Source: Terriglobus tenax (lineage in GTDB: Bacteria; Acidobacteriota; Terriglobia; Terriglobales; Acidobacteriaceae). From it: a stretch of 64,000 bases of DNA. The stretch spans positions 186,001-250,000 of the forward strand of contig NZ_JAGSYA010000003.1 in the NCBI RefSeq assembly GCF_025685395.1, written 5' to 3'. Shown piece after piece: positions 1 to 64,000 of this stretch. A program made the position numbers and the translations under genes. Within the stretch, counting starts at the first letter, position 1, and each line of letters starts with the position of its first letter. The notes under the pieces were generated by a model. It was given only the letters and a program-made list of their open reading frames with translations. It searched no databases and had not been told where the DNA came from.

Positions 1-476
1 AGCTCTGCCGGAAGCTTGCGCGGGTCCAGGCAGGCGATGCGGGCTTTTACGCCGGCGACCAGCATCTGTTCGGCCAGCAGGTCCGTTGGAATGCCCCAGA
101 CCGGGAACAGGGGTTGCAGACCGGTGCCGGTGAGCATGCGTTCGCGGTAGGCGCGAATCTCCTCAAGGAACAGGTCGCCGAAGGCAACAGCCTCAAAGCC
201 TTCCGCAATTGCGCGCTGGCAAACGGCCGCCATACGCAGTTCGTACTCTTCGTTAGGACAGGGCCAGGGCAGCGGCACCTTCCACAGCGGAAGACCTGCC
301 GCGGCGGCCTGGCGATCCAATAACTCCTCGCGCACGCCATGGATGGCGATGCGGTGGAAGTGTTCGTTCACGGTTGTCAGCAGCGCGCCAACCTGCCACT
401 CGTTCTGCTCGCGCAGCAGCTTCAGGGCCCAGGCGGAGTCTTTGCCGCCGCTCCAGCTCAGGATGCATTTCTTCAT
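1..476 (-). CDS. ATP-PPase of the diphthine--ammonia ligase (DUF71) family, C-terminus off the window
   Basis: Reading leftward from ATG at 476, the protein begins MKKCILSWSGGKDSAWAL. The SGGKDS motif at residues 8-13 is the pyrophosphate-binding loop of N-type ATP pyrophosphatases. The following sequence (VGALLTTVNEHFHRIAIHG, then a segment with EAVAFGDLFLEEIR near residue 115) matches the adenine-nucleotide alpha-hydrolase layout of the Dph6/MJ0570 family. In eukaryotes and archaea this family amidates diphthine; bacteria do not make diphthamide, so the bacterial substrate is unknown. About 158 residues are visible and the frame stays open to base 1, so the 3' end is missing. It is transcribed away from the TonB receptor gene at 608. 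The family assignment is firm; the function is not. Confidence 0.8.
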   Translation of the reverse strand, partial: MKKCILSWSGGKDSAWALKLLREQNEWQVGALLTTVNEHFHRIAIHGVREELLDRQAAAAGLPLWKVPLPWPCPNEEYELRMAAVCQRAIAEGFEAVAFGDLFLEEIRAYRERMLTGTGLQPLFPVWGIPTDLLAEQMLVAGVKARIACLDPRKLPAE

Positions 477-542
477 AGGCCTATTGTCATTTACCGTTCA
501 CAGTTCTTGGAAGATGCGAGTTTTTCCTAGGGAAATGCCGCT

Positions 543-571
543 GTTAACGCAACATTCATACTTCCGTTAAC
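543..571. promoter_or_regulatory. GTTAACG / CGTTAAC dyad upstream of TonB receptor 1
   Basis: GTTAACG at 543-549 is repeated in inverted orientation as CGTTAAC at 565-571. The repeat starts are 22 bp apart, two helical turns. The dyad lies 37-65 bp upstream of the receptor ATG at 608, where a regulator dimer or a promoter would be expected. No regulator can be assigned from sequence. Confidence 0.35.
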
Positions 572-607
572 GAGCCGTAATGGGTGCTGGGCGAAGCTTT
601 GAGCTAT

Positions 608-3600
608 ATGAAACTATTCAGGCTTGCCCTCCTGCTTGCCGTTATTTGTATCCCGTCATTTGGCCAGATGACGACCGCACGCCTTATCGGTACTGTGACC
701 GACCAGAGCGGCGCTGTGATCTCGAACGCAACTGTAACCGTCAAGAACACCCGCACCGGCCAAAGCCGCACGGTGACCACCAACGGCGATGGCCTCTACA
801 TCATTCCTTCGCTCGTGCCCTCTGAGTACGACGTCAAGGTTACGGCGAGTGGATTCGCCGATGCCGAGGCAACCGGTGTAACACTGGCCGTCGGTCAGGA
901 GCTGGTGAAGGATATCGCTCTGCCGGTTGCCGGCAGCTCCACCTCCGTCATGGTGGATGCCGGTCAGATCATTGCGCTCGACACCTCTTCGGCTCGCATC
1001 GGCGCCAATGTCGCCAGCCGCGAGATTGAAGACCTGCCCATCAATGGCCGCCAGGTCTCGCAGCTGTACCTTCTGGCTCCCGGCGCCACCAATGTGGGCT
1101 CCGGTAACTTTGGCGAAATCCGTTTCTCCGGCCGCGCGGTTGAGCAGAATGTCCTGCGCCTGGACGGTGTAGAAGCCACGGCGCTGATCAGCGCTGTTCC
1201 GGGCAACCTGAACGGTGAAGCCAACTCGATCTTCCGTCTGCAGCAGTCACTGGAAGCCATCCAGGAGTTCCGCGTGGACTCCAACAGCTACCCGGCTGAG
1301 ATGGGTACCGGGACCGGTGGCCAGATCAGCTTTGTCACCAAGTCCGGTGGCAACATGTTCCACGGATCGGCGTTTGAGTATGTGCGTAACGACTTCTTTG
1401 ACGCGCGTAACACCTTCAACCGCCGCAACACGGCCAACAACTCGCCGAAGTTCCGCCTGAACCAGTTTGGCGGTTCGGTGGGCGGTCCCATCATCAAGGA
1501 CAAGCTCTTCTTCTTCGGTGTGTACGAAGGTCTGCGCCAGTACTGGAATGTAGCCTCGACCGGCAACACCATCTCGAACTACACCATCTCGCGTATCCCG
1601 GTGAACTCGCCGATCCGCAACCTGGTGGCTGCGTATCCGCTGGACCCGAATCCGATTGCGATCGAGCAGCCGGGTGTGACCTTCACCGACGGTACGGTCA
1701 ACGGTGCAACCGGTCGTGAGCTGGTTTCGGTCAGCCGCGCGGTTCCGTACTCGCTGACCGAGAACTTCGCCGCGGCCCGCTTCGATTACCACATCAACGA
1801 CAAGTACAGCGTTTATGCCCGCTTCAACCGCGACCAGGGAACAGCGAACTCCACGCAGGACCCCGCCGGCGGCCTGACGCAGAACAAGTACATTCCGCAG
1901 AACGCGGTGATCGCCCTGAACCAGGTCCTCTCGGGATCGATGTTCAACGAGACCAAAATCGGTCTGAACTACGTCAAGACGCGCGTCAATGGCGTGAGCG
2001 GCGCAAGCCCGAATGCTGACCTGAGCGCCAGCCTGTTCAGCATCGCCAATGCCGTCAAGCCCGGTGGCCTGGTCACGACTTCGTCCAGCTTTACCGGCCG
2101 TGGCGCACCATACACCGGCTGGAGCATCTCGCCGATCGACAACTTTTCGATCATCAAGGGCAATCACAACCTGAAGTTTGGTTTTGAGTCCCGCATCATC
2201 AAGATCTACAACGACCAGCTGGGCGGCACGCAGTACACCTTCAACAGCGTGACCAACTTTGTGAACAACACGCCGGATCAGACCGCCTTCAACGGCGATC
2301 TGAGCGCGCTGAGCCCCTTCAGCGGCCTGTCGGGTGTGGCCCAGATGCGTCAGAACTACTACATCGGCTACGCGCAGGATGAGTGGAAACTCAAGCCCAC
2401 CCTGACCCTGTCGTATGGCGTTCGCTACGAGTACTTCCAGCCCCTGCACGAAGTCAATGACAAGTATGTGTTCTTTGACATGACTTCGGGCACCCTCTAC
2501 TCCAGCGGCCGCGTTTCCGCGTTCCCGAAGTACAACAAGAGCTGGTTCGGCAGCTCGACCAAGAACTTCGGACCGCGCGTCGGCCTGACCTGGGCTCCCG
2601 CTTCGCTGCACAACAACACCGTGGTTCGCCTGGGTGCCGGTATCTTCTACGGTCCCGGACAGACGGAAGACCAGGTACAGCCTGAAGCCAACGACCGCGT
2701 AGGCCGCACGCTGACCGGCGCCGCCGGAGCTTATCCGGTCAACACGACTGCGTTGCTCGCAGGCTTTGACGCCAACAACCTGTCCGGCTTCCAGCCGCGC
2801 GCTTACGCTCCGTACTACCACCTGCCGGAGCGCATTGCGACCTACACCTTCTCGATCCAGCAGCAGCTGCCGGGTCAGATGCAGTTGATGGTTGGTTATG
2901 TCGGTTCGCAGGGACGCAACCTGTTCCTGCGCTCCATCACCAACCGCATCGTGAGCGTGAACACCAACGCCTCCACCGGCGCGGGTTCGGCAGTGCGCGA
3001 GTTCGGCAGCCGCTACGGCGAAATCGACTACAAGACCTCCGGCGGTACGGACCACTACCATGCTCTGCAGTCGACCTTGCAGCGCCGCTTCAAGCAGGGC
3101 CTTTCGCTGGGTATGCAGTACACCTGGGCGAAGGAGCTCGGCACCACCTCCGGTTCCAACGAAGCCAGCACCGCGCAGAACCCGTACGACTTCCGTATGG
3201 AGTACGGCCGTGGCAACTTCGATATCCGCCACAGCTTGAACGTCTCCGTGCTGTATGACCTGCCGGTAGGCCGCGGCAAGGCTGTCGATTTCGGCACCCT
3301 TGGCAACGCAGTGGCCGGTGGATGGCAGATGGGCGGCATTGTGAACTTCCGCTCGGGCCTGCCGATCGATGTCCTGGCAACGCGTCCTGATATCGCCTAC
3401 GTGGGCACGCCGGTCTCCGGCAGCTACGCCGGCAATGTCTACTCCGCTCCGGTGTTGGATTCGTCCTGCCCGGGCTACACCAACGGCACCACCACGGTAA
3501 ACGCCGGCGTCTGCACCACGGCTGTGGTCAACGTTCCGGGCGGTGGCAACACGCGTAACATCCGCCGCGTAAACCTGGTAGCGGGTGTGAATCCGTACAC

Positions 3601-4015
3601 GAACGTAGGCAAGCAGCTGCTGAATCCGGCCGCCTTTACTCTGCCGGCTCCTGGCAGCTTCGGAACCCTGCGCCGCAACGGTCTGAATGGCCCGTCGATG
3701 GCGCAGCTGGATATGACCCTGGAGAAGACCTTCGCGCTCACCGAGCGCGTGAAGTTCAACTTCAAGGCCGAAGCCTTCAACGTCTTCAACCACGCCAACT
3801 ACGCCGTTCCGGGAACCATCCGCTTTGCGCAGGGCATCGGCACGGGCGGCACCAAGACCTCGACCAACACCATCAGTGCAGGTGTCCAGCCTGGCCAGGC
3901 CTACTCGACCGGAACGGCGGGCAGCAACTGGGGCACGCTGACCTCGACGGTGGGCAACCAGGTGGGTCAGGGCGCCAACCGCCAGATCCAGCTCTCGGGC
4001 CGTATCAACTTCTAA
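608..4015 (+). CDS. Oar-like TonB-dependent receptor with N-terminal carboxypeptidase-regulatory domain (1)
   Basis: This is a 1135-residue outer-membrane protein. Residues 1-20 (MKLFRLALLLAVICIPSFGQ) form a Sec signal peptide, and the ATG at 608 is preferred to the upstream in-frame GTG at 584 because it puts that peptide at the N-terminus. Residues about 25-110 are a CarboxypepD_reg beta-sandwich (LIGTVTDQSGAVISNATVTV, GLYIIPSLVPSEYDVKV). A plug region follows (EDLPINGRQVSQL, FSGRAVEQNVLRLDGVEA), then a long barrel ending ...IQLSGRINF with the terminal aromatic typical of outer-membrane barrels. This Oar-like architecture is greatly expanded in Acidobacteriota and is thought to take up large glycans or peptides; the substrate here is unknown. 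The gene is monocistronic and closed by a strong terminator. The codons are strongly biased to C-ending forms, consistent with high expression. Confidence 0.92.
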   Translation: MKLFRLALLLAVICIPSFGQMTTARLIGTVTDQSGAVISNATVTVKNTRTGQSRTVTTNGDGLYIIPSLVPSEYDVKVTASGFADAEATGVTLAVGQELVKDIALPVAGSSTSVMVDAGQIIALDTSSARIGANVASREIEDLPINGRQVSQLYLLAPGATNVGSGNFGEIRFSGRAVEQNVLRLDGVEATALISAVPGNLNGEANSIFRLQQSLEAIQEFRVDSNSYPAEMGTGTGGQISFVTKSGGNMFHGSAFEYVRNDFFDARNTFNRRNTANNSPKFRLNQFGGSVGGPIIKDKLFFFGVYEGLRQYWNVASTGNTISNYTISRIPVNSPIRNLVAAYPLDPNPIAIEQPGVTFTDGTVNGATGRELVSVSRAVPYSLTENFAAARFDYHINDKYSVYARFNRDQGTANSTQDPAGGLTQNKYIPQNAVIALNQVLSGSMFNETKIGLNYVKTRVNGVSGASPNADLSASLFSIANAVKPGGLVTTSSSFTGRGAPYTGWSISPIDNFSIIKGNHNLKFGFESRIIKIYNDQLGGTQYTFNSVTNFVNNTPDQTAFNGDLSALSPFSGLSGVAQMRQNYYIGYAQDEWKLKPTLTLSYGVRYEYFQPLHEVNDKYVFFDMTSGTLYSSGRVSAFPKYNKSWFGSSTKNFGPRVGLTWAPASLHNNTVVRLGAGIFYGPGQTEDQVQPEANDRVGRTLTGAAGAYPVNTTALLAGFDANNLSGFQPRAYAPYYHLPERIATYTFSIQQQLPGQMQLMVGYVGSQGRNLFLRSITNRIVSVNTNASTGAGSAVREFGSRYGEIDYKTSGGTDHYHALQSTLQRRFKQGLSLGMQYTWAKELGTTSGSNEASTAQNPYDFRMEYGRGNFDIRHSLNVSVLYDLPVGRGKAVDFGTLGNAVAGGWQMGGIVNFRSGLPIDVLATRPDIAYVGTPVSGSYAGNVYSAPVLDSSCPGYTNGTTTVNAGVCTTAVVNVPGGGNTRNIRRVNLVAGVNPYTNVGKQLLNPAAFTLPAPGSFGTLRRNGLNGPSMAQLDMTLEKTFALTERVKFNFKAEAFNVFNHANYAVPGTIRFAQGIGTGGTKTSTNTISAGVQPGQAYSTGTAGSNWGTLTSTVGNQVGQGANRQIQLSGRINF

Positions 4016-4035
4016 CCCCAAAGCAGCACCACTTT

Positions 4036-4076
4036 CATGCGGCGTACCCGGTTTTTGGGTGCGCCGCATGTTTTTT
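4036..4076 (+). terminator. Rho-independent terminator of TonB receptor 1
   Basis: A 14-bp stem, CATGCGGCGTACCC at 4036-4049 with GGGTGCGCCGCATG at 4057-4070 (one G-T wobble), is followed directly by six T residues. Confidence 0.9.
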
Positions 4077-4089
4077 GCCTGTTTTTCGC

Positions 4090-4119
4090 TTGACTCGCGG
4101 TTTTTACCGGGGTTACTCT
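4090..4119 (+). promoter_or_regulatory. Candidate sigma-70-type promoter for the phoH operon
   Basis: TTGACT at 4090-4095 and TACTCT at 4114-4119 are separated by 18 bp, about 150 bp upstream of the phoH ATG. The -35 is good and the -10 weak; no other convincing promoter is seen in the 190 bp after the preceding terminator. Confidence 0.35.
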
Positions 4120-4266
4120 TTGCGCAACTTCATTGGCAAACCTCGCCAACCCGTTCCGGCTCCCGATTGCGCGTTGCGCAGCGTGGTGGCTGGATGCGGC
4201 ATCTAACTCCCAGAGCCAATCAACCTTTACCGCCGTAGCAGCTGACGGAGGTCAGCATACTGCTTG

Positions 4267-5301
4267 ATGAAAAAAGCGCTTGAGATCACGCCCAACATCG
4301 AGCCCCTGTTCGGGACCCGCGACGAAAACCTTCACCTGATGGAAAAGGCCCTGCGTGTTGCCATTGACCTGCGATCGGATGCAGTGATGGTGACCGGCGA
4401 CCCGGATGGCATCGCCCGCGTCGAGAAGATCTTCACGGACTACGACCAGCTTTGCCACCAGGGTGTGATGCTGCAGAACGGCGAACTGCACGGCATGCTG
4501 AAACTGGTGGTGGCTGACCCTCGCATTACCCTGCGCGGCCTGGTGGAGAGCGGCAAGCAGCGCTCTACCGGAGCCAAGCGAACGGTACAGCCGCGCTCTC
4601 CTAACCAGCGCAAGTACATTGAGCTGATTGAACAGAACGACATGATCTTCGGCATCGGCCCGGCCGGCACCGGCAAAACCTATCTTGCCGTGGCCATGGC
4701 GGTTGCCGCGCTGATGTCGAAAAAAGTCAGCCGCATCATCCTCGTCCGCCCGGCGGTGGAGGCTGGGGAACGGCTTGGCTTCCTTCCCGGATCGCTGCAG
4801 GAGAAGGTTGATCCCTACATGCGTCCGTTGTATGACGCCCTGTATGACCTTCTGGACCCGCCCCGCGTCGACAAGATGCTGGAGACCAACGTGATTGAGA
4901 TTGCCCCGCTGGCCTTCATGCGCGGCCGCACGCTCAATGACGCCTTCATCATCATGGACGAGGCGCAGAACACGACCAACGAGCAGATGAAGATGTTCCT
5001 CACCCGCCTGGGAGCCAACTCCAAGGCCATCATCACCGGCGATCTGTCGCAGATCGATCTTCCGAACCCGAAGAAGAGCGGCCTGCTGGAGGCGTTGCGT
5101 GTGCTGGATGGGGTGGAGGGCCTTGGCTTCTGCCACTTTGAGGACGCCGACGTGGTGCGCCACCACCTGGTGCAGCGCATCGTGCGTGCTTACGACAGTC
5201 ATACGCGCGAGCAACAGCAGCTTCCGCTGGGGCTCGAAGGCTCCGTTGGCGAGGGGATGCCGGCAGCCGAACCGGCCAAACGCATCTCAAAGCCGCAGTA
5301 G
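4267..5301 (+). CDS. phoH: PhoH-like P-loop ATPase
   Basis: The 344-residue protein has a Walker A motif GPAGTGKT near residue 135 and a Walker B motif FIIMDEAQN near residue 227, with N-terminal sequence typical of the PhoH/YbeZ family (MKKALEITPNIEPLFGTRDE). YbeZ-type PhoH proteins work with the RNase YbeY in 16S rRNA maturation and ribosome quality control. The gene directly precedes ybeY, which supports that role over phosphate starvation. The ATG at 4267 is chosen over a TTG one codon earlier. The C-terminal 20 residues after the ATPase core look disordered. A hairpin at 5328 separates it from ybeY and may set relative expression. Confidence 0.93.
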   Translation: MKKALEITPNIEPLFGTRDENLHLMEKALRVAIDLRSDAVMVTGDPDGIARVEKIFTDYDQLCHQGVMLQNGELHGMLKLVVADPRITLRGLVESGKQRSTGAKRTVQPRSPNQRKYIELIEQNDMIFGIGPAGTGKTYLAVAMAVAALMSKKVSRIILVRPAVEAGERLGFLPGSLQEKVDPYMRPLYDALYDLLDPPRVDKMLETNVIEIAPLAFMRGRTLNDAFIIMDEAQNTTNEQMKMFLTRLGANSKAIITGDLSQIDLPNPKKSGLLEALRVLDGVEGLGFCHFEDADVVRHHLVQRIVRAYDSHTREQQQLPLGLEGSVGEGMPAAEPAKRISKPQ

Positions 5302-5327
5302 AACGCTTCGGATCGAGTACCATCATG

Positions 5328-5358
5328 GAAAGAGGGCGTAACGCCCTCTTTCCTTTTT
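5328..5358 (+). terminator. Intercistronic hairpin with T-tract between phoH and ybeY
   Basis: A perfect 11-bp stem, GAAAGAGGGCG at 5328-5338 with CGCCCTCTTTC at 5342-5352, has a TAA loop and is followed by CTTTTT. It ends only a few bases before the ybeY ATG. It probably acts as a partial terminator or mRNA-end stabiliser, because the downstream genes otherwise form one operon. Confidence 0.7.
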
Positions 5359-5362
5359 CTGC

Positions 5363-5836
5363 ATGATTCGCATCGAACCACAAGAGATGCCTGCTGCCAT
5401 CGAGCTCGACCGGACCCGTCTGTCCCGCTACCTGCTGCGCGCCCGCCGCGCCGTAGGGCTGGAAGGGCAGGTGGACGTACTGTTGACCGACGACAAGACC
5501 ATCAAGCGCCTGAACCGCGACTTTCGCGGGAAGAACAAGGCTACGGACGTGCTGAGCTTTCCCGCCGGAGACTTCGCCGAGGGGCTGGCAGGCGATCTTG
5601 CCGTCTCGCTGGATACAGCGGCGAAGCAGGCCAAACGCTTTGGCCTGACGCTCGAAGACGAGGTGAAGACCCTGCTGCTGCATGGCACCCTGCACCTGGC
5701 CGGATATGACCATGAGGTCGACAACGGCGAGATGGCCGCGGAGGAAGCGCGTCTACGCGCGAAGCTGCGGCTGCCCAGCAGCCTGATTGCCCGCGTAGAA
5801 GGCCCGGGCAAGCGTGTAAAAGGAGCTGCGCGATGA
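5363..5836 (+). CDS. ybeY: Endoribonuclease YbeY (16S rRNA maturation)
   Basis: At 157 residues it has normal length for YbeY, a zinc-dependent RNase acting in 16S rRNA 3'-end maturation and 70S quality control. The metal-binding signature HGTLHLAGYDH lies at about residues 112-122, and the upstream segment KATDVLSFPAG is the other family hallmark. It overlaps the next gene by the four bases ATGA at 5833-5836, so translation is coupled to the CorC-like protein. The order phoH-ybeY-corC/hlyC-era is widely conserved. Confidence 0.95.
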   Translation: MIRIEPQEMPAAIELDRTRLSRYLLRARRAVGLEGQVDVLLTDDKTIKRLNRDFRGKNKATDVLSFPAGDFAEGLAGDLAVSLDTAAKQAKRFGLTLEDEVKTLLLHGTLHLAGYDHEVDNGEMAAEEARLRAKLRLPSSLIARVEGPGKRVKGAAR

Positions 5837-7164
5837 ATTACTGGGCGTTGAGCTCGCTGATTCTGCTGCTGGTCATCCAGACGCTGGCCTCCTACATCGA
5901 CCGAGTCTATTCGGAGATGGGAAAGTTCCTCTCTCGCGACTTTCAAGAGAATGTCGATGCGTGGACACGTGCCGTTGAGCCCAGGATGATTCTTGGCCGC
6001 GACACGCTGTCGCTATCGGCCTCAGTGCTGCGACAGGTGACGCTTGCGGCGATCGCCGTGCTCTTCGGAGCCAAGCTCTACAGTTCGTTTGTCCTGCTTC
6101 CCCTGCTGCATCACGGCCCTGGCCTGCCGGACTTCGTGATGACCGCCGTGGAGCTGGTCGGCATTGTCATCCTGTTTGACCGCCTGGTTCCGTACCTGCT
6201 GTTTGTACGGACCAGGGGCCTTTGGATCGCCTACCTGCGCCTGCCGCTGGTGCTGGTTTTTCTTATCCTGTTGCCCATCACCATGTTCCTCAGCCTGCTG
6301 ATCTCCATCATCGCCCTGGCGGAGCCGGAGGAGCAGGAAGAAGAGGAGAATACCTCGGAGGGCGTGGATGCGCTGCTCGAAGCCGGGGAAGAAGAGGGCA
6401 TTCTGGAGGAGAGCGACCGCGAGCTGGTGCGCAGCGTCGTGGAGTTTGGCGACATGGTGGCGCGCTCCGTCATGACGCCACGGCCGGAGATGTTCTGCGT
6501 GCCCGCGACCATGTCGCTTGAAGAGTTCACCACCGTCATGCTCAAAGAGGCCTACTCCCGCGTACCGGTCTACGGGGAGTCGATCGACGTGATCACCGGG
6601 ATCGCCTTCGCGCGCGACCTGCTGGGTATTGCTGACGCTGACGCCGGACAGGCGACCGTTGCCAGCATCCAGAAGCCAGTGGCCTTTGTGCCGGAAACCA
6701 AGAAGGTGAACGAGCTGCTGAAGGAGATGCAGCGCGCCAAGCAGCACATGCGCATCGTAGTGGACGAGTATGGCGCCGTGGCCGGTCTCATCACCATTGA
6801 AGACCTTCTCGAGGCCATTGTCGGGGACATTGACGACGAACACGATGTCGAGGAAGAGACCAACGAGCCCGTGGGCAGCGCCGCCACCGGTTGGTCTGTT
6901 CCCGGACGTTTTGAAGTCTCGCGGCTGCGGGAGCTGTTTCAGCACGAGGAAGACGAAGACCCTGTCGATCTGGAGCTTCCGGCCGACGTGGAGGCTACCA
7001 CCGTTGGAGGCCTGGTCAGCGAACTGGCGGGGCATATTCCGCATTCGGGCGAGGTGGTAGAGGCCGGCCGGCTGCGGCTGGAGGTGCTCTCTTCCACCGA
7101 CCGCCGGGTCCAGCGCGTAATGGTCCAGATGGCAACGCTCGCCAATACGGCGGATAATCAATAA
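5833..7164 (+). CDS. HlyC/CorC-family membrane protein with CBS pair
   Basis: The 443-residue protein has an N-terminal membrane region (about residues 5-20, 65-90, 95-120 and 135-160). A very acidic linker (EPEEQEEEEN) precedes a CBS pair at about residues 210-330 (ARSVMTPRPEMFCVPA, AGLITIEDLLEAIVGDI), and a CorC_HlyC domain lies at about 350-435. The family is associated with magnesium/cobalt efflux or tolerance and with membrane integrity. The first transmembrane helix sits within the first residues, so the start, which overlaps ybeY by ATGA, is secure. The stop at 7164 is two bases from the era start codon, so the operon continues. Confidence 0.88.
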   Translation: MNYWALSSLILLLVIQTLASYIDRVYSEMGKFLSRDFQENVDAWTRAVEPRMILGRDTLSLSASVLRQVTLAAIAVLFGAKLYSSFVLLPLLHHGPGLPDFVMTAVELVGIVILFDRLVPYLLFVRTRGLWIAYLRLPLVLVFLILLPITMFLSLLISIIALAEPEEQEEEENTSEGVDALLEAGEEEGILEESDRELVRSVVEFGDMVARSVMTPRPEMFCVPATMSLEEFTTVMLKEAYSRVPVYGESIDVITGIAFARDLLGIADADAGQATVASIQKPVAFVPETKKVNELLKEMQRAKQHMRIVVDEYGAVAGLITIEDLLEAIVGDIDDEHDVEEETNEPVGSAATGWSVPGRFEVSRLRELFQHEEDEDPVDLELPADVEATTVGGLVSELAGHIPHSGEVVEAGRLRLEVLSSTDRRVQRVMVQMATLANTADNQ

Positions 7165-7166
7165 CG

Positions 7167-8177
7167 ATGCCTATTCGTTCCGGATTCGTTTCCATCGTCG
7201 GCCGCCCCAATGCCGGCAAGTCGACGCTGGTGAACGCGCTGCTTGGCCAGAAGGTGGCCATTGTGACGCACAAACCGCAGACCACGCGCAACCGCATTCA
7301 GGCGGTGCTCGAGGTTCCACTTAAGAAAAAGACCGCGCGTGTACCCGGCCACCCCGCCGCCCAGATTGTCTTTGTTGATACGCCGGGAATCCACAAGCCC
7401 ACCACGGAGCTGGACCGCCGCATGATGCAGGAGGTCCACGATGCCCTGGAGAGCCGCGATGTGGTCGTCCTTATGGTGGATGTGACCCACCGCCTGCCCA
7501 AACCCGGCGAAGAGCCGACCGGCAAGGCAAAGCTTTCGCTGGATGAGCACAACTTCACGCTGGGCCTGGTGAAGAAGCTGGACTGCCCGGTGATCCTTGC
7601 GCTGAACAAGATTGACGAACTGCCGCGGGAGATACTGCTGCCGCAGATCGCCTACTGGCAGCAGCAGCACAACTTTGCCGCGGTCATTCCCATGTCGGCG
7701 AAGAAGAAGGATGGCCTCGACACGCTGATTGAGGCCATCATCGCGGTTCTGCCGCTGGGCGAACGTTACTTCCCGAAGGACCAGATCACCGACCAGCCGG
7801 AGCGCTTCCTGGTCGCCGAACTCATCCGCGAGAAGGTGCTGATGTTTACCGGCGAAGAGGTTCCCTACGCCACGGCGGTGGTGGTGGAGCGCTTCGAGGA
7901 GCCCGTGAAGAAGGGCGCCGCGACCAAGATCGCCGCTGCCATCTATTGTGAACGCACCGGGCAGAAAGCCATCCTCATCGGCAAAGGCGGCGCCATGCTG
8001 AAGCAGATTGGCACCGCGGCCCGTAAAGAGATGGAGTACGTGCTGGGCGGCAAGGTCTTCCTGGAGCTGTTTGTGAAGGTGCAGGACGACTGGCGCTCGA
8101 AGCGCGGCTTTATCGACGACCTGGACTGGCGCAAGCAGCTTGAAGATCTCGCCATTAAGCAGTCGAACGAAGAGTAG
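7167..8177 (+). CDS. era: GTPase Era (30S assembly)
   Basis: Era binds the 16S rRNA 3' end during 30S assembly. The 336-residue protein shows all the G motifs: GRPNAGKS (G1), switch-I KPQTTRNR, DTPGIH (G3) and NKID (G4). A C-terminal KH domain is present (ERTGQKAILIGKGGAMLKQI). It is about 35 residues longer than E. coli Era, because of insertions after the beta-strand containing EVPLKKKTARV and around GEEPTGKAKLSL in the G domain. It is the last gene of the phoH operon; a palindromic repeat element follows at once. Confidence 0.96.
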   Translation: MPIRSGFVSIVGRPNAGKSTLVNALLGQKVAIVTHKPQTTRNRIQAVLEVPLKKKTARVPGHPAAQIVFVDTPGIHKPTTELDRRMMQEVHDALESRDVVVLMVDVTHRLPKPGEEPTGKAKLSLDEHNFTLGLVKKLDCPVILALNKIDELPREILLPQIAYWQQQHNFAAVIPMSAKKKDGLDTLIEAIIAVLPLGERYFPKDQITDQPERFLVAELIREKVLMFTGEEVPYATAVVVERFEEPVKKGAATKIAAAIYCERTGQKAILIGKGGAMLKQIGTAARKEMEYVLGGKVFLELFVKVQDDWRSKRGFIDDLDWRKQLEDLAIKQSNEE

Positions 8178-8205
8178 CAGCTTCTCTTACATTCCCCATA
8201 TCTCT

Positions 8206-8311
8206 TGTCATCTCGACCGTAGCGAAGTGGAGAGATCCGCATGTTCAGCCGAATGCAGGGTTTCTCCACTCCGCAGAACGCCGATGGCGTCCTGCTACGG
8301 TCGAAATGACA
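8206..8311. repeat. Dispersed palindromic repeat element, copy A
   Basis: An 18-bp terminal inverted repeat (TGTCATCTCGACCGTAGC at 8206-8223 against GCTACGGTCGAAATGACA at 8294-8311, one mismatch) encloses a second pair (AGTGGAGA/TCTCCACT), so the whole element can fold into one long hairpin. Related sequences occur at 18777-18888 and 55501-55606. It sits in the gap between the convergent era and alditol oxidase genes, the usual place for REP/MITE-like elements. Confidence 0.8.
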
Positions 8312-8318
8312 GGTTCTT

Positions 8319-9569
8319 CTACAAATACAGCGTATTTTCCAGGAACTCGTTCAGGAACTTGCCCTTCGGATCGTGGTGATAGGCCAGGTTCTTGAATCGT
8401 GTCAGGTTGGGCAGGCGGCGTTGCAGTACCCGCGGCTCCATGGTGAAGAACTTGCCCCAGTGCGGCAGCGCTCCAAAGGGCTGCAGGGCGGCTTCGACCT
8501 CTGGCACAACCTTTGCGACAGCCTCCGGCTCTGCCTTCCACGTGAAGTGAATGCCAAGCGAGTCGCGCTGGTAGTTCGGGCTCATCCACAGGTCATCGGC
8601 GGCAACGGAGCGCAGCTCGGTGACGTGCAGATGGGGCGTGATCTTTTCCCGCAAAGCCTCCACCGCAAGAATAGCGTCGTACCCCATGTCGATGGGCACA
8701 AAAAGCTCGGTCTGAATCTCCGCGCCGGAGCTGGGCGTGAACTCCATGCGGAAGTGCGGCAGCCGTTCATGCCATGGGCCCGGCACTCCAAGCTGTTCGG
8801 TGCAGTTGACCGGGTCATGCCCAGCCAACGGATGCAGCCTGGTGGCGGCACGCGTCGCGCCGTAGAACTCCTCCGGAGCATATGGCTCGCCCACCCGCTG
8901 TTTCAGCCACACCTGCTGCGCGCGATGGTCCTGCCACGTGGTGAAGAGTGAGACGGAGTAGGCCGCGTCCATGATGGTGCGCAGGTTGTCCTTCAGGTGA
9001 TCGAAAGAGAGGTTTTCGTAGACCGTTTGCGCCACGTCGTACGTGGGTTCTATGCGAAGCGTGATGGCGGTGACGATGCCCAGTGCTCCCAGGGCAACGA
9101 CCACGCCGGAGAAGAGATCCGGATTGCCCTCGCGCGTCAGTGATACCAGTTCCCCTTTCGCGTTCAGAAAGTCGATGCCGGTGACTGCCGTGGCAAGATT
9201 GCCATGGCGCAGGCCGGAACCATGCGTCGCCGTCGCCACACCACCGACCACGGAGATATGCGGCAAGGAAGCCAGGTTGTGCAGCGCATATCCGCGCTGG
9301 TGCAGCCACGCGGCCAGCTCGCCGTAGCGAATACCTGCGCCCAGCGTTACGGTGCGCACGTCTTCATCCAGCGTGATGCCGGTCAGCTTTTCAAGCGAGA
9401 CCTGCACGCCATCGCTGTCGGCAATGCCATTGAAGGTGTGACGTGTGCCCAGGGCGCGCACCTGTGCCGTGTCACGCACGATGGCCTGGGCTTCTTCGAC
9501 GGTAGCGGGAGTCAGGAGAACGCTGGCGTAGTAGGTGTAATTGCCGGCCCAGTTGTTGCGTTCAGGCAT
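8319..9569 (-). CDS. FAD-dependent alditol oxidase (AldO/xylitol oxidase type)
   Basis: The 416-residue flavoprotein follows Streptomyces AldO nearly end to end: an N-terminal NWAGN, the covalent-flavin segment LGTRHTFNGIA with the conserved His near residue 43, SLPHISVVGGVATATHGSG in the PCMH FAD domain, AAYSVSLFT, and NCTEQ..VPGPWHERLPHFR in the substrate cap. AldO oxidises the terminal CH2OH of xylitol or sorbitol to aldose with release of H2O2. Substrate choice cannot be read from sequence. No signal peptide is seen, so it is probably cytoplasmic. It has no obvious operon partner; the divergent gene encodes an unrelated secreted protein. Confidence 0.9.
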   Translation of the reverse strand: MPERNNWAGNYTYYASVLLTPATVEEAQAIVRDTAQVRALGTRHTFNGIADSDGVQVSLEKLTGITLDEDVRTVTLGAGIRYGELAAWLHQRGYALHNLASLPHISVVGGVATATHGSGLRHGNLATAVTGIDFLNAKGELVSLTREGNPDLFSGVVVALGALGIVTAITLRIEPTYDVAQTVYENLSFDHLKDNLRTIMDAAYSVSLFTTWQDHRAQQVWLKQRVGEPYAPEEFYGATRAATRLHPLAGHDPVNCTEQLGVPGPWHERLPHFRMEFTPSSGAEIQTELFVPIDMGYDAILAVEALREKITPHLHVTELRSVAADDLWMSPNYQRDSLGIHFTWKAEPEAVAKVVPEVEAALQPFGALPHWGKFFTMEPRVLQRRLPNLTRFKNLAYHHDPKGKFLNEFLENTLYL

Positions 9570-9650
9570 GAATGTCCTTCGGAAAGCGGTTTTGCAATTC
9601 CCATTCTAGGCGGCGGTGGGAGCGTCGATTTTTATTCCTTCAAAAAGTTC

Positions 9651-9679
9651 TTTACTCGTACACATAGTCACGCTATCTT
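9651..9679 (+). promoter_or_regulatory. Candidate promoter for the secreted orphan gene
   Basis: TTTACT at 9651-9656 and TATCTT at 9674-9679 are 17 bp apart, about 70 bp upstream of the ATG at 9751. Each box matches four of six consensus positions. Confidence 0.4.
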
Positions 9680-9750
9680 CGGCCCAGGTTACCCCAACAA
9701 TCTGTGCAGACGAAGTATCCCGTTTCTCATCCTTTGAGGAGATTAGTGAG

Positions 9751-11226
9751 ATGGTGTGGATGATCCGTATTGCTGCGCGTGCATGGGCATGCGCATTTGT
9801 CTTGGTGTGTCTGGCGATGGTGCCGGTTTTCGAGATGCAGGCGCAGAGCTTTGCACCTGGAACAGGAAGGGCTGGCGTTTCCAGTAGAACCGCGACGAGC
9901 CGTGCAGAATTGACAGCGGCTGACAAAGCGCAAGTGCGTGGAGCGGTCTTTCAGGGGCGTGCGGAAAAGACCCTGAATGCCACACAAAAGAAAACCCTCA
10001 AGGATGCGTATCGCGCCAAGCTTGAGCAGAAGAAACAAATCGCCCTGGCTTCAAGGTTCATCCTCTATCCGGGGACATCCTCTAGCCCGAACAATATTCA
10101 GGCGCCATCCAGTCGTATCCTGACAGCCACGGTGAACAGCTCGGTCGATATGGATGATCTATCGTTCGAGGTCTTGAATGGAACAGAAAATTACACTGCA
10201 ACGGCGACGGTAGATGATACGAACTTCTCGATTCAAAATTGCGCCGGCGTAATTAACGCATCTCATCCTTGTGTGATTCCGGTGACATATAAGCCCATGA
10301 AAGAAGGCCAGGCATCCTCAACTCTCAAGGTTGTTTTTGCGCTTGCGGGTTCTCCGGGTACGACAGTCACTGTGACGGTGCCATTGATCGGAAGCGGAAC
10401 TCAGACCTGTCAGACCTCTGATTTTGCGTGGCTCCCACTCACGCACAAAGATATTCGCAAGAATGTGGTTAATTGTTTTTTCAATGCGAGTGGCAGCCTT
10501 GATTTTGTCTCACAGGTGCAATATGCCTATAACCCATCCGGAAGCGCATCGACGGTAGGAGCGGATTTGCTTGCATTCAATTTTATGCCCGGAATCCAGT
10601 TGGTGCTCGGCGGGAATGGTTCAACCAACAGTTGCGACCAGCAAACGTCTGGCTCAAGCGGCACAGCGACCACTTGCGGCGGGAGCGCGGCGCAAACGAA
10701 TGATGGAACGGGTTCCGTTCAACAGGCGGCCCAGGCGTTGCAGCGGGGTGGCGATTTTTACACGCGGGCTACATGGCCTATGCTCAATTGGCGCAAGCAT
10801 GATTTACAAGCGCTCGCAGTGCTCTCCCCGCGCCTCGGGTTTACCGTCGCTGGTCTTGGAGATCAAACGACCGGCAGCGGTGTGAATCCACTTCCACAAT
10901 TTGCAGCAGAGCTTTTTGTACAGTATGACGCGATTGGACAAGACGGAGGCAGAGATGCTCCTGCCTCCGTCTTTGTCGATTGGCGTCCCGCGTATCAGCA
11001 CGTGGGAGAAGATTTTCGCCAAGCGGCAGGCTTGGATCACAAAAATTTCTATCTTTCTCAACTCGCGATAGGACTCGCGATCAAGGGAGGAATCACGATA
11101 TCGGGGCAAAGATTTTTCGGACCGGCACTCTTCTTTGTGGATGGAAATGGAAAGACGTCCGAGAACAATTTTGGTGGTTGGCAAATCCGCCTGGCTATCA
11201 ATCCGAAAGCTTTCGGAAAAAGCTAG
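9751..11226 (+). CDS. Secreted protein with Ig-like domain, unknown function
   Basis: ATG 9751 is chosen because GAGGAG (9736-9741) lies nine bases upstream and the first about 31 residues form a signal peptide ending MVPVFEMQAQ; an in-frame start at 9616 would bury this peptide. The protein is 491 residues. Residues about 125-215 resemble the immunoglobulin-like repeats of acidobacterial surface proteins (ending VTVTVPLIGSGT, with a paired-Cys segment IQNCAGVINASHPCVIPVTY). The C-terminal half contains alternating strands and a Gly/Ser-rich four-cysteine stretch (SCDQQTSG..ATTCGGS) and may be a small barrel. Codon use is visibly richer in A/T than in neighbouring genes, suggesting recent acquisition. 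I recognise no specific family. Confidence 0.7.
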   Translation: MVWMIRIAARAWACAFVLVCLAMVPVFEMQAQSFAPGTGRAGVSSRTATSRAELTAADKAQVRGAVFQGRAEKTLNATQKKTLKDAYRAKLEQKKQIALASRFILYPGTSSSPNNIQAPSSRILTATVNSSVDMDDLSFEVLNGTENYTATATVDDTNFSIQNCAGVINASHPCVIPVTYKPMKEGQASSTLKVVFALAGSPGTTVTVTVPLIGSGTQTCQTSDFAWLPLTHKDIRKNVVNCFFNASGSLDFVSQVQYAYNPSGSASTVGADLLAFNFMPGIQLVLGGNGSTNSCDQQTSGSSGTATTCGGSAAQTNDGTGSVQQAAQALQRGGDFYTRATWPMLNWRKHDLQALAVLSPRLGFTVAGLGDQTTGSGVNPLPQFAAELFVQYDAIGQDGGRDAPASVFVDWRPAYQHVGEDFRQAAGLDHKNFYLSQLAIGLAIKGGITISGQRFFGPALFFVDGNGKTSENNFGGWQIRLAINPKAFGKS

Positions 11227-11260
11227 TCGACCACTTGATCAAAGGTGAAAGGGCATATCG

Positions 11261-12610
<1,350 letters not shown>

Positions 12611-12628
12611 ATCTTGTTGGATGGCCAG

Positions 12629-14893
12629 TTAGGTGGAGGGTTGGATGTTTACGGCGTCGGACGTTGTGCCGTGTACGTCTATCTCCGATGCTACCGGGAG
12701 TTCGAGAATAAAGCGTGCACCGACGGGCGTCGCACTTTCCGCGCGGATGCTGCCATGGTGTTCCTGAACGATCTTTGCCGCAATGGCCAGTCCAAGGCCG
12801 GTGCCGCGCTGCTTGGTAGAGAAGTAGGGCAGAAACAGCCGTTCGCGCATCTCGTCGGTCACGCCGGTGCCGGTATCTTCCACCACAAGCTCCAGCATGC
12901 CCGAGGGCAGCAGGGCGGTGGAGATATGCAGCTCGCGCAGGAGCTGGTTCTGCATCGCCTCCAGTGCATTGTCGATCAGGTTGGAGAGTGCGCGCTTCAG
13001 CGCCTCCGGGTCGGCCAGAACCAGCGGCAGGGAATTCGTCAGGTCCTGGCGAATCTTCACCGCCTGCGTGCGACCGGCAAACATGGCCAGGGAATTCTGC
13101 ACGATTGTGTTCAGGTCCGCGGGTCTGGGGCGCGCCATGGGAAATTCCGCCAGCGACGAGAACTGGTCGACCAGTGTGCGCAGGCTTTCTACCGCGGAAA
13201 GAATCGTCTCCGAGCTGCGGCGGATCACTGCCGGCGATGGCGATTCCAGGCCGGCCTCCTGCATTTGCGTGTCGATGCGGCCGGCGTGGCGATGAATCTG
13301 TTCGGCGGAAAGCGAGATAGGCGTGAGCGGGTTCTTGATCTCGTGCGCGACGCGGCGCGCTACTTCCTTCCATGCGGACTGCCGCTGCGCGCGCAATAGC
13401 TCCGTGGCGTTCTCCAGCACCAGCACGTATCCACGGTGGTCGTGTTCGGCAGATTCAATCAGGGCTATCGTGGCGGACAGGTTCAGGCCCAGCATCTCAA
13501 ACTCTGCCGAAGCCGATCCCATGCGGTGGGACCGCTGGAAGAGCCGTGTAAACTCCGGCATGTGGTCCGCAGGGACAAAGGTGGAAACCTGCAGGCCGGT
13601 GAAGGTACGCTGTCCGCCGGGGTCCAGCATCTCGCTGAAGGCGCGGTTGGCCAGCAGCACGCGCTGGTGGATATCCAGCATGGCCACGCCGTTGGGAATG
13701 GTCTGGAGCATGGTCTCCAGCTCTTTGCGGCGGGCTTCCAGGGCGGAGTTCGCCAGGGAGATCTGCAGTGTTGACTCGGTAATCTGCGCGCGTGAGCTTT
13801 GCAGGTCGGCCGCCATGTGGTTGAAGCTGCGCACCAGCTCGCCCAACTCCTCCGTTGCGCTGGCCTCGACACGGCGGGCGTAATTGCCAGTCGCAATCTC
13901 TTCCATGGCATCCGCCAGCGCTTCGACAGGCCGTGTTACCTGGCGCGACAGGTGGAGGCCCAGCCACACGCTGGCAAACAGGGCGAGCCCCGTGATCATG
14001 AGCAGCAGCAGCATGTACTGGTTGCGGATGGAGCGGCGCGTGCGGAACAGCGTCCAGTAGGTATCGGCTGCACTGCGGATGCGGCCAACCGTGTCCGACA
14101 TCCCCTGTGGCAGGGGTAACCCCACCACCACAATGTCGCCCTGCGGCTTTACCCAGGCCGTGCCCAGGGCAAAGTCCTTGTCCGCAACCGAGTAGAGCGC
14201 ATCGTCGGAGCGCAGTGCGGTTTGCAGCAGCTCTGCCGCGGACGAGGCCTTTGTCCCGCCCTCGGGAAGCAACTGCTTGATTACCACCTTGCCGTTCTGC
14301 TCCTGCGGCAGCTGGAATGCGGCCAGCAGGGCATTGTTGCGGTAGACGGCGGCAAATCCGCCCTGCAGCGTGACCTCATGCTCCTGCAGGGGCGTTGATA
14401 GATCGCCACCGCTTGCGGGCAGGGAGTTCGCAATAGCCTGTGCCTCTGCCCGCGCATTGGCAGAGGCGTAGCGCGACAACTCCACGGCAATCGAGTTGGA
14501 GTCGTCGCGAAGCTGCGTTACCGGCTGTGAAAACCAGCGCTCTACCGCGCGGTTCATCAGCAGATAGCTGAAGGCAAACATAAAGGCGATGGGCAGCAGA
14601 GACAGGATGACGGCTCCCCAGACCATGCGCGCCCGCAAACGCGAGCCCAGCAGCCGGCTGCGATGCTCCGCATAGAGCTTCAGCAGGTTGCGGGTCAGCA
14701 GGATCAGCACCACCACAAACAGCAGGAAAGCGATGGTCGACAGGGCCGTAAACAGGAAGATCTGCGGGGTGGACGACGGGTCCAGGAAGTCCAGCTTGAA
14801 GGCGTTCAGCGCCGCCAGCCCCAGGAACAGGATCAGCAGGCACACGCCCAGCACGATGGTCAGGGCCTTGCGCGTTGGCGTCCCGGGGCTCAT
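12629..14893 (-). CDS. ntrY: NtrY-like membrane sensor histidine kinase
   Basis: The 754-residue kinase has two N-terminal transmembrane helices, the NtrY signature NLLKLYAEHRSRLLGSRLRA, a third helix, a periplasmic sensor region of about 170 residues, a fourth helix near residue 290 and a HAMP domain (about 305-355). A PAS-like domain follows (about 390-490), then HisKA with the phospho-acceptor in VAHEIKNPLTPISLSAEQI and a HATPase domain (NLIDNALEAM, VEDTGTGV, GTGLGLAIAAKIV). NtrY kinases respond to nitrogen or redox status in Proteobacteria; the signal in Acidobacteriota is not established. It is co-transcribed with the regulator downstream. Its ATG is only 32 bp from the divergent Mop-domain gene, so the two promoters must overlap. 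Confidence 0.9.
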   Translation of the reverse strand: MSPGTPTRKALTIVLGVCLLILFLGLAALNAFKLDFLDPSSTPQIFLFTALSTIAFLLFVVVLILLTRNLLKLYAEHRSRLLGSRLRARMVWGAVILSLLPIAFMFAFSYLLMNRAVERWFSQPVTQLRDDSNSIAVELSRYASANARAEAQAIANSLPASGGDLSTPLQEHEVTLQGGFAAVYRNNALLAAFQLPQEQNGKVVIKQLLPEGGTKASSAAELLQTALRSDDALYSVADKDFALGTAWVKPQGDIVVVGLPLPQGMSDTVGRIRSAADTYWTLFRTRRSIRNQYMLLLLMITGLALFASVWLGLHLSRQVTRPVEALADAMEEIATGNYARRVEASATEELGELVRSFNHMAADLQSSRAQITESTLQISLANSALEARRKELETMLQTIPNGVAMLDIHQRVLLANRAFSEMLDPGGQRTFTGLQVSTFVPADHMPEFTRLFQRSHRMGSASAEFEMLGLNLSATIALIESAEHDHRGYVLVLENATELLRAQRQSAWKEVARRVAHEIKNPLTPISLSAEQIHRHAGRIDTQMQEAGLESPSPAVIRRSSETILSAVESLRTLVDQFSSLAEFPMARPRPADLNTIVQNSLAMFAGRTQAVKIRQDLTNSLPLVLADPEALKRALSNLIDNALEAMQNQLLRELHISTALLPSGMLELVVEDTGTGVTDEMRERLFLPYFSTKQRGTGLGLAIAAKIVQEHHGSIRAESATPVGARFILELPVASEIDVHGTTSDAVNIQPST

Positions 14894-14925
14894 GCAATGC
14901 TGATGTTTATGGTACAGAATGCTTT

Positions 14926-15339
14926 ATGGCTACGACGGCAATGTTCAGCGCGCGGGAAGCGGCACGGATGCTCGGTATCAGCTATCCGACGATTAAACAG
15001 TGGATTCTCAGCGGAAAACTCAAAACGGTCACTACGCCTGGAGGTCACCACCGGGTGGCGGAATCGGCCCTGAAACCGTTCCTCGCCCAGGACCGCGAGC
15101 GTCCGGCGGAGGTTTCCCGCGAGCGCTACCGCAAGGTCTCCGGCCGGAACCAGCTTCTGGGCAAGGTCGTCAGCGTCCGGATTGAGGGCCTGCTGGCCCA
15201 GGTGGTAGTCGCTGTGGGCGAGCAGCATATCAACAGCATCATTACCGCGGACGCCGCCCGCGAGCTTGGCCTGAAGAAAGGCCAGACCGTGGCCGCGCTG
15301 GTTAAGTCCACGGACGTGATGATCGAACGTGTGGAATAG
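14926..15339 (+). CDS. Helix-turn-helix regulator with molybdate-binding Mop (TOBE) domain
   Basis: The 137-residue protein has an excisionase/MerR-like HTH at residues 6-50 (MFSAREAARMLGISYPTIKQ, then KTVTTPGGHHRVAES with the winged hairpin). A Mop domain occupies about residues 68-135 (GRNQLLGKVVSVRIEGLLA, INSIITADAARELGLKKG, VAALVKSTDVMIE). Mop domains bind molybdate or tungstate as oligomers, so this is probably a small molybdate-responsive regulator. The ATG at 14926 begins immediately after a TACAGA-like -10 box with no Shine-Dalgarno sequence, so the mRNA may be leaderless. It is divergent to ntrY. No molybdenum transport or cofactor gene is in the window, so its targets lie elsewhere or include ntrYX. 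Confidence 0.85.
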   Translation: MATTAMFSAREAARMLGISYPTIKQWILSGKLKTVTTPGGHHRVAESALKPFLAQDRERPAEVSRERYRKVSGRNQLLGKVVSVRIEGLLAQVVVAVGEQHINSIITADAARELGLKKGQTVAALVKSTDVMIERVE

Positions 15340-15392
15340 CAATCCACGCCAATGTTCCGGCAAGGCACGCCAAATCACTCTATCGAGGGGTG

Positions 15393-15416
15393 TTTATACG
15401 GTTTCAATCGTATAAA
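15393..15416. promoter_or_regulatory. Perfect TTTATACG / CGTATAAA dyad before TonB receptor 2
   Basis: TTTATACG (15393-15400) and CGTATAAA (15409-15416) form a perfect 8-bp inverted repeat with an 8-bp spacer, ending eight bases before the ATG at 15425. It could be an operator or, in mRNA, a hairpin that masks the ribosome-binding region. No Shine-Dalgarno sequence is visible between the dyad and the ATG. The region is A/T-rich compared with its surroundings. Confidence 0.45.
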
Positions 15417-15424
15417 TTCGTTGC

Positions 15425-18400
15425 ATGTTGAATTTCCCCCGTACGCTGCTTCCTGCTGTCTTTGTGTGCCTGTTTGCCTTGTCAGGGCTATCTCATGCGC
15501 AGGTGCTTGGTGAGTTGAAGGGCCGTGTCTCCGATGCCAGCGGAGCCTCCGTTGTCGGGGCAAAGGTGACACTGACGCAGACGGCAACCGGTGTCACGCG
15601 CGATACCGTCACCGGTTCCTCCGGGGAGTACAGCTACACCCAGCTCACCTCCGGCGCCTACAGCGTGGGAGTTACGCAGGACGGCTTCGCACGGCTGCAG
15701 CGCAGCGGCGTCACCGTGACCACCGGGCAGACCGTTACCCTGGACCTGCAGTTGAAGCCGGGCAGCGCGGGCGAATCTATCACCGTGAATGAAGACGCGC
15801 CCCTGCTGCAGAGCGCGACCAGCGATATTGCAACCACCATCCCCAGCCACGCCATTGTTGCGCTGCCGTTGAACTCGCGCAATTTCATCCAGCTCACGCA
15901 GATGGCTCCTGGCGTGGAACTGCCGCCTGGAACAGTGCTGCCGCGTATCAACGGCGGACGCCCGCGCACCAACGAATATCTGTACGACGGTATCTCCGCC
16001 CTGCAGCCGGAGCCCGGACAGGTTGCCTATTTCCCCATCATCGACGGCATTGCGGAGTTCACCGTGGCCGCCAACAACGTCCCCGCCGAGTTCGGACGCT
16101 TCAACGGCGGCGTGGTCAATGTGTCCACACGCAGCGGAGGCAATGCCTTTCACGGAAGCGTGTTCGAGTTCTTTCGCAACGAGGCCTTGAACGCGCGCAA
16201 TTACTTTGCCGGTTCCAACGCGCGCAAGCCGCAGTACCGCCGTAACCTGTTTGGCGGAACGCTGGGCGGACCCATCCTGCGTGACCGTCTCTTCTTCTTC
16301 ACGGACTACCAGGGCGTGAAGCAGCGCATCGGTGTCACGCGCATCTCTACCGTGCCGACCAATGCCATGCGGCAGGGCATCTTCACCGGAGTCGCCCGTA
16401 TCTATAACCCTGCGACGACCACCACTGTGGGTGGCCAGTTGCAGCGCGCGGAGTTTGCCAACGACGTCATTACTTCGTCGTTTGATCCCGTGGCGCAGCG
16501 ACTTCTCAGCCGCATTCCCACGCCCACCAGCAGCGGAGCGTCGAACAACTACACGCGCACTGCTCCGGATGACGACCACCAGAACCAGTTCGATGTGCGC
16601 CTGGATGGCGCGTTCGGAGCGAAGGATCGCGGGTTTGCTCGCTACTCCTACTACCACGAGGTGGAGAACCCCGTAACGCCGCTGCCGGAAGGCTCAGGCT
16701 CCATCAGCGGATCCGTGCTGGGCACCGGCAATGTGGCCGGCCTGACCAACGTGCTGGGCCAGCAGGTGGTTCTGAATGAGACGCACGTCTTCTCGCCCAC
16801 CGTGCTCAACAATCTTCGCGTGGGCTACACGCGCCGTGGCAACTCGCAGATTGGTGTATCGCTTCCGAACTCGCCCGCCAGCGACCTGGGGATTCCCGGC
16901 ATTCCCACCAACGCTGCCTTCAACAACACGCTGCCGCTGTTCACCTTTACCGGTCTGCAGCAGCTTGGCGCGAATGCCAGCACCTCGGCGCGCTACCAGA
17001 CCTCCGTCAGCGAACTGGTGGAGATGGTGGTGTGGACGCACGGAGGCCACTCGCTGAAAGCCGGTGGAGACCTGCGCCGCTATGAACTGAACGCCATCTC
17101 TCCGCCGAACCCGACCGGTTCGTTCGCCTTCACCACGACCGGCACCAACACGACCGGAAGCAGCGGCGCGACGGGCGGGAATGCCTTCGCCAGCTTCCTC
17201 CTGGGACAGGTGGACAACTTCTCCATCGACCTGCAGAGCCGCACCCTGCGCCCGCGAGACTACATCCATGAGTTCTTCGTGCAGGATGACTGGCGCGTCA
17301 CGCCCAGGCTGACCCTGAACCTTGGTGCACGTTGGACGCTGCACATGCCTTCGACCGAGGCGCATAACCAGGGCGCGGTCTTCAACCTGGCCACACAGCA
17401 GCTTGACTATCTCGGTGTCAATGGCAACTCGCGCAGCGCCCGGCGCCTGCACTGGGCCAACGTGGCTCCGCGTGTGGGCCTGGCGTATGCATTGGACTCG
17501 AAGACCGTTCTGCGCAGCGGTTTCGGCATCGTCTTCATCGATCAGAGCGGCATCACCACGCCCTTCACCACGCCGCAGTACCCGTTCATCCAGAATGTGC
17601 AGCAGCGTACGCAGGACGGATATGTCTCGCCCTTCCAGTTGAGCAGCGGGCCAACCGTGCAGCCGATTGCGTTGACACCGAATGCGGGACTTGGACAGAG
17701 CGTCTACACCGCGAACCGTGATGCAGGCTCCGGCTATGTGCAGCAGTGGAACCTCGCCGTACAGCGCGCCATTACCAGGAATATGTCGCTGGAAGTGGCC
17801 TACGTCGGCTCGCACATTGTGCATGTGGGGATTCCCGATTCCAACCTGAACCAGCTCACCGCCACGCAGCTTGCGCAGGGAAGAGCCCTGACCGCGCGTG
17901 TCACAAATCCCTACTATGGACAGTTGCCGGCGGGCTCCACGCTCAACACGCCGACCATCGCCGCAGCGCAGTTGTTAAAGCCCTATCCCCGCTTCCAGAA
18001 CGTGGCGACGTATCGCAACAACTCCGGTACGACGAACTACAACGCCGTGCAGGCGCGGCTGGAGCAGCGTCTCTCCGACGGGCTGTATCTGCTGGTCAGC
18101 TATGCGCACTCCAAGCTGATTGACGATGCCTCTTCCGTCTTCTCGTCGACGGTGCTGTCGTCGCCCAACACCTCCTCGCTCGTCGCGGCGGACACCTATC
18201 GTCCGTACCTTGAGCGCGACTCCTCCAGTGGCGACATGCCCAACGTGCTGACGGCCAGCGTGGTCTATGACCTGCCGAAGTTCCGTGGGCATGGCGCGGC
18301 CACCACGCTGCTGGGCGGATGGACCGTGAACGTGATCGGCACCATGCAGAGCGGTATGCCGGTCACGGTGACGCAGGCCACCAACAACAACAGCTTCGCG

Positions 18401-18760
18401 GGAGTTGTGCTGCAGCGGCCAAACATCGTCGCTTCGCCGTCACTGCCAGCGGGCCAGCGCACGCCGCAGCGCTTCTTCAACACGGCGGCGTTCCAGACCG
18501 CGCCGCAGTTCACCTTTGGCAATGGCTCGCGCAACCCGGTACGCGGCCCCGCCTATCGCGATGCCGATGTGGCCATGGTGAAGCACACCCTGATCGGTGA
18601 GCAGACAGACGTGGAGTTCCGCGCCGAGCTGTTCAACGTCACCAACACGCCCGCCTTCTCGCAGCCCAATGGATCGTTTGGCGCAGCGGCCTTCGGCAGT
18701 ATCACCAGCACCACGACTGATCCGCGTGTCGCGCAGTTCGCGGTGAGGATTCGCCGCTAA
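15425..18760 (+). CDS. Oar-like TonB-dependent receptor with N-terminal carboxypeptidase-regulatory domain (2)
   Basis: This is a 1111-residue outer-membrane receptor. Residues 1-25 (MLNFPRTLLPAVFVCLFALS, ending SHAQ) are a signal peptide. The CarboxypepD_reg domain is at about 28-115 (ELKGRVSDASGASVVGAKVT, YSYTQLTSGAYSVGV), the plug at about 130-260 (VALPLNSRNFIQLTQMAPGV, TNEYLYDGISA), and the barrel runs to the C-terminal QFAVRIRR. The same GG.I..DRLFFF...G segment occurs as in receptor 1, but the two differ greatly in sequence, so they are distant paralogues rather than a recent duplication. The substrate is unknown. It is monocistronic, with a palindromic site overlapping its translation start region and a repeat element rather than a terminator downstream. 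Confidence 0.92.
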   Translation: MLNFPRTLLPAVFVCLFALSGLSHAQVLGELKGRVSDASGASVVGAKVTLTQTATGVTRDTVTGSSGEYSYTQLTSGAYSVGVTQDGFARLQRSGVTVTTGQTVTLDLQLKPGSAGESITVNEDAPLLQSATSDIATTIPSHAIVALPLNSRNFIQLTQMAPGVELPPGTVLPRINGGRPRTNEYLYDGISALQPEPGQVAYFPIIDGIAEFTVAANNVPAEFGRFNGGVVNVSTRSGGNAFHGSVFEFFRNEALNARNYFAGSNARKPQYRRNLFGGTLGGPILRDRLFFFTDYQGVKQRIGVTRISTVPTNAMRQGIFTGVARIYNPATTTTVGGQLQRAEFANDVITSSFDPVAQRLLSRIPTPTSSGASNNYTRTAPDDDHQNQFDVRLDGAFGAKDRGFARYSYYHEVENPVTPLPEGSGSISGSVLGTGNVAGLTNVLGQQVVLNETHVFSPTVLNNLRVGYTRRGNSQIGVSLPNSPASDLGIPGIPTNAAFNNTLPLFTFTGLQQLGANASTSARYQTSVSELVEMVVWTHGGHSLKAGGDLRRYELNAISPPNPTGSFAFTTTGTNTTGSSGATGGNAFASFLLGQVDNFSIDLQSRTLRPRDYIHEFFVQDDWRVTPRLTLNLGARWTLHMPSTEAHNQGAVFNLATQQLDYLGVNGNSRSARRLHWANVAPRVGLAYALDSKTVLRSGFGIVFIDQSGITTPFTTPQYPFIQNVQQRTQDGYVSPFQLSSGPTVQPIALTPNAGLGQSVYTANRDAGSGYVQQWNLAVQRAITRNMSLEVAYVGSHIVHVGIPDSNLNQLTATQLAQGRALTARVTNPYYGQLPAGSTLNTPTIAAAQLLKPYPRFQNVATYRNNSGTTNYNAVQARLEQRLSDGLYLLVSYAHSKLIDDASSVFSSTVLSSPNTSSLVAADTYRPYLERDSSSGDMPNVLTASVVYDLPKFRGHGAATTLLGGWTVNVIGTMQSGMPVTVTQATNNNSFAGVVLQRPNIVASPSLPAGQRTPQRFFNTAAFQTAPQFTFGNGSRNPVRGPAYRDADVAMVKHTLIGEQTDVEFRAELFNVTNTPAFSQPNGSFGAAAFGSITSTTTDPRVAQFAVRIRR

Positions 18761-18776
18761 AACATCCTCAAACCTT

Positions 18777-18888
18777 TGTCATTCCGACCGAAGGTGCGAA
18801 GCGCCGAAGTGGAGGGACCTGCATTGATATTGCCGTAAATGCAGATCTCTCCACTTCGCAGGACGCTGTCCTGTTCTGGTCGATGACA
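18777..18888. repeat. Dispersed palindromic repeat element, copy B
   Basis: It begins TGTCATTCCGACCGAAGG and ends GGTCGATGACA, giving imperfect terminal inverted repeats. An inner pair (GGAGGGACCTGCATT against AATGCAGATCTCTCC) makes a second long stem. The left half is close to the copy at 55559. It lies in the convergent gap between TonB receptor 2 and the Gfo/Idh gene. Confidence 0.78.
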
Positions 18889-18893
18889 GAACT

Positions 18894-20147
18894 TTAGACC
18901 GGAATCTCCACTTGCCTGCCGTCGTCGCGCGCCTTGTTGGCCTGAATGACCGCGAGCGCCGCCGCGCGGCCGATATGCACGTTCGATACCGGCTCGGCGT
19001 TGTTGCGCACGCAGTAGATAAAAGCGCGTGTCGCCGCCGTCGTCGGGTCTTCGGCGGTGGTGACGTCCACTGGCTTGCCGGCTCCTCGATAGGGCATCTC
19101 GTTGGAAGGCTTGTAGCTGGCGGTGGTGGTTACACCCTTGTCTTCATTCTTGCCGGTGGCAGCGGGCTTCACGATCTTCGCCGGCTCGTAGTAGAAGGTC
19201 GCGTCTTCCAGCGTCAGGTTCAAGGATCCCTTGGTGCCGTAGACCCACAGCTGATCGCCGCGCATGGCGTTGTTCAGCATGCTGGTGAAGATGAAGCGGC
19301 GGCCTCCCGGATAGCCCAGAACGACCTGCACATTGTCGTCTGTCTCGCGGCCATCGTGATAAGTGCAGATGGAGCCGGAAGCAATCGCTGTCGTCGGGTT
19401 CGCGTCCATGATCCAGTTGGCCAGGTCAATGTGGTGTGTTGCCAGTTCGGCGATCAGGCCAAGCGACCACGGGCGGTAGAGCCGCCAGTTGATCAGGTGC
19501 TCCAGCTTGCCGCCGGGGTCCTGCGCGGGGACGGGACGTCGCCAGTCATTGTTGCGATGCCAGTAGCCCTGGATGTGCGTGACCGTGCCAATCTCTCCCT
19601 TGGCAATGCGAGCCAGCGCCGCGCGAATCCACGGCGAGTAGCGATACTGGTGTCCAGCCTGGAAGATCTTCTTCGTTCGTCCAACCGAGGCGACCAGCTT
19701 GTCGGACTCCTCGGCATGATAGGTCATTGTCTTCTCGCCGTAGACATTGTGGCCGCTGTCCAGCGCAGCCAGCATGTGTTCGCCATGCAGGCCCAGCGGC
19801 GTCGCCACCACAATGGCGTCCAGGTCCTTGCGATCGCACAAGGCGCGGTAGTCCGTGTGGCGTGCCACTTTGTAGCCGCAGGTCTGGTCCAGTTGATCGA
19901 AGCGCGGCTCGTAGACATCGGCGGCTGCGACAATCTTCACCCCGGGCACGCGCAGAAAGCTGCGCACCAGCTCCTTGCCGCGGCTGCCCGGACCAATCAC
20001 TCCCAGCCGGATGGGCGAGCTGTCGCGCGTCATTGCGGTCTGGCGGTCAGCCTCCTCCACACGCGACTGCATGGCAAAGGCGGAGAGCGGGGAAGGCGTA
20101 AGGGCGGCGGCGGAGAGCGAGCAGATCAGTTCGCGACGAGTCAGCAA
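18894..20147 (-). CDS. Secreted-type Gfo/Idh/MocA family oxidoreductase
   Basis: It has a Rossmann domain (RLGVIGPGSRGKELVRSF) with the family lysine in NVYGEKTMTYH, followed by the C-terminal alpha/beta domain (ELATHHIDLANWIMDANPTT). Such proteins oxidise sugars or cyclitols with NAD(P), or act as glycosidases. The leader (LLTRRELICSLSAAALTPSP) carries TRRE followed by a hydrophobic stretch, so it may use the Tat route. I place the start at TTG 20147, because GAGGAA lies eight bases upstream; an in-frame GTG at 20165 would overlap that ribosome-binding site. It is the last gene of a leftward run after apbE, 33 bp away. The natural substrate is unknown. Confidence 0.85.
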   Translation of the reverse strand: MLTRRELICSLSAAALTPSPLSAFAMQSRVEEADRQTAMTRDSSPIRLGVIGPGSRGKELVRSFLRVPGVKIVAAADVYEPRFDQLDQTCGYKVARHTDYRALCDRKDLDAIVVATPLGLHGEHMLAALDSGHNVYGEKTMTYHAEESDKLVASVGRTKKIFQAGHQYRYSPWIRAALARIAKGEIGTVTHIQGYWHRNNDWRRPVPAQDPGGKLEHLINWRLYRPWSLGLIAELATHHIDLANWIMDANPTTAIASGSICTYHDGRETDDNVQVVLGYPGGRRFIFTSMLNNAMRGDQLWVYGTKGSLNLTLEDATFYYEPAKIVKPAATGKNEDKGVTTTASYKPSNEMPYRGAGKPVDVTTAEDPTTAATRAFIYCVRNNAEPVSNVHIGRAAALAVIQANKARDDGRQVEIPV

Positions 20148-20180
20148 GCGGTATTTTCCTCGCACGCAAGGTTAAACGAC

Positions 20181-21179
20181 TTACCGCACCTTCGGCCAGC
20201 GCAGAGCCTGCACGCTCCCCTTGCCATTCGCTGTGCGGTACACCAGCACGCTGATTTCAGGGTGGTTGCGCAAGCTCTCTTCCACCTGTGCGGCAGGCAG
20301 CACAAAGGCTACGGTGGAGACGGCATCGCCGTCTGTGGCGCTGGGCGAAAGCACCGAGCTTTGCAGGACGCCTTCGACTGGCCTTCCTGTGCGCGGATCG
20401 AAGATATGGCAATAGCGATGGCCGTTCTGCACAAAGAACTTCTCGGTACAAGCCCCTGTGGAGATGGACAGGTCACGCAGGCGCAGCGTCTGCGGATGTT
20501 CCTTGTCCGCGGGGTTGGGAATGGTCACCGGCCAACCTTCTTCGTCCGGTGGAGCACCCAGCGCGTAGATGGTGCTGCCTCCCGTTGAGAGCAGGGCAGA
20601 GGAGATACCTTCCGCCTTCAGGCGGGCCACAACGCTGTCGACGGCGAAGCCCTTGCCGATGCTGCCGGGGTCAAGCTCCAGTGCGCGATGGTCGCGGAAG
20701 CTGACGGTGCGTGTCGCGGCGTCAAGCTGCAGATTCTGCCAGCCCGTGTCCTTCTTCGCTTTGGCGAGATCAGCTTCCCCAGGTACGCGGCCCTGCGCCC
20801 GGAAGAAACCCCACACGCGCAGCAGCGGGCCAACGGTGATGTCGAAGGCTCCGTGAGAGACATGGCTCCAGTACACCGATCGCGCGAGGAACGCGAAGCT
20901 CTCCGGGTCCGTCGTTACTGGTCCGCTACGGGCTTCGCGCGTGATGCGGCTCAGCTCGCTCTGGGGCTTGTAGTTGCTCAGCAGGTCGTCCAGCCGGTCA
21001 ACCTCGTCCCACGCATCGCCAATCGCCGCGTTGGCTGTGGCTTCGTCCGCGGCATACAGGTCAAGCGTGAACTCCGTACCCATGGCGCGGTGTGTCGCGT
21101 GGAAGCGCTGCTGGGCGCTGAGTGGGCTGCAAAAGAAAACGGCGCCGCAGGCAACAAGCATGCAGCGCCGCAGGTTCAT
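20181..21179 (-). CDS. apbE: FAD:protein FMN transferase (ApbE family)
   Basis: The 332-residue protein has a signal peptide (about residues 1-22, ending SPLSAQ). ApbE hallmarks are present: HRAMGTEFTLDLY near the N-terminus, the DPGSIGKGFAVD loop, LLSTGGSTIYALG, and STGACTEKF...YCHIFDPRTGRPVEG, in which the Asp of FDPRTG and nearby residues bind Mg-FAD. ApbE covalently attaches FMN to Thr or Ser of flavoprotein targets such as NqrB/C, RnfD/G or fumarate-reductase-like proteins in the periplasm. No target gene is nearby. The ATG is 11 bases after the ald stop and its Shine-Dalgarno AAAGGA overlaps that stop, so it is co-transcribed with ald. Confidence 0.92.
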   Translation of the reverse strand: MNLRRCMLVACGAVFFCSPLSAQQRFHATHRAMGTEFTLDLYAADEATANAAIGDAWDEVDRLDDLLSNYKPQSELSRITREARSGPVTTDPESFAFLARSVYWSHVSHGAFDITVGPLLRVWGFFRAQGRVPGEADLAKAKKDTGWQNLQLDAATRTVSFRDHRALELDPGSIGKGFAVDSVVARLKAEGISSALLSTGGSTIYALGAPPDEEGWPVTIPNPADKEHPQTLRLRDLSISTGACTEKFFVQNGHRYCHIFDPRTGRPVEGVLQSSVLSPSATDGDAVSTVAFVLPAAQVEESLRNHPEISVLVYRTANGKGSVQALRWPKVR

Positions 21180-21190
21180 GGTGAAGTCCT

Positions 21191-22306
21191 TTACTGGATC
21201 AGGCGCGAGACCGGCGTGTACACGCGGTCCTGGTCCCTGGCGACAGCCTCATAGGTGCAGTGGCCCTTGTAGGTGTTCACGCCCTCGGCAATGCCCTTGT
21301 CCTGGCGGATCGCCGCTTCCGCGCCGTGCAGCGCCAGCTTCATCACGTAGGGGAAGGTCGCGTTGGTCAGCGCCAGCGTGCTGGTGTTGGGCACAGCGGC
21401 CGGCATGTTGGTCACGCAGTAGTGGACCACTCCATTGACCTCATACGAGGGGTCGGAGTGCGTGGTCGGGTGCGCAGTCTCAATGCAGCCACCCTGGTCG
21501 ATGGCCACATCCACAATCACCGCGCCCTTCTTCATGTTGGCCACCATCGCCTTGGTCACCAGCTTGGGAGCGGCAGCGCCTGGAATCAGTACGCCGCCGA
21601 TCAGAAGATCGGCTTCCGCCGCGGCCCTGGCGATGTTGTAGCTGTTGGAGGCAACCGTGGCGACGCGTCCGCCAAAGATGTCGTCCAGTTCGCGCAGCCG
21701 TTGCAACGACAGGTCCACAATGGTGACGTTGGCGCCCATGCCTACGGCAATCTTTGCCGCGTTGGTGCCCACAATGCCGCCGCCGATGATGGTGACGTTG
21801 CCCGGAGGCACGCCCGGCACACCGCCCAGCAGCAGGCCGCGTCCGCCATGCGCCTTGGTCAGGTACTCGGCGCCTACCTGTACGGAGAGACGTCCTGCAA
21901 CCTCGGACATCGGTGTCAAAAGCGGCAGGGTATTGAAGCGGTCGCGCACGGTCTCATAGGCAATGCCCGTAACCTGCTTGTCCAGTAGCTTCTGGGTCAG
22001 GTCTTTCAGCGGAGCCAGGTGCAGGTAAGTGAACAGGGTCAGACCTTCGCGGAAGTGACCGTATTCTTTCTCGACCGGCTCCTTCACCTTGACCACCATG
22101 TCAGCCAGCCGCCAGGTGTCATAGGCAGAGCCGACAATCTCCGCGCCGGCGTTCTGGTAGTCGTCATCGGGGAAGGCGGAGAGCTCGCCGGCGTTGTGTT
22201 CCACAAGCACCTTGTGTCCAGCTTCCGTAAGAGCACGCACGCCGGCAGGGGTAATACCGACGCGCGTTTCGTGGTCCTTAACTTCTTTAGGAACACCAAT
22301 GATCAT
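21191..22306 (-). CDS. ald: Alanine dehydrogenase
   Basis: The 371-residue enzyme interconverts L-alanine and pyruvate with NAD. The N-terminus MIIGVPKEVKDHETRVGITP contains the signature including the substrate-binding Arg, TYLHLAP holds the catalytic His near residue 95, and VTIIGGGIVGTNAAKIA is the nucleotide-binding Gly motif. Length is normal for the family. It begins a tight transcription unit with apbE, although no metabolic link between the two is obvious; the upstream membrane-protein gene ends 68 bp before its start. Confidence 0.95.
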   Translation of the reverse strand: MIIGVPKEVKDHETRVGITPAGVRALTEAGHKVLVEHNAGELSAFPDDDYQNAGAEIVGSAYDTWRLADMVVKVKEPVEKEYGHFREGLTLFTYLHLAPLKDLTQKLLDKQVTGIAYETVRDRFNTLPLLTPMSEVAGRLSVQVGAEYLTKAHGGRGLLLGGVPGVPPGNVTIIGGGIVGTNAAKIAVGMGANVTIVDLSLQRLRELDDIFGGRVATVASNSYNIARAAAEADLLIGGVLIPGAAAPKLVTKAMVANMKKGAVIVDVAIDQGGCIETAHPTTHSDPSYEVNGVVHYCVTNMPAAVPNTSTLALTNATFPYVMKLALHGAEAAIRQDKGIAEGVNTYKGHCTYEAVARDQDRVYTPVSRLIQ

Positions 22307-22374
22307 TGCAGCGTAAACCTCACTTTTCAGAGTGTATTCCTCTCAACCGGCTCCGGCATCCCCCGCCGGGCCGG

Positions 22375-23949
22375 TCAGTGAGCGCTGGTCTCCAGCTTCC
22401 ATACGGCAACGTCGTTCGGAATGTTCGTGACCATGTTCTCCGGCTTCAATTCCAGGGTGCCTGCAGGAACAATGCCGAGGCGTGCGTATACCGTCACGGA
22501 GGTGATCTGCCAGGCCTCCGGCCCGGTCTGGACGCAGTGGAACATCAAGGACGTGAGATAAAGTTTGTCGCAGAAGGCATCCGCGTGCAGCCGGTCCAGC
22601 GGTTGCGGCGGCCCCATAAAGCTGTCCACCTTGTTCTCGCGGTCAAAGGCGGCAATGCCGCGGCTGGCCAGGTCATGCTGGAACTTCAGGTCGCCCATCA
22701 GGCCATCCAGTGCGATGATCTGCGCCGTGGTGTAGTAGGCAGCGCGCCCAGGTTTGTCGAAAGCCAGAACCACCTGCATCCCCTTGCCGGGGATATTGGC
22801 CTGGTATTCCGCCCCGCGCTGCTCCGGCTTGTAGTGGCCGAAGCGGCGGTAGCTGGCCATATACCAGGAAGCAAGCAGGGCCAGCACCGTAACGGCCGAG
22901 AGTGCCGGAGCAAATCGTGCCAGCGATGTGGTCCTCAGCAGGCGGGCAACGCACCGGGCCAGCAGTACCGAAGCCAGCAGGCTCCAACTGGTGTAGTACC
23001 AGGTCCAGCGGGTCTCGGCCGACATTACCAGGGAGATATAGATTGCATGCGTCAAAACTCCGGCAGTGAAGGGAACCTCAATGCAGCGGAAGAAGTTGTC
23101 CCGCTGCCCCAGCGCTTCCAGCACGATGCAGGGAAGGATGATGAGCATCGCCAGCTGACCGACATGCGGAATATTCGTAAACAGGGCATGGTGCTCGGAG
23201 TGAGCCTTCAGCATGCCGCTGATCGGCTGGATGGTCCCAAACCAGACCACGTTGCTGGTGACATAGCCGCCCCACAGCACAATGCAGATAGGCAGCAGAA
23301 GGATCTGCAGCCGGCGTACGGCGGAGCGAGTCTCCGTGGGAGCCAGGAAGAAGACGGCCAGATAGACAAACGTGACAATGAAGATGTTGTCCAGCCGGCT
23401 CAGTACGGCCAGCGCTGCGCTCAGGGTGAACAGGATGCCCGATGTCCAATCCGGCAGGCTCGTCAGCCTGTAACCCGTCAGCATCAGGCACACCAGGCAA
23501 AGTCCGCTCAAGGCTCCTTCGGTGCCAAGCTGGGTGGTGAAGCAGAACGGCATGTAGAGCAGGAAGGCAGCCCACCACGCTTCCGGAGCAACCTTGCGAA
23601 GCAGCCTTGCCAGCACAAACAGGGCGCCTGCATTGACCACGGCGATCGCGAGCCCGATGCCATGAATGGCGCTGTCTTTCGTGGGAAACAGCTTGAAGAC
23701 CAGCGTGCAGACCAGCATCCACAGCGGATGGTAGCCATTGGTCGGCATCACGTTATTGAAGGTGCTTCCCATTCCACGGGCAATGTTCCATGCCACCTGG
23801 AAGTAGAAGTAGCTGTCGTCTGCGAAGAAATTATCCGGCCAGCGGATGAGCACGTAGGCAAATAAAGCAAAAGTCAGGAAAAAGCCCGCGATCAGCCATG
23901 GGGAAACAGAAGAGCGAGGCTGAACCTGGTGCGTGGATTCGTGCTGCAT
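22375..23949 (-). CDS. Polytopic membrane protein, GT-C glycosyltransferase-like
   Basis: The 524-residue protein has about ten transmembrane helices (the first at about residues 15-35) followed by a soluble C-terminal region of about 140 residues. Immediately after helix 1 the loop FFADDSYFYFQVAWNIARG carries the double-acidic motif typical of GT-C lipid-linked sugar transferases, and LSRLDN appears later. A mannosyl- or arabinosyl-transferase-like role in glycan or protein glycosylation is therefore inferred, without a known substrate. I use ATG 23949, which has GAGGG nine bases upstream; ATG 23958 is the in-frame alternative. It is divergent from another membrane protein at 24262. Confidence 0.7.
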   Translation of the reverse strand: MQHESTHQVQPRSSVSPWLIAGFFLTFALFAYVLIRWPDNFFADDSYFYFQVAWNIARGMGSTFNNVMPTNGYHPLWMLVCTLVFKLFPTKDSAIHGIGLAIAVVNAGALFVLARLLRKVAPEAWWAAFLLYMPFCFTTQLGTEGALSGLCLVCLMLTGYRLTSLPDWTSGILFTLSAALAVLSRLDNIFIVTFVYLAVFFLAPTETRSAVRRLQILLLPICIVLWGGYVTSNVVWFGTIQPISGMLKAHSEHHALFTNIPHVGQLAMLIILPCIVLEALGQRDNFFRCIEVPFTAGVLTHAIYISLVMSAETRWTWYYTSWSLLASVLLARCVARLLRTTSLARFAPALSAVTVLALLASWYMASYRRFGHYKPEQRGAEYQANIPGKGMQVVLAFDKPGRAAYYTTAQIIALDGLMGDLKFQHDLASRGIAAFDRENKVDSFMGPPQPLDRLHADAFCDKLYLTSLMFHCVQTGPEAWQITSVTVYARLGIVPAGTLELKPENMVTNIPNDVAVWKLETSAH

Positions 23950-24261
23950 GATCGTCATCCCTCATTTAGGCTTTACGCGGAGTCCCGGCGCATTGCTGTC
24001 GCGCACCGGAAATCATGGCTTCGCTTCTCAAGAATCAAGCTGCCTGCACAATTGAGAAGGGGCGTCCCGCGAAGGGTTGCTGTAGTCTCCTGGAAAAATG
24101 CAAATTCTTCAGAATGTTACAAAGGGCAAAGCAACTGCTACAGGAACTCAGTCTACGGTAGTCCCTGGGCCTGTCAGAAGGATGAAGGCTTTGACTTCAT
24201 CCCAGCTCGTTGTGATGATGGCGTAAGGTAACACGGCTTCCACGAGGAGACAAGGCAACAC
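23950..24261. other. Intergenic region between two divergent membrane-protein genes
   Basis: These 312 bp hold the divergent promoters and the ribosome-binding site GAGGAG (about 24245) of the rightward gene. I see no conserved RNA, strong inverted repeat or small ORF worth reporting. The right half is richer in A/T than the flanking genes. Confidence 0.5.
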
Positions 24262-25557
24262 ATGGCCCAGGCAAGACAGAGTACGGTCACGCGAAATTTA
24301 CTGATTGTCTACTGCCTCTCCACGGTATTGATCTCCCTGGCGGCCTGCTACGCCTTCCTCAGCCAGCACCGGGCATCGGTATACCTGTTGCCCAACCTTG
24401 TCGGCCCCACCGCGCAGTCGTTGACTGAGCGGCATAGCTTCACCGTCTGTCCTACGGACCCCGCCATCGATCCATACCTCTGCCTGTATGACGGACGTAT
24501 GCCCGCCGCCAGTGTTTTCATCGCCGTGTTGCGTGGCATCGTCGGAGATGATTCGCTGCGGGTCGGCCTGGTTAAGACCGTCCTGATGCTTACACTGGTC
24601 TGGCTGGCCGGATGGACCGTGTTCTCCTCCGTCAGCCCTCGCAAGGCAGCACTGGTGCTGGCGCTGCTGCTTGTGCCCTTCTTTGCAACGCCGCTTCTGG
24701 CGGACGTCGTGAACCTCCAGGTGGAGGAAGGCTATACCTACAGCGCCCTCATGCTTTGTGTGGCCCTGCTGCTGTTTCCAGCCTTCTGGATCAGCGAGAG
24801 CGGCCGCGCCAGGTGGCCGTGGCTCATCACCCTGGCGCTCTCGGTCGACCTGTTGTACCTGGCCAAAAGCTCGATGATTGCTGTAGTGGCGGTGCTCGTG
24901 TTCTGGGGACTGCTGCAGGTTAAGCCGGGCGCACAGCGGCTGGCTCTCTGCCTGCTGGTGCTGGCTGCTCCGGTTGGCTGGATGGTCCACGCGCACACAG
25001 TCAGCGGGCGCTACGCCATCGGTACCAGCCTGGACGGCATCAACTTCCACAAGGGGAACAATGCGAAGTTCCTGGAGCGGTTCCCTCCTCAGCCCGGAAG
25101 GAATCTCGATGAATTCGACCATGAACTGAACGTCGGTCACGTCTTTCACAACGAATGGGAGTACAGCGACTACCACCTGCAGGCCGGCAAGCAGTACATG
25201 CGCAAGCATCCATCCGAGACGGTGACAGGCTGGTGGCGCAAATTTTACGTCCTGTTCTTCAGCATGAAGAAGATCGGCTCGACTGAGAGCCAGGGAGCCA
25301 TGAGGCTGGCTGAGACCCTGGGCCTGGTGATCCTGCGGGTGTTCCTCTGGGTTTCCTTCCTGCTCTGTTGCCTGTGGATCGTCCGCCCGGCTCTGCCCGG
25401 TGACCGGCTTTCGGGGCTGCTGATGCTGGCGTTGTTCGGCGCGGCTGCGGCACCTTACCTTGCCGGTTTTGGTTACACCCGGCACATCAGCGTGCTTCTT
25501 CTGCCCGCCGCGCTGGTACTGTGCAGGTACGCCGCGCCCAAAGCCCGGTTTTTCTAG
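24262..25557 (+). CDS. Polytopic membrane protein of unknown function
   Basis: The 431-residue protein has about ten hydrophobic helices. Helix 1 spans about residues 12-32 (LLIVYCLSTVLISLAACYAF), and a short extracytoplasmic loop follows with paired Cys residues (FTVCPTDPAIDPYLCLYDGR) that could form a disulphide. A soluble loop at about residues 250-330 is rich in Tyr, His and Trp (HNEWEYSDYHLQAGKQYM) before the last four helices. The general layout resembles GT-C-type transferases or O-antigen-related membrane proteins, but the acidic motif after helix 1 is less clear than in the divergent neighbour. The two probably belong to one surface-glycan function, which is an inference from position only. 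Confidence 0.6.
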   Translation: MAQARQSTVTRNLLIVYCLSTVLISLAACYAFLSQHRASVYLLPNLVGPTAQSLTERHSFTVCPTDPAIDPYLCLYDGRMPAASVFIAVLRGIVGDDSLRVGLVKTVLMLTLVWLAGWTVFSSVSPRKAALVLALLLVPFFATPLLADVVNLQVEEGYTYSALMLCVALLLFPAFWISESGRARWPWLITLALSVDLLYLAKSSMIAVVAVLVFWGLLQVKPGAQRLALCLLVLAAPVGWMVHAHTVSGRYAIGTSLDGINFHKGNNAKFLERFPPQPGRNLDEFDHELNVGHVFHNEWEYSDYHLQAGKQYMRKHPSETVTGWWRKFYVLFFSMKKIGSTESQGAMRLAETLGLVILRVFLWVSFLLCCLWIVRPALPGDRLSGLLMLALFGAAAAPYLAGFGYTRHISVLLLPAALVLCRYAAPKARFF

Positions 25558-25631
25558 TGTTCCTCAGGCCCAAAGCAGATTTTGTGGTCTTACAATGGAA
25601 ATAACCTACGGATCAGGATCCCAGCTTCAAA

Positions 25632-26696
25632 ATGTCGTCAAACGGTTTCCAGCAGCGCACATCGCGGGGGCGTAGCCTACGCTCTCTGTTCAGCCTTTTC
25701 TCCAGCGATCTTGCCATCGATCTCGGCACTGCGAACACCCTGGTCTATGCCCATGGGAAGGGAATTGTCGTCAACGAGCCGTCGATCGTGGCCATCAACA
25801 AGTCGACCGGCGAGGTTGAGGCCGTCGGGAAAGAGGCCAAGGAGATGCTTGGCCGTACTCCGGGCAACATTGTTGCCATCAAGCCGATGAAGGACGGCGT
25901 CATCGCCGACTTCAAGGTCACGGAGAAGATGCTCAACTACTTCATTCAAAAGGCGCATAACCGCAAGCGCATGGTGCATCCGCGCATCATCATCGGTGTG
26001 CCGTCTGAGATTACACAGGTGGAAAAGCGCGCCGTTGAGGACTCCGCCTACCGCGCAAAGGCCTCCGAGGTGTACCTCGTTGAGCAGGCCATGGTGGCCG
26101 CCATCGGCGCAGGGCTGCCCATTACCGAGCCCGGCGGCAACATGGTTGTCGACATCGGCGGCGGCACTACGGACATCGCCGTCATCTCCCTGGCCGGCAT
26201 TGTGTATTCGCGCTCCGTCCGCATGGCTGGTAACCAGATGGACGAGGCAGTGATGAACTACCTCAAGCGCAAGTACAACCTCCTGATCGGCGAGCGTACC
26301 GCGGAGCAGATCAAGATGGAAGTCGGTTCCGCCTATCCTCTGGACAAGCCGCTGACGATGGAAATCAAGGGCCGCAACCTGATTGAAGGCGTGCCGAAGA
26401 CCATCACCATCGACGATTCGGAGATCCGCGAGGCTCTGGGCGAGTGCATTGCCACCATCATGAATGCCATCCGCGTCGCTCTCGAACGCACTCCGCCGGA
26501 GCTCTCGGCCGACATCAGCGACCGTGGCATTGTGCTCACCGGCGGCGGAGCCCTGATCAAGAACCTGGACAAGCGCATCCGGGAGGAAACGGGGCTGCCC
26601 GTCTCCATCGCCGACGATCCGCTCGCTTCCGTGGTTCTGGGCACCGGCAAAATGCTCTCGGACTTCAAGCTGCTGCGTAAGATTTCGATCGACTAA
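25632..26696 (+). CDS. mreB: Rod-shape actin homologue MreB
   Basis: The 354-residue protein carries the actin-fold motifs DLAIDLGTANTLVY (phosphate 1), VVDIGGGTTDIAVISL (phosphate 2) and GIVLTGGGALIKNLD (adenosine). It forms membrane-associated filaments that organise lateral wall synthesis. About 24 residues precede the usual start of MreB, including an Arg-rich then hydrophobic segment (GRSLRSLFSLFSS) that could be the amphipathic membrane anchor of Gram-negative MreB. It is the first gene of the complete elongasome operon mreB-mreC-mreD-mrdA-rodA. Confidence 0.97.
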   Translation: MSSNGFQQRTSRGRSLRSLFSLFSSDLAIDLGTANTLVYAHGKGIVVNEPSIVAINKSTGEVEAVGKEAKEMLGRTPGNIVAIKPMKDGVIADFKVTEKMLNYFIQKAHNRKRMVHPRIIIGVPSEITQVEKRAVEDSAYRAKASEVYLVEQAMVAAIGAGLPITEPGGNMVVDIGGGTTDIAVISLAGIVYSRSVRMAGNQMDEAVMNYLKRKYNLLIGERTAEQIKMEVGSAYPLDKPLTMEIKGRNLIEGVPKTITIDDSEIREALGECIATIMNAIRVALERTPPELSADISDRGIVLTGGGALIKNLDKRIREETGLPVSIADDPLASVVLGTGKMLSDFKLLRKISID

Positions 26697-26710
26697 CCAC
26701 GGTCCATGGG

Positions 26711-26737
26711 GCGGCCCTGAAGGGGCCGCGCTCTTTC
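26711..26737 (+). terminator. Weak intercistronic hairpin after mreB
   Basis: GCGGCCC (26711-26717) pairs with GGGCCGC (26723-26729), followed by GCTCTTTC. The T-tract is poor, so it is more likely an attenuator or mRNA-processing boundary that lets mreB be made in excess of the rest of the operon. Confidence 0.45.
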
Positions 26738-26756
26738 GCCTTAGGCTCTCAAGATC

Positions 26757-27857
26757 ATGGAAGGGTTTTTCGCCAGGTACAAGAACGCGCTCGTACTGAT
26801 TGCGGTGCTGGTGGCCTTCACCATTGGCCTGGCCGTGCAGGTGCGGAGGCCCGACTATGGCTCGCGCGAGGACGGCAGGAACGTCCGTGTCTTCCGCTAC
26901 TGGGCCGTGGCGCTGGTTTCGCCGTTCGAACGCCTGTTCCGCGGAACCGGGCAGGGCATCCGTGGCATCTGGCATAACTACATTGACCTTCGCGGCATCC
27001 GCAGGCAGAACGAGCAGTTGAAGCAGGACCTGGACCGCATGCGTCTCTACCAGGCCGCGCTGGCGGAAGACGCTCGCCAGGGCCAGCGTCTACAGACCCT
27101 GCTCGATTTCAAGCAGAAGTACATTGCGAAGACAGTCGCCGCGCAGGTCATCGGCACCAGCGGAAGCGAGCAATCCCGCGTGATCTATATCGACAAGGGC
27201 GTGGCCGACGGCTTGAAGCCGGACATGGCGGTCATTACGCCGGACGGCATCGTGGGCAAGCTGCGCGACGTATTTCAGCACTCGGCTCAGGTGCTGGTTA
27301 TCAATGACACCACCTCCGGCGCGGGTGTCGTGCTGGAGACGACGCGTATCCGCGGCGTCCTGCGCGGCACCGGCGACGGCCGCCTGCGCATCCTTGACGT
27401 TCTGCCCGACAGCCGCATCAAGCCCGGTGAAAAGGTGCTGACCAGCGGAGGAGACCAGGTCTTTCCGCGCGGCCTGAACGCCGGTGTGGTGGAGAGCATC
27501 GGTCAGGACCGCAACTATGCCCGGGTGATCGTCAAGCCGACCGCGAATCTGGCCCGTCTGGAAGAGGTGCTGGTGGTCGTCGAGAAGGGAGCAGCCGCCT
27601 CCGACCAGGTGGCCTCTGCCGAAGGAGAGCCGGAGACCGGCGCACGCGGCGAACATCTGCCGCAGCTCAGGCAGGACTCCCCGGATGAGGAAGCGAAGGA
27701 GGCCAAAGAGGCCCCGCTGCCGCGTCCGACCCCTGTCACCCGCCCGGACAAGTACAGCCCCGGCACAACGCCTTCGGCAGCCTCTCTGACCCCAGGTGCA
27801 CGGCAGGGAGAGGCCGATACGGCTCCTCAATCCAACCAGGGAGGGAACGACCGCTAA
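26757..27857 (+). CDS. mreC: Rod-shape-determining protein MreC
   Basis: The 366-residue bitopic membrane protein has a transmembrane helix at about residues 10-28 (ALVLIAVLVAFTIGLAV). A coiled-coil stretch lies at about 75-110 (RQNEQLKQDLDRMRLYQAAL), and the two beta-barrel domains include DGIVGKLRDVFQHSAQVLVI. MreC scaffolds PBP2-RodA in the periplasm. The last about 80 residues (after VVVEKG) are a Pro/Glu/Ala-rich disordered tail with acidic clusters that is absent from E. coli MreC. The stop codon overlaps the mreD start by one base (TAATG). Confidence 0.95.
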   Translation: MEGFFARYKNALVLIAVLVAFTIGLAVQVRRPDYGSREDGRNVRVFRYWAVALVSPFERLFRGTGQGIRGIWHNYIDLRGIRRQNEQLKQDLDRMRLYQAALAEDARQGQRLQTLLDFKQKYIAKTVAAQVIGTSGSEQSRVIYIDKGVADGLKPDMAVITPDGIVGKLRDVFQHSAQVLVINDTTSGAGVVLETTRIRGVLRGTGDGRLRILDVLPDSRIKPGEKVLTSGGDQVFPRGLNAGVVESIGQDRNYARVIVKPTANLARLEEVLVVVEKGAAASDQVASAEGEPETGARGEHLPQLRQDSPDEEAKEAKEAPLPRPTPVTRPDKYSPGTTPSAASLTPGARQGEADTAPQSNQGGNDR

Positions 27858-28387
27858 TGGCAGGCCTTGGACGCATGTACAGTTCCCGCCGGGAGATGGA
27901 TGAGCACGTCTTTCATCCGGCAATCAGTCTTATCGTGCCGCTGGTGGCCATCTTCGCCGGTGCCTACCTGCCGCGGCTGGCTCCGTGGCTCATCATTCTT
28001 GACTTGCCACTGATCGTCGTCATTTTCTTCGCGGTGGCGCGGCGCAGCCCCATCTCCGGCGTTCTGACCGGCGGTGTCATCGGCATGCTGCAGGACCTCC
28101 TGCTGAACCAGCCCATCGGCATCAACGGCATGGTGAAAGCTATCGTTGGCTACATTGCAGCGTCCATCAGCCTGCGGGTTGATGTGGATGCGCTGGCCAC
28201 GCGGGTCGTCATGAATTTCGGCTTCTGCCTGCTGCAGAGCGTGCTGATGCTGGGCATCTATCACTGGCTGCTGCAGGATGTGAATGTGCAGGTGCGCTGG
28301 CTGCATGAGCTGCTGCGCGCGGGTGTGAATACGGTCATCGCCATTCCTCTGTTTTTCCTGCTGGATTCCACCAAGCAGCAGGCCTGA
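27857..28387 (+). CDS. mreD: Rod-shape-determining protein MreD
   Basis: The 176-residue protein has about five transmembrane helices of the MreD/RodD family, with conserved segments RSPISGVLTGGVIGMLQDL and NQPIGINGMVKAIVGYIA. It helps MreC control PBP2-RodA. The first 25 residues, including GRMYSSRREMDEHVFHP, form a cytoplasmic extension. Its ATG overlaps the last base of mreC, which fixes the start. Confidence 0.92.
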   Translation: MAGLGRMYSSRREMDEHVFHPAISLIVPLVAIFAGAYLPRLAPWLIILDLPLIVVIFFAVARRSPISGVLTGGVIGMLQDLLLNQPIGINGMVKAIVGYIAASISLRVDVDALATRVVMNFGFCLLQSVLMLGIYHWLLQDVNVQVRWLHELLRAGVNTVIAIPLFFLLDSTKQQA

Positions 28388-28452
28388 AGAGAGCCGTTGC
28401 ACAGCGCGCCAGGGCAGGCGCAAGGTTATAGGCGTAGGTCGGAGCGGAACCA

Positions 28453-30357
28453 ATGCTGGACGAAAACTCGGTCATATCCAAAGAGGAGAAGGTCTCTCCG
28501 CTGAAGCTGAACATGGTTCAGTATGTTGTGGCGCTGATGCTCGTGGTGCTTCTCGCCGGGCTTTGGCGTCTGCAGGTGGTCAGCGCCGACAACTACCGCG
28601 TTCTGGCCGAGCAGAACCGCATCCGCAAGGTGCCCATTATGGCGCCGCGCGGCAAGATCTTCGACCGCGAAGGCCGTCTCCTGGTCGACAACTACGCCTC
28701 CATCTCCTGCTACCTTCTGCGCGAGCCCTCGCACGACCTGACCGCTGACCTGCCCCGCATCGCAGAGGGGCTGCATATGACGGTCGACCAGATCCAGTAC
28801 GTTCTGCGCAAATACCAGTACGCTCCCAAATACCAGCCCATCCCGCTGAAGCAGGACCTCTCGCCCGACGAGGTGGCCTTCATCGAGGCGCACCGCAATG
28901 AGCTGCCCGAGCTGGAAACACTGGACGAGCAGCGCCGTCTGTATCCCAACGGAGGCTTCGCGGCCCACCTGATCGGCTACGTTGGAGAAATCAGCGAAAA
29001 CGACCTGAACAAGGAGAAATACGCCTTCTACCAGGCCGGCGATGTTGTCGGAAAGTCCGGCGTGGAGGCTACCTACGACGCCGTCCTGCGCGGTACGGAC
29101 GGCTCCCGCGATGTGGTCGTCGACAGCCGTGGCCGCGAGGTCGGCCAGCTTGGCCAGCAGGACCCCGTCCCCGGCAAGGACCTTCGCCTCAGCATCGATC
29201 TTGACCTGCAGATGGCTGCCGAGAAAGCCATGGAAGGCAAGACCGGCGCCATGGTCGCCATGGACCCGCACACCGGCCAGATTCTCGCCATGGTTTCGCG
29301 GCCTACGTATGACCCCAACCAGTTCGCCGTCCGCCTGACCCGCGACTACTGGAACAAGATCCTCAACGACCAGGACCACCCCATGATGAACAAGGCCATC
29401 CAGGCGCAGCTCGCACCGGGGTCCACCTTCAAGATCATCATGTCCTACGCTGGCCTGGAAGAAGGCCTGGCGCAGGATCTGCACGTAAACTGCGCGGGCG
29501 GCGGCACCTTCTTCGGCCACTTCTTTGCCTGCGACAAGCACCACGGAGGCGTCGACATCTATCACGCCATTCCGTGGAGCTGTGACACTTTTTACTACAC
29601 GCTGGCCGAGCGCCTGCAGATCGATACCATCGCGAAATACGCCACCTCGGTCGGCATCGGCCAGAAAACCGGCATCGACCTGCCGGACGAGGCAACCGGC
29701 ACGATGCCCTCTACCGCCTGGAAGCTGAAGAACTTCCACGACAAGTGGTACGCGGGTGAGGTCATCTCGGTCGGCATCGGGCAGGGAGCTGTGCAGGCTT
29801 CTCCCATTCAGCTGGCCCGCGCGCTCAGCGGCATTGCCTCCGGCGGAGCCCTGAAGCGTCCACACGTCATCCTCGACGGTCAGCTCCCGGAGCAGTATGT
29901 CCAGGCCGTACGCGATACCTATCCCGGTAGCGGGGAAAAACAGGTGCCCCTCAAGACGGAGAACTGGCAGATCATCACTGATGCCATGGCGGAGACCCTG
30001 AACACCGGCACCGCCGCCGCCTCTCACTTGGAAGGCATCGACTTTGCCGGAAAGACCGGCACCGCGCAGGTGATGAGCCACGCGGCCCTGGCGCGTTCCG
30101 GCGGCGGCAAAAAGACCGTGCCCAACGCATGGTTTGTCGGCATGGCTCCGCGCCGCAATCCGGATATCGTCGTTGCCGTGTTGTGGGAGAACGGCGACTG
30201 GGGATCGAACTCCGCCAAGCTGGGCGCGCAGGTGGTCAACACCTTTGTGGAAAAGCAGAGGAAAAAGGCCGGCAACCTGATCAAGGTCGCTGAAGCTCCC
30301 AAACCCGCGCCGTCTTCTGGCAGTGCGGCTAAAAAAGAAGAGCCGGTCACCAACTAG
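28453..30357 (+). CDS. mrdA: Penicillin-binding protein 2 (elongasome transpeptidase)
   Basis: The 634-residue class B PBP has a transmembrane helix at about residues 23-42, a pedestal domain (MAPRGKIFDREGRLLVDN) and the transpeptidase domain. The catalytic Ser is in GSTFK near residue 325; WSCDTF supplies the SxN-type motif (Ser-Cys-Asp, as in PBP2 proteins) and AGKTGTAQV the KTG triad. It cross-links lateral-wall peptidoglycan with RodA. The C-terminal 30 residues are a Lys/Pro-rich tail. Position between mreD and rodA distinguishes it from division PBP3. Confidence 0.96.
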   Translation: MLDENSVISKEEKVSPLKLNMVQYVVALMLVVLLAGLWRLQVVSADNYRVLAEQNRIRKVPIMAPRGKIFDREGRLLVDNYASISCYLLREPSHDLTADLPRIAEGLHMTVDQIQYVLRKYQYAPKYQPIPLKQDLSPDEVAFIEAHRNELPELETLDEQRRLYPNGGFAAHLIGYVGEISENDLNKEKYAFYQAGDVVGKSGVEATYDAVLRGTDGSRDVVVDSRGREVGQLGQQDPVPGKDLRLSIDLDLQMAAEKAMEGKTGAMVAMDPHTGQILAMVSRPTYDPNQFAVRLTRDYWNKILNDQDHPMMNKAIQAQLAPGSTFKIIMSYAGLEEGLAQDLHVNCAGGGTFFGHFFACDKHHGGVDIYHAIPWSCDTFYYTLAERLQIDTIAKYATSVGIGQKTGIDLPDEATGTMPSTAWKLKNFHDKWYAGEVISVGIGQGAVQASPIQLARALSGIASGGALKRPHVILDGQLPEQYVQAVRDTYPGSGEKQVPLKTENWQIITDAMAETLNTGTAAASHLEGIDFAGKTGTAQVMSHAALARSGGGKKTVPNAWFVGMAPRRNPDIVVAVLWENGDWGSNSAKLGAQVVNTFVEKQRKKAGNLIKVAEAPKPAPSSGSAAKKEEPVTN

Positions 30358-30428
30358 TCAATTCGCTGCCCGGGAGACGAGCCGTATTGCTCTCCACGCA
30401 GCCGTTACACTGAAGCTGTCCTATCTCC

Positions 30429-31529
30429 ATGCGCCGTTTTTCAACCTTCCGCGATTTCGATTGGGTCCTGCTGGGCTTTGTGCTGCTGCTGAGCGTGATC
30501 TCCGTGCTGGAGATTTACTCGGCGACGATGCACACCAAGTTCCATGGTTTTGAGAAGAAGCAGATGGAGTTCCTGATCATCGGCCTGGTGCTGATGTTCC
30601 TTGTCTCGCTGATCGACTATCACATGCTGCTGGAGATCGTTCCCTGGGCCTATGGGGTCAGTATCGTTTCCCTGATTGCGGTGGCCCTTGTGGGAACAAG
30701 GGTGCTCGGCGCAAAGCGGTGGATCAAGTTTCCCGGGGGCATTCACTTCCAGCCAAGCGAGTGGATCAAACTCGTGCTGGTGATCGCCGTCGCCCGGTAT
30801 TTCTGGAGCCTGGGCGGGCGAGACCTTACCTGGAAGGACATCGCCAAGGCCTTCGCACTGGTGTGCATTCCCATGCTGATGGTGCTCAAGCAGCCGGACC
30901 TCGGCACCGCGCTGACCTATTCACCCATCCTGATCTGCGGCCTCTTCCTGGGCGGCATCCGCTTCAAGCAGGCGGCCATCCTTGTCATCAGCTTCCTTCT
31001 GCTGGTAGGCGGGGTGTGGAAGACGGGTAAGTTGCTGAAGCCTTACCAGAAGGCCCGCCTGACCAACTTTATTGACCCGGACAACGACCCGCAGGGCTCC
31101 GGCTACCAGATTCGCCAGTCGCTGATCGCTGTCGGCTCGGGCGGTATCTGGGGCAAGGGAACCACCAAGGGCACGCAGACGCAGGGCGACTTCCTGCCTA
31201 TTCCGTATACGGACTTCATCTTCGCAGCCTTCTGCGAGGAGCATGGTTTTGTCGGTGCGCTGGGCGTTCTGCTGATCTACTTCCTGATCCTGATGCGGCT
31301 GATCCAGAACGCGCAGACCGCGCCCGATCCACCCGGAGCCTTCATCATAATGGGCATTGTGGCCATCATCATCTTCCAGATGGCGGTCAACATCGGCATG
31401 GTCATCGGCTTTATGCCGGTCACAGGCATTCCGCTGCCGCTTATGAGCTACGGAGGGTCGTCCGTACTGTTCACCTTCATGGCGCTGGGGATTGTGATGA
31501 ATGTGCGTATGCGCCGGTTTGTGAACTAG
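30429..31529 (+). CDS. rodA: SEDS peptidoglycan glycosyltransferase RodA
   Basis: The 366-residue protein has about ten transmembrane helices. SEDS signatures are ALVGTRVLGAKRWIKFPG, the FQPSEWIKLVLVI segment, the extracytoplasmic loop DFLPIPYTDFIFA that contains the essential Asp, and the C-terminal LPLMSYGGSSVLFTFMALGI. It polymerises glycan strands with PBP2. It ends the mre operon. Its TAG stop overlaps the stop of an oppositely oriented antitoxin remnant (31526-31676), and I see no terminator in the space between them. Confidence 0.96.
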   Translation: MRRFSTFRDFDWVLLGFVLLLSVISVLEIYSATMHTKFHGFEKKQMEFLIIGLVLMFLVSLIDYHMLLEIVPWAYGVSIVSLIAVALVGTRVLGAKRWIKFPGGIHFQPSEWIKLVLVIAVARYFWSLGGRDLTWKDIAKAFALVCIPMLMVLKQPDLGTALTYSPILICGLFLGGIRFKQAAILVISFLLLVGGVWKTGKLLKPYQKARLTNFIDPDNDPQGSGYQIRQSLIAVGSGGIWGKGTTKGTQTQGDFLPIPYTDFIFAAFCEEHGFVGALGVLLIYFLILMRLIQNAQTAPDPPGAFIIMGIVAIIIFQMAVNIGMVIGFMPVTGIPLPLMSYGGSSVLFTFMALGIVMNVRMRRFVN

Positions 31530-31676
31530 GGCTTTGACGGAATCTTGTAGAACTCAAACTGCTTCGGTCCAACGTCCCTGAGATCCACCTCATCACCTTC
31601 TTTTAAGGTCGAGCGCTTTCACAATAGTCTCGGAAAGCGGAAGAGCAAAATCGTCATCCCATTTTTCTATTTGCAT
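31526..31676 (-). pseudogene. Frameshifted and truncated MazE/AbrB-type antitoxin remnant
   Basis: Leftward from ATG 31676 the frame reads MQIEKWDDDFALPLSETIVK, then ALDLK, and meets TGA two codons later. Removing one base from the AAAA run (31601-31604 on the plus strand) continues the family sequence as EGDEVDLRDVGPKQFEFYK and stops at 31526. This matches the DNA-binding swapped-hairpin domain of MazE-like antitoxins (typically KWGNSLAVRLP..VVEALGLKEGDEVEL). The C-terminal toxin-binding half is missing, and no toxin gene is next to it. The stretch is A/T-rich, and its final TAG overlaps the rodA stop. It is most probably decay of an acquired toxin-antitoxin locus. Confidence 0.7.
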
Positions 31677-31720
31677 GGCCAGATTGCAGGTCTAATTTCC
31701 TTCCCGCACCTCGGATAGTG

Positions 31721-31860
31721 CATACTAGGGGCATACCTGCCCGAGGCCAGGCCTCCGGCAGATGGGTTGCACCCGTCCTAGCGGCGCTTTGTGAGCGCGG
31801 GCGGCGAACAAGATTTTATAAGTGATTCCAGCCAGGCGAGGACGATTCCGCCCGCTGGAC
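31721..31860 (+). ncRNA. Candidate structured leader RNA upstream of rne/rng
   Basis: A possible -10 box (CATACT, preceded by TG) is at 31721. Downstream, CTAGG (31725-31729) pairs with CCTAG (31777-31781) and closes a junction with two arms. Arm one is CTGCC-C-GAGGC with GCCTC-C-GGCAG (31737-31761); arm two is GGGT-TGC-ACCC (31764-31774). Further stems are GCGCT/AGCGC (about 31784-31798) and TCCAGC..GGCG with CGCC..GCTGGA (31827-31859). The remainder to 32077 contains no convincing gene; a 52-codon frame (31879-32034) has no good ribosome-binding site. Long structured leaders on rne mRNA mediate autoregulation in E. coli. No known riboswitch class was recognised. Confidence 0.4.
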
Positions 31861-32077
31861 AGGATTGAAGAAGAAACGATGAATGCATACGGACCGCGAA
31901 CGGCCGCACCTCACGTTGAGGCAGCACAGGTCACAAAATCCGTATGTGTTTTCCCCGCTGTTACCCCCTCTATGTCAGTTATGGAACACTTCGATGCTCC
32001 CCCGGGAACGGGGCGGCACGGGGCGGGAGCGTAGCACGGAATTTTCTGCTTTTCTGTTCGGCAGGTAGTTGATTCGC

Positions 32078-32101
32078 CTGGTCTTTGAAGAAAGAGACCA
32101 G
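32078..32101 (+). promoter_or_regulatory. Start-proximal hairpin on the rne/rng mRNA
   Basis: CTGGTCT (32078-32084) pairs with AGACCAG (32095-32101), leaving the purine-rich ribosome-binding sequence GAAGAAAG in the loop, two bases before the ATG at 32104. It could modulate ribosome access or be a cleavage target for autoregulation. Confidence 0.45.
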
Positions 32102-32103
32102 AC

Positions 32104-35100
32104 ATGTCGAAGGAAATTTTCATCTCCTCAACGCCGCACGAAACGCGGCTGGCCATCGTGGAAAACGATGCGCTTTCGGAGATCTACTACGAGCGCGAGA
32201 ACGAGTACACCCTCGCCGGCTCCATCTATAAAGGCAAAGTAACGCGCGTTCTCCCGGGTATGCAGTCGGCGTTTGTCGACATCGGCCTGGAGCGCGATGC
32301 CTTCCTCTACATTACCGATTTTTTGGAAGAGAGCCCGGACTCGGATGAGTTCGATACCGAGGGCTCTGCTCCTGCCGCAAGTGCCAGCACCTCGTCTGAA
32401 CCGCGTGCTGAGCGTGGCGACAAGGCCGACCGCGGGGACAAGGGCGGACGCCGCCGTGGCCGTGGACGCCGTGGACGCGACCGTGGCGACCGCACCGAAC
32501 AGCCCCAGGCTGCGCAGGACGCGCCCACCGGCGAGACCGTTGTACTCGAAGGCGGCTTCTCGGATGACGAGCCCGCAGAGTTTACCGCTCCGGCAGTAAG
32601 CGAGGGCGGAGACAGCCAGGCACAGGGTGAGGACGAGGCAGGCAGCCGTCGCTGGCGTGGCCGTCGCGGCCGTCGCCGTGGCCGCGGAGCCCGTCGTGAC
32701 GAGCAGCAGGCCGCTCTGAGCGGTGAGCCCCGTTCCGAGCATGAGTCCGACCCCGTTGAATTTGAGCCCGAAGCACACCCGGCTGAATTGCCGGAGCTGC
32801 ACGCCGAGGTCGCCGCTGACCTGGAAGCGCCGTTTGTTCTGCCCGGCGAATCTCTATCGAAGTACCGCACCGGCGGCGAACCTGCTCCCACGGAAGAGGC
32901 AAAGCCCGCAGCCGCTGCTGCTCCGGCCGTTGTTGGCCTGGCCAAGCCCAAGACCCTTGTAGAAGAGCTGGACGCCACCGGCTGGGATGGCGGTTTCGCT
33001 CTTCCCGGCGAGACGCTGAGCCGCCGTCGTGGCGGCAAGCCGCAGGCAGCTCCCAGGCCCATCGCGGAAGCTGTTCCTGTCATCGCCGAGCAGCCCACCG
33101 AGGTACAGGCCACCGCTACCGATCTGGAGTTCTCTCCTGCAGCGGAGGAGAAGCCGGTCGAAGCCGCTGCTGAGGCAGTAGTTGAGGCCTCTCCTGTTGC
33201 CGAGGCTGCCGTCGAAGCTGCTCCTGCGGAAGCTGTTGTGGAAGCACCGGCTGCCAAGCCGGAAGAGCCCACCGAGTACGAGCCCACCGAGGGGTCAGCC
33301 TCGTTCCGTGTCGATCCTTCGCAGAGCGAGTTCCGTCAGAAGCCGGAACCGGAGGTTGAGGAAGAAGAGATTGTGATCGAGGAGGCCGCTGCTGAGGAGA
33401 ACGAGGCAGTTGAGCATGCCTTTACCACCCTGCAGCCCACGGGCGAGATGATCTCTGAGGTAGCGACTCCGGAAGACCCCGCCGCTCCGATCGAGCACGA
33501 GTCCGCTGTACAGTCCGTCACTCTCGCGGAAGCTGAGTTTGCCGTGACCCCGGTGGAAGAGACTGTTGCCGCCGCTTCGCCTGTCCTGGATGGCGAGTTT
33601 GAAGAAGAGGTCATCGAAGAGGAAGAGTACGAGTTCGAGCCTCTGGCCATGCACGCCTCCGACGATGAGTTCTTTGAGGATGACCTGGAGGAGGAGACGC
33701 TGGAAGGCGCCGCCGACCTGGGCACCATGCTGCGCGACATGTCCATTGACGAGGCGACCCAGCCCGATGAGGACGAAGAAGAAGATGAGGACGAGCACGA
33801 GGAGCTGACACTCGAAGGCGATTTTGAGGAGACCTCAGAGGAAGATGCTCCCTCAGAAGAAGAGGCGGAAGGTGTCACCGCCGACGGACAGGCCCAGCCG
33901 CGCCGCGAGCGCAGCGGCCGCCGTGATCGGGATGGCCGCCGTGGCGGACGCAGCGGCGGACGTGACCGTGGCGGTAACCGCGACCGCGGTCGTGGCGGAC
34001 GTGGCCCCAGCCGTGCCTCTATGCAGACCACCGACCTGCCGGCCATCAGCGACCTGCTGAAGCCCGGCCAGGAGGTCCTGGTCCAGATCGCCAAGGAGCC
34101 CATCGCCAAGAAGGGTGCGCGCATCACCTCGCACATTGCCCTTCCGGGCCGCTTCCTGGTCTTTATGCCGACGGTCAACCACGTTGGTGTCTCGCGTAAG
34201 ATCTCGTCGGATGATGAGCGTCGCCGCCTGAAGCAGGTACTGCTCAGCGAAAAGGGCGAGGCCACCGGTGGCTTTATTGTCCGCACGGCCGCCGACGGCG
34301 CCAGCGAGCAGGAGCTCCGCAGCGACCTTCGCTTCCTGATCAACCTGTGGAACGATATCAAGGGCCGTTCGGAGTCTTCCAAGCCGCCCGCGCTGATCTA
34401 CCACGATCTCAACCTCGTCGAGCGCATCCTGCGCGACCAGGTCACCGATACCTTCTCGCACATCTGGGTCGACACGGAAACCGAGTACGAGCGTGTCCTT
34501 CGCTTCCTGCAGCGCTTTGAGCCCTCGCTCATTCGCCGCGTGAAGCTCTACACCAAGGAAACGCCGCTCTTCGAGCAGTTCGGCATCTCGGAAGAGATCA
34601 ACAAGGCCCTGCGTTCGAAGGTATGGCTGAAGTCTGGCGGATCCATCGTGATCAACCAGACTGAGGCGCTGGTAGCCATCGACATCAACACCGGCAAGTA
34701 CGTCGGCAAGACGGCCCGCCTTGAGGACACCATCGTCAAGACGAACCTCGACGCCATCCCGGAGATCGTTCGCCAGATCCGCCTGCGCGACCTGGGCGGC
34801 ATCATTGTCATCGACTTCATCGACATGGACGAGCGCAAGAACCGCCAGAAGGTGCTCACCGCTCTCGAAGAAGAGTTGAAGAACGATCGTGCCCCGTCGA
34901 AGGTTCTGCAGTTCAACGATTTCGGTCTTGTGGCGATCACGCGTAAGCGCGTGAAGCAGTCGCTGGAGCGCACCCTGAGCACCCAGTGCAACATCTGCGC
35001 CGGCACCGGCATGGTGAAGTCGCCGGTCACGGTTGCCAACGAGATCTACATCGAGATGCGCAAGATGTACAAGCACATCGACAAGGGCGACGTGATGCTG

Positions 35101-35238
35101 CGCGTGCATCCTGAGGTGGTCAAGCAGTTGAAGACCAACAATGCAAACTGGCTGCACGAGATGGAAGAGATGACGGGCAAGACCATCCTGGTGAAGAGCG
35201 ACCCGAGCCTGCACCCGGAGCAGTTTGATATCCACTAA
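32104..35238 (+). CDS. Ribonuclease E/G with S1 domain split by a ~570-residue insertion
   Basis: The protein has 1044 residues. Residues 1-76 are the first half of the S1 domain (SIYKGKVTRVLPGMQSAFVD, ERDAFLYITDFLEE). The second half resumes at about 648 (LLKPGQEVLVQIAKEPIAKK). The catalytic core follows: Asp860 in ALVAIDINTG and Asp904 in IIVIDFIDMD match the Mg-binding Asp pair of E. coli RNase E (spacing 44 against 43), and C962-N-I-C965 is the zinc-link. Without the insertion the enzyme is RNase G-sized. The insertion has Arg/Gly-rich basic tracts at each end (about 100-130, 180-195, 600-640), a strongly acidic middle, and two copies of a motif FxLPGExLSxxR at 244 and 298. It probably binds RNA and partners. 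The leader and a terminator show it is a single-gene unit. Confidence 0.93.
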   Translation: MSKEIFISSTPHETRLAIVENDALSEIYYERENEYTLAGSIYKGKVTRVLPGMQSAFVDIGLERDAFLYITDFLEESPDSDEFDTEGSAPAASASTSSEPRAERGDKADRGDKGGRRRGRGRRGRDRGDRTEQPQAAQDAPTGETVVLEGGFSDDEPAEFTAPAVSEGGDSQAQGEDEAGSRRWRGRRGRRRGRGARRDEQQAALSGEPRSEHESDPVEFEPEAHPAELPELHAEVAADLEAPFVLPGESLSKYRTGGEPAPTEEAKPAAAAAPAVVGLAKPKTLVEELDATGWDGGFALPGETLSRRRGGKPQAAPRPIAEAVPVIAEQPTEVQATATDLEFSPAAEEKPVEAAAEAVVEASPVAEAAVEAAPAEAVVEAPAAKPEEPTEYEPTEGSASFRVDPSQSEFRQKPEPEVEEEEIVIEEAAAEENEAVEHAFTTLQPTGEMISEVATPEDPAAPIEHESAVQSVTLAEAEFAVTPVEETVAAASPVLDGEFEEEVIEEEEYEFEPLAMHASDDEFFEDDLEEETLEGAADLGTMLRDMSIDEATQPDEDEEEDEDEHEELTLEGDFEETSEEDAPSEEEAEGVTADGQAQPRRERSGRRDRDGRRGGRSGGRDRGGNRDRGRGGRGPSRASMQTTDLPAISDLLKPGQEVLVQIAKEPIAKKGARITSHIALPGRFLVFMPTVNHVGVSRKISSDDERRRLKQVLLSEKGEATGGFIVRTAADGASEQELRSDLRFLINLWNDIKGRSESSKPPALIYHDLNLVERILRDQVTDTFSHIWVDTETEYERVLRFLQRFEPSLIRRVKLYTKETPLFEQFGISEEINKALRSKVWLKSGGSIVINQTEALVAIDINTGKYVGKTARLEDTIVKTNLDAIPEIVRQIRLRDLGGIIVIDFIDMDERKNRQKVLTALEEELKNDRAPSKVLQFNDFGLVAITRKRVKQSLERTLSTQCNICAGTGMVKSPVTVANEIYIEMRKMYKHIDKGDVMLRVHPEVVKQLKTNNANWLHEMEEMTGKTILVKSDPSLHPEQFDIH

Positions 35239-35253
35239 ACCCTAATGGAATGG

Positions 35254-35293
35254 CGGGTTCCGCATTGCACGATGCGGAACCCGTTTTCTTTTG
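35254..35293 (+). terminator. Rho-independent terminator of rne/rng
   Basis: A perfect 12-bp stem, CGGGTTCCGCAT (35254-35265) with ATGCGGAACCCG (35272-35283), has a six-base loop and is followed by TTTTCTTTTG. Confidence 0.92.
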
Positions 35294-35406
35294 TTTGTAT
35301 CCATTTGCCGGGAAAAAGCGTCCTACACAACAACCGGGAAAAACCGGTGTCTGAACAGGCCAGAGGATACCCATATCCTCGTTTGAACCAAGGAGCGATA
35401 CATATC

Positions 35407-36312
35407 ATGCAGATGAGTACTGAGTTTGCCGGCCGGCGCATTGTCAAAATTCTAGGAGTGTTTGCCCTGGCGGCAGGATCGCTGGTCGCCAAAGCGCAGA
35501 CCGCACAGGAACCGAAGCTGGATCTGACTCCGTCTCTTCCTTCGCTGAACCAGTACCTGCACGACACTACGCCGGAGGCGAGCTACAGCTCGTCGCAGGT
35601 GGCCATGGTGGAGCCTGCCATGAACTTCTCCTCCAGCGAGATGCAGCCGCCCCCGCGCCGCCAGTACGGGCGTCCGCGTTACAACGACCGCAACCATAAT
35701 CCTGATGGCTCCAACCGCTACACCTTTGCCGTCGGTGGCGGATTCGCCGTTCCGGCCGGTCACAGCGGCCAGATCTTCAAGCCAAGCTGGAAGTTCATGG
35801 TCGGCGGCGGTGTGAACTTCAACAAGACCGTGGCCCTGTTGCTGGAATACAACTATGACCACTTCGGCATGACGCAGGGCTACCTGCAGGCCGTGGCCGA
35901 TGCCAATGACATGACCCAGCTGGGCGGCAACGGCCACCTGTGGTCCGTCACGCTGAACCCGATGATCACCTACTACCACGGCGAGAGCCTGGGCGCGTAC
36001 ATCATCGGCGGCGGTGGCTTCTATCGCAAGCTCTTCAACTTCACGCAGGCCACCACGCAGCTTTGCTACAGCCCGTATTACGGCTACTACTACTGCACCG
36101 GCAACCAGACCATTGCGCACTGGTCCAACAACGCTGGCGGAGCCAACCTGGGTGCGGGCTTTACCTGGAAGGTCTCCAAGTGGAGCAACCAGAAGTTCTT
36201 TGCCGAGGCACGCTACGTATGGGTGAACAACCAGAAGAACCTGAACAATGGCTGGATTGAGGCCAACGACCGCACCGGCTATTTCCCGGTGACCTTCGGT
36301 CTACGTTGGTAG
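35407..36312 (+). CDS. Outer-membrane beta-barrel protein (OmpA/opacity-like)
   Basis: The 301-residue protein starts at ATG 35407, after AAGGAG eleven bases upstream; this gives a signal peptide (residues 5-30, ending SLVAKAQ). Residues about 35-95 are low complexity with a PPPRRQYGRPRYNDRN segment. The rest alternates strands and turns (YTFAVGGGFAVPAGHS, WKFMVGGGVNFNK, LGAYIIGGGGFYRK) and ends ...YFPVTFGLRW with a terminal aromatic, the barrel-insertion signature. An eight-strand barrel is likely. Function is unknown. It is enclosed by strong terminators on both sides, so it is a single-gene unit. Confidence 0.8.
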   Translation: MQMSTEFAGRRIVKILGVFALAAGSLVAKAQTAQEPKLDLTPSLPSLNQYLHDTTPEASYSSSQVAMVEPAMNFSSSEMQPPPRRQYGRPRYNDRNHNPDGSNRYTFAVGGGFAVPAGHSGQIFKPSWKFMVGGGVNFNKTVALLLEYNYDHFGMTQGYLQAVADANDMTQLGGNGHLWSVTLNPMITYYHGESLGAYIIGGGGFYRKLFNFTQATTQLCYSPYYGYYYCTGNQTIAHWSNNAGGANLGAGFTWKVSKWSNQKFFAEARYVWVNNQKNLNNGWIEANDRTGYFPVTFGLRW

Positions 36313-36332
36313 AACACCGGAAGCAGAAACAA

Positions 36333-36370
36333 AAGGGGTGACGGCAGACCGCCGTCACCCCTTGTTCTTT
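36333..36370. terminator. Bidirectional terminator between convergent genes
   Basis: AAGGGGTGACGGC (36333-36345) pairs with GCCGTCACCCCTT (36351-36363). A-rich sequence lies to the left and GTTCTTT to the right, so it can stop transcription from both the barrel gene and the leftward gene at 36385. Confidence 0.85.
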
Positions 36371-36384
36371 ATGCCTATGCGGGC

Positions 36385-36765
36385 CTACATGCCTGCGATG
36401 AGCAGCGATCCACCGGCAATTCCGGCAACGGCAAACAGCGCCTGCGCCGCGCGCGAGCGGCTCAACTGGCCGCTGTTGGTCAGCACAATATAGCTAATCG
36501 CCAGGACCAGGATGCCCGCAGGCAGATAAATCTGGTATGGCTTGTCTCCGGGAGACAGACGGGTGGCGACATACCCTCCAGCCGCTCCGCACACCGCCCA
36601 TAGAAGCGAGTGCAGCGTGATGAAGGCGCCGGTGAAGTGTCCCTTGCGCATGACAAACCTGGGTTGCAGCGCGGTAACGCCAAAGGTCAGTGCAAGATAG
36701 ACCCCGATGACCGCAAGGTATCCGCACAGCACGGAGATGACTACAAAGAGAATGAGGTGGGGCAT
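36385..36765 (-). CDS. Small integral membrane protein, unknown
   Basis: The 126-residue protein has four predicted transmembrane helices (about residues 4-28, 46-68, 78-96 and 104-124). A basic loop RFVMRKGHFTG follows helix 1 and a polar loop SRSRAAQ lies before helix 4. I recognise no family motif. It lies 11 bp downstream of the peptidase gene on the same strand and is probably co-transcribed. Confidence 0.65.
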   Translation of the reverse strand: MPHLILFVVISVLCGYLAVIGVYLALTFGVTALQPRFVMRKGHFTGAFITLHSLLWAVCGAAGGYVATRLSPGDKPYQIYLPAGILVLAISYIVLTNSGQLSRSRAAQALFAVAGIAGGSLLIAGM

Positions 36766-36776
36766 TCGTTTCGATC

Positions 36777-38138
36777 CTATCGCATGCCAGCTTCCACCGC
36801 AGTGGAATCCAGGGGGAGATTTGTGATCAGATCGACCAGCTTTCCGTCCTGATCGACATAGTAGGTGTCCTCGATACGGATGCCAATCTTTTCTTCCGGA
36901 ATATAAATCCCCGGTTCGATAGTGAAGACATTGCCCTTATCCAGGGGCTTGGCGGGGTCGTACGGATCATGCACATTGATGCCGACGTGATGGCCCAGAC
37001 CATGCAGAAAATACTTGCCGAGCGGCTCGCCATGCAGGTCCTTGCCATGGGTGTTGATGTAGTCGTAGGCCACCTTGTCGAGCGTATCCGTCACCTCGGG
37101 TCCGCGTTGATTCACATTGCCCAGCCGCGTCTTTCCGGCGGCGAAAGCCTCTGCGGCGGCGCGATGCGCCCCAAGAACGATCTCGTAGATCTCGCGCTGG
37201 CGGGCGGTGAACCTGCCGTTCACCGGCATGGTGCGTGTAATGTCGGACGCGTACATGGAATACTCGCAGGCCGCATCGATGGTGACGACATCGCCCTTCT
37301 CCATCAGGGCTTCATTCGATGAGTAATGCAGCGTGGTGGAGTTCAGTCCGCTGCCCACAATCGGTGCATAGGAGACGCGCTCGCACCCTGCCTCCAGAAA
37401 CTTCTCGGTTTCCATGCCCGCGATGGTGCGCTCTCGCACTCCCGGCTTGATGGCCTTCATGCCAGCCTTCTGTCCTGCGACCGAGGCCACAGCCGCCTTG
37501 CGCAGAAGCTCGATCTCCGCCGGCGACTTGACCATGCGCTGCGGGACCAGCACAGGACGCACATCGCGTGCTGACAGCCCACTGCCGCCCAGCACCGCCC
37601 CGGTGAACTCCATCGCCGCCTTCGCGGCCGCCACATCGTTCTGCGTATAAAGATTCGCTGCGCGCCGGCGGTCTTCGCCGATGAACTTCCCCAGAACCTC
37701 GGGCAGCGCGGACATCGGCATCACTTCGGCAAAGCCGGTCTTGCTGGTCACGTCTGCGGTGGTGGCGTCCATCTTGATGCCGGTGTACTTTTCCAGCACC
37801 AGGTTGCGCGTGGGCAGGAAGAGGATCTCGCGGTAGACGTGCGGGGGAATCTGCGTTCCCAGCCGGTCCACGGAACCATCGCCCGCGCCGATAATCAGCA
37901 GCGCAGCTCCGGGCTCATTCCATCCGGTCAGGTAGTAAAAGTCCTCATCCTGCCGGTAGGGCATAAAGTCCAGCAGCGGCTCTTCACCAGCGAACAGCAG
38001 GGCTGCGCCACCCTTCAGGCTGGCGCCCAGAGTTTCGCGCCGCTGGTGGTATTCGGGCTGTGGGACGGAGTCCAGGGCATGGGCCATGATCGATCCGGCC
38101 AGTAGTAGAACGGCAGAAGCTAAGGGACGAATACGCAT
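36777..38138 (-). CDS. Secreted Xaa-Pro aminopeptidase (M24B, PepP-like)
   Basis: The 453-residue protein has a signal peptide (residues 1-22, MRIRPLASAVLLLAG, ending MAHA), an AMP_N domain (about 30-160, with LLDFMPYRQDEDFYYLTGWN) and an M24 pita-bread domain. The dinuclear metal ligands are visible: two Asp in DAACEYSMYASDITRT, His in FLHGLGHHVG, Glu in TIEPGIY and Glu in IRIEDTYYV. It removes N-terminal residues before proline, here probably in the periplasm. ATG 38138 is preferred to GTG 38144 because AAGGAAG is five bases upstream. It precedes the small membrane-protein gene in the same direction. Confidence 0.92.
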   Translation of the reverse strand: MRIRPLASAVLLLAGSIMAHALDSVPQPEYHQRRETLGASLKGGAALLFAGEEPLLDFMPYRQDEDFYYLTGWNEPGAALLIIGAGDGSVDRLGTQIPPHVYREILFLPTRNLVLEKYTGIKMDATTADVTSKTGFAEVMPMSALPEVLGKFIGEDRRRAANLYTQNDVAAAKAAMEFTGAVLGGSGLSARDVRPVLVPQRMVKSPAEIELLRKAAVASVAGQKAGMKAIKPGVRERTIAGMETEKFLEAGCERVSYAPIVGSGLNSTTLHYSSNEALMEKGDVVTIDAACEYSMYASDITRTMPVNGRFTARQREIYEIVLGAHRAAAEAFAAGKTRLGNVNQRGPEVTDTLDKVAYDYINTHGKDLHGEPLGKYFLHGLGHHVGINVHDPYDPAKPLDKGNVFTIEPGIYIPEEKIGIRIEDTYYVDQDGKLVDLITNLPLDSTAVEAGMR

Positions 38139-38160
38139 TAGCACTTCCTTGAATTGTTAC

Positions 38161-39825
38161 TTACACCCCGACCGGATACGGCTTCTCGTGCATCTCACCC
38201 GAACTGGCGGCCACTTTCTTATCGAACCGTCCCTGCAACAGGCTCAGCAGGCCGGTGTACCAGTAACCCAGCACAAACAGCAGCAGGAAGGGCACGGTGA
38301 AGTAGTTCTCGCTGGAGAAGGCGTACCAGACCGTGAAGGCAAAGTAGCAGCCCAGCGCTATTTCAATCCATGGGATGATGCCGAGCCGCTTGCGGTACTT
38401 CTGCGCCTGGTTCTTTTCGCCCTTCTTCTGCACGCGGTACTTCGGCGTGCGGGCGAAGGCGCTCTTGATGCCGAACAGGGCCTCCATTACGGCCTTGGTA
38501 TTGGTGATGGTCAGGCCGACTCCCAGCGCCATCAGGAAGGGAAGATACAGGAAGGTGCGGTACCAGGTCTTCGGGAACAGTTCCTTCTGGCTGACCAGGT
38601 AGAAGCTGGAGACGGAAAAGGTGCTGGCCATGAACAGCGGAAAGTCGATCAGCAGCATCTGCAGCCAGCCCTGCCAGCTGCGGATGATCATGGCGGGCAT
38701 CAGCAGCGTGGAGAGAACGATCATCAGCGGGTAGCTGATGTTGGCCGTCAGGTGGTACCAGGCTTCCAGCTTGGTATGCCAGGGCGCGTCAGACTTCAGA
38801 ACGCGCGGCAGAATTTTCTTGCCAGTCTGGATCAGGCCCTTGGCCCAGCGTGCCTGCTGGGTCTTAAAGGCTGTCATCTCGATGGGCAGCTCGGCCGGGC
38901 ACTCGACGTCCTGCAGGTATTTGAAGTGCCAACCCTTCAACTGCGCGCGATAGCTAAGGTCGGTGTCTTCGGTCAGGGTGTCGTGCTGCCAGCCACCGGC
39001 TTCTTCAATCGCGGCGCGGCGCCACATGCCGGCGGTGCCGTTGAAGTTGAAGAAGACATCGGCGCGCGAACGGCCGCCATGCTCCAGCACGAAGTGGCCG
39101 TCCAGAAGGATGGCTTCCACCTGCGTCAGGAAGCTGTAGTTGCGATTCAGGTGGGTCCAGCGGGTCTGCACCATGCCCACGCCGGGCTCGGCAAAGTGGT
39201 GAATCACCTTCATCAGCCAGTCGCTGGGAGGAACGAAGTCAGCGTCAAAGATGGCGACCAGCTCGCCCCTGGCCGACTTCAGACCGGCGTCCAGGGCGCC
39301 TGCCTTGAAGCCGTAGCGGTTCTCGCGGTGGTGAAAGCTGATGGGCTGGGGGGCCAGGTCGCCAAAGCCATTGGCGTAGCGTTCCACGACCTCGGCGGCA
39401 ACCTCTTTGGTCTCATCGGTGGAGTCGTCCAGAAGCTGGATCTCAAACCGGTCACGCGGATACTCAATGCGGCAGCAGGCGTCGATCAGGCGGTCGATGA
39501 CGTACTGCTCGTTGTAGCTGGGCAGCTGGATGGTGACAAACGGAAGCTCGCCCTCGGGAAACTTCGCCGGTGGCTGGTCAGACTTCGACGCGTTCTTGCG
39601 ATGTTTGTAATAGAGATAGACCAGTTGATACCGGTGCACGCCGTAAAAGGCCAGCACTACCATCACGAAGAAATACGGCACCAGGAGCCAGGTGTCGAAG
39701 GCGTTCCAGCGGTACAGCGAGCCGTACTGGCGCAGGGTATTGTCCAGGTAATGGGAACGAACGTAATGCCCCAGCCCTTTGGGGGCCAGCAGGAAGCTCG
39801 CAATCAGGTTGAGGTAAGCAATCAA
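38161..39825 (-). CDS. Family 2 glycosyltransferase, cellulose-synthase/CslA-like
   Basis: The 554-residue membrane protein has an N-terminal helix (about residues 45-65), a GT-A domain (VTIQLPSYNEQYVIDRLIDA; Asp motifs LLDDSTDET, IFDADFVPP and DTLTEDTDLSYR; QQARWAKG as the QxxRW acceptor motif) and four to five C-terminal helices. The pattern is that of processive beta-glycan synthases, especially the CslA mannan-synthase branch, so it probably makes a beta-linked extracellular polysaccharide. No partner gene (BcsB-like, PilZ or cellulase) is adjacent. It lies 22 bp upstream of the peptidase on the same strand. Confidence 0.88.
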   Translation of the reverse strand: MIAYLNLIASFLLAPKGLGHYVRSHYLDNTLRQYGSLYRWNAFDTWLLVPYFFVMVVLAFYGVHRYQLVYLYYKHRKNASKSDQPPAKFPEGELPFVTIQLPSYNEQYVIDRLIDACCRIEYPRDRFEIQLLDDSTDETKEVAAEVVERYANGFGDLAPQPISFHHRENRYGFKAGALDAGLKSARGELVAIFDADFVPPSDWLMKVIHHFAEPGVGMVQTRWTHLNRNYSFLTQVEAILLDGHFVLEHGGRSRADVFFNFNGTAGMWRRAAIEEAGGWQHDTLTEDTDLSYRAQLKGWHFKYLQDVECPAELPIEMTAFKTQQARWAKGLIQTGKKILPRVLKSDAPWHTKLEAWYHLTANISYPLMIVLSTLLMPAMIIRSWQGWLQMLLIDFPLFMASTFSVSSFYLVSQKELFPKTWYRTFLYLPFLMALGVGLTITNTKAVMEALFGIKSAFARTPKYRVQKKGEKNQAQKYRKRLGIIPWIEIALGCYFAFTVWYAFSSENYFTVPFLLLFVLGYWYTGLLSLLQGRFDKKVAASSGEMHEKPYPVGV

Positions 39826-39897
39826 GGGTTCTAAAACTCTAAGGGAAACTGTCTCTTGATCTTACTTGAGCGCCTGCCGGGATGTCCCCCCGGCTAT

Positions 39898-40944
39898 CTA
39901 GTTCAAAAACATGGTCTGGTAGAGGGTGTCGCGCTGCACCGGGCGGAAGCCGGCATCGCGGATGATGCGCCGCAGCTCTTCTTCCGTGGTGTGGTTGACC
40001 GTTCCGGCCGCCTTCACCACGTTCTCCTCCAGCATGACGGAGCCCACATCGTTGCCGCCGAAGCGCAAGCCCATCTGCAGCACCTTCAGGCCCTGCGTCA
40101 CCCAGCTGGCCTGCACATTCTGGATATTGTCCAGGTACATGCGGCTGATGGCCAGGGTCTTCAGGTACTCCACCGCCGTCGCCTCTTCCCATCCACGGCC
40201 GCCGAGGGCGGTGTTGTGGGGCTGGAAGGTCCAGGGAATAAAGGCGGTAAAGCCGCCAGTCTCTTCCTGCAGCTGGCGAATCACCTCAAAGTGGTTCACG
40301 CGCTGCTCAAAGGTTTCGCCCATGCCGAACATCATGGTGGCCGTCGTCCGCATACCCATCTGGTGGGCGGTACGGTGTACGTTCACCCAGTCCGCGGTCG
40401 TGCACTTCAGGCGGGCCACGCGATGGCGCACCTCATCGTCCAGAATCTCTGCCCCGCCACCCGGAATTGACTGCAACCCGGCATCGCGCAGGCGGGCGAG
40501 GGTGGTCTGCAGGTCAAGGTTCGAGTATTCGGCAATGGCCAGGATCTCGCTGGCCGACAGGCAGTGCAGCCAGATCTGCGGGAAACGCTCGCGGATGCCG
40601 CGGAACAGCGACTCAAACCACTCAATCTTCAGGTCCGGATTGACGCCGCCCTGCATCAGTACACCGGTGCCGCCCATCTCCACCGTCTCGGCAATCTTCT
40701 GGTGGATGGTCTCGGCGTCCAGAACGTAGCCTTCCTCGGAGCGGTGGCCTTCCAGCGGCCGGTAGAAGGCGCAGAAGGTGCAGTACTCCGTGCAGAAGTT
40801 GGTGTAGTTGATGTTGCGGTCCACAATGTAGCTCACGATGCCGTGGGGGTGCAGCTTGCGGCGTACAGCGTCGGCCTCCATGCCGATGCCGATCAGATCG
40901 TCCGAGCGGAAGCAGTCCAGGGCCTGTTCGCGAGTAATTGCCAT
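39898..40944 (-). CDS. mqnC: Cyclic dehypoxanthinyl futalosine synthase (radical SAM)
   Basis: The 348-residue radical SAM enzyme has the CxxxCxxC cluster motif in FCTEYCTFCAFYRP, followed by GGTGVLMQGGVNPDL and GMRTTATMMFGMGET, all typical of MqnC. MqnC cyclises dehypoxanthine futalosine in the alternative (futalosine) menaquinone pathway. Other mqn genes are not in the window. The start ATG 40944 gives the usual family length. Confidence 0.94.
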   Translation of the reverse strand: MAITREQALDCFRSDDLIGIGMEADAVRRKLHPHGIVSYIVDRNINYTNFCTEYCTFCAFYRPLEGHRSEEGYVLDAETIHQKIAETVEMGGTGVLMQGGVNPDLKIEWFESLFRGIRERFPQIWLHCLSASEILAIAEYSNLDLQTTLARLRDAGLQSIPGGGAEILDDEVRHRVARLKCTTADWVNVHRTAHQMGMRTTATMMFGMGETFEQRVNHFEVIRQLQEETGGFTAFIPWTFQPHNTALGGRGWEEATAVEYLKTLAISRMYLDNIQNVQASWVTQGLKVLQMGLRFGGNDVGSVMLEENVVKAAGTVNHTTEEELRRIIRDAGFRPVQRDTLYQTMFLN

Positions 40945-40992
40945 AACTCCTTAAGGATAGCGCAGCGACGGCGGCAGGCGCATACTGTGTGC

Positions 40993-41166
40993 ATGGCGGC
41001 CGCCCACCTGCTTCCGGCAGAACAGCAGAGCATCACGGTCGAGGAATACCTCGGGACTCCTTACGATCCCGATTGCGACTACGCCGATGGGCGCGTGGAG
41101 GAGCGAAACACCCTGCCTGGAACCCCGATTGTGATTCCGGTAGCCAGGGTCACCGCGCTCGACTAA
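40993..41166 (+). pseudogene. Truncated Uma2 (DUF820) restriction-endonuclease-like fragment
   Basis: The 57-codon frame begins MAAAHLLPAEQQSITVEEYL and continues with DCDYADGRVEERN, closely matching the first about 40 residues of Uma2-family proteins. The next 18 codons (TLPGTPIVIPVARVTALD) do not match and end at a stop, so the PD-(D/E)XK catalytic region is missing. Uma2 genes are very numerous in cyanobacteria and Acidobacteriota and frequently decay. It is probably a nonfunctional remnant. Confidence 0.65.
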
Positions 41167-41237
41167 CCGAAACTTCACTGGCGCGTCTCAGCAACAGCCT
41201 GCTAGGCTTTCCCCGCACGCTAAAGGAGATTCCCGCA

Positions 41238-41951
41238 ATGAAGTGTACCCAGATTGCAGCCATGTTGATGGTGCTCGGCGGCATTGCCGTCGCACAAGGT
41301 CCTCCCCCGATGGGCCCACCGCCGCCGGACGCTAACCGAAAGGTCGAGAACGGCGGTATCTTTGTGCCCGGATGGAAGGGCGTCGTCGATGAACTCTCCG
41401 CCAAGCGTGGCGAAACGATTGCAAACGCCCGGCTGGCCAAGGATGGCAAGAACCTGCACGTCACCACCGGCCCGGCCATTACCTACTGGAACGCGGCCAA
41501 CCTGGCCAAAGGCGACTACACCGTCTCAGCCACCTTCCGCGAACCGCATTACATGAACCTGAACGACCATCCGCATCCCTATGGCATTGTGATTGGCGCC
41601 AATGACATGGGGACGGAGACCCAGAGCTTCCTCTACTGCGCCGCCTACGGCAGCGGCAAGTTCATCGTGCGCGGCATGGGCCCGCAGCCCTTCCAGATGA
41701 ACGGCCGTACCGGCCAGGAGAACGCCGCTGTGCACAAGGCTCCGGCCAAGGACGCGGAGGTCACACAGCAGATCTCCATGTCCGTGAAGGGCGATACGGT
41801 AAGCTGCTCCATCAACGGCACCGAGGTCTGGTCTGCTCCCAAGAGCGACGTGATGGCTGCCGGCAAGCTGAAGTCCACCGACGGAGGCTACGGCATCCGC
41901 TCGGCGCACAACACTGAGGTTGAAGTCATCGACCTGAAGCTGAGCAAGTAA
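41238..41951 (+). CDS. Secreted protein, jelly-roll/LamG-like, unknown
   Basis: The 237-residue protein starts at ATG 41238 after AAAGGAG and has a signal peptide (residues 1-19, ending GGIAVAQ) followed by a proline-rich stretch (GPPPMGPPPPDANR). The body is beta-rich (KNLHVTTGPAITYWN, GDYTVSATFREPHYMNL, VSCSINGTEVWSAPK, GGYGIRSAHNTEVEVIDLKL), resembling the concanavalin-like folds of DUF1080-type proteins, in which the C-terminal strand often ends on a line such as IDLKL. No catalytic residues can be identified. It is a single gene closed by a terminator. Confidence 0.7.
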   Translation: MKCTQIAAMLMVLGGIAVAQGPPPMGPPPPDANRKVENGGIFVPGWKGVVDELSAKRGETIANARLAKDGKNLHVTTGPAITYWNAANLAKGDYTVSATFREPHYMNLNDHPHPYGIVIGANDMGTETQSFLYCAAYGSGKFIVRGMGPQPFQMNGRTGQENAAVHKAPAKDAEVTQQISMSVKGDTVSCSINGTEVWSAPKSDVMAAGKLKSTDGGYGIRSAHNTEVEVIDLKLSK

Positions 41952-41978
41952 GCCACTCAGTTCTGCATGGATCACCAG

Positions 41979-42008
41979 GAGGGCGCCCATCGATGGGCGC
42001 CCTCTTCT
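41979..42008. terminator. Terminator between convergent genes
   Basis: GAGGGCGCCCAT (41979-41990) pairs with ATGGGCGCCCTC (41993-42004), followed by TTCT. It is a perfect palindrome and can serve both the rightward secreted-protein gene and the leftward GH29 gene. Confidence 0.75.
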
Positions 42009-42009
42009 G

Positions 42010-43575
42010 CTAGAACCCGTTCATCTTTCCTTCAATCCGCAGCACATAGGGTTCTTCGCTTGCGGTTGGGGTCTGTGGCAGTTCCACTTGTGTTCCGGCT
42101 TCGGTTTGCCGGAACTTCAATCCCTGTGCGCCGCGCAACAGCGTTACCCGCTCCACCTTCGCCTGCGAGGCAGGCAGCGACTTCACGGTTACCGTGCCTG
42201 CCCGATACTTCATGCCGATGGCATACAGGCTGCCGCGGTTCACCGTGAACCGGAATGTCTCCTCTGTGAGTTCGTGTTTGACCGGCATCACCTTTGGCAG
42301 AGGAGAGGCTGTGCTTCCGCCCTTCCAGTCGCCGGGAGCCGTCGCGGGGATCCCAGGACCTTCTCCGGGGATATGCCATGCGTGGGAGCCATAGATCGCC
42401 TCGCCATGCGTCTTCAGCCACGTGCCCAGCATGCGCAGCGAATCCTGCTGGTCCTGCGGAATACTGCCGTCGCCCTTCGGCGAGATATTCAGCAGCAGGT
42501 TGCCGTCATTGCTTGCGATCTCAACCAGGGTACGGATCAGCGAAAGTCCGGAGATCACCTTCAATCCATCGATGTAGCCCCACGAATTGCCGATCGGCGA
42601 GTCGCATTGCCATGCGGCCGGGTAAGGCCACTTCGGAGCGCGTCCGCTTCCTTCAAAGTCCTGCACCGTTGCAAACAGGTAGGCGTAGTCCTTGGTGGCC
42701 AGTGTGGACTCCTGCTTCCGCTCCGCTGCACGGTTGTAGAAGTACGCCGCGGCCCGCAGTTTCACCTCGTCGTACTCGCGCGGATTGATGCCGTTGTCGA
42801 AGTACAGCATCTGCGGCGCGTACTTATCAATCAATTCCTGCGTGCGCGCCAGCCAGTCCATCTGGAAGGCCCTGCCATTGCCGGCGGAGTTGAACTCACC
42901 CTGGATAGGCGGCCCGTAGAAGCCCGCATAGCGAGGATCGTTCTGATCGTTCGGCAGCCCCGGCGTGGGATAGGCAAAGTAGGCATGCTCCATGCGGTGC
43001 GACGACAGACCGAAGATCATGTTCTTCTTCCGCGCCGCCGTGGCCAGTTCTCCGATCAGGTCGCGCTTCGGCCCCATCTTCGCGGCACACCACGGTGTCA
43101 GGCCGGAGTCATACATGGCGAAGCCGTCATGATGTTCGGCCACGGGAACGACGTACTTCGCACCGGCATCCACAAACAACTGCGCCCACTCGTCCGGGTG
43201 ATAGTTCGGCGTGGTGAACAGCGGAATAAAGTCCTTGTAGCCGAACTTGTCCGCGGGCCCATAGTGCTGCGTATGCCAGTCGGAGTCTTCCTTGTTCTGG
43301 TACATGTGCCGCTCGTACCACTCATTGCCATGCGCCGGCAGCGAGTACAGACCCCAGTGAATGAAGATGCCGAATTTCGCCTGCCGGAACCACGAGGGCA
43401 CGGTGTAGCGGTCGCGCAGCGATTCCCACGACGGTTGAAACGGTCCGGCCAGGTCGGCCTTCGGTGTGGCATAGGCATCGGCGGAGCCAGCAGGCGCTCC
43501 TTGCTGCGCTCGCAGAAGGGTAGAGGCCGTGAGCATGGCGGTAGAGGAGAGAAAGCCGCGGCGTGTCATCGACAT
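42010..43575 (-). CDS. Alpha-L-fucosidase (GH29), Tat-exported
   Basis: The 521-residue protein begins MSMTRRGFLSSTAML, a twin-arginine signal peptide. GH29 landmarks are WFRQAKFGIFIHWGLYSLPA, the AEHHDGFAMYDS segment, RDLIGELATAARKK and MLYFDNGINP, in which the Asp is the likely nucleophile. NLLLNISPKGDGSI closes the barrel domain, and a C-terminal beta-sandwich follows. It removes terminal alpha-L-fucose from plant or microbial glycans in the periplasm or outside. A TTG at 43581 is an alternative start. It is a single-gene unit divergent from the ABC transporter genes. Confidence 0.92.
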   Translation of the reverse strand: MSMTRRGFLSSTAMLTASTLLRAQQGAPAGSADAYATPKADLAGPFQPSWESLRDRYTVPSWFRQAKFGIFIHWGLYSLPAHGNEWYERHMYQNKEDSDWHTQHYGPADKFGYKDFIPLFTTPNYHPDEWAQLFVDAGAKYVVPVAEHHDGFAMYDSGLTPWCAAKMGPKRDLIGELATAARKKNMIFGLSSHRMEHAYFAYPTPGLPNDQNDPRYAGFYGPPIQGEFNSAGNGRAFQMDWLARTQELIDKYAPQMLYFDNGINPREYDEVKLRAAAYFYNRAAERKQESTLATKDYAYLFATVQDFEGSGRAPKWPYPAAWQCDSPIGNSWGYIDGLKVISGLSLIRTLVEIASNDGNLLLNISPKGDGSIPQDQQDSLRMLGTWLKTHGEAIYGSHAWHIPGEGPGIPATAPGDWKGGSTASPLPKVMPVKHELTEETFRFTVNRGSLYAIGMKYRAGTVTVKSLPASQAKVERVTLLRGAQGLKFRQTEAGTQVELPQTPTASEEPYVLRIEGKMNGF

Positions 43576-43679
43576 GTGCAAAAGCTTAAACCAGAGAACG
43601 CACGCCGCGCTTTTCCGTGGACATCCCTCGCGGGCTCAAAGATGATGCAACCATCCAGTAAGGCGAGGAGAATCTCTGG

Positions 43680-44591
43680 GTGGACGCGTTGCCGAAGGTT
43701 GTGCAAACGCAGGGTCTGGTGCGGAAGTATGGCCGCACAACGGCGCTGCATGGTCTTGATCTCTCTATTCCTGAAGGCGCGGTCTTTGCCCTCGTCGGCC
43801 CCAACGGAGCCGGAAAAACAACCCTGATCAAGGTACTGGCGAACCTCGCCCAGCCCAGCTTTGGCTACGCCACCGTGATGGGGGAGGACTCCAAGCTGCT
43901 GCGTGGCCAACTACTGGAGCGGCTCGGCTACATTTCGGAAAACCAGGAACTGCCCGGATGGATGACCGTTGGCTACTACCTGGACTATCTGCGACCTTTC
44001 TATCCGACATGGGATGCGGCGCTGGAGCAGCAACTGCTCCAGATGCTGGATGTGCCGCTGGACCGCAAGCTGAAGTCGCTCTCCCGTGGACAACGCATGA
44101 AGGCTGCCTTTGCCGGAGTGCTGAGCTATCGGCCCTACCTTGTGATTCTGGACGAGCCTTTCAGCGGCCTCGATCCGCTGGTGCGCGAAGAGCTGATTGC
44201 CGTACTGAAGAGCTGCGCCGGACAGATGACCTTCCTCGTCTCCTCGCATGACCTGGACGAGATTGAAGGCTTCGCCACGCATGTTGGATTTCTGGAGAAA
44301 GGGAAGATGCTCTTCGTGGAAGAAGTGGCGCCGCTGCGCCGTCGTTTCCAGCGCGTGGAGTTCGATCTGGCTGCGCCGCCAGAAGGCTTCGCAATACCTT
44401 CCCCATGGATGGAGGCGCAGTGGTACGCCGGCGTCTACTCCTTCGCCATCAACAATCCGGAGGGAGCCGACGTGACACGCGCACGTGTACTGGAGCACTT
44501 TCCCGAGGCACGCAATATCCAGGTCGCATCGATGGGCCTGCGGCAGATCTTCCTGGCGGTGGCGCGCTCGCGCCGCGGAGGTGCGGCATGA
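43680..44591 (+). CDS. ABC transporter ATP-binding protein
   Basis: The 303-residue ATPase has Walker A GPNGAGKTT near residue 42, a signature LSRGQRMKAAFA (Arg replaces the first Gly of LSGGQ, as in the YtrB subfamily), Walker B LVILDEPFSGLDP and the switch His in SSHD. The last about 80 residues form the extra C-terminal domain of antibiotic/ion-type exporters. It starts at GTG 43680, with GAGGAG about ten bases upstream. Its stop overlaps the permease start (ATGA), so the two are co-translated. YtrB-type operons usually begin with a GntR regulator; none is present here. Confidence 0.9.
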   Translation: MDALPKVVQTQGLVRKYGRTTALHGLDLSIPEGAVFALVGPNGAGKTTLIKVLANLAQPSFGYATVMGEDSKLLRGQLLERLGYISENQELPGWMTVGYYLDYLRPFYPTWDAALEQQLLQMLDVPLDRKLKSLSRGQRMKAAFAGVLSYRPYLVILDEPFSGLDPLVREELIAVLKSCAGQMTFLVSSHDLDEIEGFATHVGFLEKGKMLFVEEVAPLRRRFQRVEFDLAAPPEGFAIPSPWMEAQWYAGVYSFAINNPEGADVTRARVLEHFPEARNIQVASMGLRQIFLAVARSRRGGAA

Positions 44592-46126
44592 AGCAGGCCC
44601 TGCACATCCTTCGCAAAGACCTTCGTCATCTGTGGCCCTTCATCGCAGCCATGCTCGTCTCTGTGGCGGCAACCGCTCTGCTTTATCCCCGCAGCTGGGG
44701 AGAGTTTGGCGGCTATCCCAACCGCTTTCTCGGCATGGCTCTGCGGCCTGATCTGGTCATCGTTCTGGTGCCGCTGGTCGCGTGGCTGCTGGTCACGCGG
44801 ATTCTGCAGGAAGAGCCGCTGGTGGGCGATCGCCACTTCTGGCTGACACGGCCATACCAGTGGCAACAGCTTCTGCTGGCGCGCGTTCTTTTCTATCTGC
44901 TGGTGATTGTCGCGCCGGTCGCCGTTATGCAGATGGTGCTTGTCCATCGCGCCGGGTTCGCTGTCTTTGCCGCTTTCCCTGCGCTCGTGCTAAACGCTTT
45001 CACCCTCAGCCTGTTTCTGCTGCCGTTCGCGTTGATCGCAGTGATCACGCGGACCTTTGTGCAGGCTTTCTTTACGCTGATTGGGCTCTGCATCTACATC
45101 GCGATGTGTGCTGGGCTCAATTCATTTTTCAACGCCGGCTTTAACCCCGGTCCCGATGGCCCGCTGTTCACCGTCTTCCTGATCCTTGTGCCGATGGGCA
45201 TCATTGTGGTGCAGTTCGCCTCGCGCCGCGTCTGGTGGTCACGCACCGCCTTCGGCATCCTGTTGCTTCTGGTGGCAGCAACGGCGGTTGCTCCCATGGG
45301 GAGCATCACCGTGCCCATGAGCTATCCGGAGTTGCGTGAGCCGGAGGTCCGCCTGCATTTTGACGCGGACAGCAGCCGCAAGCTGGAGAATCTTGAGGTT
45401 GATCCGAAGCGCGATGAGGTTCCGGTTCGTCTCCCGTTGGAGTCCGATGGTCTGGTGCTGAATCATCAGTACTCCGTGGCTGCCGCCAGCATTGCCCTGC
45501 GCGGCGCCAACGGCGCCTACTGGAACTCCGGCTGGAAGGAGCAGGGATGGACGCTGCAACCTGGCCGCAGTGTGGAGACGGCGGAGGTGATGATGCCCCA
45601 TGCCGCCTATGAGCAACTGAAAAACACACCGGTGCATGCGGAGATTCAGCTCGCGGTACGTGAAACCGTTCTCGGTGGCGTTACGAAAACTATTCTGAAA
45701 GACGGCTGGAATGATCTTCCCGCCATCGGCCGCTGCCGTGCGCATAGCAATCGGTTCCTTGGCAGCCAACTGGAATGTCGCACGGCCGTGTGGGAGCCAT
45801 ACACCGCGGAAGTAGGTGTTCAGTACTTCACCGCGCCATGCGGCACATCGAAGTCCCAGCCCTCGGTGGCTGGTTATATGCAGGCCTTTGGGGAGATTAC
45901 GCGCGTATTGCCCATGTCGCTTCCTGGCGTGTGGGTACGGCAGCTTTCCCCGACCAATGGGTTCATCCTGAAGGATCAACCCGTCCGGTATGTATGTCCC
46001 GGTTCGCAGATCACCCTCCGCCGCATCCTTGATGGGCAGCAGATGCGCGTCTCTACGAAAGCCGATGGCATCCGGTTGGCGGAATACGCCGGTTATGTTG
46101 CATCAAAGGACGATGCAGACGACTAA
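44588..46126 (+). CDS. ABC transporter permease with large extracytoplasmic C-terminal domain
   Basis: The 512-residue protein has six transmembrane helices in its first about 245 residues (for example LIVLVPLVAWLLVTRIL-type segments and FGILLLLVAATAVAP). A soluble region of about 265 residues follows, containing four Cys (CRAH, ECRT, APCGT, YVCPG) that could form disulphides in the periplasm. The ATG at 44588 overlaps the ATPase stop. Substrate is unknown; the combination resembles ABC-2-type exporters acting in envelope stress or antimicrobial resistance, an inference only. Confidence 0.75.
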   Translation: MKQALHILRKDLRHLWPFIAAMLVSVAATALLYPRSWGEFGGYPNRFLGMALRPDLVIVLVPLVAWLLVTRILQEEPLVGDRHFWLTRPYQWQQLLLARVLFYLLVIVAPVAVMQMVLVHRAGFAVFAAFPALVLNAFTLSLFLLPFALIAVITRTFVQAFFTLIGLCIYIAMCAGLNSFFNAGFNPGPDGPLFTVFLILVPMGIIVVQFASRRVWWSRTAFGILLLLVAATAVAPMGSITVPMSYPELREPEVRLHFDADSSRKLENLEVDPKRDEVPVRLPLESDGLVLNHQYSVAAASIALRGANGAYWNSGWKEQGWTLQPGRSVETAEVMMPHAAYEQLKNTPVHAEIQLAVRETVLGGVTKTILKDGWNDLPAIGRCRAHSNRFLGSQLECRTAVWEPYTAEVGVQYFTAPCGTSKSQPSVAGYMQAFGEITRVLPMSLPGVWVRQLSPTNGFILKDQPVRYVCPGSQITLRRILDGQQMRVSTKADGIRLAEYAGYVASKDDADD

Positions 46127-46324
46127 AACGCACGTTTCATGCGTTGGCGTCGTGCTATGCTTCGCTCACCGCTGGCACTCTTTGCCCTTTCGCACGTTCT
46201 GTGTGGGCGGATTTGACGTACCGTCGTACCCCTGTTTCAGCAAGTGTTTTTGACGCCATCTGTCTCTGTGAGCGCCTTCGCCGAAGTGTCGCTGCCGCAG
46301 GGCCATCCGGAGAGACGCGAAGCC

Positions 46325-47827
46325 ATGAAGAAGACGGGAAATGCCTGGGGAATTGCTGTAAAGGCCCTGACCAAGAACAAGCTGCAGACCGTGCTCACCA
46401 TGCTCGGCATGACCATCGGTGTGGCCACCGTGCTTACCATGATCGCGCTGGGCGCGGGCGCTGAAGCCTCCATCCAGGACCAGGTGCGTTCCGCCGGCAT
46501 GAACCTGATCATCGTTCAGGGCGGGAACTGGAGCCGTGGCAATGGCAGCGGTAATGACAGCGTGATGGGCGCTTCGCTTCGCCAGGAATCGCACGCGAAA
46601 CTCGTCAGCGCGGTATGGGAGCCATCGGCGCATCCGCGCCTCGTCCGTGTGCAGGGAGAAGCTCCCGCAGCCGGCGAAGCCGCCGGCTCCGAAGGCGGAT
46701 TCGTCATGAAGAAAAAGGGACGCCCCGGTGACGGCAAGGAAGGACGTGGTGCTTCTACCACCTTCACGGACGCCGATGTTGAAGCCATTCGCAAGATCAA
46801 GGGCGTGCAGTTCGCCTCCGGCGGCATTCACGATACCGTCGCCATTGAGACCGCCGACAAGCGCATCGTTACCTCCATGCATGGGGACGACACCGAGCTT
46901 CTGAAGATCCGCCGCGGTTGGGTCTTTCCCTTTGGCCGCTTCTATTCGAAGGGCGAGGAGAAGAAGAGCGAGAACGCCGTTGCGCTGGGCCAGTATGTGG
47001 CGACGCAACTCTTCGGTGCGGCGAATCCCGTGGGCAAAACCATTACTCTGAAGGGCGAGCCGTTCAAAGTTGTCGGCGTGGTGGGCAGCGGCAGCTGGAT
47101 GGTGCAGCCCAAGGAGCATGACGACCAGTTCGACGCCGTCTACGTTCCCGTCGGCGCCATGAAGCGTCTACTGGGGCAGAACTACCTGAGCGTTGCAGCC
47201 GTCACGACTGAGAGCACCGGTGATGTGTTGCGCGTGGAGAACACGCTGAAGGAACTGCTGCGCGAGCGGCACCACATCAGCGACAACGATCCCGATGACT
47301 TCACCGTGGTGGGCGAGGCGCACAAGACCATGGAGCACTCCATGCGGCCCGACGTTGCGAGTGCCGTGATGGGCAACGCCGCGCACCTGGACAAGATGAC
47401 GCTCGATCAGCTTGGCCGCACACTCGATTCTGCCAGCGCCACCATGTCCGCGTTGCTGATCAGCATCGCTACGGTCTCGCTGATCGTCGGCGGCATCGGG
47501 GTCATGAACATCATGCTCTTGTCGGTTTCGCAGCGCACCAAGGAGATCGGCATCCGCCGTGCCATCGGTGCTCGCTCGGCTGACGTGCTGACACAGTTCC
47601 TGCTGGAGGCTGCAACCCTAAGTGTCGGCGGCGGTCTGCTGGGAATCATTCTCGGTGTAACTCTGTCCGTCTCCATTGCCCGCACCATCGGCTGGTCGAC
47701 CAGCGTCTCCCTTCCTGCGGTGGCGATCTCGTTTGTCATCTCCGCGGGTATCGGCATCTTCTTCGGGTACTACCCGGCCAAGCAGGCTTCGCAGGTGATG
47801 CCGCTGACCGCGCTGCGCCACGAGTAA
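46325..47827 (+). CDS. MacB-like ABC transporter permease (FtsX type)
   Basis: The 500-residue protein has the MacB topology: a first helix at about residues 18-40 (TVLTMLGMTIGVATVLTM), a MacB_PCD periplasmic domain of about 320 residues and three C-terminal helices in an FtsX domain (IATVSLIVGGIGVMNIMLLS, RTKEIGIRRAIGAR, VMPLTALRHE). The periplasmic domain contains a Lys/Gly-rich insertion (KKKGRPGDGKEGRG). No ATP-binding domain, MacA-like adaptor or TolC is adjacent. The ATG at 46325 follows GGAGAG nine bases upstream; an upstream in-frame start at 46244 would add 27 residues with no support. Confidence 0.85.
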   Translation: MKKTGNAWGIAVKALTKNKLQTVLTMLGMTIGVATVLTMIALGAGAEASIQDQVRSAGMNLIIVQGGNWSRGNGSGNDSVMGASLRQESHAKLVSAVWEPSAHPRLVRVQGEAPAAGEAAGSEGGFVMKKKGRPGDGKEGRGASTTFTDADVEAIRKIKGVQFASGGIHDTVAIETADKRIVTSMHGDDTELLKIRRGWVFPFGRFYSKGEEKKSENAVALGQYVATQLFGAANPVGKTITLKGEPFKVVGVVGSGSWMVQPKEHDDQFDAVYVPVGAMKRLLGQNYLSVAAVTTESTGDVLRVENTLKELLRERHHISDNDPDDFTVVGEAHKTMEHSMRPDVASAVMGNAAHLDKMTLDQLGRTLDSASATMSALLISIATVSLIVGGIGVMNIMLLSVSQRTKEIGIRRAIGARSADVLTQFLLEAATLSVGGGLLGIILGVTLSVSIARTIGWSTSVSLPAVAISFVISAGIGIFFGYYPAKQASQVMPLTALRHE

Positions 47828-47854
47828 ACAAAATATCCAAGGGCATACGTGGTT

Positions 47855-48337
47855 CTAGGCTGGTTCCGATACCGGAGCTTCGCGCAACCACTTATGCATC
47901 TTGGGATAGGTTTCCATGGTCGTCAGTCCCATCCACTGGAGCAGGGGAACGCCGACAGCGCCTGCACGGAAGCTCTCGATCAGGCGTTCGCTGCTCCCTT
48001 TGTAGCCGTTCTCGTGGAAGACGATTTCAGGCGGCAGGCCGAGATGGACGGCCGCGGTGTAAGACCAGATTTGGGCGGCGATCTCCGTGCCCATATCAGA
48101 ACCAGTGTTTGTGCTTCCTTTGGCGCGGTCTTCCGGAATTATCGTGGCCACGTGGCCTGCTTCATGGAGCAGGTCGCCGGGGTAAAGAAGCTTCTCCATG
48201 TCGACAAGCAGACCGTTGGGCTGGATACGGATGCCAGGAAGGAAGGTCTCGCCTTCGATCGCTTCCATACGGATGTCGAGGCCAATCTGCCGGAGAAAGT
48301 CCACGATGGTGCGAACGGTGGGGTCAGAAATCTGCAT
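47855..48337 (-). CDS. HExxH-motif protein, possible zinc metallopeptidase
   Basis: The 160-residue protein contains HEAGH in DLLHEAGHVATII (about residues 55-60), a canonical zinc-binding HExxH, and a possible downstream Glu in TNTGSDMGTEIAAQIWSY. No signal peptide or transmembrane segment is seen. Families with this small minimal catalytic domain include IrrE/ImmA-like peptidases, but no HTH is fused. I place the start at ATG 48337; an open frame continues upstream to 48469 but crosses the terminator of the SDR gene. Convergent with the MacB-like permease. Confidence 0.65.
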   Translation of the reverse strand: MQISDPTVRTIVDFLRQIGLDIRMEAIEGETFLPGIRIQPNGLLVDMEKLLYPGDLLHEAGHVATIIPEDRAKGSTNTGSDMGTEIAAQIWSYTAAVHLGLPPEIVFHENGYKGSSERLIESFRAGAVGVPLLQWMGLTTMETYPKMHKWLREAPVSEPA

Positions 48338-48383
48338 GCGATGAAAGTGTAGCCTCTGCTTCCGTAGGGGAGCAGTGCCTTCA

Positions 48384-48443
48384 TAAAAATGAAAGGGCTT
48401 TCGCCTTGGGTCCTTTGCAATGGCCCTGAGCGAAAGCCCTTTC
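48384..48443 (-). terminator. Terminator downstream of the SDR gene
   Basis: On the minus strand, GAAAGGGCTTTCGC (48443-48430) pairs with GCGAAAGCCCTTTC (48404-48391), 14 bp perfect, followed by ATTTTTA. Confidence 0.8.
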
Positions 48444-48483
48444 CTCTCTGGAGTAAGCGGCCTCTCCACAGAGAGAGTGCTTT

Positions 48484-49266
48484 TTACTGACGGAACATCG
48501 GAGCACCGAACGGAGCGCCGGTTGCGCCTCCATCCACCATCAGTTCCACCGCATTCACATACGACGAATCATCCGATGCCAGGAAGAGAGCGGCCTTGGC
48601 CAGCTCCTCCGGCTCTCCCCAGCGGCCTAGCGGAATACCTGCTGCAATCGCAGCAACGCGCTTCTGGCGTGCTTCATCCGGAGCGCTGGAACTTGCACCG
48701 CGCGTCCAGATCGGCGTCTTGGTCGCACCGGGAGCTACTACGTTGACACGAATGTTCCGCGGCGCCAGGTCGCCTGCAATGGCGCGCGCCATCGACACCA
48801 CGCCGCCCTTGGTCGCAGCATAGGCCGCATATCCGGGAGCTCCCAGATAGTTGTGCACGGATCCGTTGATGATGATGCTGCCGCCATCGTTCAGCAGAGG
48901 AGCGGCCGCATTGATGGTGAAGAAAACACCGTTCAGGTTGATGTTGATGATGTTCTCAAACACCGCCTCATCCGTGCTTCCGGTCGGTGTGGAACCGCTG
49001 ATCCCGGCGTTGGCAAAGACGATGTCGAGCTTGCCGAAGTCCTTTGCCAGAGCCTCAAAGAGCTGTTTGCGCTCCTCGCGGTTGGTCACGTCGGCACGAT
49101 AGGCGCGAGCGCCCGGTCCAAGCAGGGCGGCGGCCTCGTCCAATGTCTTCTGGTCGCGGCCGGTAATGGCCACCTGCGCGCCTTGTTCCACAAACAGCTT
49201 GGCGGTGGCCAGTCCAATGCCGCTGTTGCCGCCTGTAATCAGGGCTTTCTTTCCGGAGAGTTTCAT
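48484..49266 (-). CDS. Short-chain dehydrogenase/reductase (classical SDR)
   Basis: The 260-residue protein has the NAD(P)-binding motif TGGNSGIG at residues 10-17, NAG at about 90, the catalytic Ser in IINGS and YAATKGG with Tyr and Lys of YxxxK. It ends with a C-terminal VDGGATGAPFG. The ATG at 49266 is chosen so that MKLSGKKALITGG starts at the first beta strand. It is divergent from a TetR regulator with an 18/22 palindrome between them, so it is probably the regulated target. Substrate unknown. Confidence 0.9.
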   Translation of the reverse strand: MKLSGKKALITGGNSGIGLATAKLFVEQGAQVAITGRDQKTLDEAAALLGPGARAYRADVTNREERKQLFEALAKDFGKLDIVFANAGISGSTPTGSTDEAVFENIININLNGVFFTINAAAPLLNDGGSIIINGSVHNYLGAPGYAAYAATKGGVVSMARAIAGDLAPRNIRVNVVAPGATKTPIWTRGASSSAPDEARQKRVAAIAAGIPLGRWGEPEELAKAALFLASDDSSYVNAVELMVDGGATGAPFGAPMFRQ

Positions 49267-49325
49267 GGTGATCTGCATCCTTTCGGGAGTGGCCGTCTCA
49301 AATATGATGACGGTCATGTTTCGTT

Positions 49326-49347
49326 ATGTAGGATGATCGTCCTATAT
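49326..49347. promoter_or_regulatory. Palindromic operator between SDR and TetR genes
   Basis: ATGTAGGATGATCG followed by TCCTATAT (49326-49347) is a 22-bp imperfect palindrome, matching its reverse complement at 18 of 22 positions, with TAGGA/TCCTA half-sites. It sits 16 bp before the TetR ATG and 60 bp before the SDR ATG, the classic layout of a TetR autorepressor that also controls the divergent enzyme gene. Confidence 0.65.
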
Positions 49348-49362
49348 CGAGGATTCACAAAG

Positions 49363-49890
49363 ATGCGTTATTCCGTCGAACAGACTCAGCAGCACCATCG
49401 CCGTATTATTCAGGAGGCCTCCCGTCTCTTCCGCGAGCGTGGTTTTGAGCACGTCACCGTCTCCGAGGTGATGAAGGCTGCCGGTCTGACGCACGGGGCC
49501 TTTTACGCGCATTTCCAGTCCAAGGACGAACTGCAGGCCGCCGCCGTGGAGTACGGTCTGCAGCAGTCGCTGGGCCGCATCCAGCAGAGCCTCGGCTCCC
49601 AGAAGGAACGGAAGGCCTATCTGGATCGCTACCTGAGTCCTGCGCACCGGGACACCCCCGGCGACGGCTGCACCATGGCGGCCCTGGGGGAAGAGATCGC
49701 CCGCTGCCCGGAGGTTGTGCGCCAGGCCTTCACCCGTGAGGTGAAGGAGCTGCTGAAACTCGGCTCCGAGGGCCGGGGAGAGACGATCCGGAGAACCGCC
49801 CTGATGGTAGGAGCCATGGTGCTGGCCCGCGCCATCGACGACGAGACCTTCTCCGGGGAGATTCTCCGCGAGGCGCGAAAGGGCGTCTAG
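49363..49890 (+). CDS. TetR/AcrR family transcriptional regulator
   Basis: The 175-residue protein has an N-terminal TetR HTH (RRIIQEASRLFRERGFEHVT, VSEVMKAAGLTHGAFYAHFQ) and an all-helical ligand domain with a conserved GCTMAALGEEIA segment near residue 105. This pattern is common in TetR regulators next to SDR or nitroreductase genes that respond to electrophiles. It is divergent from the SDR gene, and a palindromic operator lies between the two starts. It ends in a strong terminator. Confidence 0.88.
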   Translation: MRYSVEQTQQHHRRIIQEASRLFRERGFEHVTVSEVMKAAGLTHGAFYAHFQSKDELQAAAVEYGLQQSLGRIQQSLGSQKERKAYLDRYLSPAHRDTPGDGCTMAALGEEIARCPEVVRQAFTREVKELLKLGSEGRGETIRRTALMVGAMVLARAIDDETFSGEILREARKGV

Positions 49891-49964
49891 CCGACTCACT
49901 CTGGAAGATCTCCCCTCCGCGGCTGCGCTGCGGTTGAGAGGAGTGAATATCCTGCCTGGCAGCA

Positions 49965-49999
49965 AAAGGCCAGCCCATCCCCGGGCTGGCCTTTCCATT
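49965..49999 (+). terminator. Terminator of the TetR gene
   Basis: AAAGGCCAGCCC (49965-49976) pairs with GGGCTGGCCTTT (49983-49994), loop ATCCCC, followed by CCATTTT. Confidence 0.85.
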
Positions 50000-50011
50000 T
50001 TGGAACCTGTG

Positions 50012-50039
50012 CAGCGCTGTGATGCCCATCACAGCGCTG
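50012..50039. promoter_or_regulatory. Perfect CRP-type binding site upstream of the oxidase genes
   Basis: CAGCGCTGTGAT (50012-50023) and ATCACAGCGCTG (50028-50039) form a perfect 12-bp inverted repeat around GCCC. The core TGTGAT-N4-ATCACA equals the consensus of CRP-class regulators. No T-tract follows, and the TetR terminator lies just upstream, so it is not a terminator. A possible -10 (CATACT) at 50059-50064 puts the site close to a class II activator position. The nearby Crp/Fnr protein (51971-52675) has the matching recognition helix. Confidence 0.7.
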
Positions 50040-50086
50040 AAATGTCCTGAAGCTCGAACATACTTTTCAAGGAGGACATCCCAGAC

Positions 50087-50245
50087 ATGGTTCCGATCTG
50101 CAAAAACACGGTAGCGTCATGGGCTATTCATCCGTGCAGCGGTCACTGCACGGGCTACGGGGCGCATGCGGGGTGTCCTCCATTGATTGTGATCGCCATC
50201 CAGCAGCAGGTGGCCAAAACCTCGGGGGAGGGAAGCAGACGATGA
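50087..50245 (+). CDS. Small Cys/His-containing ORF coupled to ctaD
   Basis: The 52-residue frame starts at ATG 50087, eleven bases after a perfect AAGGAGG (50069-50075). Its stop TGA overlaps the ctaD start codon (ATGA at 50242-50245), so the two would be translationally coupled. The middle is [18 protein letters not shown], with three Cys and three His within 18 residues; a fourth Cys is at position 5. A hydrophobic patch follows (LIVIAIQ). It could be a small metal-binding partner of the oxidase or a leader peptide controlling ctaD translation. I know no matching family; the strong ribosome-binding site and coupling are the evidence that it is translated. Confidence 0.5.
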
Positions 50246-51918
50246 GTACTGCCGCGATTAGTCCGGACCTGGTGAGCGAGAAGGAAGCACGCGCCCAGCG
50301 CACCAATTACCTGAATGCCACCCACGGTATCAAGAGCTGGTTGCTCACCGTGGACCACAAGCGCATCGCCCTCCTGTACCTGATGGGCGTCAGCTTCTTC
50401 TTCCTGGTGGGCGGCCTGCTTGCGATGGTCATCCGCATGGAGCTGCTCACACCGGACGCCGACCTGATGGCGATGGATACCTACAACAAGGTATTCACCA
50501 TGCACGGTGTCGTCATGGTCTTCTTCGTGCTGATCCCCGCGGTTCCGGCGGTCATCGGTAACTTTGTCTTACCCATGATGCTGGGGGCAAGGGACCTGGC
50601 GTTTCCAAAGATCAACCTGCTGAGCTGGTACCTGTACATGATCGCCGGCCTTCTGCTGGTGGTCACGGTGGTCAACGGAGGCGTGGATACCGGCTGGACC
50701 TTCACCGCTCCGCTCAGCACGCGCTTCGTCAATACCAACGTCATCACCGCCGGTCTGGCTGCATTTGTCGCAGGCTTCTCGTCCATCCTTACCGGGCTGA
50801 ACTTTATTGTCACCATTCACCGGATGCGCGCGCCGGGTCTCACCTGGTTCCGTCTGCCGCTGTTCGTATGGGCTAACTACTCGGCCAGCATCATCATGAT
50901 CCTGGGCACACCGGTGGTCAGCGTCACCATCATCATGGTTGCCGTGGAGCGCCTGTTCCATTTCGGATTCTTCGACCCCACCATGGGCGGCGATCCGGTT
51001 CTGTTCCAACATCTGTTCTGGTTCTACTCACACCCTGCCGTGTACGTCATGCTGCTGCCGTCGATGGGCATCATCAGCGAGATCATCGCCTGCTTTAGCC
51101 GCAAGCGTCCCTTCGGCTACACGGCGGTGGCCTTCAGCTCGGTCTCGATCGCCGTCTTCGGCTTCTTCGTGTGGGAACACCACATGTTCATCATGGGCGT
51201 CAGCCAGTACTCGGCTCTGGTCTTCAGCCTGCTTACCATGCTGGTCGCTGTCCCTTCGGCTATCAAGAGCTTCAACTGGTCGGCGACTCTGTACAAGGGC
51301 TCCATTGAGTTCAAGGCGCCGATGATCTACGCGCTCGGCTTCCTTGGCCTGTTCGTGGTGGGCGGCTGCACCGGCATCTTCCTGGGCAACCTGGGCACGG
51401 ACATTCACCTGACCGAGACCTACTTTGTCGTCGCGCACTTCCACTTCGTCATGGTGGGTGCGGTCATCATGGGCTACCTCGGCGGGCTGCACTTCTGGTG
51501 GCCGAAGATCACCGGCCGTCTCTATCCGGAAACGCCTGCCAAGATCGCCGCTGCGCTCGTCTTCATCGGCTTCTTCTTCACCTTCGGTCCGCAGTTCATC
51601 CTTGGCTACCTGGGCATGCCTCGCCGCTATGCCATGTATCCCGCCGAGTGGACCGTGCTGAACGTGATGTCGACCGCCGGAGCCACCGTGATGGGCGCAG
51701 GCTACATGCTGGCCGCCGCCTACCTGATCTGGAGCCTCAAGTGGGGCAAGGTCGCCGGCGACAATCCCTGGAACGCGTACGGTCTGGAGTGGGAGACACA
51801 GTCGCCCCCGCTGACCGAGAACTTCCTGCGGACTCCGACGGTGACGCACGAAGCCTACGACTACGAGTGGATTGATTCGCAGAAGCGGAGCACGGCCACG
51901 GAACCTGAATTGATCTAG
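50242..51918 (+). CDS. ctaD: Cytochrome c oxidase subunit I, A2-type heme-copper oxidase
   Basis: The 558-residue, 12-helix protein carries all metal ligands: low-spin heme His in [11 protein letters not shown], the CuB His and the Tyr cross-link partner in [20 protein letters not shown] for the two further CuB His, and [11 protein letters not shown] for the heme His pair. The D-channel Asp ([10 protein letters not shown]) and K-channel Lys ([10 protein letters not shown]) are present. The YS motif before HPAVY and the lack of the helix-VI Glu place it in the A2 subclass. No subunit II, III or heme-assembly gene is adjacent, so it is expressed apart from a normal cox cluster. Start ATG 50242 follows GGGAGG; the upstream frame in the same phase lacks support. 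Confidence 0.93.
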
Positions 51919-51931
51919 ATAAGTTTGCGGC

Positions 51932-51972
51932 AGCGGTTGGGCATACTGTTACGAGCCCAACCGCTATTTTTT
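51932..51972 (+). terminator. Terminator of ctaD
   Basis: AGCGGTTGGGC (51932-51942) pairs with GCCCAACCGCT (51955-51965), followed by ATTTTTT. Its T-tract touches the last codon of the convergent crp-like gene. Confidence 0.88.
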
Positions 51973-52675
51973 ACTGCGTCAGAGCTGCAAGCTGTTCAGG
52001 CCGCGGAATTTCAAGAAATGCACCCTTGCGATGGATCAGGGCTTCGCGCTCAAAGCGAGCCAGCAGACGGGTGGTTGTCTCCCGTGTAATGCCAGCCATC
52101 GAACCCAGCTCTTCGTGGGTCAGCGTCATGGCAAAACGCGTTGGCAGGGTAAGGTCGTTCGGCCGCGCCCACTCGATCAGCGTATTGGCCAGCCGTGCTG
52201 CCGCCGATCCGGACAGGGCCAGACGGCGTGCCGAAATCAGCGCCTGCTGATACTCGGAAGCAGCCTTGCTCGCACAATTCTGGCTCACCTGCGAGTGATC
52301 GCGCATAAACGTCATAAAGTCTGCCTGCGGAACTTTCTTCAGACGGCAGGGCTCCAGTGTCTCCGCCGTGGCCTCATAGGGCACATTGCGCAACACCGCC
52401 GCCAGGCCAATCACATCGCCCGGACCGGCAATGCGGAGCAGCAGCGAGTGGCCATTCTCCGCTGAAACCACCAGCTTCAGGCGTCCGCTGCACACCACGT
52501 ACAGGTTGCGAGGGGTGCTGCCTTCTTCCGTCACGCGTTCGCGTGATTCCACCGTGATCTGCTCGCCAAGCGTATCCAGATTTTCCAAGGACGCAGGATC
52601 GAGCGCACAGAAGCTGTTCGCATTCCGCAGAGTGCAATCCATGCAGCTTTTCTGGAAGCGTTCGGTCATGGACAT
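51971..52675 (-). CDS. Crp/Fnr family regulator with possible Fe-S cysteines
   Basis: The 234-residue protein (from ATG 52675) has a cyclic-nucleotide-binding-type beta roll, a dimerisation helix and a C-terminal HTH. Near the N-terminus Cys11-x2-Cys14-x8-Cys23, with Cys110, recalls the four cluster ligands of FNR (Cys20, 23, 29 and 122), so oxygen or NO sensing is plausible. The recognition helix GSMAGITRETTTRLLARFE has Arg, Glu and Arg where CRP has R180, E181 and R185, predicting TGTGA recognition. A perfect such site lies upstream of ctaD, whose 3' end faces this gene. ATG 52669 is an alternative start; upstream codons would run into the adh terminator. Confidence 0.87.
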   Translation of the reverse strand: MSMTERFQKSCMDCTLRNANSFCALDPASLENLDTLGEQITVESRERVTEEGSTPRNLYVVCSGRLKLVVSAENGHSLLLRIAGPGDVIGLAAVLRNVPYEATAETLEPCRLKKVPQADFMTFMRDHSQVSQNCASKAASEYQQALISARRLALSGSAAARLANTLIEWARPNDLTLPTRFAMTLTHEELGSMAGITRETTTRLLARFEREALIHRKGAFLEIPRPEQLAALTQ

Positions 52676-52696
52676 AGGCGCGTCGTTATTGTTGCA

Positions 52697-52727
52697 TGAA
52701 AAAGCGGCCCGCGCAGTGGCGGGCCGC
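52697..52727 (-). terminator. Terminator of the alcohol dehydrogenase gene
   Basis: On the minus strand GCGGCCCGC (52727-52719) pairs with GCGGGCCGC (52712-52704), six-base loop, followed by TTTTTC. Confidence 0.88.
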
Positions 52728-52739
52728 ATCTGGTTGATA

Positions 52740-53783
52740 TTACAGGCTCTTGCAGTCCAGCACGAAGCGGTATTTTACGTCCGCCTTCACCACGCGGACC
52801 CAGGCTTCGCTTAGCTTGTCGAAGCTGGTCATCTCAATGTCAGAGACGATGTTGTGTTTGCCGCAGAAGTCCAGCATCTCCTGGGTCTCGTTGATGCCGC
52901 CAATCGACGATCCGGTGACATGCTTGCGGCCAGCGGCGACGGAGAATGCGCCGACCTGCAGCGGAGTCTCCGGAATGCCCACGGTGCAGTACACGGCATC
53001 GCGCTTCAGAAGGCTCAGGTAAGGGTTGATGTCATGCGGCGCGGCAACACAATCCAGAATGAAATCGAAGGTGCGGATGTGGCCCTTGTCCCAGCCAGCT
53101 TCCTTGGTCAGGATGACCTCGTCGGCGCCCAGCTTCTTCGCATCCTCAATCTTCGAGGGCGAGGTGGTGAACTGCACCGTCTTCGCTCCGAAGGCGTGCG
53201 AGAACTTCAGGCCCATGTGGCCCAGACCGCCCAGGCCGATGATGCCGACCTTCTTGCCGGGACCCGCGCCGAAGTGCTTCAGCGGCGAGTAGGTGGTGAT
53301 GCCGGCGCACAGCAGCGGAGCCGCGGCAGCCAGGTCAAGGTTGTCCGGTACATGCAGCACAAAGGCCTCGTCGGCAACGATGTGGTTGGCATAGCCGCCA
53401 AAGGTCAGGTTGCCGTTCTTGTCCTTGCCGTTGTAGGTCCACACGGTAGCGAAGTTGTCGCAATACTGCTCATCGCCAGCCTTGCAGGAGGTGCAGGTAC
53501 GGCAGGAGTCGACCATGCAGCCGATGGCAGCCTTGTCGCCCACCTTGAACTTGGTCACGGACGATCCGACAGCGGCAATGCGACCGACAATCTCGTGGCC
53601 CGGAACCATCGGGAACATGGCATTGCCCCACTCATTACGGGCCTGGTGAATATCCGAGTGACAGATGCCGCAGAACTCAATGTCGATCAGCACATCGTTC
53701 GGGCCGGGATCGCGATGCTCAAAGTTCCATGGGGAGGGATCGGTCGTCGCATTGTGCGCAGCGTAGCCTTTGGTAGCAATCAT
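52740..53783 (-). CDS. Zinc-dependent alcohol dehydrogenase (YahK/CAD type)
   Basis: The 347-residue enzyme has the catalytic-zinc residues in EFCGICHSDIHQ and VPGHEIVGRIAAVG, the structural-zinc Cys quartet in CRTCTSCKAGDEQYC, and the NADP-binding motif GLGGLGHMGLKF. This is the cinnamyl-alcohol/YahK subgroup, broad-range NADPH aldehyde reductases active on aromatic and aliphatic aldehydes. It is 34 bp downstream of an AraC-type gene in the same direction, with AAGGAG before its ATG, so it is the probable target and co-transcribed partner of that regulator. A strong terminator follows. Confidence 0.93.
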   Translation of the reverse strand: MIATKGYAAHNATTDPSPWNFEHRDPGPNDVLIDIEFCGICHSDIHQARNEWGNAMFPMVPGHEIVGRIAAVGSSVTKFKVGDKAAIGCMVDSCRTCTSCKAGDEQYCDNFATVWTYNGKDKNGNLTFGGYANHIVADEAFVLHVPDNLDLAAAAPLLCAGITTYSPLKHFGAGPGKKVGIIGLGGLGHMGLKFSHAFGAKTVQFTTSPSKIEDAKKLGADEVILTKEAGWDKGHIRTFDFILDCVAAPHDINPYLSLLKRDAVYCTVGIPETPLQVGAFSVAAGRKHVTGSSIGGINETQEMLDFCGKHNIVSDIEMTSFDKLSEAWVRVVKADVKYRFVLDCKSL

Positions 53784-53817
53784 GGGTGCTTTCTCCTTGG
53801 TAAGGGGTCGGTTGGAA

Positions 53818-54735
53818 TTAAATCATGGCAACGTGGAGTGGAGTCTGTGCCTGGGCTCCCAGGTGGGAACGCAGGCGCTGTGACTCTTCCGCGGGGGAGA
53901 CCCCGAAGAGCCGTTTGAACTCCCGGGAAAACTGTGACGGGCTCTCATAGCCCACGCGCGATGCGGCGACGCTGGCTCCAATGCCTTCCTGGATCATCAT
54001 CAGCCGCGCCTTGTGCAGCCGCGTCACCTTCAAATACTGCAGGGGCGAGGTCGCGGTCATATTGCGGAAATGCTGATGAAAAGCCGAAAGGCTCATGCCG
54101 GCGTCGGCGGCCAGCGTGGGGATATCGAGTTGCCGGTCAAACTCGGTCTGAATGCGGTGCATGGCGCGATAGATCTGGCAGATGCTGCCCTGCATGGCCA
54201 GCAGGTCGCGCAATACCTGCCCGCGCGGCCCGGTCAGAACGCGGTAGGTGATCTCACGGATGATCTGCGGCCCAAGAATCATGCGGTCATTGGGATTCTC
54301 GTACGCCTCCAGCAACCGCAGCAACGCTTCCGCCAGCTCTGCCGGCAAAGGCGTCGCATCGACGGTGCGGGCAACTGGCTGCGGGGGCGAGGAGGGCAGC
54401 TTCAGCACCAGGTCCGCCAGCACGGCCATGTCCAGCAGAATGGAGATGCCACGCATCGGAGCCTCCGGAGCGCAGAAGGTCTCGCAGTCAAAGGGCAGGG
54501 GAGCGGCCAGCACCAGGTAGTTCTCGGTGTCATACACAAAGCTGCGGATGCCCACGTGACCCCGCTTGCTGCCGCTGGTCACAAAGACGATGGAAGGCTC
54601 GTACAGGACGGAGCTGCGCGGCACATTGCGATGGCAAAGGATCGTCCGCAGGCCAGGCAGCTCGGTCGAGCGAATGCCTTCGCCACAACTGATCCGCTCC
54701 AGAATGCGGTTGATCTTCGCGTGCGTGCTGGCCAT
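53818..54735 (-). CDS. AraC-family regulator with AraC_N sensor domain
   Basis: The 305-residue protein has an N-terminal cupin-like AraC_N domain (ILCHRNVPRSSVLYEPSIVF, RGISILLDMAVLADLV) and two C-terminal HTHs (DIPTLAADAGMSLSAFHQHF, then ASRVGYESPSQFSREFKRLF). It resembles YqhC, which in E. coli senses aldehydes and controls the adjacent NADPH aldehyde reductase YqhD; the gene order here, regulator followed directly by an alcohol dehydrogenase, suggests an equivalent circuit. ATG 54735 is used; GTG 54744 is possible. Confidence 0.9.
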   Translation of the reverse strand: MASTHAKINRILERISCGEGIRSTELPGLRTILCHRNVPRSSVLYEPSIVFVTSGSKRGHVGIRSFVYDTENYLVLAAPLPFDCETFCAPEAPMRGISILLDMAVLADLVLKLPSSPPQPVARTVDATPLPAELAEALLRLLEAYENPNDRMILGPQIIREITYRVLTGPRGQVLRDLLAMQGSICQIYRAMHRIQTEFDRQLDIPTLAADAGMSLSAFHQHFRNMTATSPLQYLKVTRLHKARLMMIQEGIGASVAASRVGYESPSQFSREFKRLFGVSPAEESQRLRSHLGAQAQTPLHVAMI

Positions 54736-54800
54736 GCTGCTCACAAAATTGAGTCTAGCGAAGCCGGAAAGCGGATGGCGTAAATTCTCCGAAGTTCTGG

Positions 54801-54841
54801 AGAAACAGGCAAGCCTTCCGCAGGATTCCCCACGGAAGGCT
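54801..54841 (-). terminator. Hairpin downstream of apt
   Basis: On the minus strand AGCCTTCCG (54841-54833) pairs with CGGAAGGCT (54820-54812); the following sequence TGCCTGTTTC is only moderately T-rich. Confidence 0.55.
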
Positions 54842-54862
54842 CATTTTCCTGTAAAAACGGGG

Positions 54863-55402
54863 TTACTCGTTGTAGTGCAGCAGGGAATAGACGTCGTAGT
54901 CCGGGAACTTGGCGCGGCCCTTCAGGAAGTCCAGTTCCACGGCAAAGCCCAGGCCCACGATCTGTCCGCCGAGCTGGCGAACCAGCTGCGTGGTGGCTTC
55001 CATGGTGCCGCCGGTAGCCAGCAGGTCGTCCACGATCACAACCTTTTGTCCGGGTTGGATGGCGTCCAGGTGGATCTCGAGCGAGTCCGAACCGTACTCC
55101 AGGTCATAGGTCACCTTGGCGGTGGCGGCGGGCAGCTTGCGCGGCTTGCGAACGGGCACAAAGCCGGCGTTCAGGCGATAGGCCAGCGCCGGTCCAAAGA
55201 TGAAGCCACGGGCCTCAATGCCCAGCACCAGGTCGACGTCCTTGCCGATGTAGTAGGCGGCAAAGGCATCAATCATCTGCGCAAAACCGGCCTGATCCTT
55301 CAGCAGCGTCGTGATGTCGTAGAACAGGATTCCGGGCTTGGGGAAGTCGGGAACAGTCCGCACCAGGGACTTGAGAGGTTCACAGTTAATGGGTGTCGCC
55401 AT
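54863..55402 (-). CDS. apt: Adenine phosphoribosyltransferase
   Basis: The 179-residue enzyme converts adenine and PRPP to AMP in purine salvage. Signatures include [20 protein letters not shown] near the N-terminus, [17 protein letters not shown] and the PRPP loop [13 protein letters not shown]. It has the normal family length and lies alone on the minus strand, with repeat-element sequence just upstream. Confidence 0.96.
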
Positions 55403-55500
55403 ATGGAGATTTTAGTTGGAGGGTGGGATGGTTGGATAGTGTGATGGTGCGCCGGTTGTTCCCGAAAATCCCGCCGCCTGATTGGCGACGAAGTCGCTTT

Positions 55501-55606
55501 TCCTGTGTTGTGATTCCGCAGCGTAGCGGAGGAATCTGCTTTTTGAAGTTGTATGGTTTGTCATTCCGGCCGGAGGCGCAAAGCGCCGTAGAGGGACCTG
55601 CATTTC
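55501..55606. repeat. Dispersed repeat element, degenerate half copies C
   Basis: TGTCATTCCGGCCGGAGGCG starts at 55559 and runs through AAAGCGCCG and AGAGGGACCTGCATTT, nearly identical to the left half of copy B (18777). Just before it, GATTCCGCAGCG.TAGCGGAGGAATC (55512-55536) is another related palindrome. The right arm matching the left end is not visible. It lies between apt and the acylphosphatase gene. Confidence 0.65.
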
Positions 55607-55619
55607 ACAATCCAACCAG

Positions 55620-55901
55620 CTACCAAGCCCCTTCAATCTGAAAGGGTCCCAGCTTCTCGCCCTCGGCCTCGACCAGGTCGTGAATCTGCAGGCGGTCCAC
55701 CCGCGATCCGCGCGAGCCTTTACGGAGCGCGGCTTCCAACTCCTCCAGTTTCGCTTCGGAGCCCGCGGCCACGCATTCCACCTCGCCGGTCTGCAGGTTA
55801 CGCACCCATCCATCCAGGCCAAGCTCGGCCGCCTCGCGATGGACAAACCAGCGGAACCCCACACCCTGCACACGACCTGAGACGAGATAATGACGCACCA
55901 T
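55620..55901 (-). CDS. Acylphosphatase
   Basis: The 93-residue protein has the acyl-phosphatase loop GRVQGVGFRWFVHREA (catalytic Arg near residue 18) and the downstream GWVRNLQTGEVECVAAG, with catalytic Asn in RNLQTG. It hydrolyses carboxyl-phosphate anhydrides such as acyl phosphates. It stands alone on the minus strand. Confidence 0.94.
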   Translation of the reverse strand: MVRHYLVSGRVQGVGFRWFVHREAAELGLDGWVRNLQTGEVECVAAGSEAKLEELEAALRKGSRGSRVDRLQIHDLVEAEGEKLGPFQIEGAW

Positions 55902-56081
55902 CGTTCTTTACCGGACCCTCCGCAATGGAGTGATTGTAGCGTGGCGGCCCGTGCCCTACGTACTCAGCCCGCCGAAGAGGCGTACACTCAAAGGTGTAGT
56001 CCCCTTCTCGCCTTCAGCCTCAAGGCATCTGCTCCAGACGAGCGTCGTTCAGGTACGCAACCGCACGACTGGAGAGACAGC

Positions 56082-56264
56082 ATGAGCCTTCTCAGAAAAA
56101 CTGACGTTAAGAAGCACATGGCGCCACGGACGCACAAGATGGTGCCGGATACGGTCGAGCAGCCCGTTGCGCAGCCGGCTCCATTCCCCTTTCGCCCCAC
56201 GCCGGTAGCGTCCGCATTGCCGCCGAAATCGGCAACGGAGCTCAAGCCTCGGGCAGGGAAGTAG
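56082..56264 (+). CDS. Small basic, proline-rich protein, unknown
   Basis: The 60-residue protein starts at ATG 56082, six bases after GGAGAG. It begins MSLLRKTDVKKHMAPRTHK and ends in a Pro/Ala-rich tail, with no Cys and no transmembrane segment. It is followed after eight bases by a zinc-ribbon gene and then a 98-residue gene in the same direction, so the three probably share one transcript. I do not recognise a family. Confidence 0.5.
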   Translation: MSLLRKTDVKKHMAPRTHKMVPDTVEQPVAQPAPFPFRPTPVASALPPKSATELKPRAGK

Positions 56265-56272
56265 TTCATCCC

Positions 56273-56446
56273 ATGAAACTGCTCTTCGGTCAGAAATCCC
56301 AATGCCCTTTGTGCACGTCGGTGCAGTTTGAAAATGCTGTGCCACGCCCCATTGACAACCTTCTGCGCTACCTCGGTTTGTTCCCGGTGCGTTGCGTCAA
56401 CTGCTGGCGGCACTATTATTGGTTTGGACCTTCCGTCAGGGTATAG
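56273..56446 (+). CDS. 57-residue zinc-ribbon-like protein
   Basis: It reads MKLLFGQKSQCPLCTSVQFE at the start and contains a second pair in VRCVNCWRHYYWFGPS. CPLC and CVNC are 28 residues apart, giving a probable single zinc-ribbon fold. AGGGAAG lies about ten bases before the ATG. The aromatic cluster RHYYWFG near the C-terminus may cover the metal site. Acidobacterial genomes hold many such small ribbon proteins; no function is known. Confidence 0.6.
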   Translation: MKLLFGQKSQCPLCTSVQFENAVPRPIDNLLRYLGLFPVRCVNCWRHYYWFGPSVRV

Positions 56447-56455
56447 ATCGTAACA

Positions 56456-56752
56456 ATGGCACTGAACTACACCGTAGTGGCACAAGGCATTGATGAGGTG
56501 CGCGACCTCTCCAACTCTCCCTCGGTCAGCCTGTGGAACTACCTGCAGGCCACCGGGCAGGAGACACTGCTGCGCACCATCAGCATCTACGGCGAAAGCG
56601 GCAGCACCCGTGAACAGGTGCGCCTGCTTTACATGAACGCGGACGCCCTGCGCATCTGGCGCGAGATGGGCAAACAGCCCACCATCATTGGCGAGATGCG
56701 CCGCCCGTCGCGGACGTCGGTCATGGTCTTTGGCGTGCCGTACAGCGAATAG
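56456..56752 (+). CDS. Conserved hypothetical protein, 98 residues
   Basis: It starts MALNYTVVAQGIDEVRDLSN and ends RTSVMVFGVPYSE, with no signal peptide, Cys or hydrophobic helix; it looks like a small soluble alpha/beta protein. It follows the zinc-ribbon gene by nine bases and ends before a bidirectional terminator. No recognised family. Confidence 0.6.
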   Translation: MALNYTVVAQGIDEVRDLSNSPSVSLWNYLQATGQETLLRTISIYGESGSTREQVRLLYMNADALRIWREMGKQPTIIGEMRRPSRTSVMVFGVPYSE

Positions 56753-56753
56753 C

Positions 56754-56780
56754 AAAAGGCCCGCCGAAGCGGGCCTTTTC
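56754..56780. terminator. Bidirectional terminator
   Basis: AAAAGGCCCGC (56754-56764) and GCGGGCCTTTT (56769-56779) form a perfect 11-bp stem with CGAA loop, serving the small-gene run on the left and efp on the right. Confidence 0.9.
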
Positions 56781-56796
56781 GCTGATTTCAACAAGA

Positions 56797-57357
56797 CTAC
56801 GCGCGTGACATGTACGTACCTTCGGCCGTATCCACGCGGACCTTTTCACCCTCGTTGATGAACGGCGGAACCTGGATCACCAGGCCGGTCTCGGTCTTGG
56901 CGGGCTTGGTCACCGACGATGCCGTGGCCGACTTGATGCCCGGCTCGGTCTCGACGATAGTCATCTCCACTACGCCGGGCAGGTCGATACCAACAGCCTT
57001 GCCGTCGTAGAAGCTGACGGAGATATTCAGGTTGGGCAGCAGGTAGTCTACGGCATCGCCCAGCGTGTCGCGGGTCAGCATGGTCTGCTCGTAGGTGGTC
57101 GTGTCCATGAAGTAGTAGTCGTCGCCGTCGTTGTACAGGTAGTCCATGGAGATCTCGTCTACGATGACGCGTTCAATCGCGTCGCCGGAACGGAAGCGGT
57201 GCTCGAACATCGCATTCGAGGACAGGTTGCGCAGCTTGGCCTGGATGAAGGCGCGCAGGTTGCCCGGCGTGCGGTGCTCCACGGCAAAGACCATGTGCAG
57301 CTTGTCGTTATGCTTGATGATCATGCCGGGGCGCATCTGAGTGGCGGGAATCGCCAT
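56797..57357 (-). CDS. efp: Elongation factor P with Asn at the loop tip
   Basis: The 186-residue protein matches EF-P throughout (MAIPATQMRPGMIIKHNDKL, AFIQAKLRNLSSNAMFEHRF, and a C-terminal GLVIQVPPFINEGEKVRVDT). EF-P rescues ribosomes stalled on polyproline. The domain I loop reads TPGNLRAF, so Asn33 occupies the place of E. coli Lys34 (PGKGQAF), the residue that receives beta-lysine; an Arg for EarP rhamnosylation is also absent. No epmA, epmB or earP gene is nearby. ATG 57357 follows AGGAGA. Confidence 0.95.
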   Translation of the reverse strand: MAIPATQMRPGMIIKHNDKLHMVFAVEHRTPGNLRAFIQAKLRNLSSNAMFEHRFRSGDAIERVIVDEISMDYLYNDGDDYYFMDTTTYEQTMLTRDTLGDAVDYLLPNLNISVSFYDGKAVGIDLPGVVEMTIVETEPGIKSATASSVTKPAKTETGLVIQVPPFINEGEKVRVDTAEGTYMSRA

Positions 57358-57474
57358 GGTGTGTCTCCTGAAATTGTTGGTGGGTTTCCGCGCCGCAAAG
57401 GGCCGGATCTGGCAGGGCGTCAGCACTGCACGGTTGAACCTCTTCGATTGTAGCTCAGCGCCCCTCCGGGCCGC

Positions 57475-57807
57475 TTACAGGGCCACGGGGGCAAATCCGG
57501 CGAACATCTGGCTCGATTCTGGAAGCTGGTTCAACGGAACCACCTCGCAGCAGGCCCAATATCGCTCCCACAGCGCCATCACCCGCGGATTCGCGTGCGC
57601 CTTCTCAATCGCTCCGGCCTCCCACTCGAAGACCTCGAGAAGGGTGCCGTCCGCGGCGCGGCACACGACGGCTTCGCGGTCCGTTGCCAACCCCTCTGTA
57701 CGCAGCAGCGGCAGGTGCTCCCGCGTCAGCTGCAGCAGGTCTTCCTCTTTCCCAGGCTTCGGGCGGTACGCGACGATCACAACACTGCGGCCTTGCACGG
57801 CATTCAT
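57475..57807 (-). CDS. ABM-like dimeric alpha/beta barrel protein
   Basis: The 110-residue protein starts MNAVQGRSVVIVAYRPKPGK and continues EEDLLQLTREHLPLLR, ending with LLEVFEWEAGAIEKAHANPR. This is the antibiotic-biosynthesis-monooxygenase/ferredoxin-like fold. Members are heme- or quinol-related monooxygenases or purely structural; no catalytic residues allow a choice. It is 21 bp downstream of pncA on the same strand. Confidence 0.7.
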   Translation of the reverse strand: MNAVQGRSVVIVAYRPKPGKEEDLLQLTREHLPLLRTEGLATDREAVVCRAADGTLLEVFEWEAGAIEKAHANPRVMALWERYWACCEVVPLNQLPESSQMFAGFAPVAL

Positions 57808-57828
57808 GGCCAGAAGCGTAGCACAGCG

Positions 57829-58461
57829 CTACAGCAGATCATCACTCGAAATCAGGTGAACGCCCAGCTCCACCATGGTCTGCTTCGCTGCGGCTTTTGA
57901 CCCATGCAGATCAATCGCGCGGCATGCATCCTCAATCACATACGCCTCAAAGCCCTGCGCCACGGCATCCACCGCCGAGTAGAAGACGCAGTAGTCATAC
58001 GCCAGCCCGCAGAAGAACAGCCGCCCCAGTCCGCGCTCGCGCAGCGCTCCGGCAAGCCCTGTCGGCGTTGCATGATCGTTGTCCAGAAACGCCGAGTAGG
58101 AATCCACCTGAGGGTTATACCCCTTGCGCACCATCAGTTCCGCCCGCGTGGTCTCAAGCCCCGGGTGAAACGCTGCCCCTGTGCTGGCCTGCACACAATG
58201 ATCCGGCCACAGTACCTGCGGGCCATAGCCCAGCTGGATCAACTCAAACGGCTGTTTATCCGGGTGCGCACTGGCAAAGGAGATATGCCCGGCCGGGTGC
58301 CAGTCCTGCGTCAGAACCACGTGCCGGAACTGCTGCTGCAACCGGTTGACCAGTGGAACGATCGTATCGCCGTCGTTGACCGCCAGCGCACCGCCGGGGC
58401 AAAAGTCATTCTGCAGGTCGATGACAATCAGCGTATCGGTCGGCTTCAGCGCAAGGCCCAT
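57829..58461 (-). CDS. pncA: Nicotinamidase / pyrazinamidase
   Basis: The 210-residue enzyme hydrolyses nicotinamide to nicotinate for NAD salvage. The catalytic triad is visible: Asp in VIDLQNDFCPGGALAV, Lys in MVRKG and Cys in GLAYDYCVFYSA. The metal-site residues are in LTQDWHPAGHISFA. Its ATG faces the divergent thioesterase gene only 23 bp away. Confidence 0.95.
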   Translation of the reverse strand: MGLALKPTDTLIVIDLQNDFCPGGALAVNDGDTIVPLVNRLQQQFRHVVLTQDWHPAGHISFASAHPDKQPFELIQLGYGPQVLWPDHCVQASTGAAFHPGLETTRAELMVRKGYNPQVDSYSAFLDNDHATPTGLAGALRERGLGRLFFCGLAYDYCVFYSAVDAVAQGFEAYVIEDACRAIDLHGSKAAAKQTMVELGVHLISSDDLL

Positions 58462-58484
58462 AGCTTATTCGTACACTAAGAGAT

Positions 58485-58907
58485 ATGTCCGCACCTACAG
58501 CCGAAGCCCGCGTTCGCGTCCGCTACGCCGAGACCGATCAGATGGGCGTGGTCTATCACGCAAATTACGTTGTCTGGTTCGAAGTGGGTCGCGTCGAGCT
58601 GCTCCGTTCTCTCGGCCTCCCCTATAAACAGCTTGAGGAAGAAGGGATTCTCATCGCAGTCGTCGAGGTCAATGCCCGCTATAAGCGTCCCGCCCGGTAC
58701 GACGACGAGATCGCTATCCGCACGACGGTGAAGCAGGTGCGCGGCGGTTCCATCATCCGCATCGGCTACCAGGTCGTCCGTGTCTGCGACGAGGAACTGC
58801 TTTGCGAAGGCGAGACGGTCCACGTCGTTATCGACCGCGAGTTCAAGAAATCCCGCCTGCCTGACCACTATGCCGCCCGCATGGCGGGTGAAATGGCTGG
58901 CGAATAA
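58485..58907 (+). CDS. Acyl-CoA thioesterase, YbgC/4-hydroxybenzoyl-CoA type
   Basis: The 140-residue hotdog-fold protein carries the active-site Asp in ETDQMGVVYHANYVVWFE and the nearby family Tyr-His. YbgC acts on short acyl-CoA and in E. coli is linked to the Tol-Pal operon; no tol genes are here. TACACT at 58472-58477 lies so close to the ATG that the mRNA would have almost no leader. Divergent with pncA. Confidence 0.9.
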   Translation: MSAPTAEARVRVRYAETDQMGVVYHANYVVWFEVGRVELLRSLGLPYKQLEEEGILIAVVEVNARYKRPARYDDEIAIRTTVKQVRGGSIIRIGYQVVRVCDEELLCEGETVHVVIDREFKKSRLPDHYAARMAGEMAGE

Positions 58908-58924
58908 TCCGCCTGCAGGCATAG

Positions 58925-58951
58925 AAAAGCCCGGCAGGCCGCCGGGCTTTT
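58925..58951. terminator. Bidirectional terminator
   Basis: AAAAGCCCGGC (58925-58935) pairs with GCCGGGCTTTT (58941-58951), loop AGGCC. Confidence 0.9.
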
Positions 58952-58970
58952 CTCCTGTTTCTGACGGGAT

Positions 58971-59651
58971 TTACTTCCCCTGTACGCCCCAGCGGTACAG
59001 GACACCCATGTTGAAGCCCATGTTGTTCTGCAGCTTGGAGCCGAAGGTGGTCGCCTCATAGGCAGGAGCGATACGGAAGGCCAGGTTCGGGTAGAAGCTG
59101 TACTCCAGGTTTGCACCCACGGAGAAGGCGCCGGTGTTGCTGGTCTTCCACATTCCCAGCGCGTCGGCCGGAATGCCCTTCGATCCGCCGTCAAAGTTGC
59201 CCATCGCCAGACCGCCCAGGGCGTTTACGCTCGCGCTGAAGCGCTCCTTACGGTAGAAGCGATACTGCGGTCCTCCCATAAAGGTGTAGTGCGTAATCAG
59301 CGGGTTCCACACGTTGTAGGGATTGTTGTTCGTCTTGGCGTTGCCATAGTGGCCGCGCACGTCGGCAACCACCGCCCAGCGCGGATTCAGGTAGTAGTTC
59401 CCGGCAACATTCCACGTAACCTCGTTGTTGCGCTGCAAAAACTCGCCCGAGCGGAAGCGCAGGTAACCCACGCCGCCAAACAGCTCGTACTTGTGAGAGT
59501 AGGTCTCTTCAATCGTCTTCGCGATACGCGCCCTGCGCGTCGCATTCAGGCGCCGCTGACGGCGGTCCTGCTGCTGCGCTTCGCCCTGAAAAGCCGTTCC
59601 CACCAGCGCGGCCATTGCCAGCGCGCACACCATCCGCTTCAAACCGAACAT
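58971..59651 (-). CDS. Outer-membrane beta-barrel protein, unknown
   Basis: The 226-residue protein starts at ATG 59651 with a signal peptide (LKRMVCALAMAALVGTAF, ending GEAQ). It has a basic segment (DRRQRRLNATRRARIAK) and then barrel strands (YELFGGVGYLRFRSG, WNVAGNYYLNPRWAVVADVR, FSVGANLEYSFYPNLAFRI) to ...GVLYRWGVQGK. It resembles OmpW/opacity-like eight-strand barrels, but no family is certain. It is divergent from the cytochrome c gene. Confidence 0.7.
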   Translation of the reverse strand: MFGLKRMVCALAMAALVGTAFQGEAQQQDRRQRRLNATRRARIAKTIEETYSHKYELFGGVGYLRFRSGEFLQRNNEVTWNVAGNYYLNPRWAVVADVRGHYGNAKTNNNPYNVWNPLITHYTFMGGPQYRFYRKERFSASVNALGGLAMGNFDGGSKGIPADALGMWKTSNTGAFSVGANLEYSFYPNLAFRIAPAYEATTFGSKLQNNMGFNMGVLYRWGVQGK

Positions 59652-59752
59652 CAAACGATACCCCTGCAGCCTTCTTGCTCTGTTAGTTTCAAACCAGTAG
59701 CGCCAGCGCAAACGGCGCACTCTTTTATTAGAACATCCCCGGCGCGGAATTC

Positions 59753-60385
59753 ATGGCCAAACGATCCAGCAAAGGCTCCTCCAAATCTTCTTCCGGCTCT
59801 GGCAAGCTGCTGCTCGGCGCTGTGCTCGGCGCCGGCATGGCCGCTACAGCCGGCTACCTGTACCTGCATCCAGAGGCCCTGCGCGGCGTCCGGAACTCCT
59901 CCGGCATCCGTGGCAGCTACCCCGGGTCCGAGCCCGGAGCAGAGCCGGCGGAACCCAGGATTTCGCAGGCAGCACCCGCGCCAAAGCCTCAGCCGCCAGT
60001 TCAGCCGGCTCCCGCTGCACCGCTTGAGGTCGCTCCGCCCAGCAAAACCGCTCTCGCCGCGGGGCAGGCACCTTTTGCTGCCAGTGAAGAGGTCTTTGAA
60101 GCCGCCGCACCTCTCTACCGCAAGCAGTGCGCTGCCTGCCATGGCTCACCCAGCGGTAAGCCGCGCAAGGGCAATGCGCCGCAGTTCTGGGGCCAGCACG
60201 CACCCAGCCTCGGCCATAAGACTCCCTCGGCGATCTACACCGCCATCGCCAAGGGAAGCCCGAATGCCAGTGGACACGCCTTTGCCGGCAAGCTCACCAG
60301 CCAGCAGATCTGGCAGCTGACCCTGCTGCTGCAGCAGGCAGGCGACGATCTTCCAGACCCGGTCCGCAACCTGATGGGCGACTGA
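59753..60385 (+). CDS. Membrane-anchored class I cytochrome c with atypical distal ligand region
   Basis: The 210-residue protein has an N-terminal basic Ser-rich segment, one transmembrane anchor at about residues 19-42, a Pro/Ala-rich linker of about 70 residues and a cytochrome c domain. The heme motif is C126-A-A-C129-H130. Where class I cytochromes usually have the axial Met (as in xMPAFxxxL), this protein reads SGHAFAGKLTSQQIW, so Met is replaced and His175 is adjacent. The heme could be bis-His or five-coordinate. It is probably an electron carrier at the periplasmic face of the membrane. A strong bidirectional terminator follows. Confidence 0.82.
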   Translation: MAKRSSKGSSKSSSGSGKLLLGAVLGAGMAATAGYLYLHPEALRGVRNSSGIRGSYPGSEPGAEPAEPRISQAAPAPKPQPPVQPAPAAPLEVAPPSKTALAAGQAPFAASEEVFEAAAPLYRKQCAACHGSPSGKPRKGNAPQFWGQHAPSLGHKTPSAIYTAIAKGSPNASGHAFAGKLTSQQIWQLTLLLQQAGDDLPDPVRNLMGD

Positions 60386-60402
60386 CACAATCAGAACGCA
60401 TA

Positions 60403-60440
60403 AAAAAGCCCCACCTCTTTTTGTAGAGGTGGGGCTTTTT
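60403..60440. terminator. Bidirectional terminator
   Basis: AAAAAGCCCCACCTCT (60403-60418) and AGAGGTGGGGCTTTTT (60425-60440) form a perfect 16-bp stem between convergent genes. Confidence 0.95.
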
Positions 60441-60453
60441 GCGGTTTCCGCGA

Positions 60454-61602
60454 TTACGGCAGCGTGTAGGTCACGCCGGTCACAAACTGGAAGGTGTTCT
60501 TCTTGAAGCCCGGCGACGGGTTGTTCAGGAAGTTGTCGCTGGCCGAGACGCTCATGCTCAGCCGCTTGAAGACTGGCATCGTCAGGCCCGTGGCAAAGTT
60601 CGCCGAGTAGGCCTGGACATTATTGAAGGCCGGCAACACCTGCAGCGACTGGGTGAAGACCACCGCGCGCGGCAGGTTACGCTTGTAGGCTTCGCCAATC
60701 GAAGCGCCAATCAGGTTCAGATTGCTGGAGGCGCTTTCAAACTGCTGCTTCTCGTAGTTGATGCTGCCCTTCACATCCAGTTGCTGCTTGGCGGTTGAGA
60801 TCGGTGTCCAACCCATGCCGGCACCGTAGATCTGCTGCAGGTCCAGACCGGAAGAGTAGTTGTGGTCAAACGCTACCGTTCCCAGGTAGTAGAACCGCTG
60901 CGAGACATACTGGTCGCGTTCCAGATCGGTGTGGAAGATGCTGGTCTTGACCACCGAGTCCGGCGTCGGAGGATTGGTCTGCGGAATCACCGGCGTTGTC
61001 AGCTTGCCGTAGGTCTCTGTCAGGTTGAACAGCGTGCGGTTGCGCGTCTTTAGGTAGGCCACCGTCGGAATCGATCGCGACAGGCTGATGCCGCTGGTAA
61101 AAGTGCCGCCATGCTGCGTGCTCTGGACAAACGATGCTCCCGCCGTCAGCGTGCCCTTCCAGCCATACAGAGGTCCGGCCTTCTTTTCGAGCTCGCGGTC
61201 ATAGGTCTGCTGGTCGATGATGTAGGCCAGGTTCTTGACCGGGATCGTCTCTACCTGCCCCATCGGCTGCAGCAGGGTCACGGAGTCGCCAACCACGTTC
61301 ACCATGCCGGTCTGGGTGTTTTTCCTGTTCACCGGGGTGTCCTTCTTCAACAGGGCAAAGCTGCCGCTGGAACGCAACTCCTTGACCTTGCTCAGGGGAA
61401 CGGTGACTTCGCCCACCACGTCGCTTTTGAAGACAACCGTATCGCCAATGCCGCGCACCAGCGTTCCGGTTAACTGGTCGCCGTTCTGAAAGACGATGAC
61501 GTCCGGGGTGGGTTTCTCGTTGGGTTTGTCCTCAGCTACTACCGCTACCGGCGCCAGAGCCAGCAGCAACGCCAATCCGTGCACGCGCTTAAACAGAGAC
61601 AT
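60454..61602 (-). CDS. DUF481 outer-membrane protein
   Basis: The 382-residue protein has a signal peptide (about residues 1-23, ending VAVVAED). An N-terminal SH3-like segment follows (VIVFQNGDQLTGTLVRGIGD, VTVPLSKVKELRSS), then a DUF481 barrel (GPLYGWKGTLTAGASFVQST, RFYYLGTVAFDHNYSSGLDL, and KKNTFQFVTGVTYTLP at the end). DUF481 proteins are salt- or acid-induced outer-membrane barrels (YdiY-like) of unknown role. Single gene. Confidence 0.85.
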   Translation of the reverse strand: MSLFKRVHGLALLLALAPVAVVAEDKPNEKPTPDVIVFQNGDQLTGTLVRGIGDTVVFKSDVVGEVTVPLSKVKELRSSGSFALLKKDTPVNRKNTQTGMVNVVGDSVTLLQPMGQVETIPVKNLAYIIDQQTYDRELEKKAGPLYGWKGTLTAGASFVQSTQHGGTFTSGISLSRSIPTVAYLKTRNRTLFNLTETYGKLTTPVIPQTNPPTPDSVVKTSIFHTDLERDQYVSQRFYYLGTVAFDHNYSSGLDLQQIYGAGMGWTPISTAKQQLDVKGSINYEKQQFESASSNLNLIGASIGEAYKRNLPRAVVFTQSLQVLPAFNNVQAYSANFATGLTMPVFKRLSMSVSASDNFLNNPSPGFKKNTFQFVTGVTYTLP

Positions 61603-61692
61603 GAACTCGCGATTTTCCTCTCAAAGATGGATTGATCTTGCGGTGTGCCACGGTGGCCAGGAGACGTATCCCATTCGCCACACCTGTAGGCT

Positions 61693-61729
61693 GTCTCATA
61701 AGATGATGTCATCTTTCCAGTTTTGAGAC
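61693..61729. promoter_or_regulatory. Nested dyads in the DUF481/TRIC intergenic region
   Basis: Outer arms GTCTCA (61693-61698) and TGAGAC (61724-61729) enclose a perfect inner dyad AAGATGA-TG-TCATCTT (61700-61715). The element lies between the divergent DUF481 gene and the small ORF at 61747, consistent with an operator; regulator unknown. Confidence 0.4.
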
Positions 61730-61746
61730 GAGGGCACCCAATACTC

Positions 61747-61878
61747 ATGAAGTCAATCGTAACCATGATCCTCCGTATCCTTTCCCTCGTGGGCATCTCC
61801 AATCCTGAAGAGGCCCGGAAGCGGCGCGAGGCCAATGGCCCAAGCTGGCGCGATAAGCTTCCCGCAGAGAAAAAATAG
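61747..61878 (+). CDS. Small 43-residue protein, unknown
   Basis: The frame reads MKSIVTMILRILSLVGISNP and ends LPAEKK. The N-terminal 18 residues are hydrophobic/amphipathic and the rest is charged (EEARKRREANGPSWRDK), like a small membrane-associated protein. The ribosome-binding site is weak. It ends five bases before the start of the TRIC/UPF0126 gene, which suggests co-transcription. No family recognised. Confidence 0.4.
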   Translation: MKSIVTMILRILSLVGISNPEEARKRREANGPSWRDKLPAEKK

Positions 61879-61883
61879 CGCTC

Positions 61884-62552
61884 ATGCTGCCAGGTCTTCC
61901 CCACGCACCCATCCGCACGGCCACCGTTTCCATGGTGATTGAGTACCTGGCGCTTGGTGTGGGAGCCTTCGCCGGAGCGCTCTCCGTGCGGCGCGACCAG
62001 CGCTACCACTATGACTGGATGGGCGTGCTCGGCCTCGGCCTGATCTCCGGCGTCGGAGGAGGCGTAACCCGCGATCTGATCCTGCAACAGGGCGTGCCGC
62101 TCTCCTTCGAACACCCCTCCTACCTGACCTGCGCCCTGGGCGGAGCGACGCTGGCGCTGTTCTTCGGCTCGGTTGTCGGGGTGCGGGTCCAGCGGTTCAT
62201 CTTCATCATTGACGCCGTTTCGCTTGGCCTGTTCGCCGTCGCCGGCGCAACCCGCGCGCAGGATGCCGGTCTGGCTTTTCTGCCCTGTCTGCTGCTGGGC
62301 ATCACCACCGCTGTCGGCGGCGGAGCCCTGCGCGATGTGTTCAGCGGACGTACCCCCGCCGTCTTCGAACGCGGTGAGCCGTACGCCATTGCCGCGACCG
62401 TTGCGGCGGCCACTTACCTGGGTGCGGAACGCTTTGGTCTGTCCACGGAGACCAGCTCAACGCTGGGCACCGTGACCGGCTTTCTGCTGCGTCTGCTGTC
62501 CAATGTATTTGGCTGGCGCACACCGTCTATGAGATTGAATCGTAAGGCTTAA
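61884..62552 (+). CDS. TRIC/UPF0126 family membrane channel (YadS-like)
   Basis: The 222-residue protein has about seven transmembrane helices in two repeated halves. Each half carries the hallmark glycine-rich bend: GGGVTRDLIL near residue 58 and GGGALRDVFSG near residue 145. Prokaryotic TRIC proteins are trimeric cation channels with this duplicated motif. ATG 61884 is used; ATG 61932, closer to the first helix, is possible. A 43-residue ORF precedes it by five bases. Confidence 0.85.
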   Translation: MLPGLPHAPIRTATVSMVIEYLALGVGAFAGALSVRRDQRYHYDWMGVLGLGLISGVGGGVTRDLILQQGVPLSFEHPSYLTCALGGATLALFFGSVVGVRVQRFIFIIDAVSLGLFAVAGATRAQDAGLAFLPCLLLGITTAVGGGALRDVFSGRTPAVFERGEPYAIAATVAAATYLGAERFGLSTETSSTLGTVTGFLLRLLSNVFGWRTPSMRLNRKA

Positions 62553-62617
62553 GAGGGCCATGCAGGGCGATGGCAGGACCCCTTTCTTTTCTTCAAAGCT
62601 GCAACAAAACAAAGGCT

Positions 62618-62702
62618 TGCCAAACGTTATAGGGCAGGCATAGTATCCGTTTCGCAATCGGTTCAGTCCGCCTTTTAGTGGTCGAACCAGCTGCCAAACG
62701 TT
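62618..62702. repeat. Direct repeats TGCCAAACGTT upstream of the GvpL/F gene
   Basis: TGCCAAACGTT occurs at 62618-62628 and again at 62692-62702, 74 bp apart (about seven helical turns). The second copy is extended to the palindrome CAAACGTTTG. The repeats lie in the A/T-richer region upstream of the ATG at 62782 and could be regulator sites. The rest of this 230-bp gap shows no gene. Confidence 0.4.
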
Positions 62703-62781
62703 TGTTGAGCTTTACCGCTACATACATAAAAACGGCTGCGGGAAGAATCCTTCATTCCCGACAGTTTTATGCGGAGAAAAT

Positions 62782-63582
62782 ATGTCTTGGTATGCCTACT
62801 GTATCGCTGAGCGCCAGGCTTTTCCGGAGCTTTCACGGCACCGCCGACCAATGCCCCTGGAAAACGTAAAGGGACTTTTTGGAAATCAGGTATTTTTGTT
62901 CCCGGCGAGTGATCTTGCCGTCCTGGTCTCTGAACATTCCGAAGAAGATGCAGCCCGTATCGACCAGCAGTGCCAGAAAGACCACGCCCGCGTGATCGCT
63001 GACTGCTTTAAACAGACGACGCTTCTGCCATTTCGTTTCAACACCACTTTTGCGGATGACGACGCTTTGCGCCGCTCCATCCGTTCCAACCATCGCCACT
63101 TTGCCGCTAACATGGAGCGTTTCCAGGGCAAGGCAGAGATGCATCTGAAGGTGCTGGTCGACGACGTCGAAGGCGCTTCCAAGCTGCAGGTCTGCTGCGC
63201 CGGCAAGGAATATCTGGCGGGTCTGCGTGAGCAGGCCGGTCGTCAGAGAGAGCGTCAGGCTCGTGCCCGTGCTCTTTCGGTGCAGTTCAACCGCATGTTC
63301 CTGCCGCTGTCGGAGGAGATCTCCTGCAAGCGCCTGGATTCCGGTAAGCTGCTGATCGATATCGCCCACCTGATCGACCGCAAGTGTGTGGAGCGCTACC
63401 AGAACAAGTACGCCCAGGCCCTGCAGACAATGAAGGACTGCCAGTTCCAGCTCTCCGGACCCTGGCCGCCGTATCATTTCGTCCACAAGCCTGCGGCCAG
63501 TGGCCATACGCATACCGCCGTTCCGGCCCAGGTAGTAGCTGCCGCCGCGGCACGCGTTCCAACGACCGCTGTAAGTGCATAA
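62782..63582 (+). CDS. GvpL/GvpF family (gas-vesicle-type) protein, orphan
   Basis: The 266-residue protein matches GvpL/GvpF: an N-terminal WYAYCIAE strand, the conserved core TLLPFRFNTTFADDDALRRS near residue 80, KAEMHLKVLVDD and GKEYLAGLREQAGRQ, and the C-terminal hallmark LSGPWPPYHFV. A His/Ala-rich tail of about 35 residues follows (ASGHTHTAVPAQ). GvpL/F are accessory proteins of gas-vesicle assembly, but no gvpA, gvpN, gvpK or other gvp gene is in this window, so this copy probably has another job. ATG 62782 follows GGAGA seven bases upstream. Single gene with its own terminator. Confidence 0.85.
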   Translation: MSWYAYCIAERQAFPELSRHRRPMPLENVKGLFGNQVFLFPASDLAVLVSEHSEEDAARIDQQCQKDHARVIADCFKQTTLLPFRFNTTFADDDALRRSIRSNHRHFAANMERFQGKAEMHLKVLVDDVEGASKLQVCCAGKEYLAGLREQAGRQRERQARARALSVQFNRMFLPLSEEISCKRLDSGKLLIDIAHLIDRKCVERYQNKYAQALQTMKDCQFQLSGPWPPYHFVHKPAASGHTHTAVPAQVVAAAAARVPTTAVSA

Positions 63583-63601
63583 ACCGCGTCAAAACTCACG
63601 C

Positions 63602-63627
63602 AAAACCCGCCCTAAAGGCGGGTTTTT
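63602..63627 (+). terminator. Terminator of the GvpL/F gene
   Basis: AAAACCCGCC (63602-63611) pairs with GGCGGGTTTT (63617-63626), loop CTAAA, then T and G. Confidence 0.88.
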
Positions 63628-63711
63628 GCTGCTTAAAACAAGCAAAATTGACACGTTTTGCCGCACCCCATAGGCTGGGTTTACTCCAAACAGTCTGAAG
63701 GGGAACCACGG

Positions 63712-64000
63712 ATGTCCCTGAACCGCAGAAGTCTTCTGAAGGGCGCGGGAGCCCTGCCGTTTGCTCTGCGCGGCCTGCCTGCGCTGGCCCAGCAGCGCGC
63801 CGCCAGCCCTTTGCCGCAGCTTACGTTTCCCACCAGCCTGCCGGACAAGGCATCCTTCCCGCAATTCCGTGAGACCGCATACCTGGACGGAGCGGCGCAG
63901 CACGCGCGGCCTGCCGGAGCAAATGTGCTGATCCGCCATGCGGCGTCGTTTGAGGCCGGGGACCCGGACGGCTTCCGGCCGGACCAGAACCGAATCCGCG
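63712..64000 (+). CDS. Class V aminotransferase-like PLP enzyme, N-terminal part
   Basis: Reading from ATG 63712, after GAAGGGG, the protein begins MSLNRRSLLKGAGALPFALR, a Tat-like leader with a hydrophobic core ending near LAQQRA. The mature start FPQFRETAYLDGAAQHARPA is typical of class V (cysteine-desulphurase/SufS-like or isopenicillin-N-epimerase-like) fold-type I enzymes, which start F..lr...YLdnAa...P. Only 96 codons are visible and the PLP lysine lies beyond the window, so subfamily and substrate are undetermined. Confidence 0.65.
   Translation, partial: MSLNRRSLLKGAGALPFALRGLPALAQQRAASPLPQLTFPTSLPDKASFPQFRETAYLDGAAQHARPAGANVLIRHAASFEAGDPDGFRPDQNRIR

Follow-up and report, generated by a model that had tools for sequence, protein, structure and literature searches.

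The locus studied here, which lies in a 64,000-nucleotide stretch of Terriglobus tenax DNA (the window), raises the question of what role is played by a long disordered segment that interrupts the S1 domain of an RNase E/G. The earlier note on this DNA had proposed that an RNA-binding or degradosome-scaffold platform moved into the S1 fold from the usual C-terminal tail. The gene, its parts and its upstream neighbors were as follows.

25632..31529, + strand: mreB-mreC-mreD-mrdA(PBP2)-rodA, upstream of the RNase E/G gene (Pfam, ORFs)
32104..35238, + strand: RNase E/G gene, stop included, 1044 aa, ATG start (ORF listing)
32104..32331, + strand: N-terminal part and first S1 half, residues 1-76 (phmmer; model strands 40-49, 55-59, 66-69)
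32332..34032, + strand: disordered insertion, residues 77-643, 567 aa, between the S1 halves (phmmer, alignment, AlphaFold2)
34033..34401, + strand: second S1 half and 5'-sensor, residues 644-766, with Arg727-Thr728 invariant (phmmer, alignment, 1smx)
34612..34953, + strand: DNase I-like catalytic subdomain holding Asp860 and Asp904 (phmmer, alignment, structure match)
34987..34998, + strand: zinc-link CNIC, residues 962-965 (phmmer, alignment)
34999..35235, + strand: small C-terminal domain, residues 966-1044, with no C-terminal tail (PF20833)

The genome yielded no second match for RNase E/G, and the gene product scored well above the family cut-offs of PF10150 (341.6 vs 25.5 bits) and TIGR00757 (479.2 vs 325.95 bits). 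The best-scoring NCBIfam model was the RNase G equivalog NF008689, for which the score was below cut-off (485.7 vs 594 bits); the E. coli-type RNase E equivalog NF008074 scored 268.7 vs 908 bits, and the Pfam S1 model taken alone also scored under its cut-off. Both S1 halves and the 5'-sensor aligned in sequence to 2bx2, and PF20833 matched residues 961-1043. The Mg-site residues Asp860 and Asp904 paired in alignment with the two Arg residues of the inactive E. coli mutant 5f6c and were invariant across 59 aligned sequences, and the zinc-link residues Cys962 and Cys965 were kept in at least 90% of them (6/64 rows were omitted from this alignment: L014, L033, L046, L058, L064, L077). The core thus proved intact, as the earlier note had stated. 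The five genes from mreB to rodA precede it, in what we take to be the mre/rng neighborhood.

A phmmer comparison with E. coli RNase E (2vrt) gave two segments, residues 4-75 on chain positions 3-75 and residues 644-977 on 86-419; that is, some 10 loop residues of the E. coli protein have become 567 aa. The earlier note's break after residue ~76 and insertion of ~570 residues agreed with this result, and its point of resumption (~648) shifted to ~644. AlphaFold2 gave block pLDDT values of ~25-45 across the insertion, rising only over the predicted helix 536-551 (blocks averaging 52 and 71), and this was the sole large predicted-disordered region of the protein. The model as a whole was mediocre (pTM 0.35; S1 blocks pLDDT ~32-69). 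The E. coli S1 structure 1smx aligned across the insertion gap to model range 39-665 with an rmsd of 2.4 A over 58 aligned residues and a Z of 5.4, a size that may reflect merely a common arrangement, though identity was 52%. The two S1 halves are predicted to close into one barrel, a point that the earlier note had proposed to check by structure prediction.

Two other contents of the insertion were considered and set aside. A folded extra domain within 77-643, which the earlier note had named as grounds for abandoning its reading, was not predicted: no Pfam (E 1) or NCBIfam (E 0.1) match was centered there and pLDDT was low bar one helix, which leaves room for a small domain. A membrane-targeting amphipathic helix was rejected since the eight best hydrophobic moments all fell on Arg-rich tracts.

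We then asked how far the insertion is shared. Relatives were drawn from a contig scan with six peptide patterns; because three of these came from the insertion and relatives are those among the matches listed, the scan favors insertion-bearing relatives. Among the matches listed, all 71 relatives measured (core identity at least 72%) had 444-941 aa at the same point, and the insertion-bearing relatives included two complete genomes (L010, L062). Genome searches with the catalytic part only are free of the insertion-pattern bias, and in these 27/27 family genomes, that of Terriglobus tenax included, had an open frame 955 aa long or longer. With PF10150 as query, open frames of at least 756 aa were found in 54 of 56 matched genomes; the two short frames (G052, 433 aa; G024, 357 aa) may be cut by contig ends. 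The dN/dS ratio was ~0.10-0.13 in the insertion vs 0.02-0.04 in the core, with differences gathering at third codon positions, and GC3 was 0.663 in the insertion vs 0.863 in the core. The substitution pattern indicates that the insertion is under purifying, protein-level selection; together with its presence in all 71 measured relatives and the failure of an internal start (below), this shows that it is no artefact. We concluded that it is old, common to relatives and conserved in pieces. Those pieces, with the charged tracts, were as follows.

32443..32493, + strand: first Arg/Gly tract, residues 114-130 (composition scan)
32647..32688, + strand: basic island RRWRGRRGRRRGRG, an Arg/Gly tract, residues 182-195 (column conservation)
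32830..32868, + strand: first LPGE motif PFVLPGESLSKYR, residues 243-255 (motif count)
32980..33030, + strand: second LPGE motif GWDGGFALPGETLSRRR, residues 293-309 (conservation, motif count, spacing)
33274..33339, + strand: island EYEPTEGSASFRVDPSQSEFRQ, residues 391-412 (column conservation)
33601..33636, + strand: acidic-aromatic island EEEVIEEEEYEF, residues 500-511 (column conservation)
33688..33756, + strand: island EEETLEGAADLGTMLRDMSIDEA, residues 529-551, with the predicted helix 536-551 (conservation, AlphaFold2)
33772..33891, + strand: most acidic block, residues 557-596, 0 basic and 22 acidic residues (charge windows)
33901..34005, + strand: C-terminal Arg/Gly tract, residues 600-634 (conservation, composition scan)

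Charge was arranged in long blocks rather than in fine alternation. Acidic 40-residue windows were found at 197-236 (net -9) and from 317 to 596 (net -6 to -22), and the linkers were rich in Ala, Pro and Glu. The Arg/Gly tracts of the earlier note were thus recovered, whereas its acidic center was not: the acidic peak lies near the C-terminal end of the insertion, where it adjoins the last Arg/Gly tract. Against composition shuffles, charge segregation in the insertion had z values of 6.6 (5-residue blobs) and 10.4 (20-residue), compared with 1.4 and -0.4 in the core; the 5-residue z was low in some relatives (1.3 in L128, 0.3 in L108).

The strongest conservation was of short motifs. LPGE[ST] occurred in all 72 family members, 67 of which had at least two copies, and the total of 141 copies compares with a shuffled mean of 0.21. 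In the 31/72 members with all landmarks, the two LPGE motifs lay 42-58 aa apart (sd 3.6), against an sd of 26-53 for other segments; in all 66 members with at least two copies in this measurement the distance was 20-58 aa (median 50). A degenerate DNA pattern for LPGE[ST]L occurred twice genome-wide, both times inside the RNase E/G gene (reversed control, 1). The basic island retained exact RRWRGRR in 58/72 relatives. The insertion held no recognizable known partner-binding motif.

Motifs turned over between families. LPGE[ST] was absent from 40/40 insertions tested outside the Terriglobus tenax protein's family; by eye, one LPGEF was seen in the insertion of f2. Another repeated motif, [FYILH][EQ]R[IV]xD[DE], occurred in 21/21 members of families f20, f31, f10, f68, f70 and f59 and in 0/72 members of the Terriglobus tenax family. 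It was missing from f28, f2 and 11 others, which leaves the tested loops of middle size with neither of the two motifs. A regular expression for a shared helix matched 38/72 of the own family, 16/21 of the six families just named and 0/19 of the rest, and one for an EAS..SEF island matched 24/72, 3/21 and 0/19. The hhalign comparisons of the own family with f20 (17%) and f31 (9%) joined Arg/Gly stretches only, and from these results deep homology of the insertions between families was dropped; f20 and f31 did match each other (98.7%).

Did the insertion move from a C-terminal tail? We measured 134 Acidobacteriota proteins: the 71 close relatives (among the matches listed) and 63 others that were chosen to span families and are thus non-random, 40 of which had more than 100 aa in S1. 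Loci with only one S1 half on the available DNA were left unmeasured (L001, L023, L054, L056, L060 and most of L079-L100, L104 and L105). Loop length spanned 14-941 aa and rose stepwise along the tree, in which 18 family rows picked at random were included, and loops longer than 111 aa were restricted to one clade of the phylum. At most 12 residues followed the core in 124/124 complete proteins, a count that excludes rows without a closed 3' end and rows with a match ending before core residue 395; L147, one of those excluded, had 11 residues beyond its match. Taken together, loop lengthening on the tree and the near absence of residues after the core make independent expansion in place appear likely, and the proposed move from the tail is not supported.

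We also examined other decay enzymes. RNase Y is the other common scaffold endonuclease. A profile search of the Terriglobus tenax genome found no RNase Y, and one PNPase and one RNase J scored over cut-off. RNase Y was missing in 28/28 tree rows with a loop of at least 311 aa vs 11/40 others, where the loops of ten f1 rows with a cut locus were taken from ORF length and are upper estimates. With 1-3 independent pairs, and p=0.057 by PGLS at ML lambda 1, the correlation, largely of one clade, is only suggestive, and it was set aside as an evolutionary correlation.

We lean towards the reading that the disordered loop, grown from the S1 barrel, is a degradosome-type scaffold. Because the insertion is old, conserved in pieces and common to relatives, it likely gathers RNA and partner enzymes in the manner of the C-terminal tail in E. 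coli RNase E, and its conserved motifs suggest an RNA-binding or degradosome platform. It is a predicted disordered region with conserved short motifs, as expected of a degradosome scaffold. With the S1 halves closed, each subunit would send one loop out of the barrel next to the RNA-binding groove. The tracts at 114-130, 182-195 and 600-634 would capture RNA near the S1/5'-sensor channel, and the acidic stretches may prevent tight clamping by these tracts or promote self-association through charge. Other decay enzymes could dock on the LPGE pair, the island at 391-412 and the helix at 536-551. Candidate partners, chosen on the ground that the genome encodes them rather than from observed binding, are PNPase, the strongest DEAD-box match and RNase J. 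Partners tethered on the RNA entry side might then hand RNA over directly between enzymes. The acidic bias of the insertion, which could repel RNA, counts against a scaffold.

In a somewhat unlikely alternative, the loop is a regulatory gate that chiefly controls access to the S1/5'-sensor channel, and partner docking is secondary or absent. The acidic part would mimic RNA and compete for the groove until relieved by the Arg/Gly tracts or by ligands. This agrees with the closeness of the acidic block to the C-terminal boundary, and with C. crescentus, where a helix of the S1 insert with acidic side chains sits in the RNA site of the crystal structure, and plants, where deletion of the insert lowered activity (PMC4245959). 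However, a length of 444-941 aa far exceeds what a gate needs, the predicted helix is distant in sequence from both boundaries, and the conserved LPGE pairs and the turnover of motifs between families suggest docking motifs.

Mostly neutral growth, whereby a permissive surface loop gained low-complexity sequence of which few residues are selected, seems improbable to us. The two-fold range of length within one family, the poor alignment of many columns, the Ala/Pro/Glu-rich linkers and the GC3 below that of the core would fit it, whereas purifying selection across the insertion, the presence of LPGE in every member, its constrained spacing in most and the restriction of long loops to a single clade do not. 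Most improbable of all is that the gene yields two products, with a separate catalytic chain made by an internal start near Met640 (an in-frame ATG encodes it) or by proteolysis of the loop, disordered loops being protease-prone. The chain from an internal start would lack half of the S1 barrel. Such a start, also named in the earlier note as a reason to doubt the insertion, was ruled out: relatives had Met at this position in 32/72 and Ala in 30/72, no ribosome site was seen by eye in the 22 bases before the ATG, and the annotated Met1 was kept in 66/66 rows aligned from residue 1 (L033 is outside this count, as it aligns from residue 2 with Arg at the preceding position). The annotated start itself has just a weak purine stretch upstream.

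If the loop is a scaffold, degradosomes arose independently at a new site beside the RNA channel, the loop series of 14-941 aa allows a direct test of how such scaffolds originate, and searches for degradosomes confined to C-terminal tails would miss this type. We tentatively raise a broader possibility: in a large clade of Acidobacteriota the degradosome may rest on an in-S1 scaffold, with RNase Y lost alongside and decay re-centered, partners being held at the RNA entrance through a bivalent LPGE pair and the helix (in sister families, through FER[IV]xDD repeats). If true, a phylum listed without RNase E degradosomes has its own convergent kind; in a survey, the Fibrobacteres/Acidobacteria group is entered at 511 aa, with no degradosome potential predicted from protein size (PMC3071783). 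Our literature searches, made largely outside the subscription journals, listed no paper recognized as dealing with S1 insertions in the RNase E/G of Acidobacteriota.

Among known systems, RNase G (NF008689) shares with the Terriglobus tenax protein the mre/rng neighborhood and the PF20833 domain and is its highest-scoring NCBIfam model; the protein differs in scoring below the RNase G cut-off and in having the giant insertion. The insertion resembles the RNase E scaffolds of E. coli and P. aeruginosa in its long disordered region, basic tracts, short conserved motifs and shared core (PMC4435900, PMC11964227); in P. aeruginosa, such motifs in the disordered tail were proven to bind RNA, RhlB and PNPase (PMC11964227). 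In contrast, it lies inside S1 and not at the C-terminus, it has no membrane-type amphipathic helix, and its motifs, compared by eye, looked unrelated. It resembles the BR-body RNase E tails of C. crescentus and S. meliloti (PMC12691583) in its segregated charge, which here lies in long blocks and is weak in some relatives, and a Phenylobacterium tail had similar z values (7.1 and 6.7); it differs from these tails in location. The closest likeness in position is to the charged S1 inserts of ~50-150 aa reported at this site in alpha-proteobacteria and plants (C. crescentus, PDB 4OXP; PMC4245959), which have the same high charge and predicted disorder; at the insertion's alignment position, rows L049-L051 had 74-137 aa. 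C. crescentus RNase E has in addition a separate disordered C-terminal tail, unlike the Terriglobus tenax protein, and its RhlB binds an S1/5'-sensor fragment that contains the insert (PMC4245959). With 567 aa (444-941 in relatives) and several conserved motifs, the present insertion exceeds that size range; S1 inserts themselves were already known, and this one is a far larger form of the published type.

The RNase E/G gene was preceded by mreB-mreC-mreD-mrdA-rodA (Pfam on the window's ORFs); rng sits in the mre neighbourhood in other bacteria. Its product was the only PF10150 match in a search of the whole genome, in which the window is G000:C3:186001-250000. The ORFs flanking the mre-rng cluster (24262-25554 and 35245-36309) were without a Pfam match at E 0.001, and the latter has, by eye, the look of an outer-membrane beta-barrel. 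The features were as follows.

RNase E/G gene and protein (domains by Pfam, islands and terminal tract by alignment conservation)
Window 32104-35238, + strand: RNase E/G ORF, ATG start, 1044 aa
Residues 182-195: island RRWRGRRGRRRGRG
Residues 243-255: island PFVLPGESLSKYR
Residues 293-309: island GWDGG..LPGE.LSR.R
Residues 391-412: island EYEPTEGSASFRVDPSQSEFRQ
Residues 500-511: island EEEVIEEEEYEF
Residues 529-551: helix island, predicted
Residues 600-634: terminal Arg/Gly tract
Residues 680-950: RNase_E_G domain
Residues 961-1043: RNase_E_G_Thio domain

The Pfam S1 model matched residues 39-71 only, with a score under the cut-off, and all five matching NCBIfam models aligned the protein in two separate stretches. 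Alignment with E. coli RNase E ran over residues 4-75 and then 644-977, with about 10 E. coli residues between; thus, residues 77-643 (567 aa) are an insertion between strands of the S1 barrel, and the split of S1 by about 570 residues claimed in the earlier note was borne out. The core was intact, as that note had also held: the Mg-binding pair Asp860/Asp904 aligned to the two positions that are Arg in 5f6c, an inactive mutant, and the zinc-link Cys962/Cys965 were conserved in at least 90% of 59 aligned sequences. Asp860, Asp904, Arg727-Thr728, Phe57 and Phe67 were invariant in the same 59. Arg727-Thr728 is the pair of the 5' sensor, and Phe57 and Phe67 belong to S1.

An AlphaFold2 model from the same alignment was mostly confident in the catalytic part and placed S1 strands before as well as after the gap. 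Block pLDDT was ~25-45 throughout the insertion, helix 536-551 excepted, in agreement with the disorder proposed earlier. The E. coli S1 structure 1smx matched model residues 39-665 across the interruption, with 58 residues aligned at 52% identity and an rmsd of 2.4 A; Z was 5.4, and by the tool's own warning a value below 8 may reflect a mere common arrangement. The two S1 halves are thus predicted to close into one barrel across the insertion. The model's top structural match was E. coli RNase E (Z 20.9), but at an rmsd of 14.5 A, so the domain packing in the model is unreliable.

A scan of genome contigs, with patterns drawn partly from the insertion and so favouring relatives that bear it, gave at least 77 loci, 71 of those listed being Acidobacteriota by title or sequence. 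Of the scan and phylum-search loci, all 71 proteins that shared 72% or more core identity and had both S1 halves present carried 444-941 aa between the same halves; bearers included the complete genomes of Terriglobus roseus DSM 18391 and strain ZG23-2. In 27/27 genomes of the protein's own family, a query with the catalytic part only, free of that bias, found open frames no shorter than 955 aa. PF10150 matched 56 of 60 own-family genomes, and in 54 of these 56 the frame was 756 aa or longer. Three records titled Rhodanobacteraceae or Verrucomicrobia (L041, L058, L067), whose RNase E/G core was 88-89% identical to the window's, are probably mislabelled or mixed MAGs. Translation from an internal start near residue 640 found no support, as the position of Met640 held Met in 32 and Ala in 30 of 72 relatives, and Met1 was present in all 66 rows aligned from residue 1. 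Against two close relatives, dN/dS was 0.12-0.13 in the insertion and 0.03-0.04 in the core (0.10 and 0.02 between those relatives), ratios that are rough because insertion dS exceeded 1 in two of three comparisons. Over the insertion (window 32332-34032), dS to these relatives was higher than in the core, the first two codon positions were richer in GC than in the following core, and GC3 was lower (0.663 vs 0.863).

The catalytic part matched in 215 of 247 genomes of the phylum. In 63 Acidobacteriota proteins from outside the family, picked to span families, the S1 loop (the residues between the two S1 halves) measured 14-85 aa (n = 23), 112-306 aa (n = 20) or 324-545 aa (n = 20). In a 92-row tree built on S1 halves and core, the 63 Acidobacteriota rows whose loops reached 112 aa or more formed one clade (SH-aLRT 99 by a quick method, only 88 in a 68-row tree), with long-loop families and then the own family nested inside. 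The loop thus looks to have lengthened at its present site. The earlier note had the platform moving from the C-terminal tail; we saw no sign of a transferred tail, and residues past the core match numbered -1 to 3 in 123 of 124 Acidobacteriota proteins with complete 3' end and full match (12 in the other).

Within the insertion, conserved islands stood amid poorly conserved linkers in the relatives' alignment. LPGE[ST] occurred in 72/72 own-family members, 67 with at least two copies (141 copies vs 0.21 in shuffles), and the genome had two matches to a DNA pattern that covers LPGE[ST]L, both within this gene. With a motif that also demands Leu, Ile or Val afterwards, the two copies lay 42-58 aa apart (sd 3.6, against 26-53 for other segments) in the 31/72 members with all landmarks, and 20-58 aa apart (median 50) in all 66 with at least two copies. 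This spacing suggests a bivalent unit. Basic tracts lay towards both ends with acidic blocks between, matching the Arg/Gly-rich flanks noted earlier; the segregation was weaker in some relatives (L128, L108).

Six other Acidobacteriota families (f20, f31, f10, f68, f70, f59) carried [FYILH][EQ]R[IV]xD[DE] in the same loop in 21/21 members: L117, L149-L158, L167 and L168 (f20), L113, L128, L159 and L160 (f31), and L107, L109, L114 and L120. The motif was found in 0/72 of the own family and 0/19 others tested. Repeated FER[IV]xDD-like motifs fill the loop of these 21, most adding a G[ED][ML][FL]KDA-like helix segment. The f20 and f31 insertions were homologous (hhalign 98.7%), whereas hhalign detected no homology between either and the own-family insertion.

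In the window's genome, PNPase and RNase J each scored over cut-off once and RNase Y not at all; the DEAD-domain matches numbered 14, with one far ahead (154.8 bits, 481-aa frame). RNase Y was found in 39 of 80 Acidobacteriota genomes searched. The E/G proteins of 68 genomes stood in the tree: RNase Y occurred in 0/28 whose loop reached 311 aa or more vs 29/40 with a shorter one; it was also absent from four rows with loops below 112 aa and seven with 159-291 aa. Of the 32 genomes with no match for E/G, 12 were searched, and RNase Y was present in 10. On the tree, RNase Y changed state six times and loop class three times (thresholds 250 and 311) or once (threshold 112), and after tree correction PGLS gave p = 0.057. 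We regard the association of long loops with RNase Y absence as a lead, not a result.

The S1 loop would most likely be an RNA- and partner-binding platform at the RNA entrance; of the steps behind this reading, its position, the intact core, the prediction of disorder and the conservation are shown. The reading is drawn by analogy with motif-bearing tails and the C. crescentus S1 insert: in excerpts of the respective papers, binding of RNA, RhlB and PNPase by the short motifs of tails is proven (PMC11964227), and RhlB binds a C. crescentus fragment containing the S1 insert (PMC4245959). The Arg/Gly tracts would capture RNA, partners would dock on the LPGE pair and the helix, and the acidic blocks would tune the platform. 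The strongest rival is that the loop acts as a gate over the RNA groove; platform and gate may both be true.

We read 'Wpi' as an abbreviation for Wolbachia. An excerpt of PMC5436854 mentions a 'Wpi' RNase E with a ~50-aa insert, and part of PMC4245959 describes S1 inserts of ~50-150 aa at the same site in alpha-proteobacteria and plants, their role called not understood. For the Fibrobacteres/Acidobacteria group, a passage of PMC3071783 predicts no degradosome, from a length of 511 aa. Our literature searches found no account of the acidobacterial S1 insertion. Compared with the alpha-proteobacterial and plant inserts, it is larger, holds conserved motifs and comes with no C-terminal tail, and these three traits are what is new in it.
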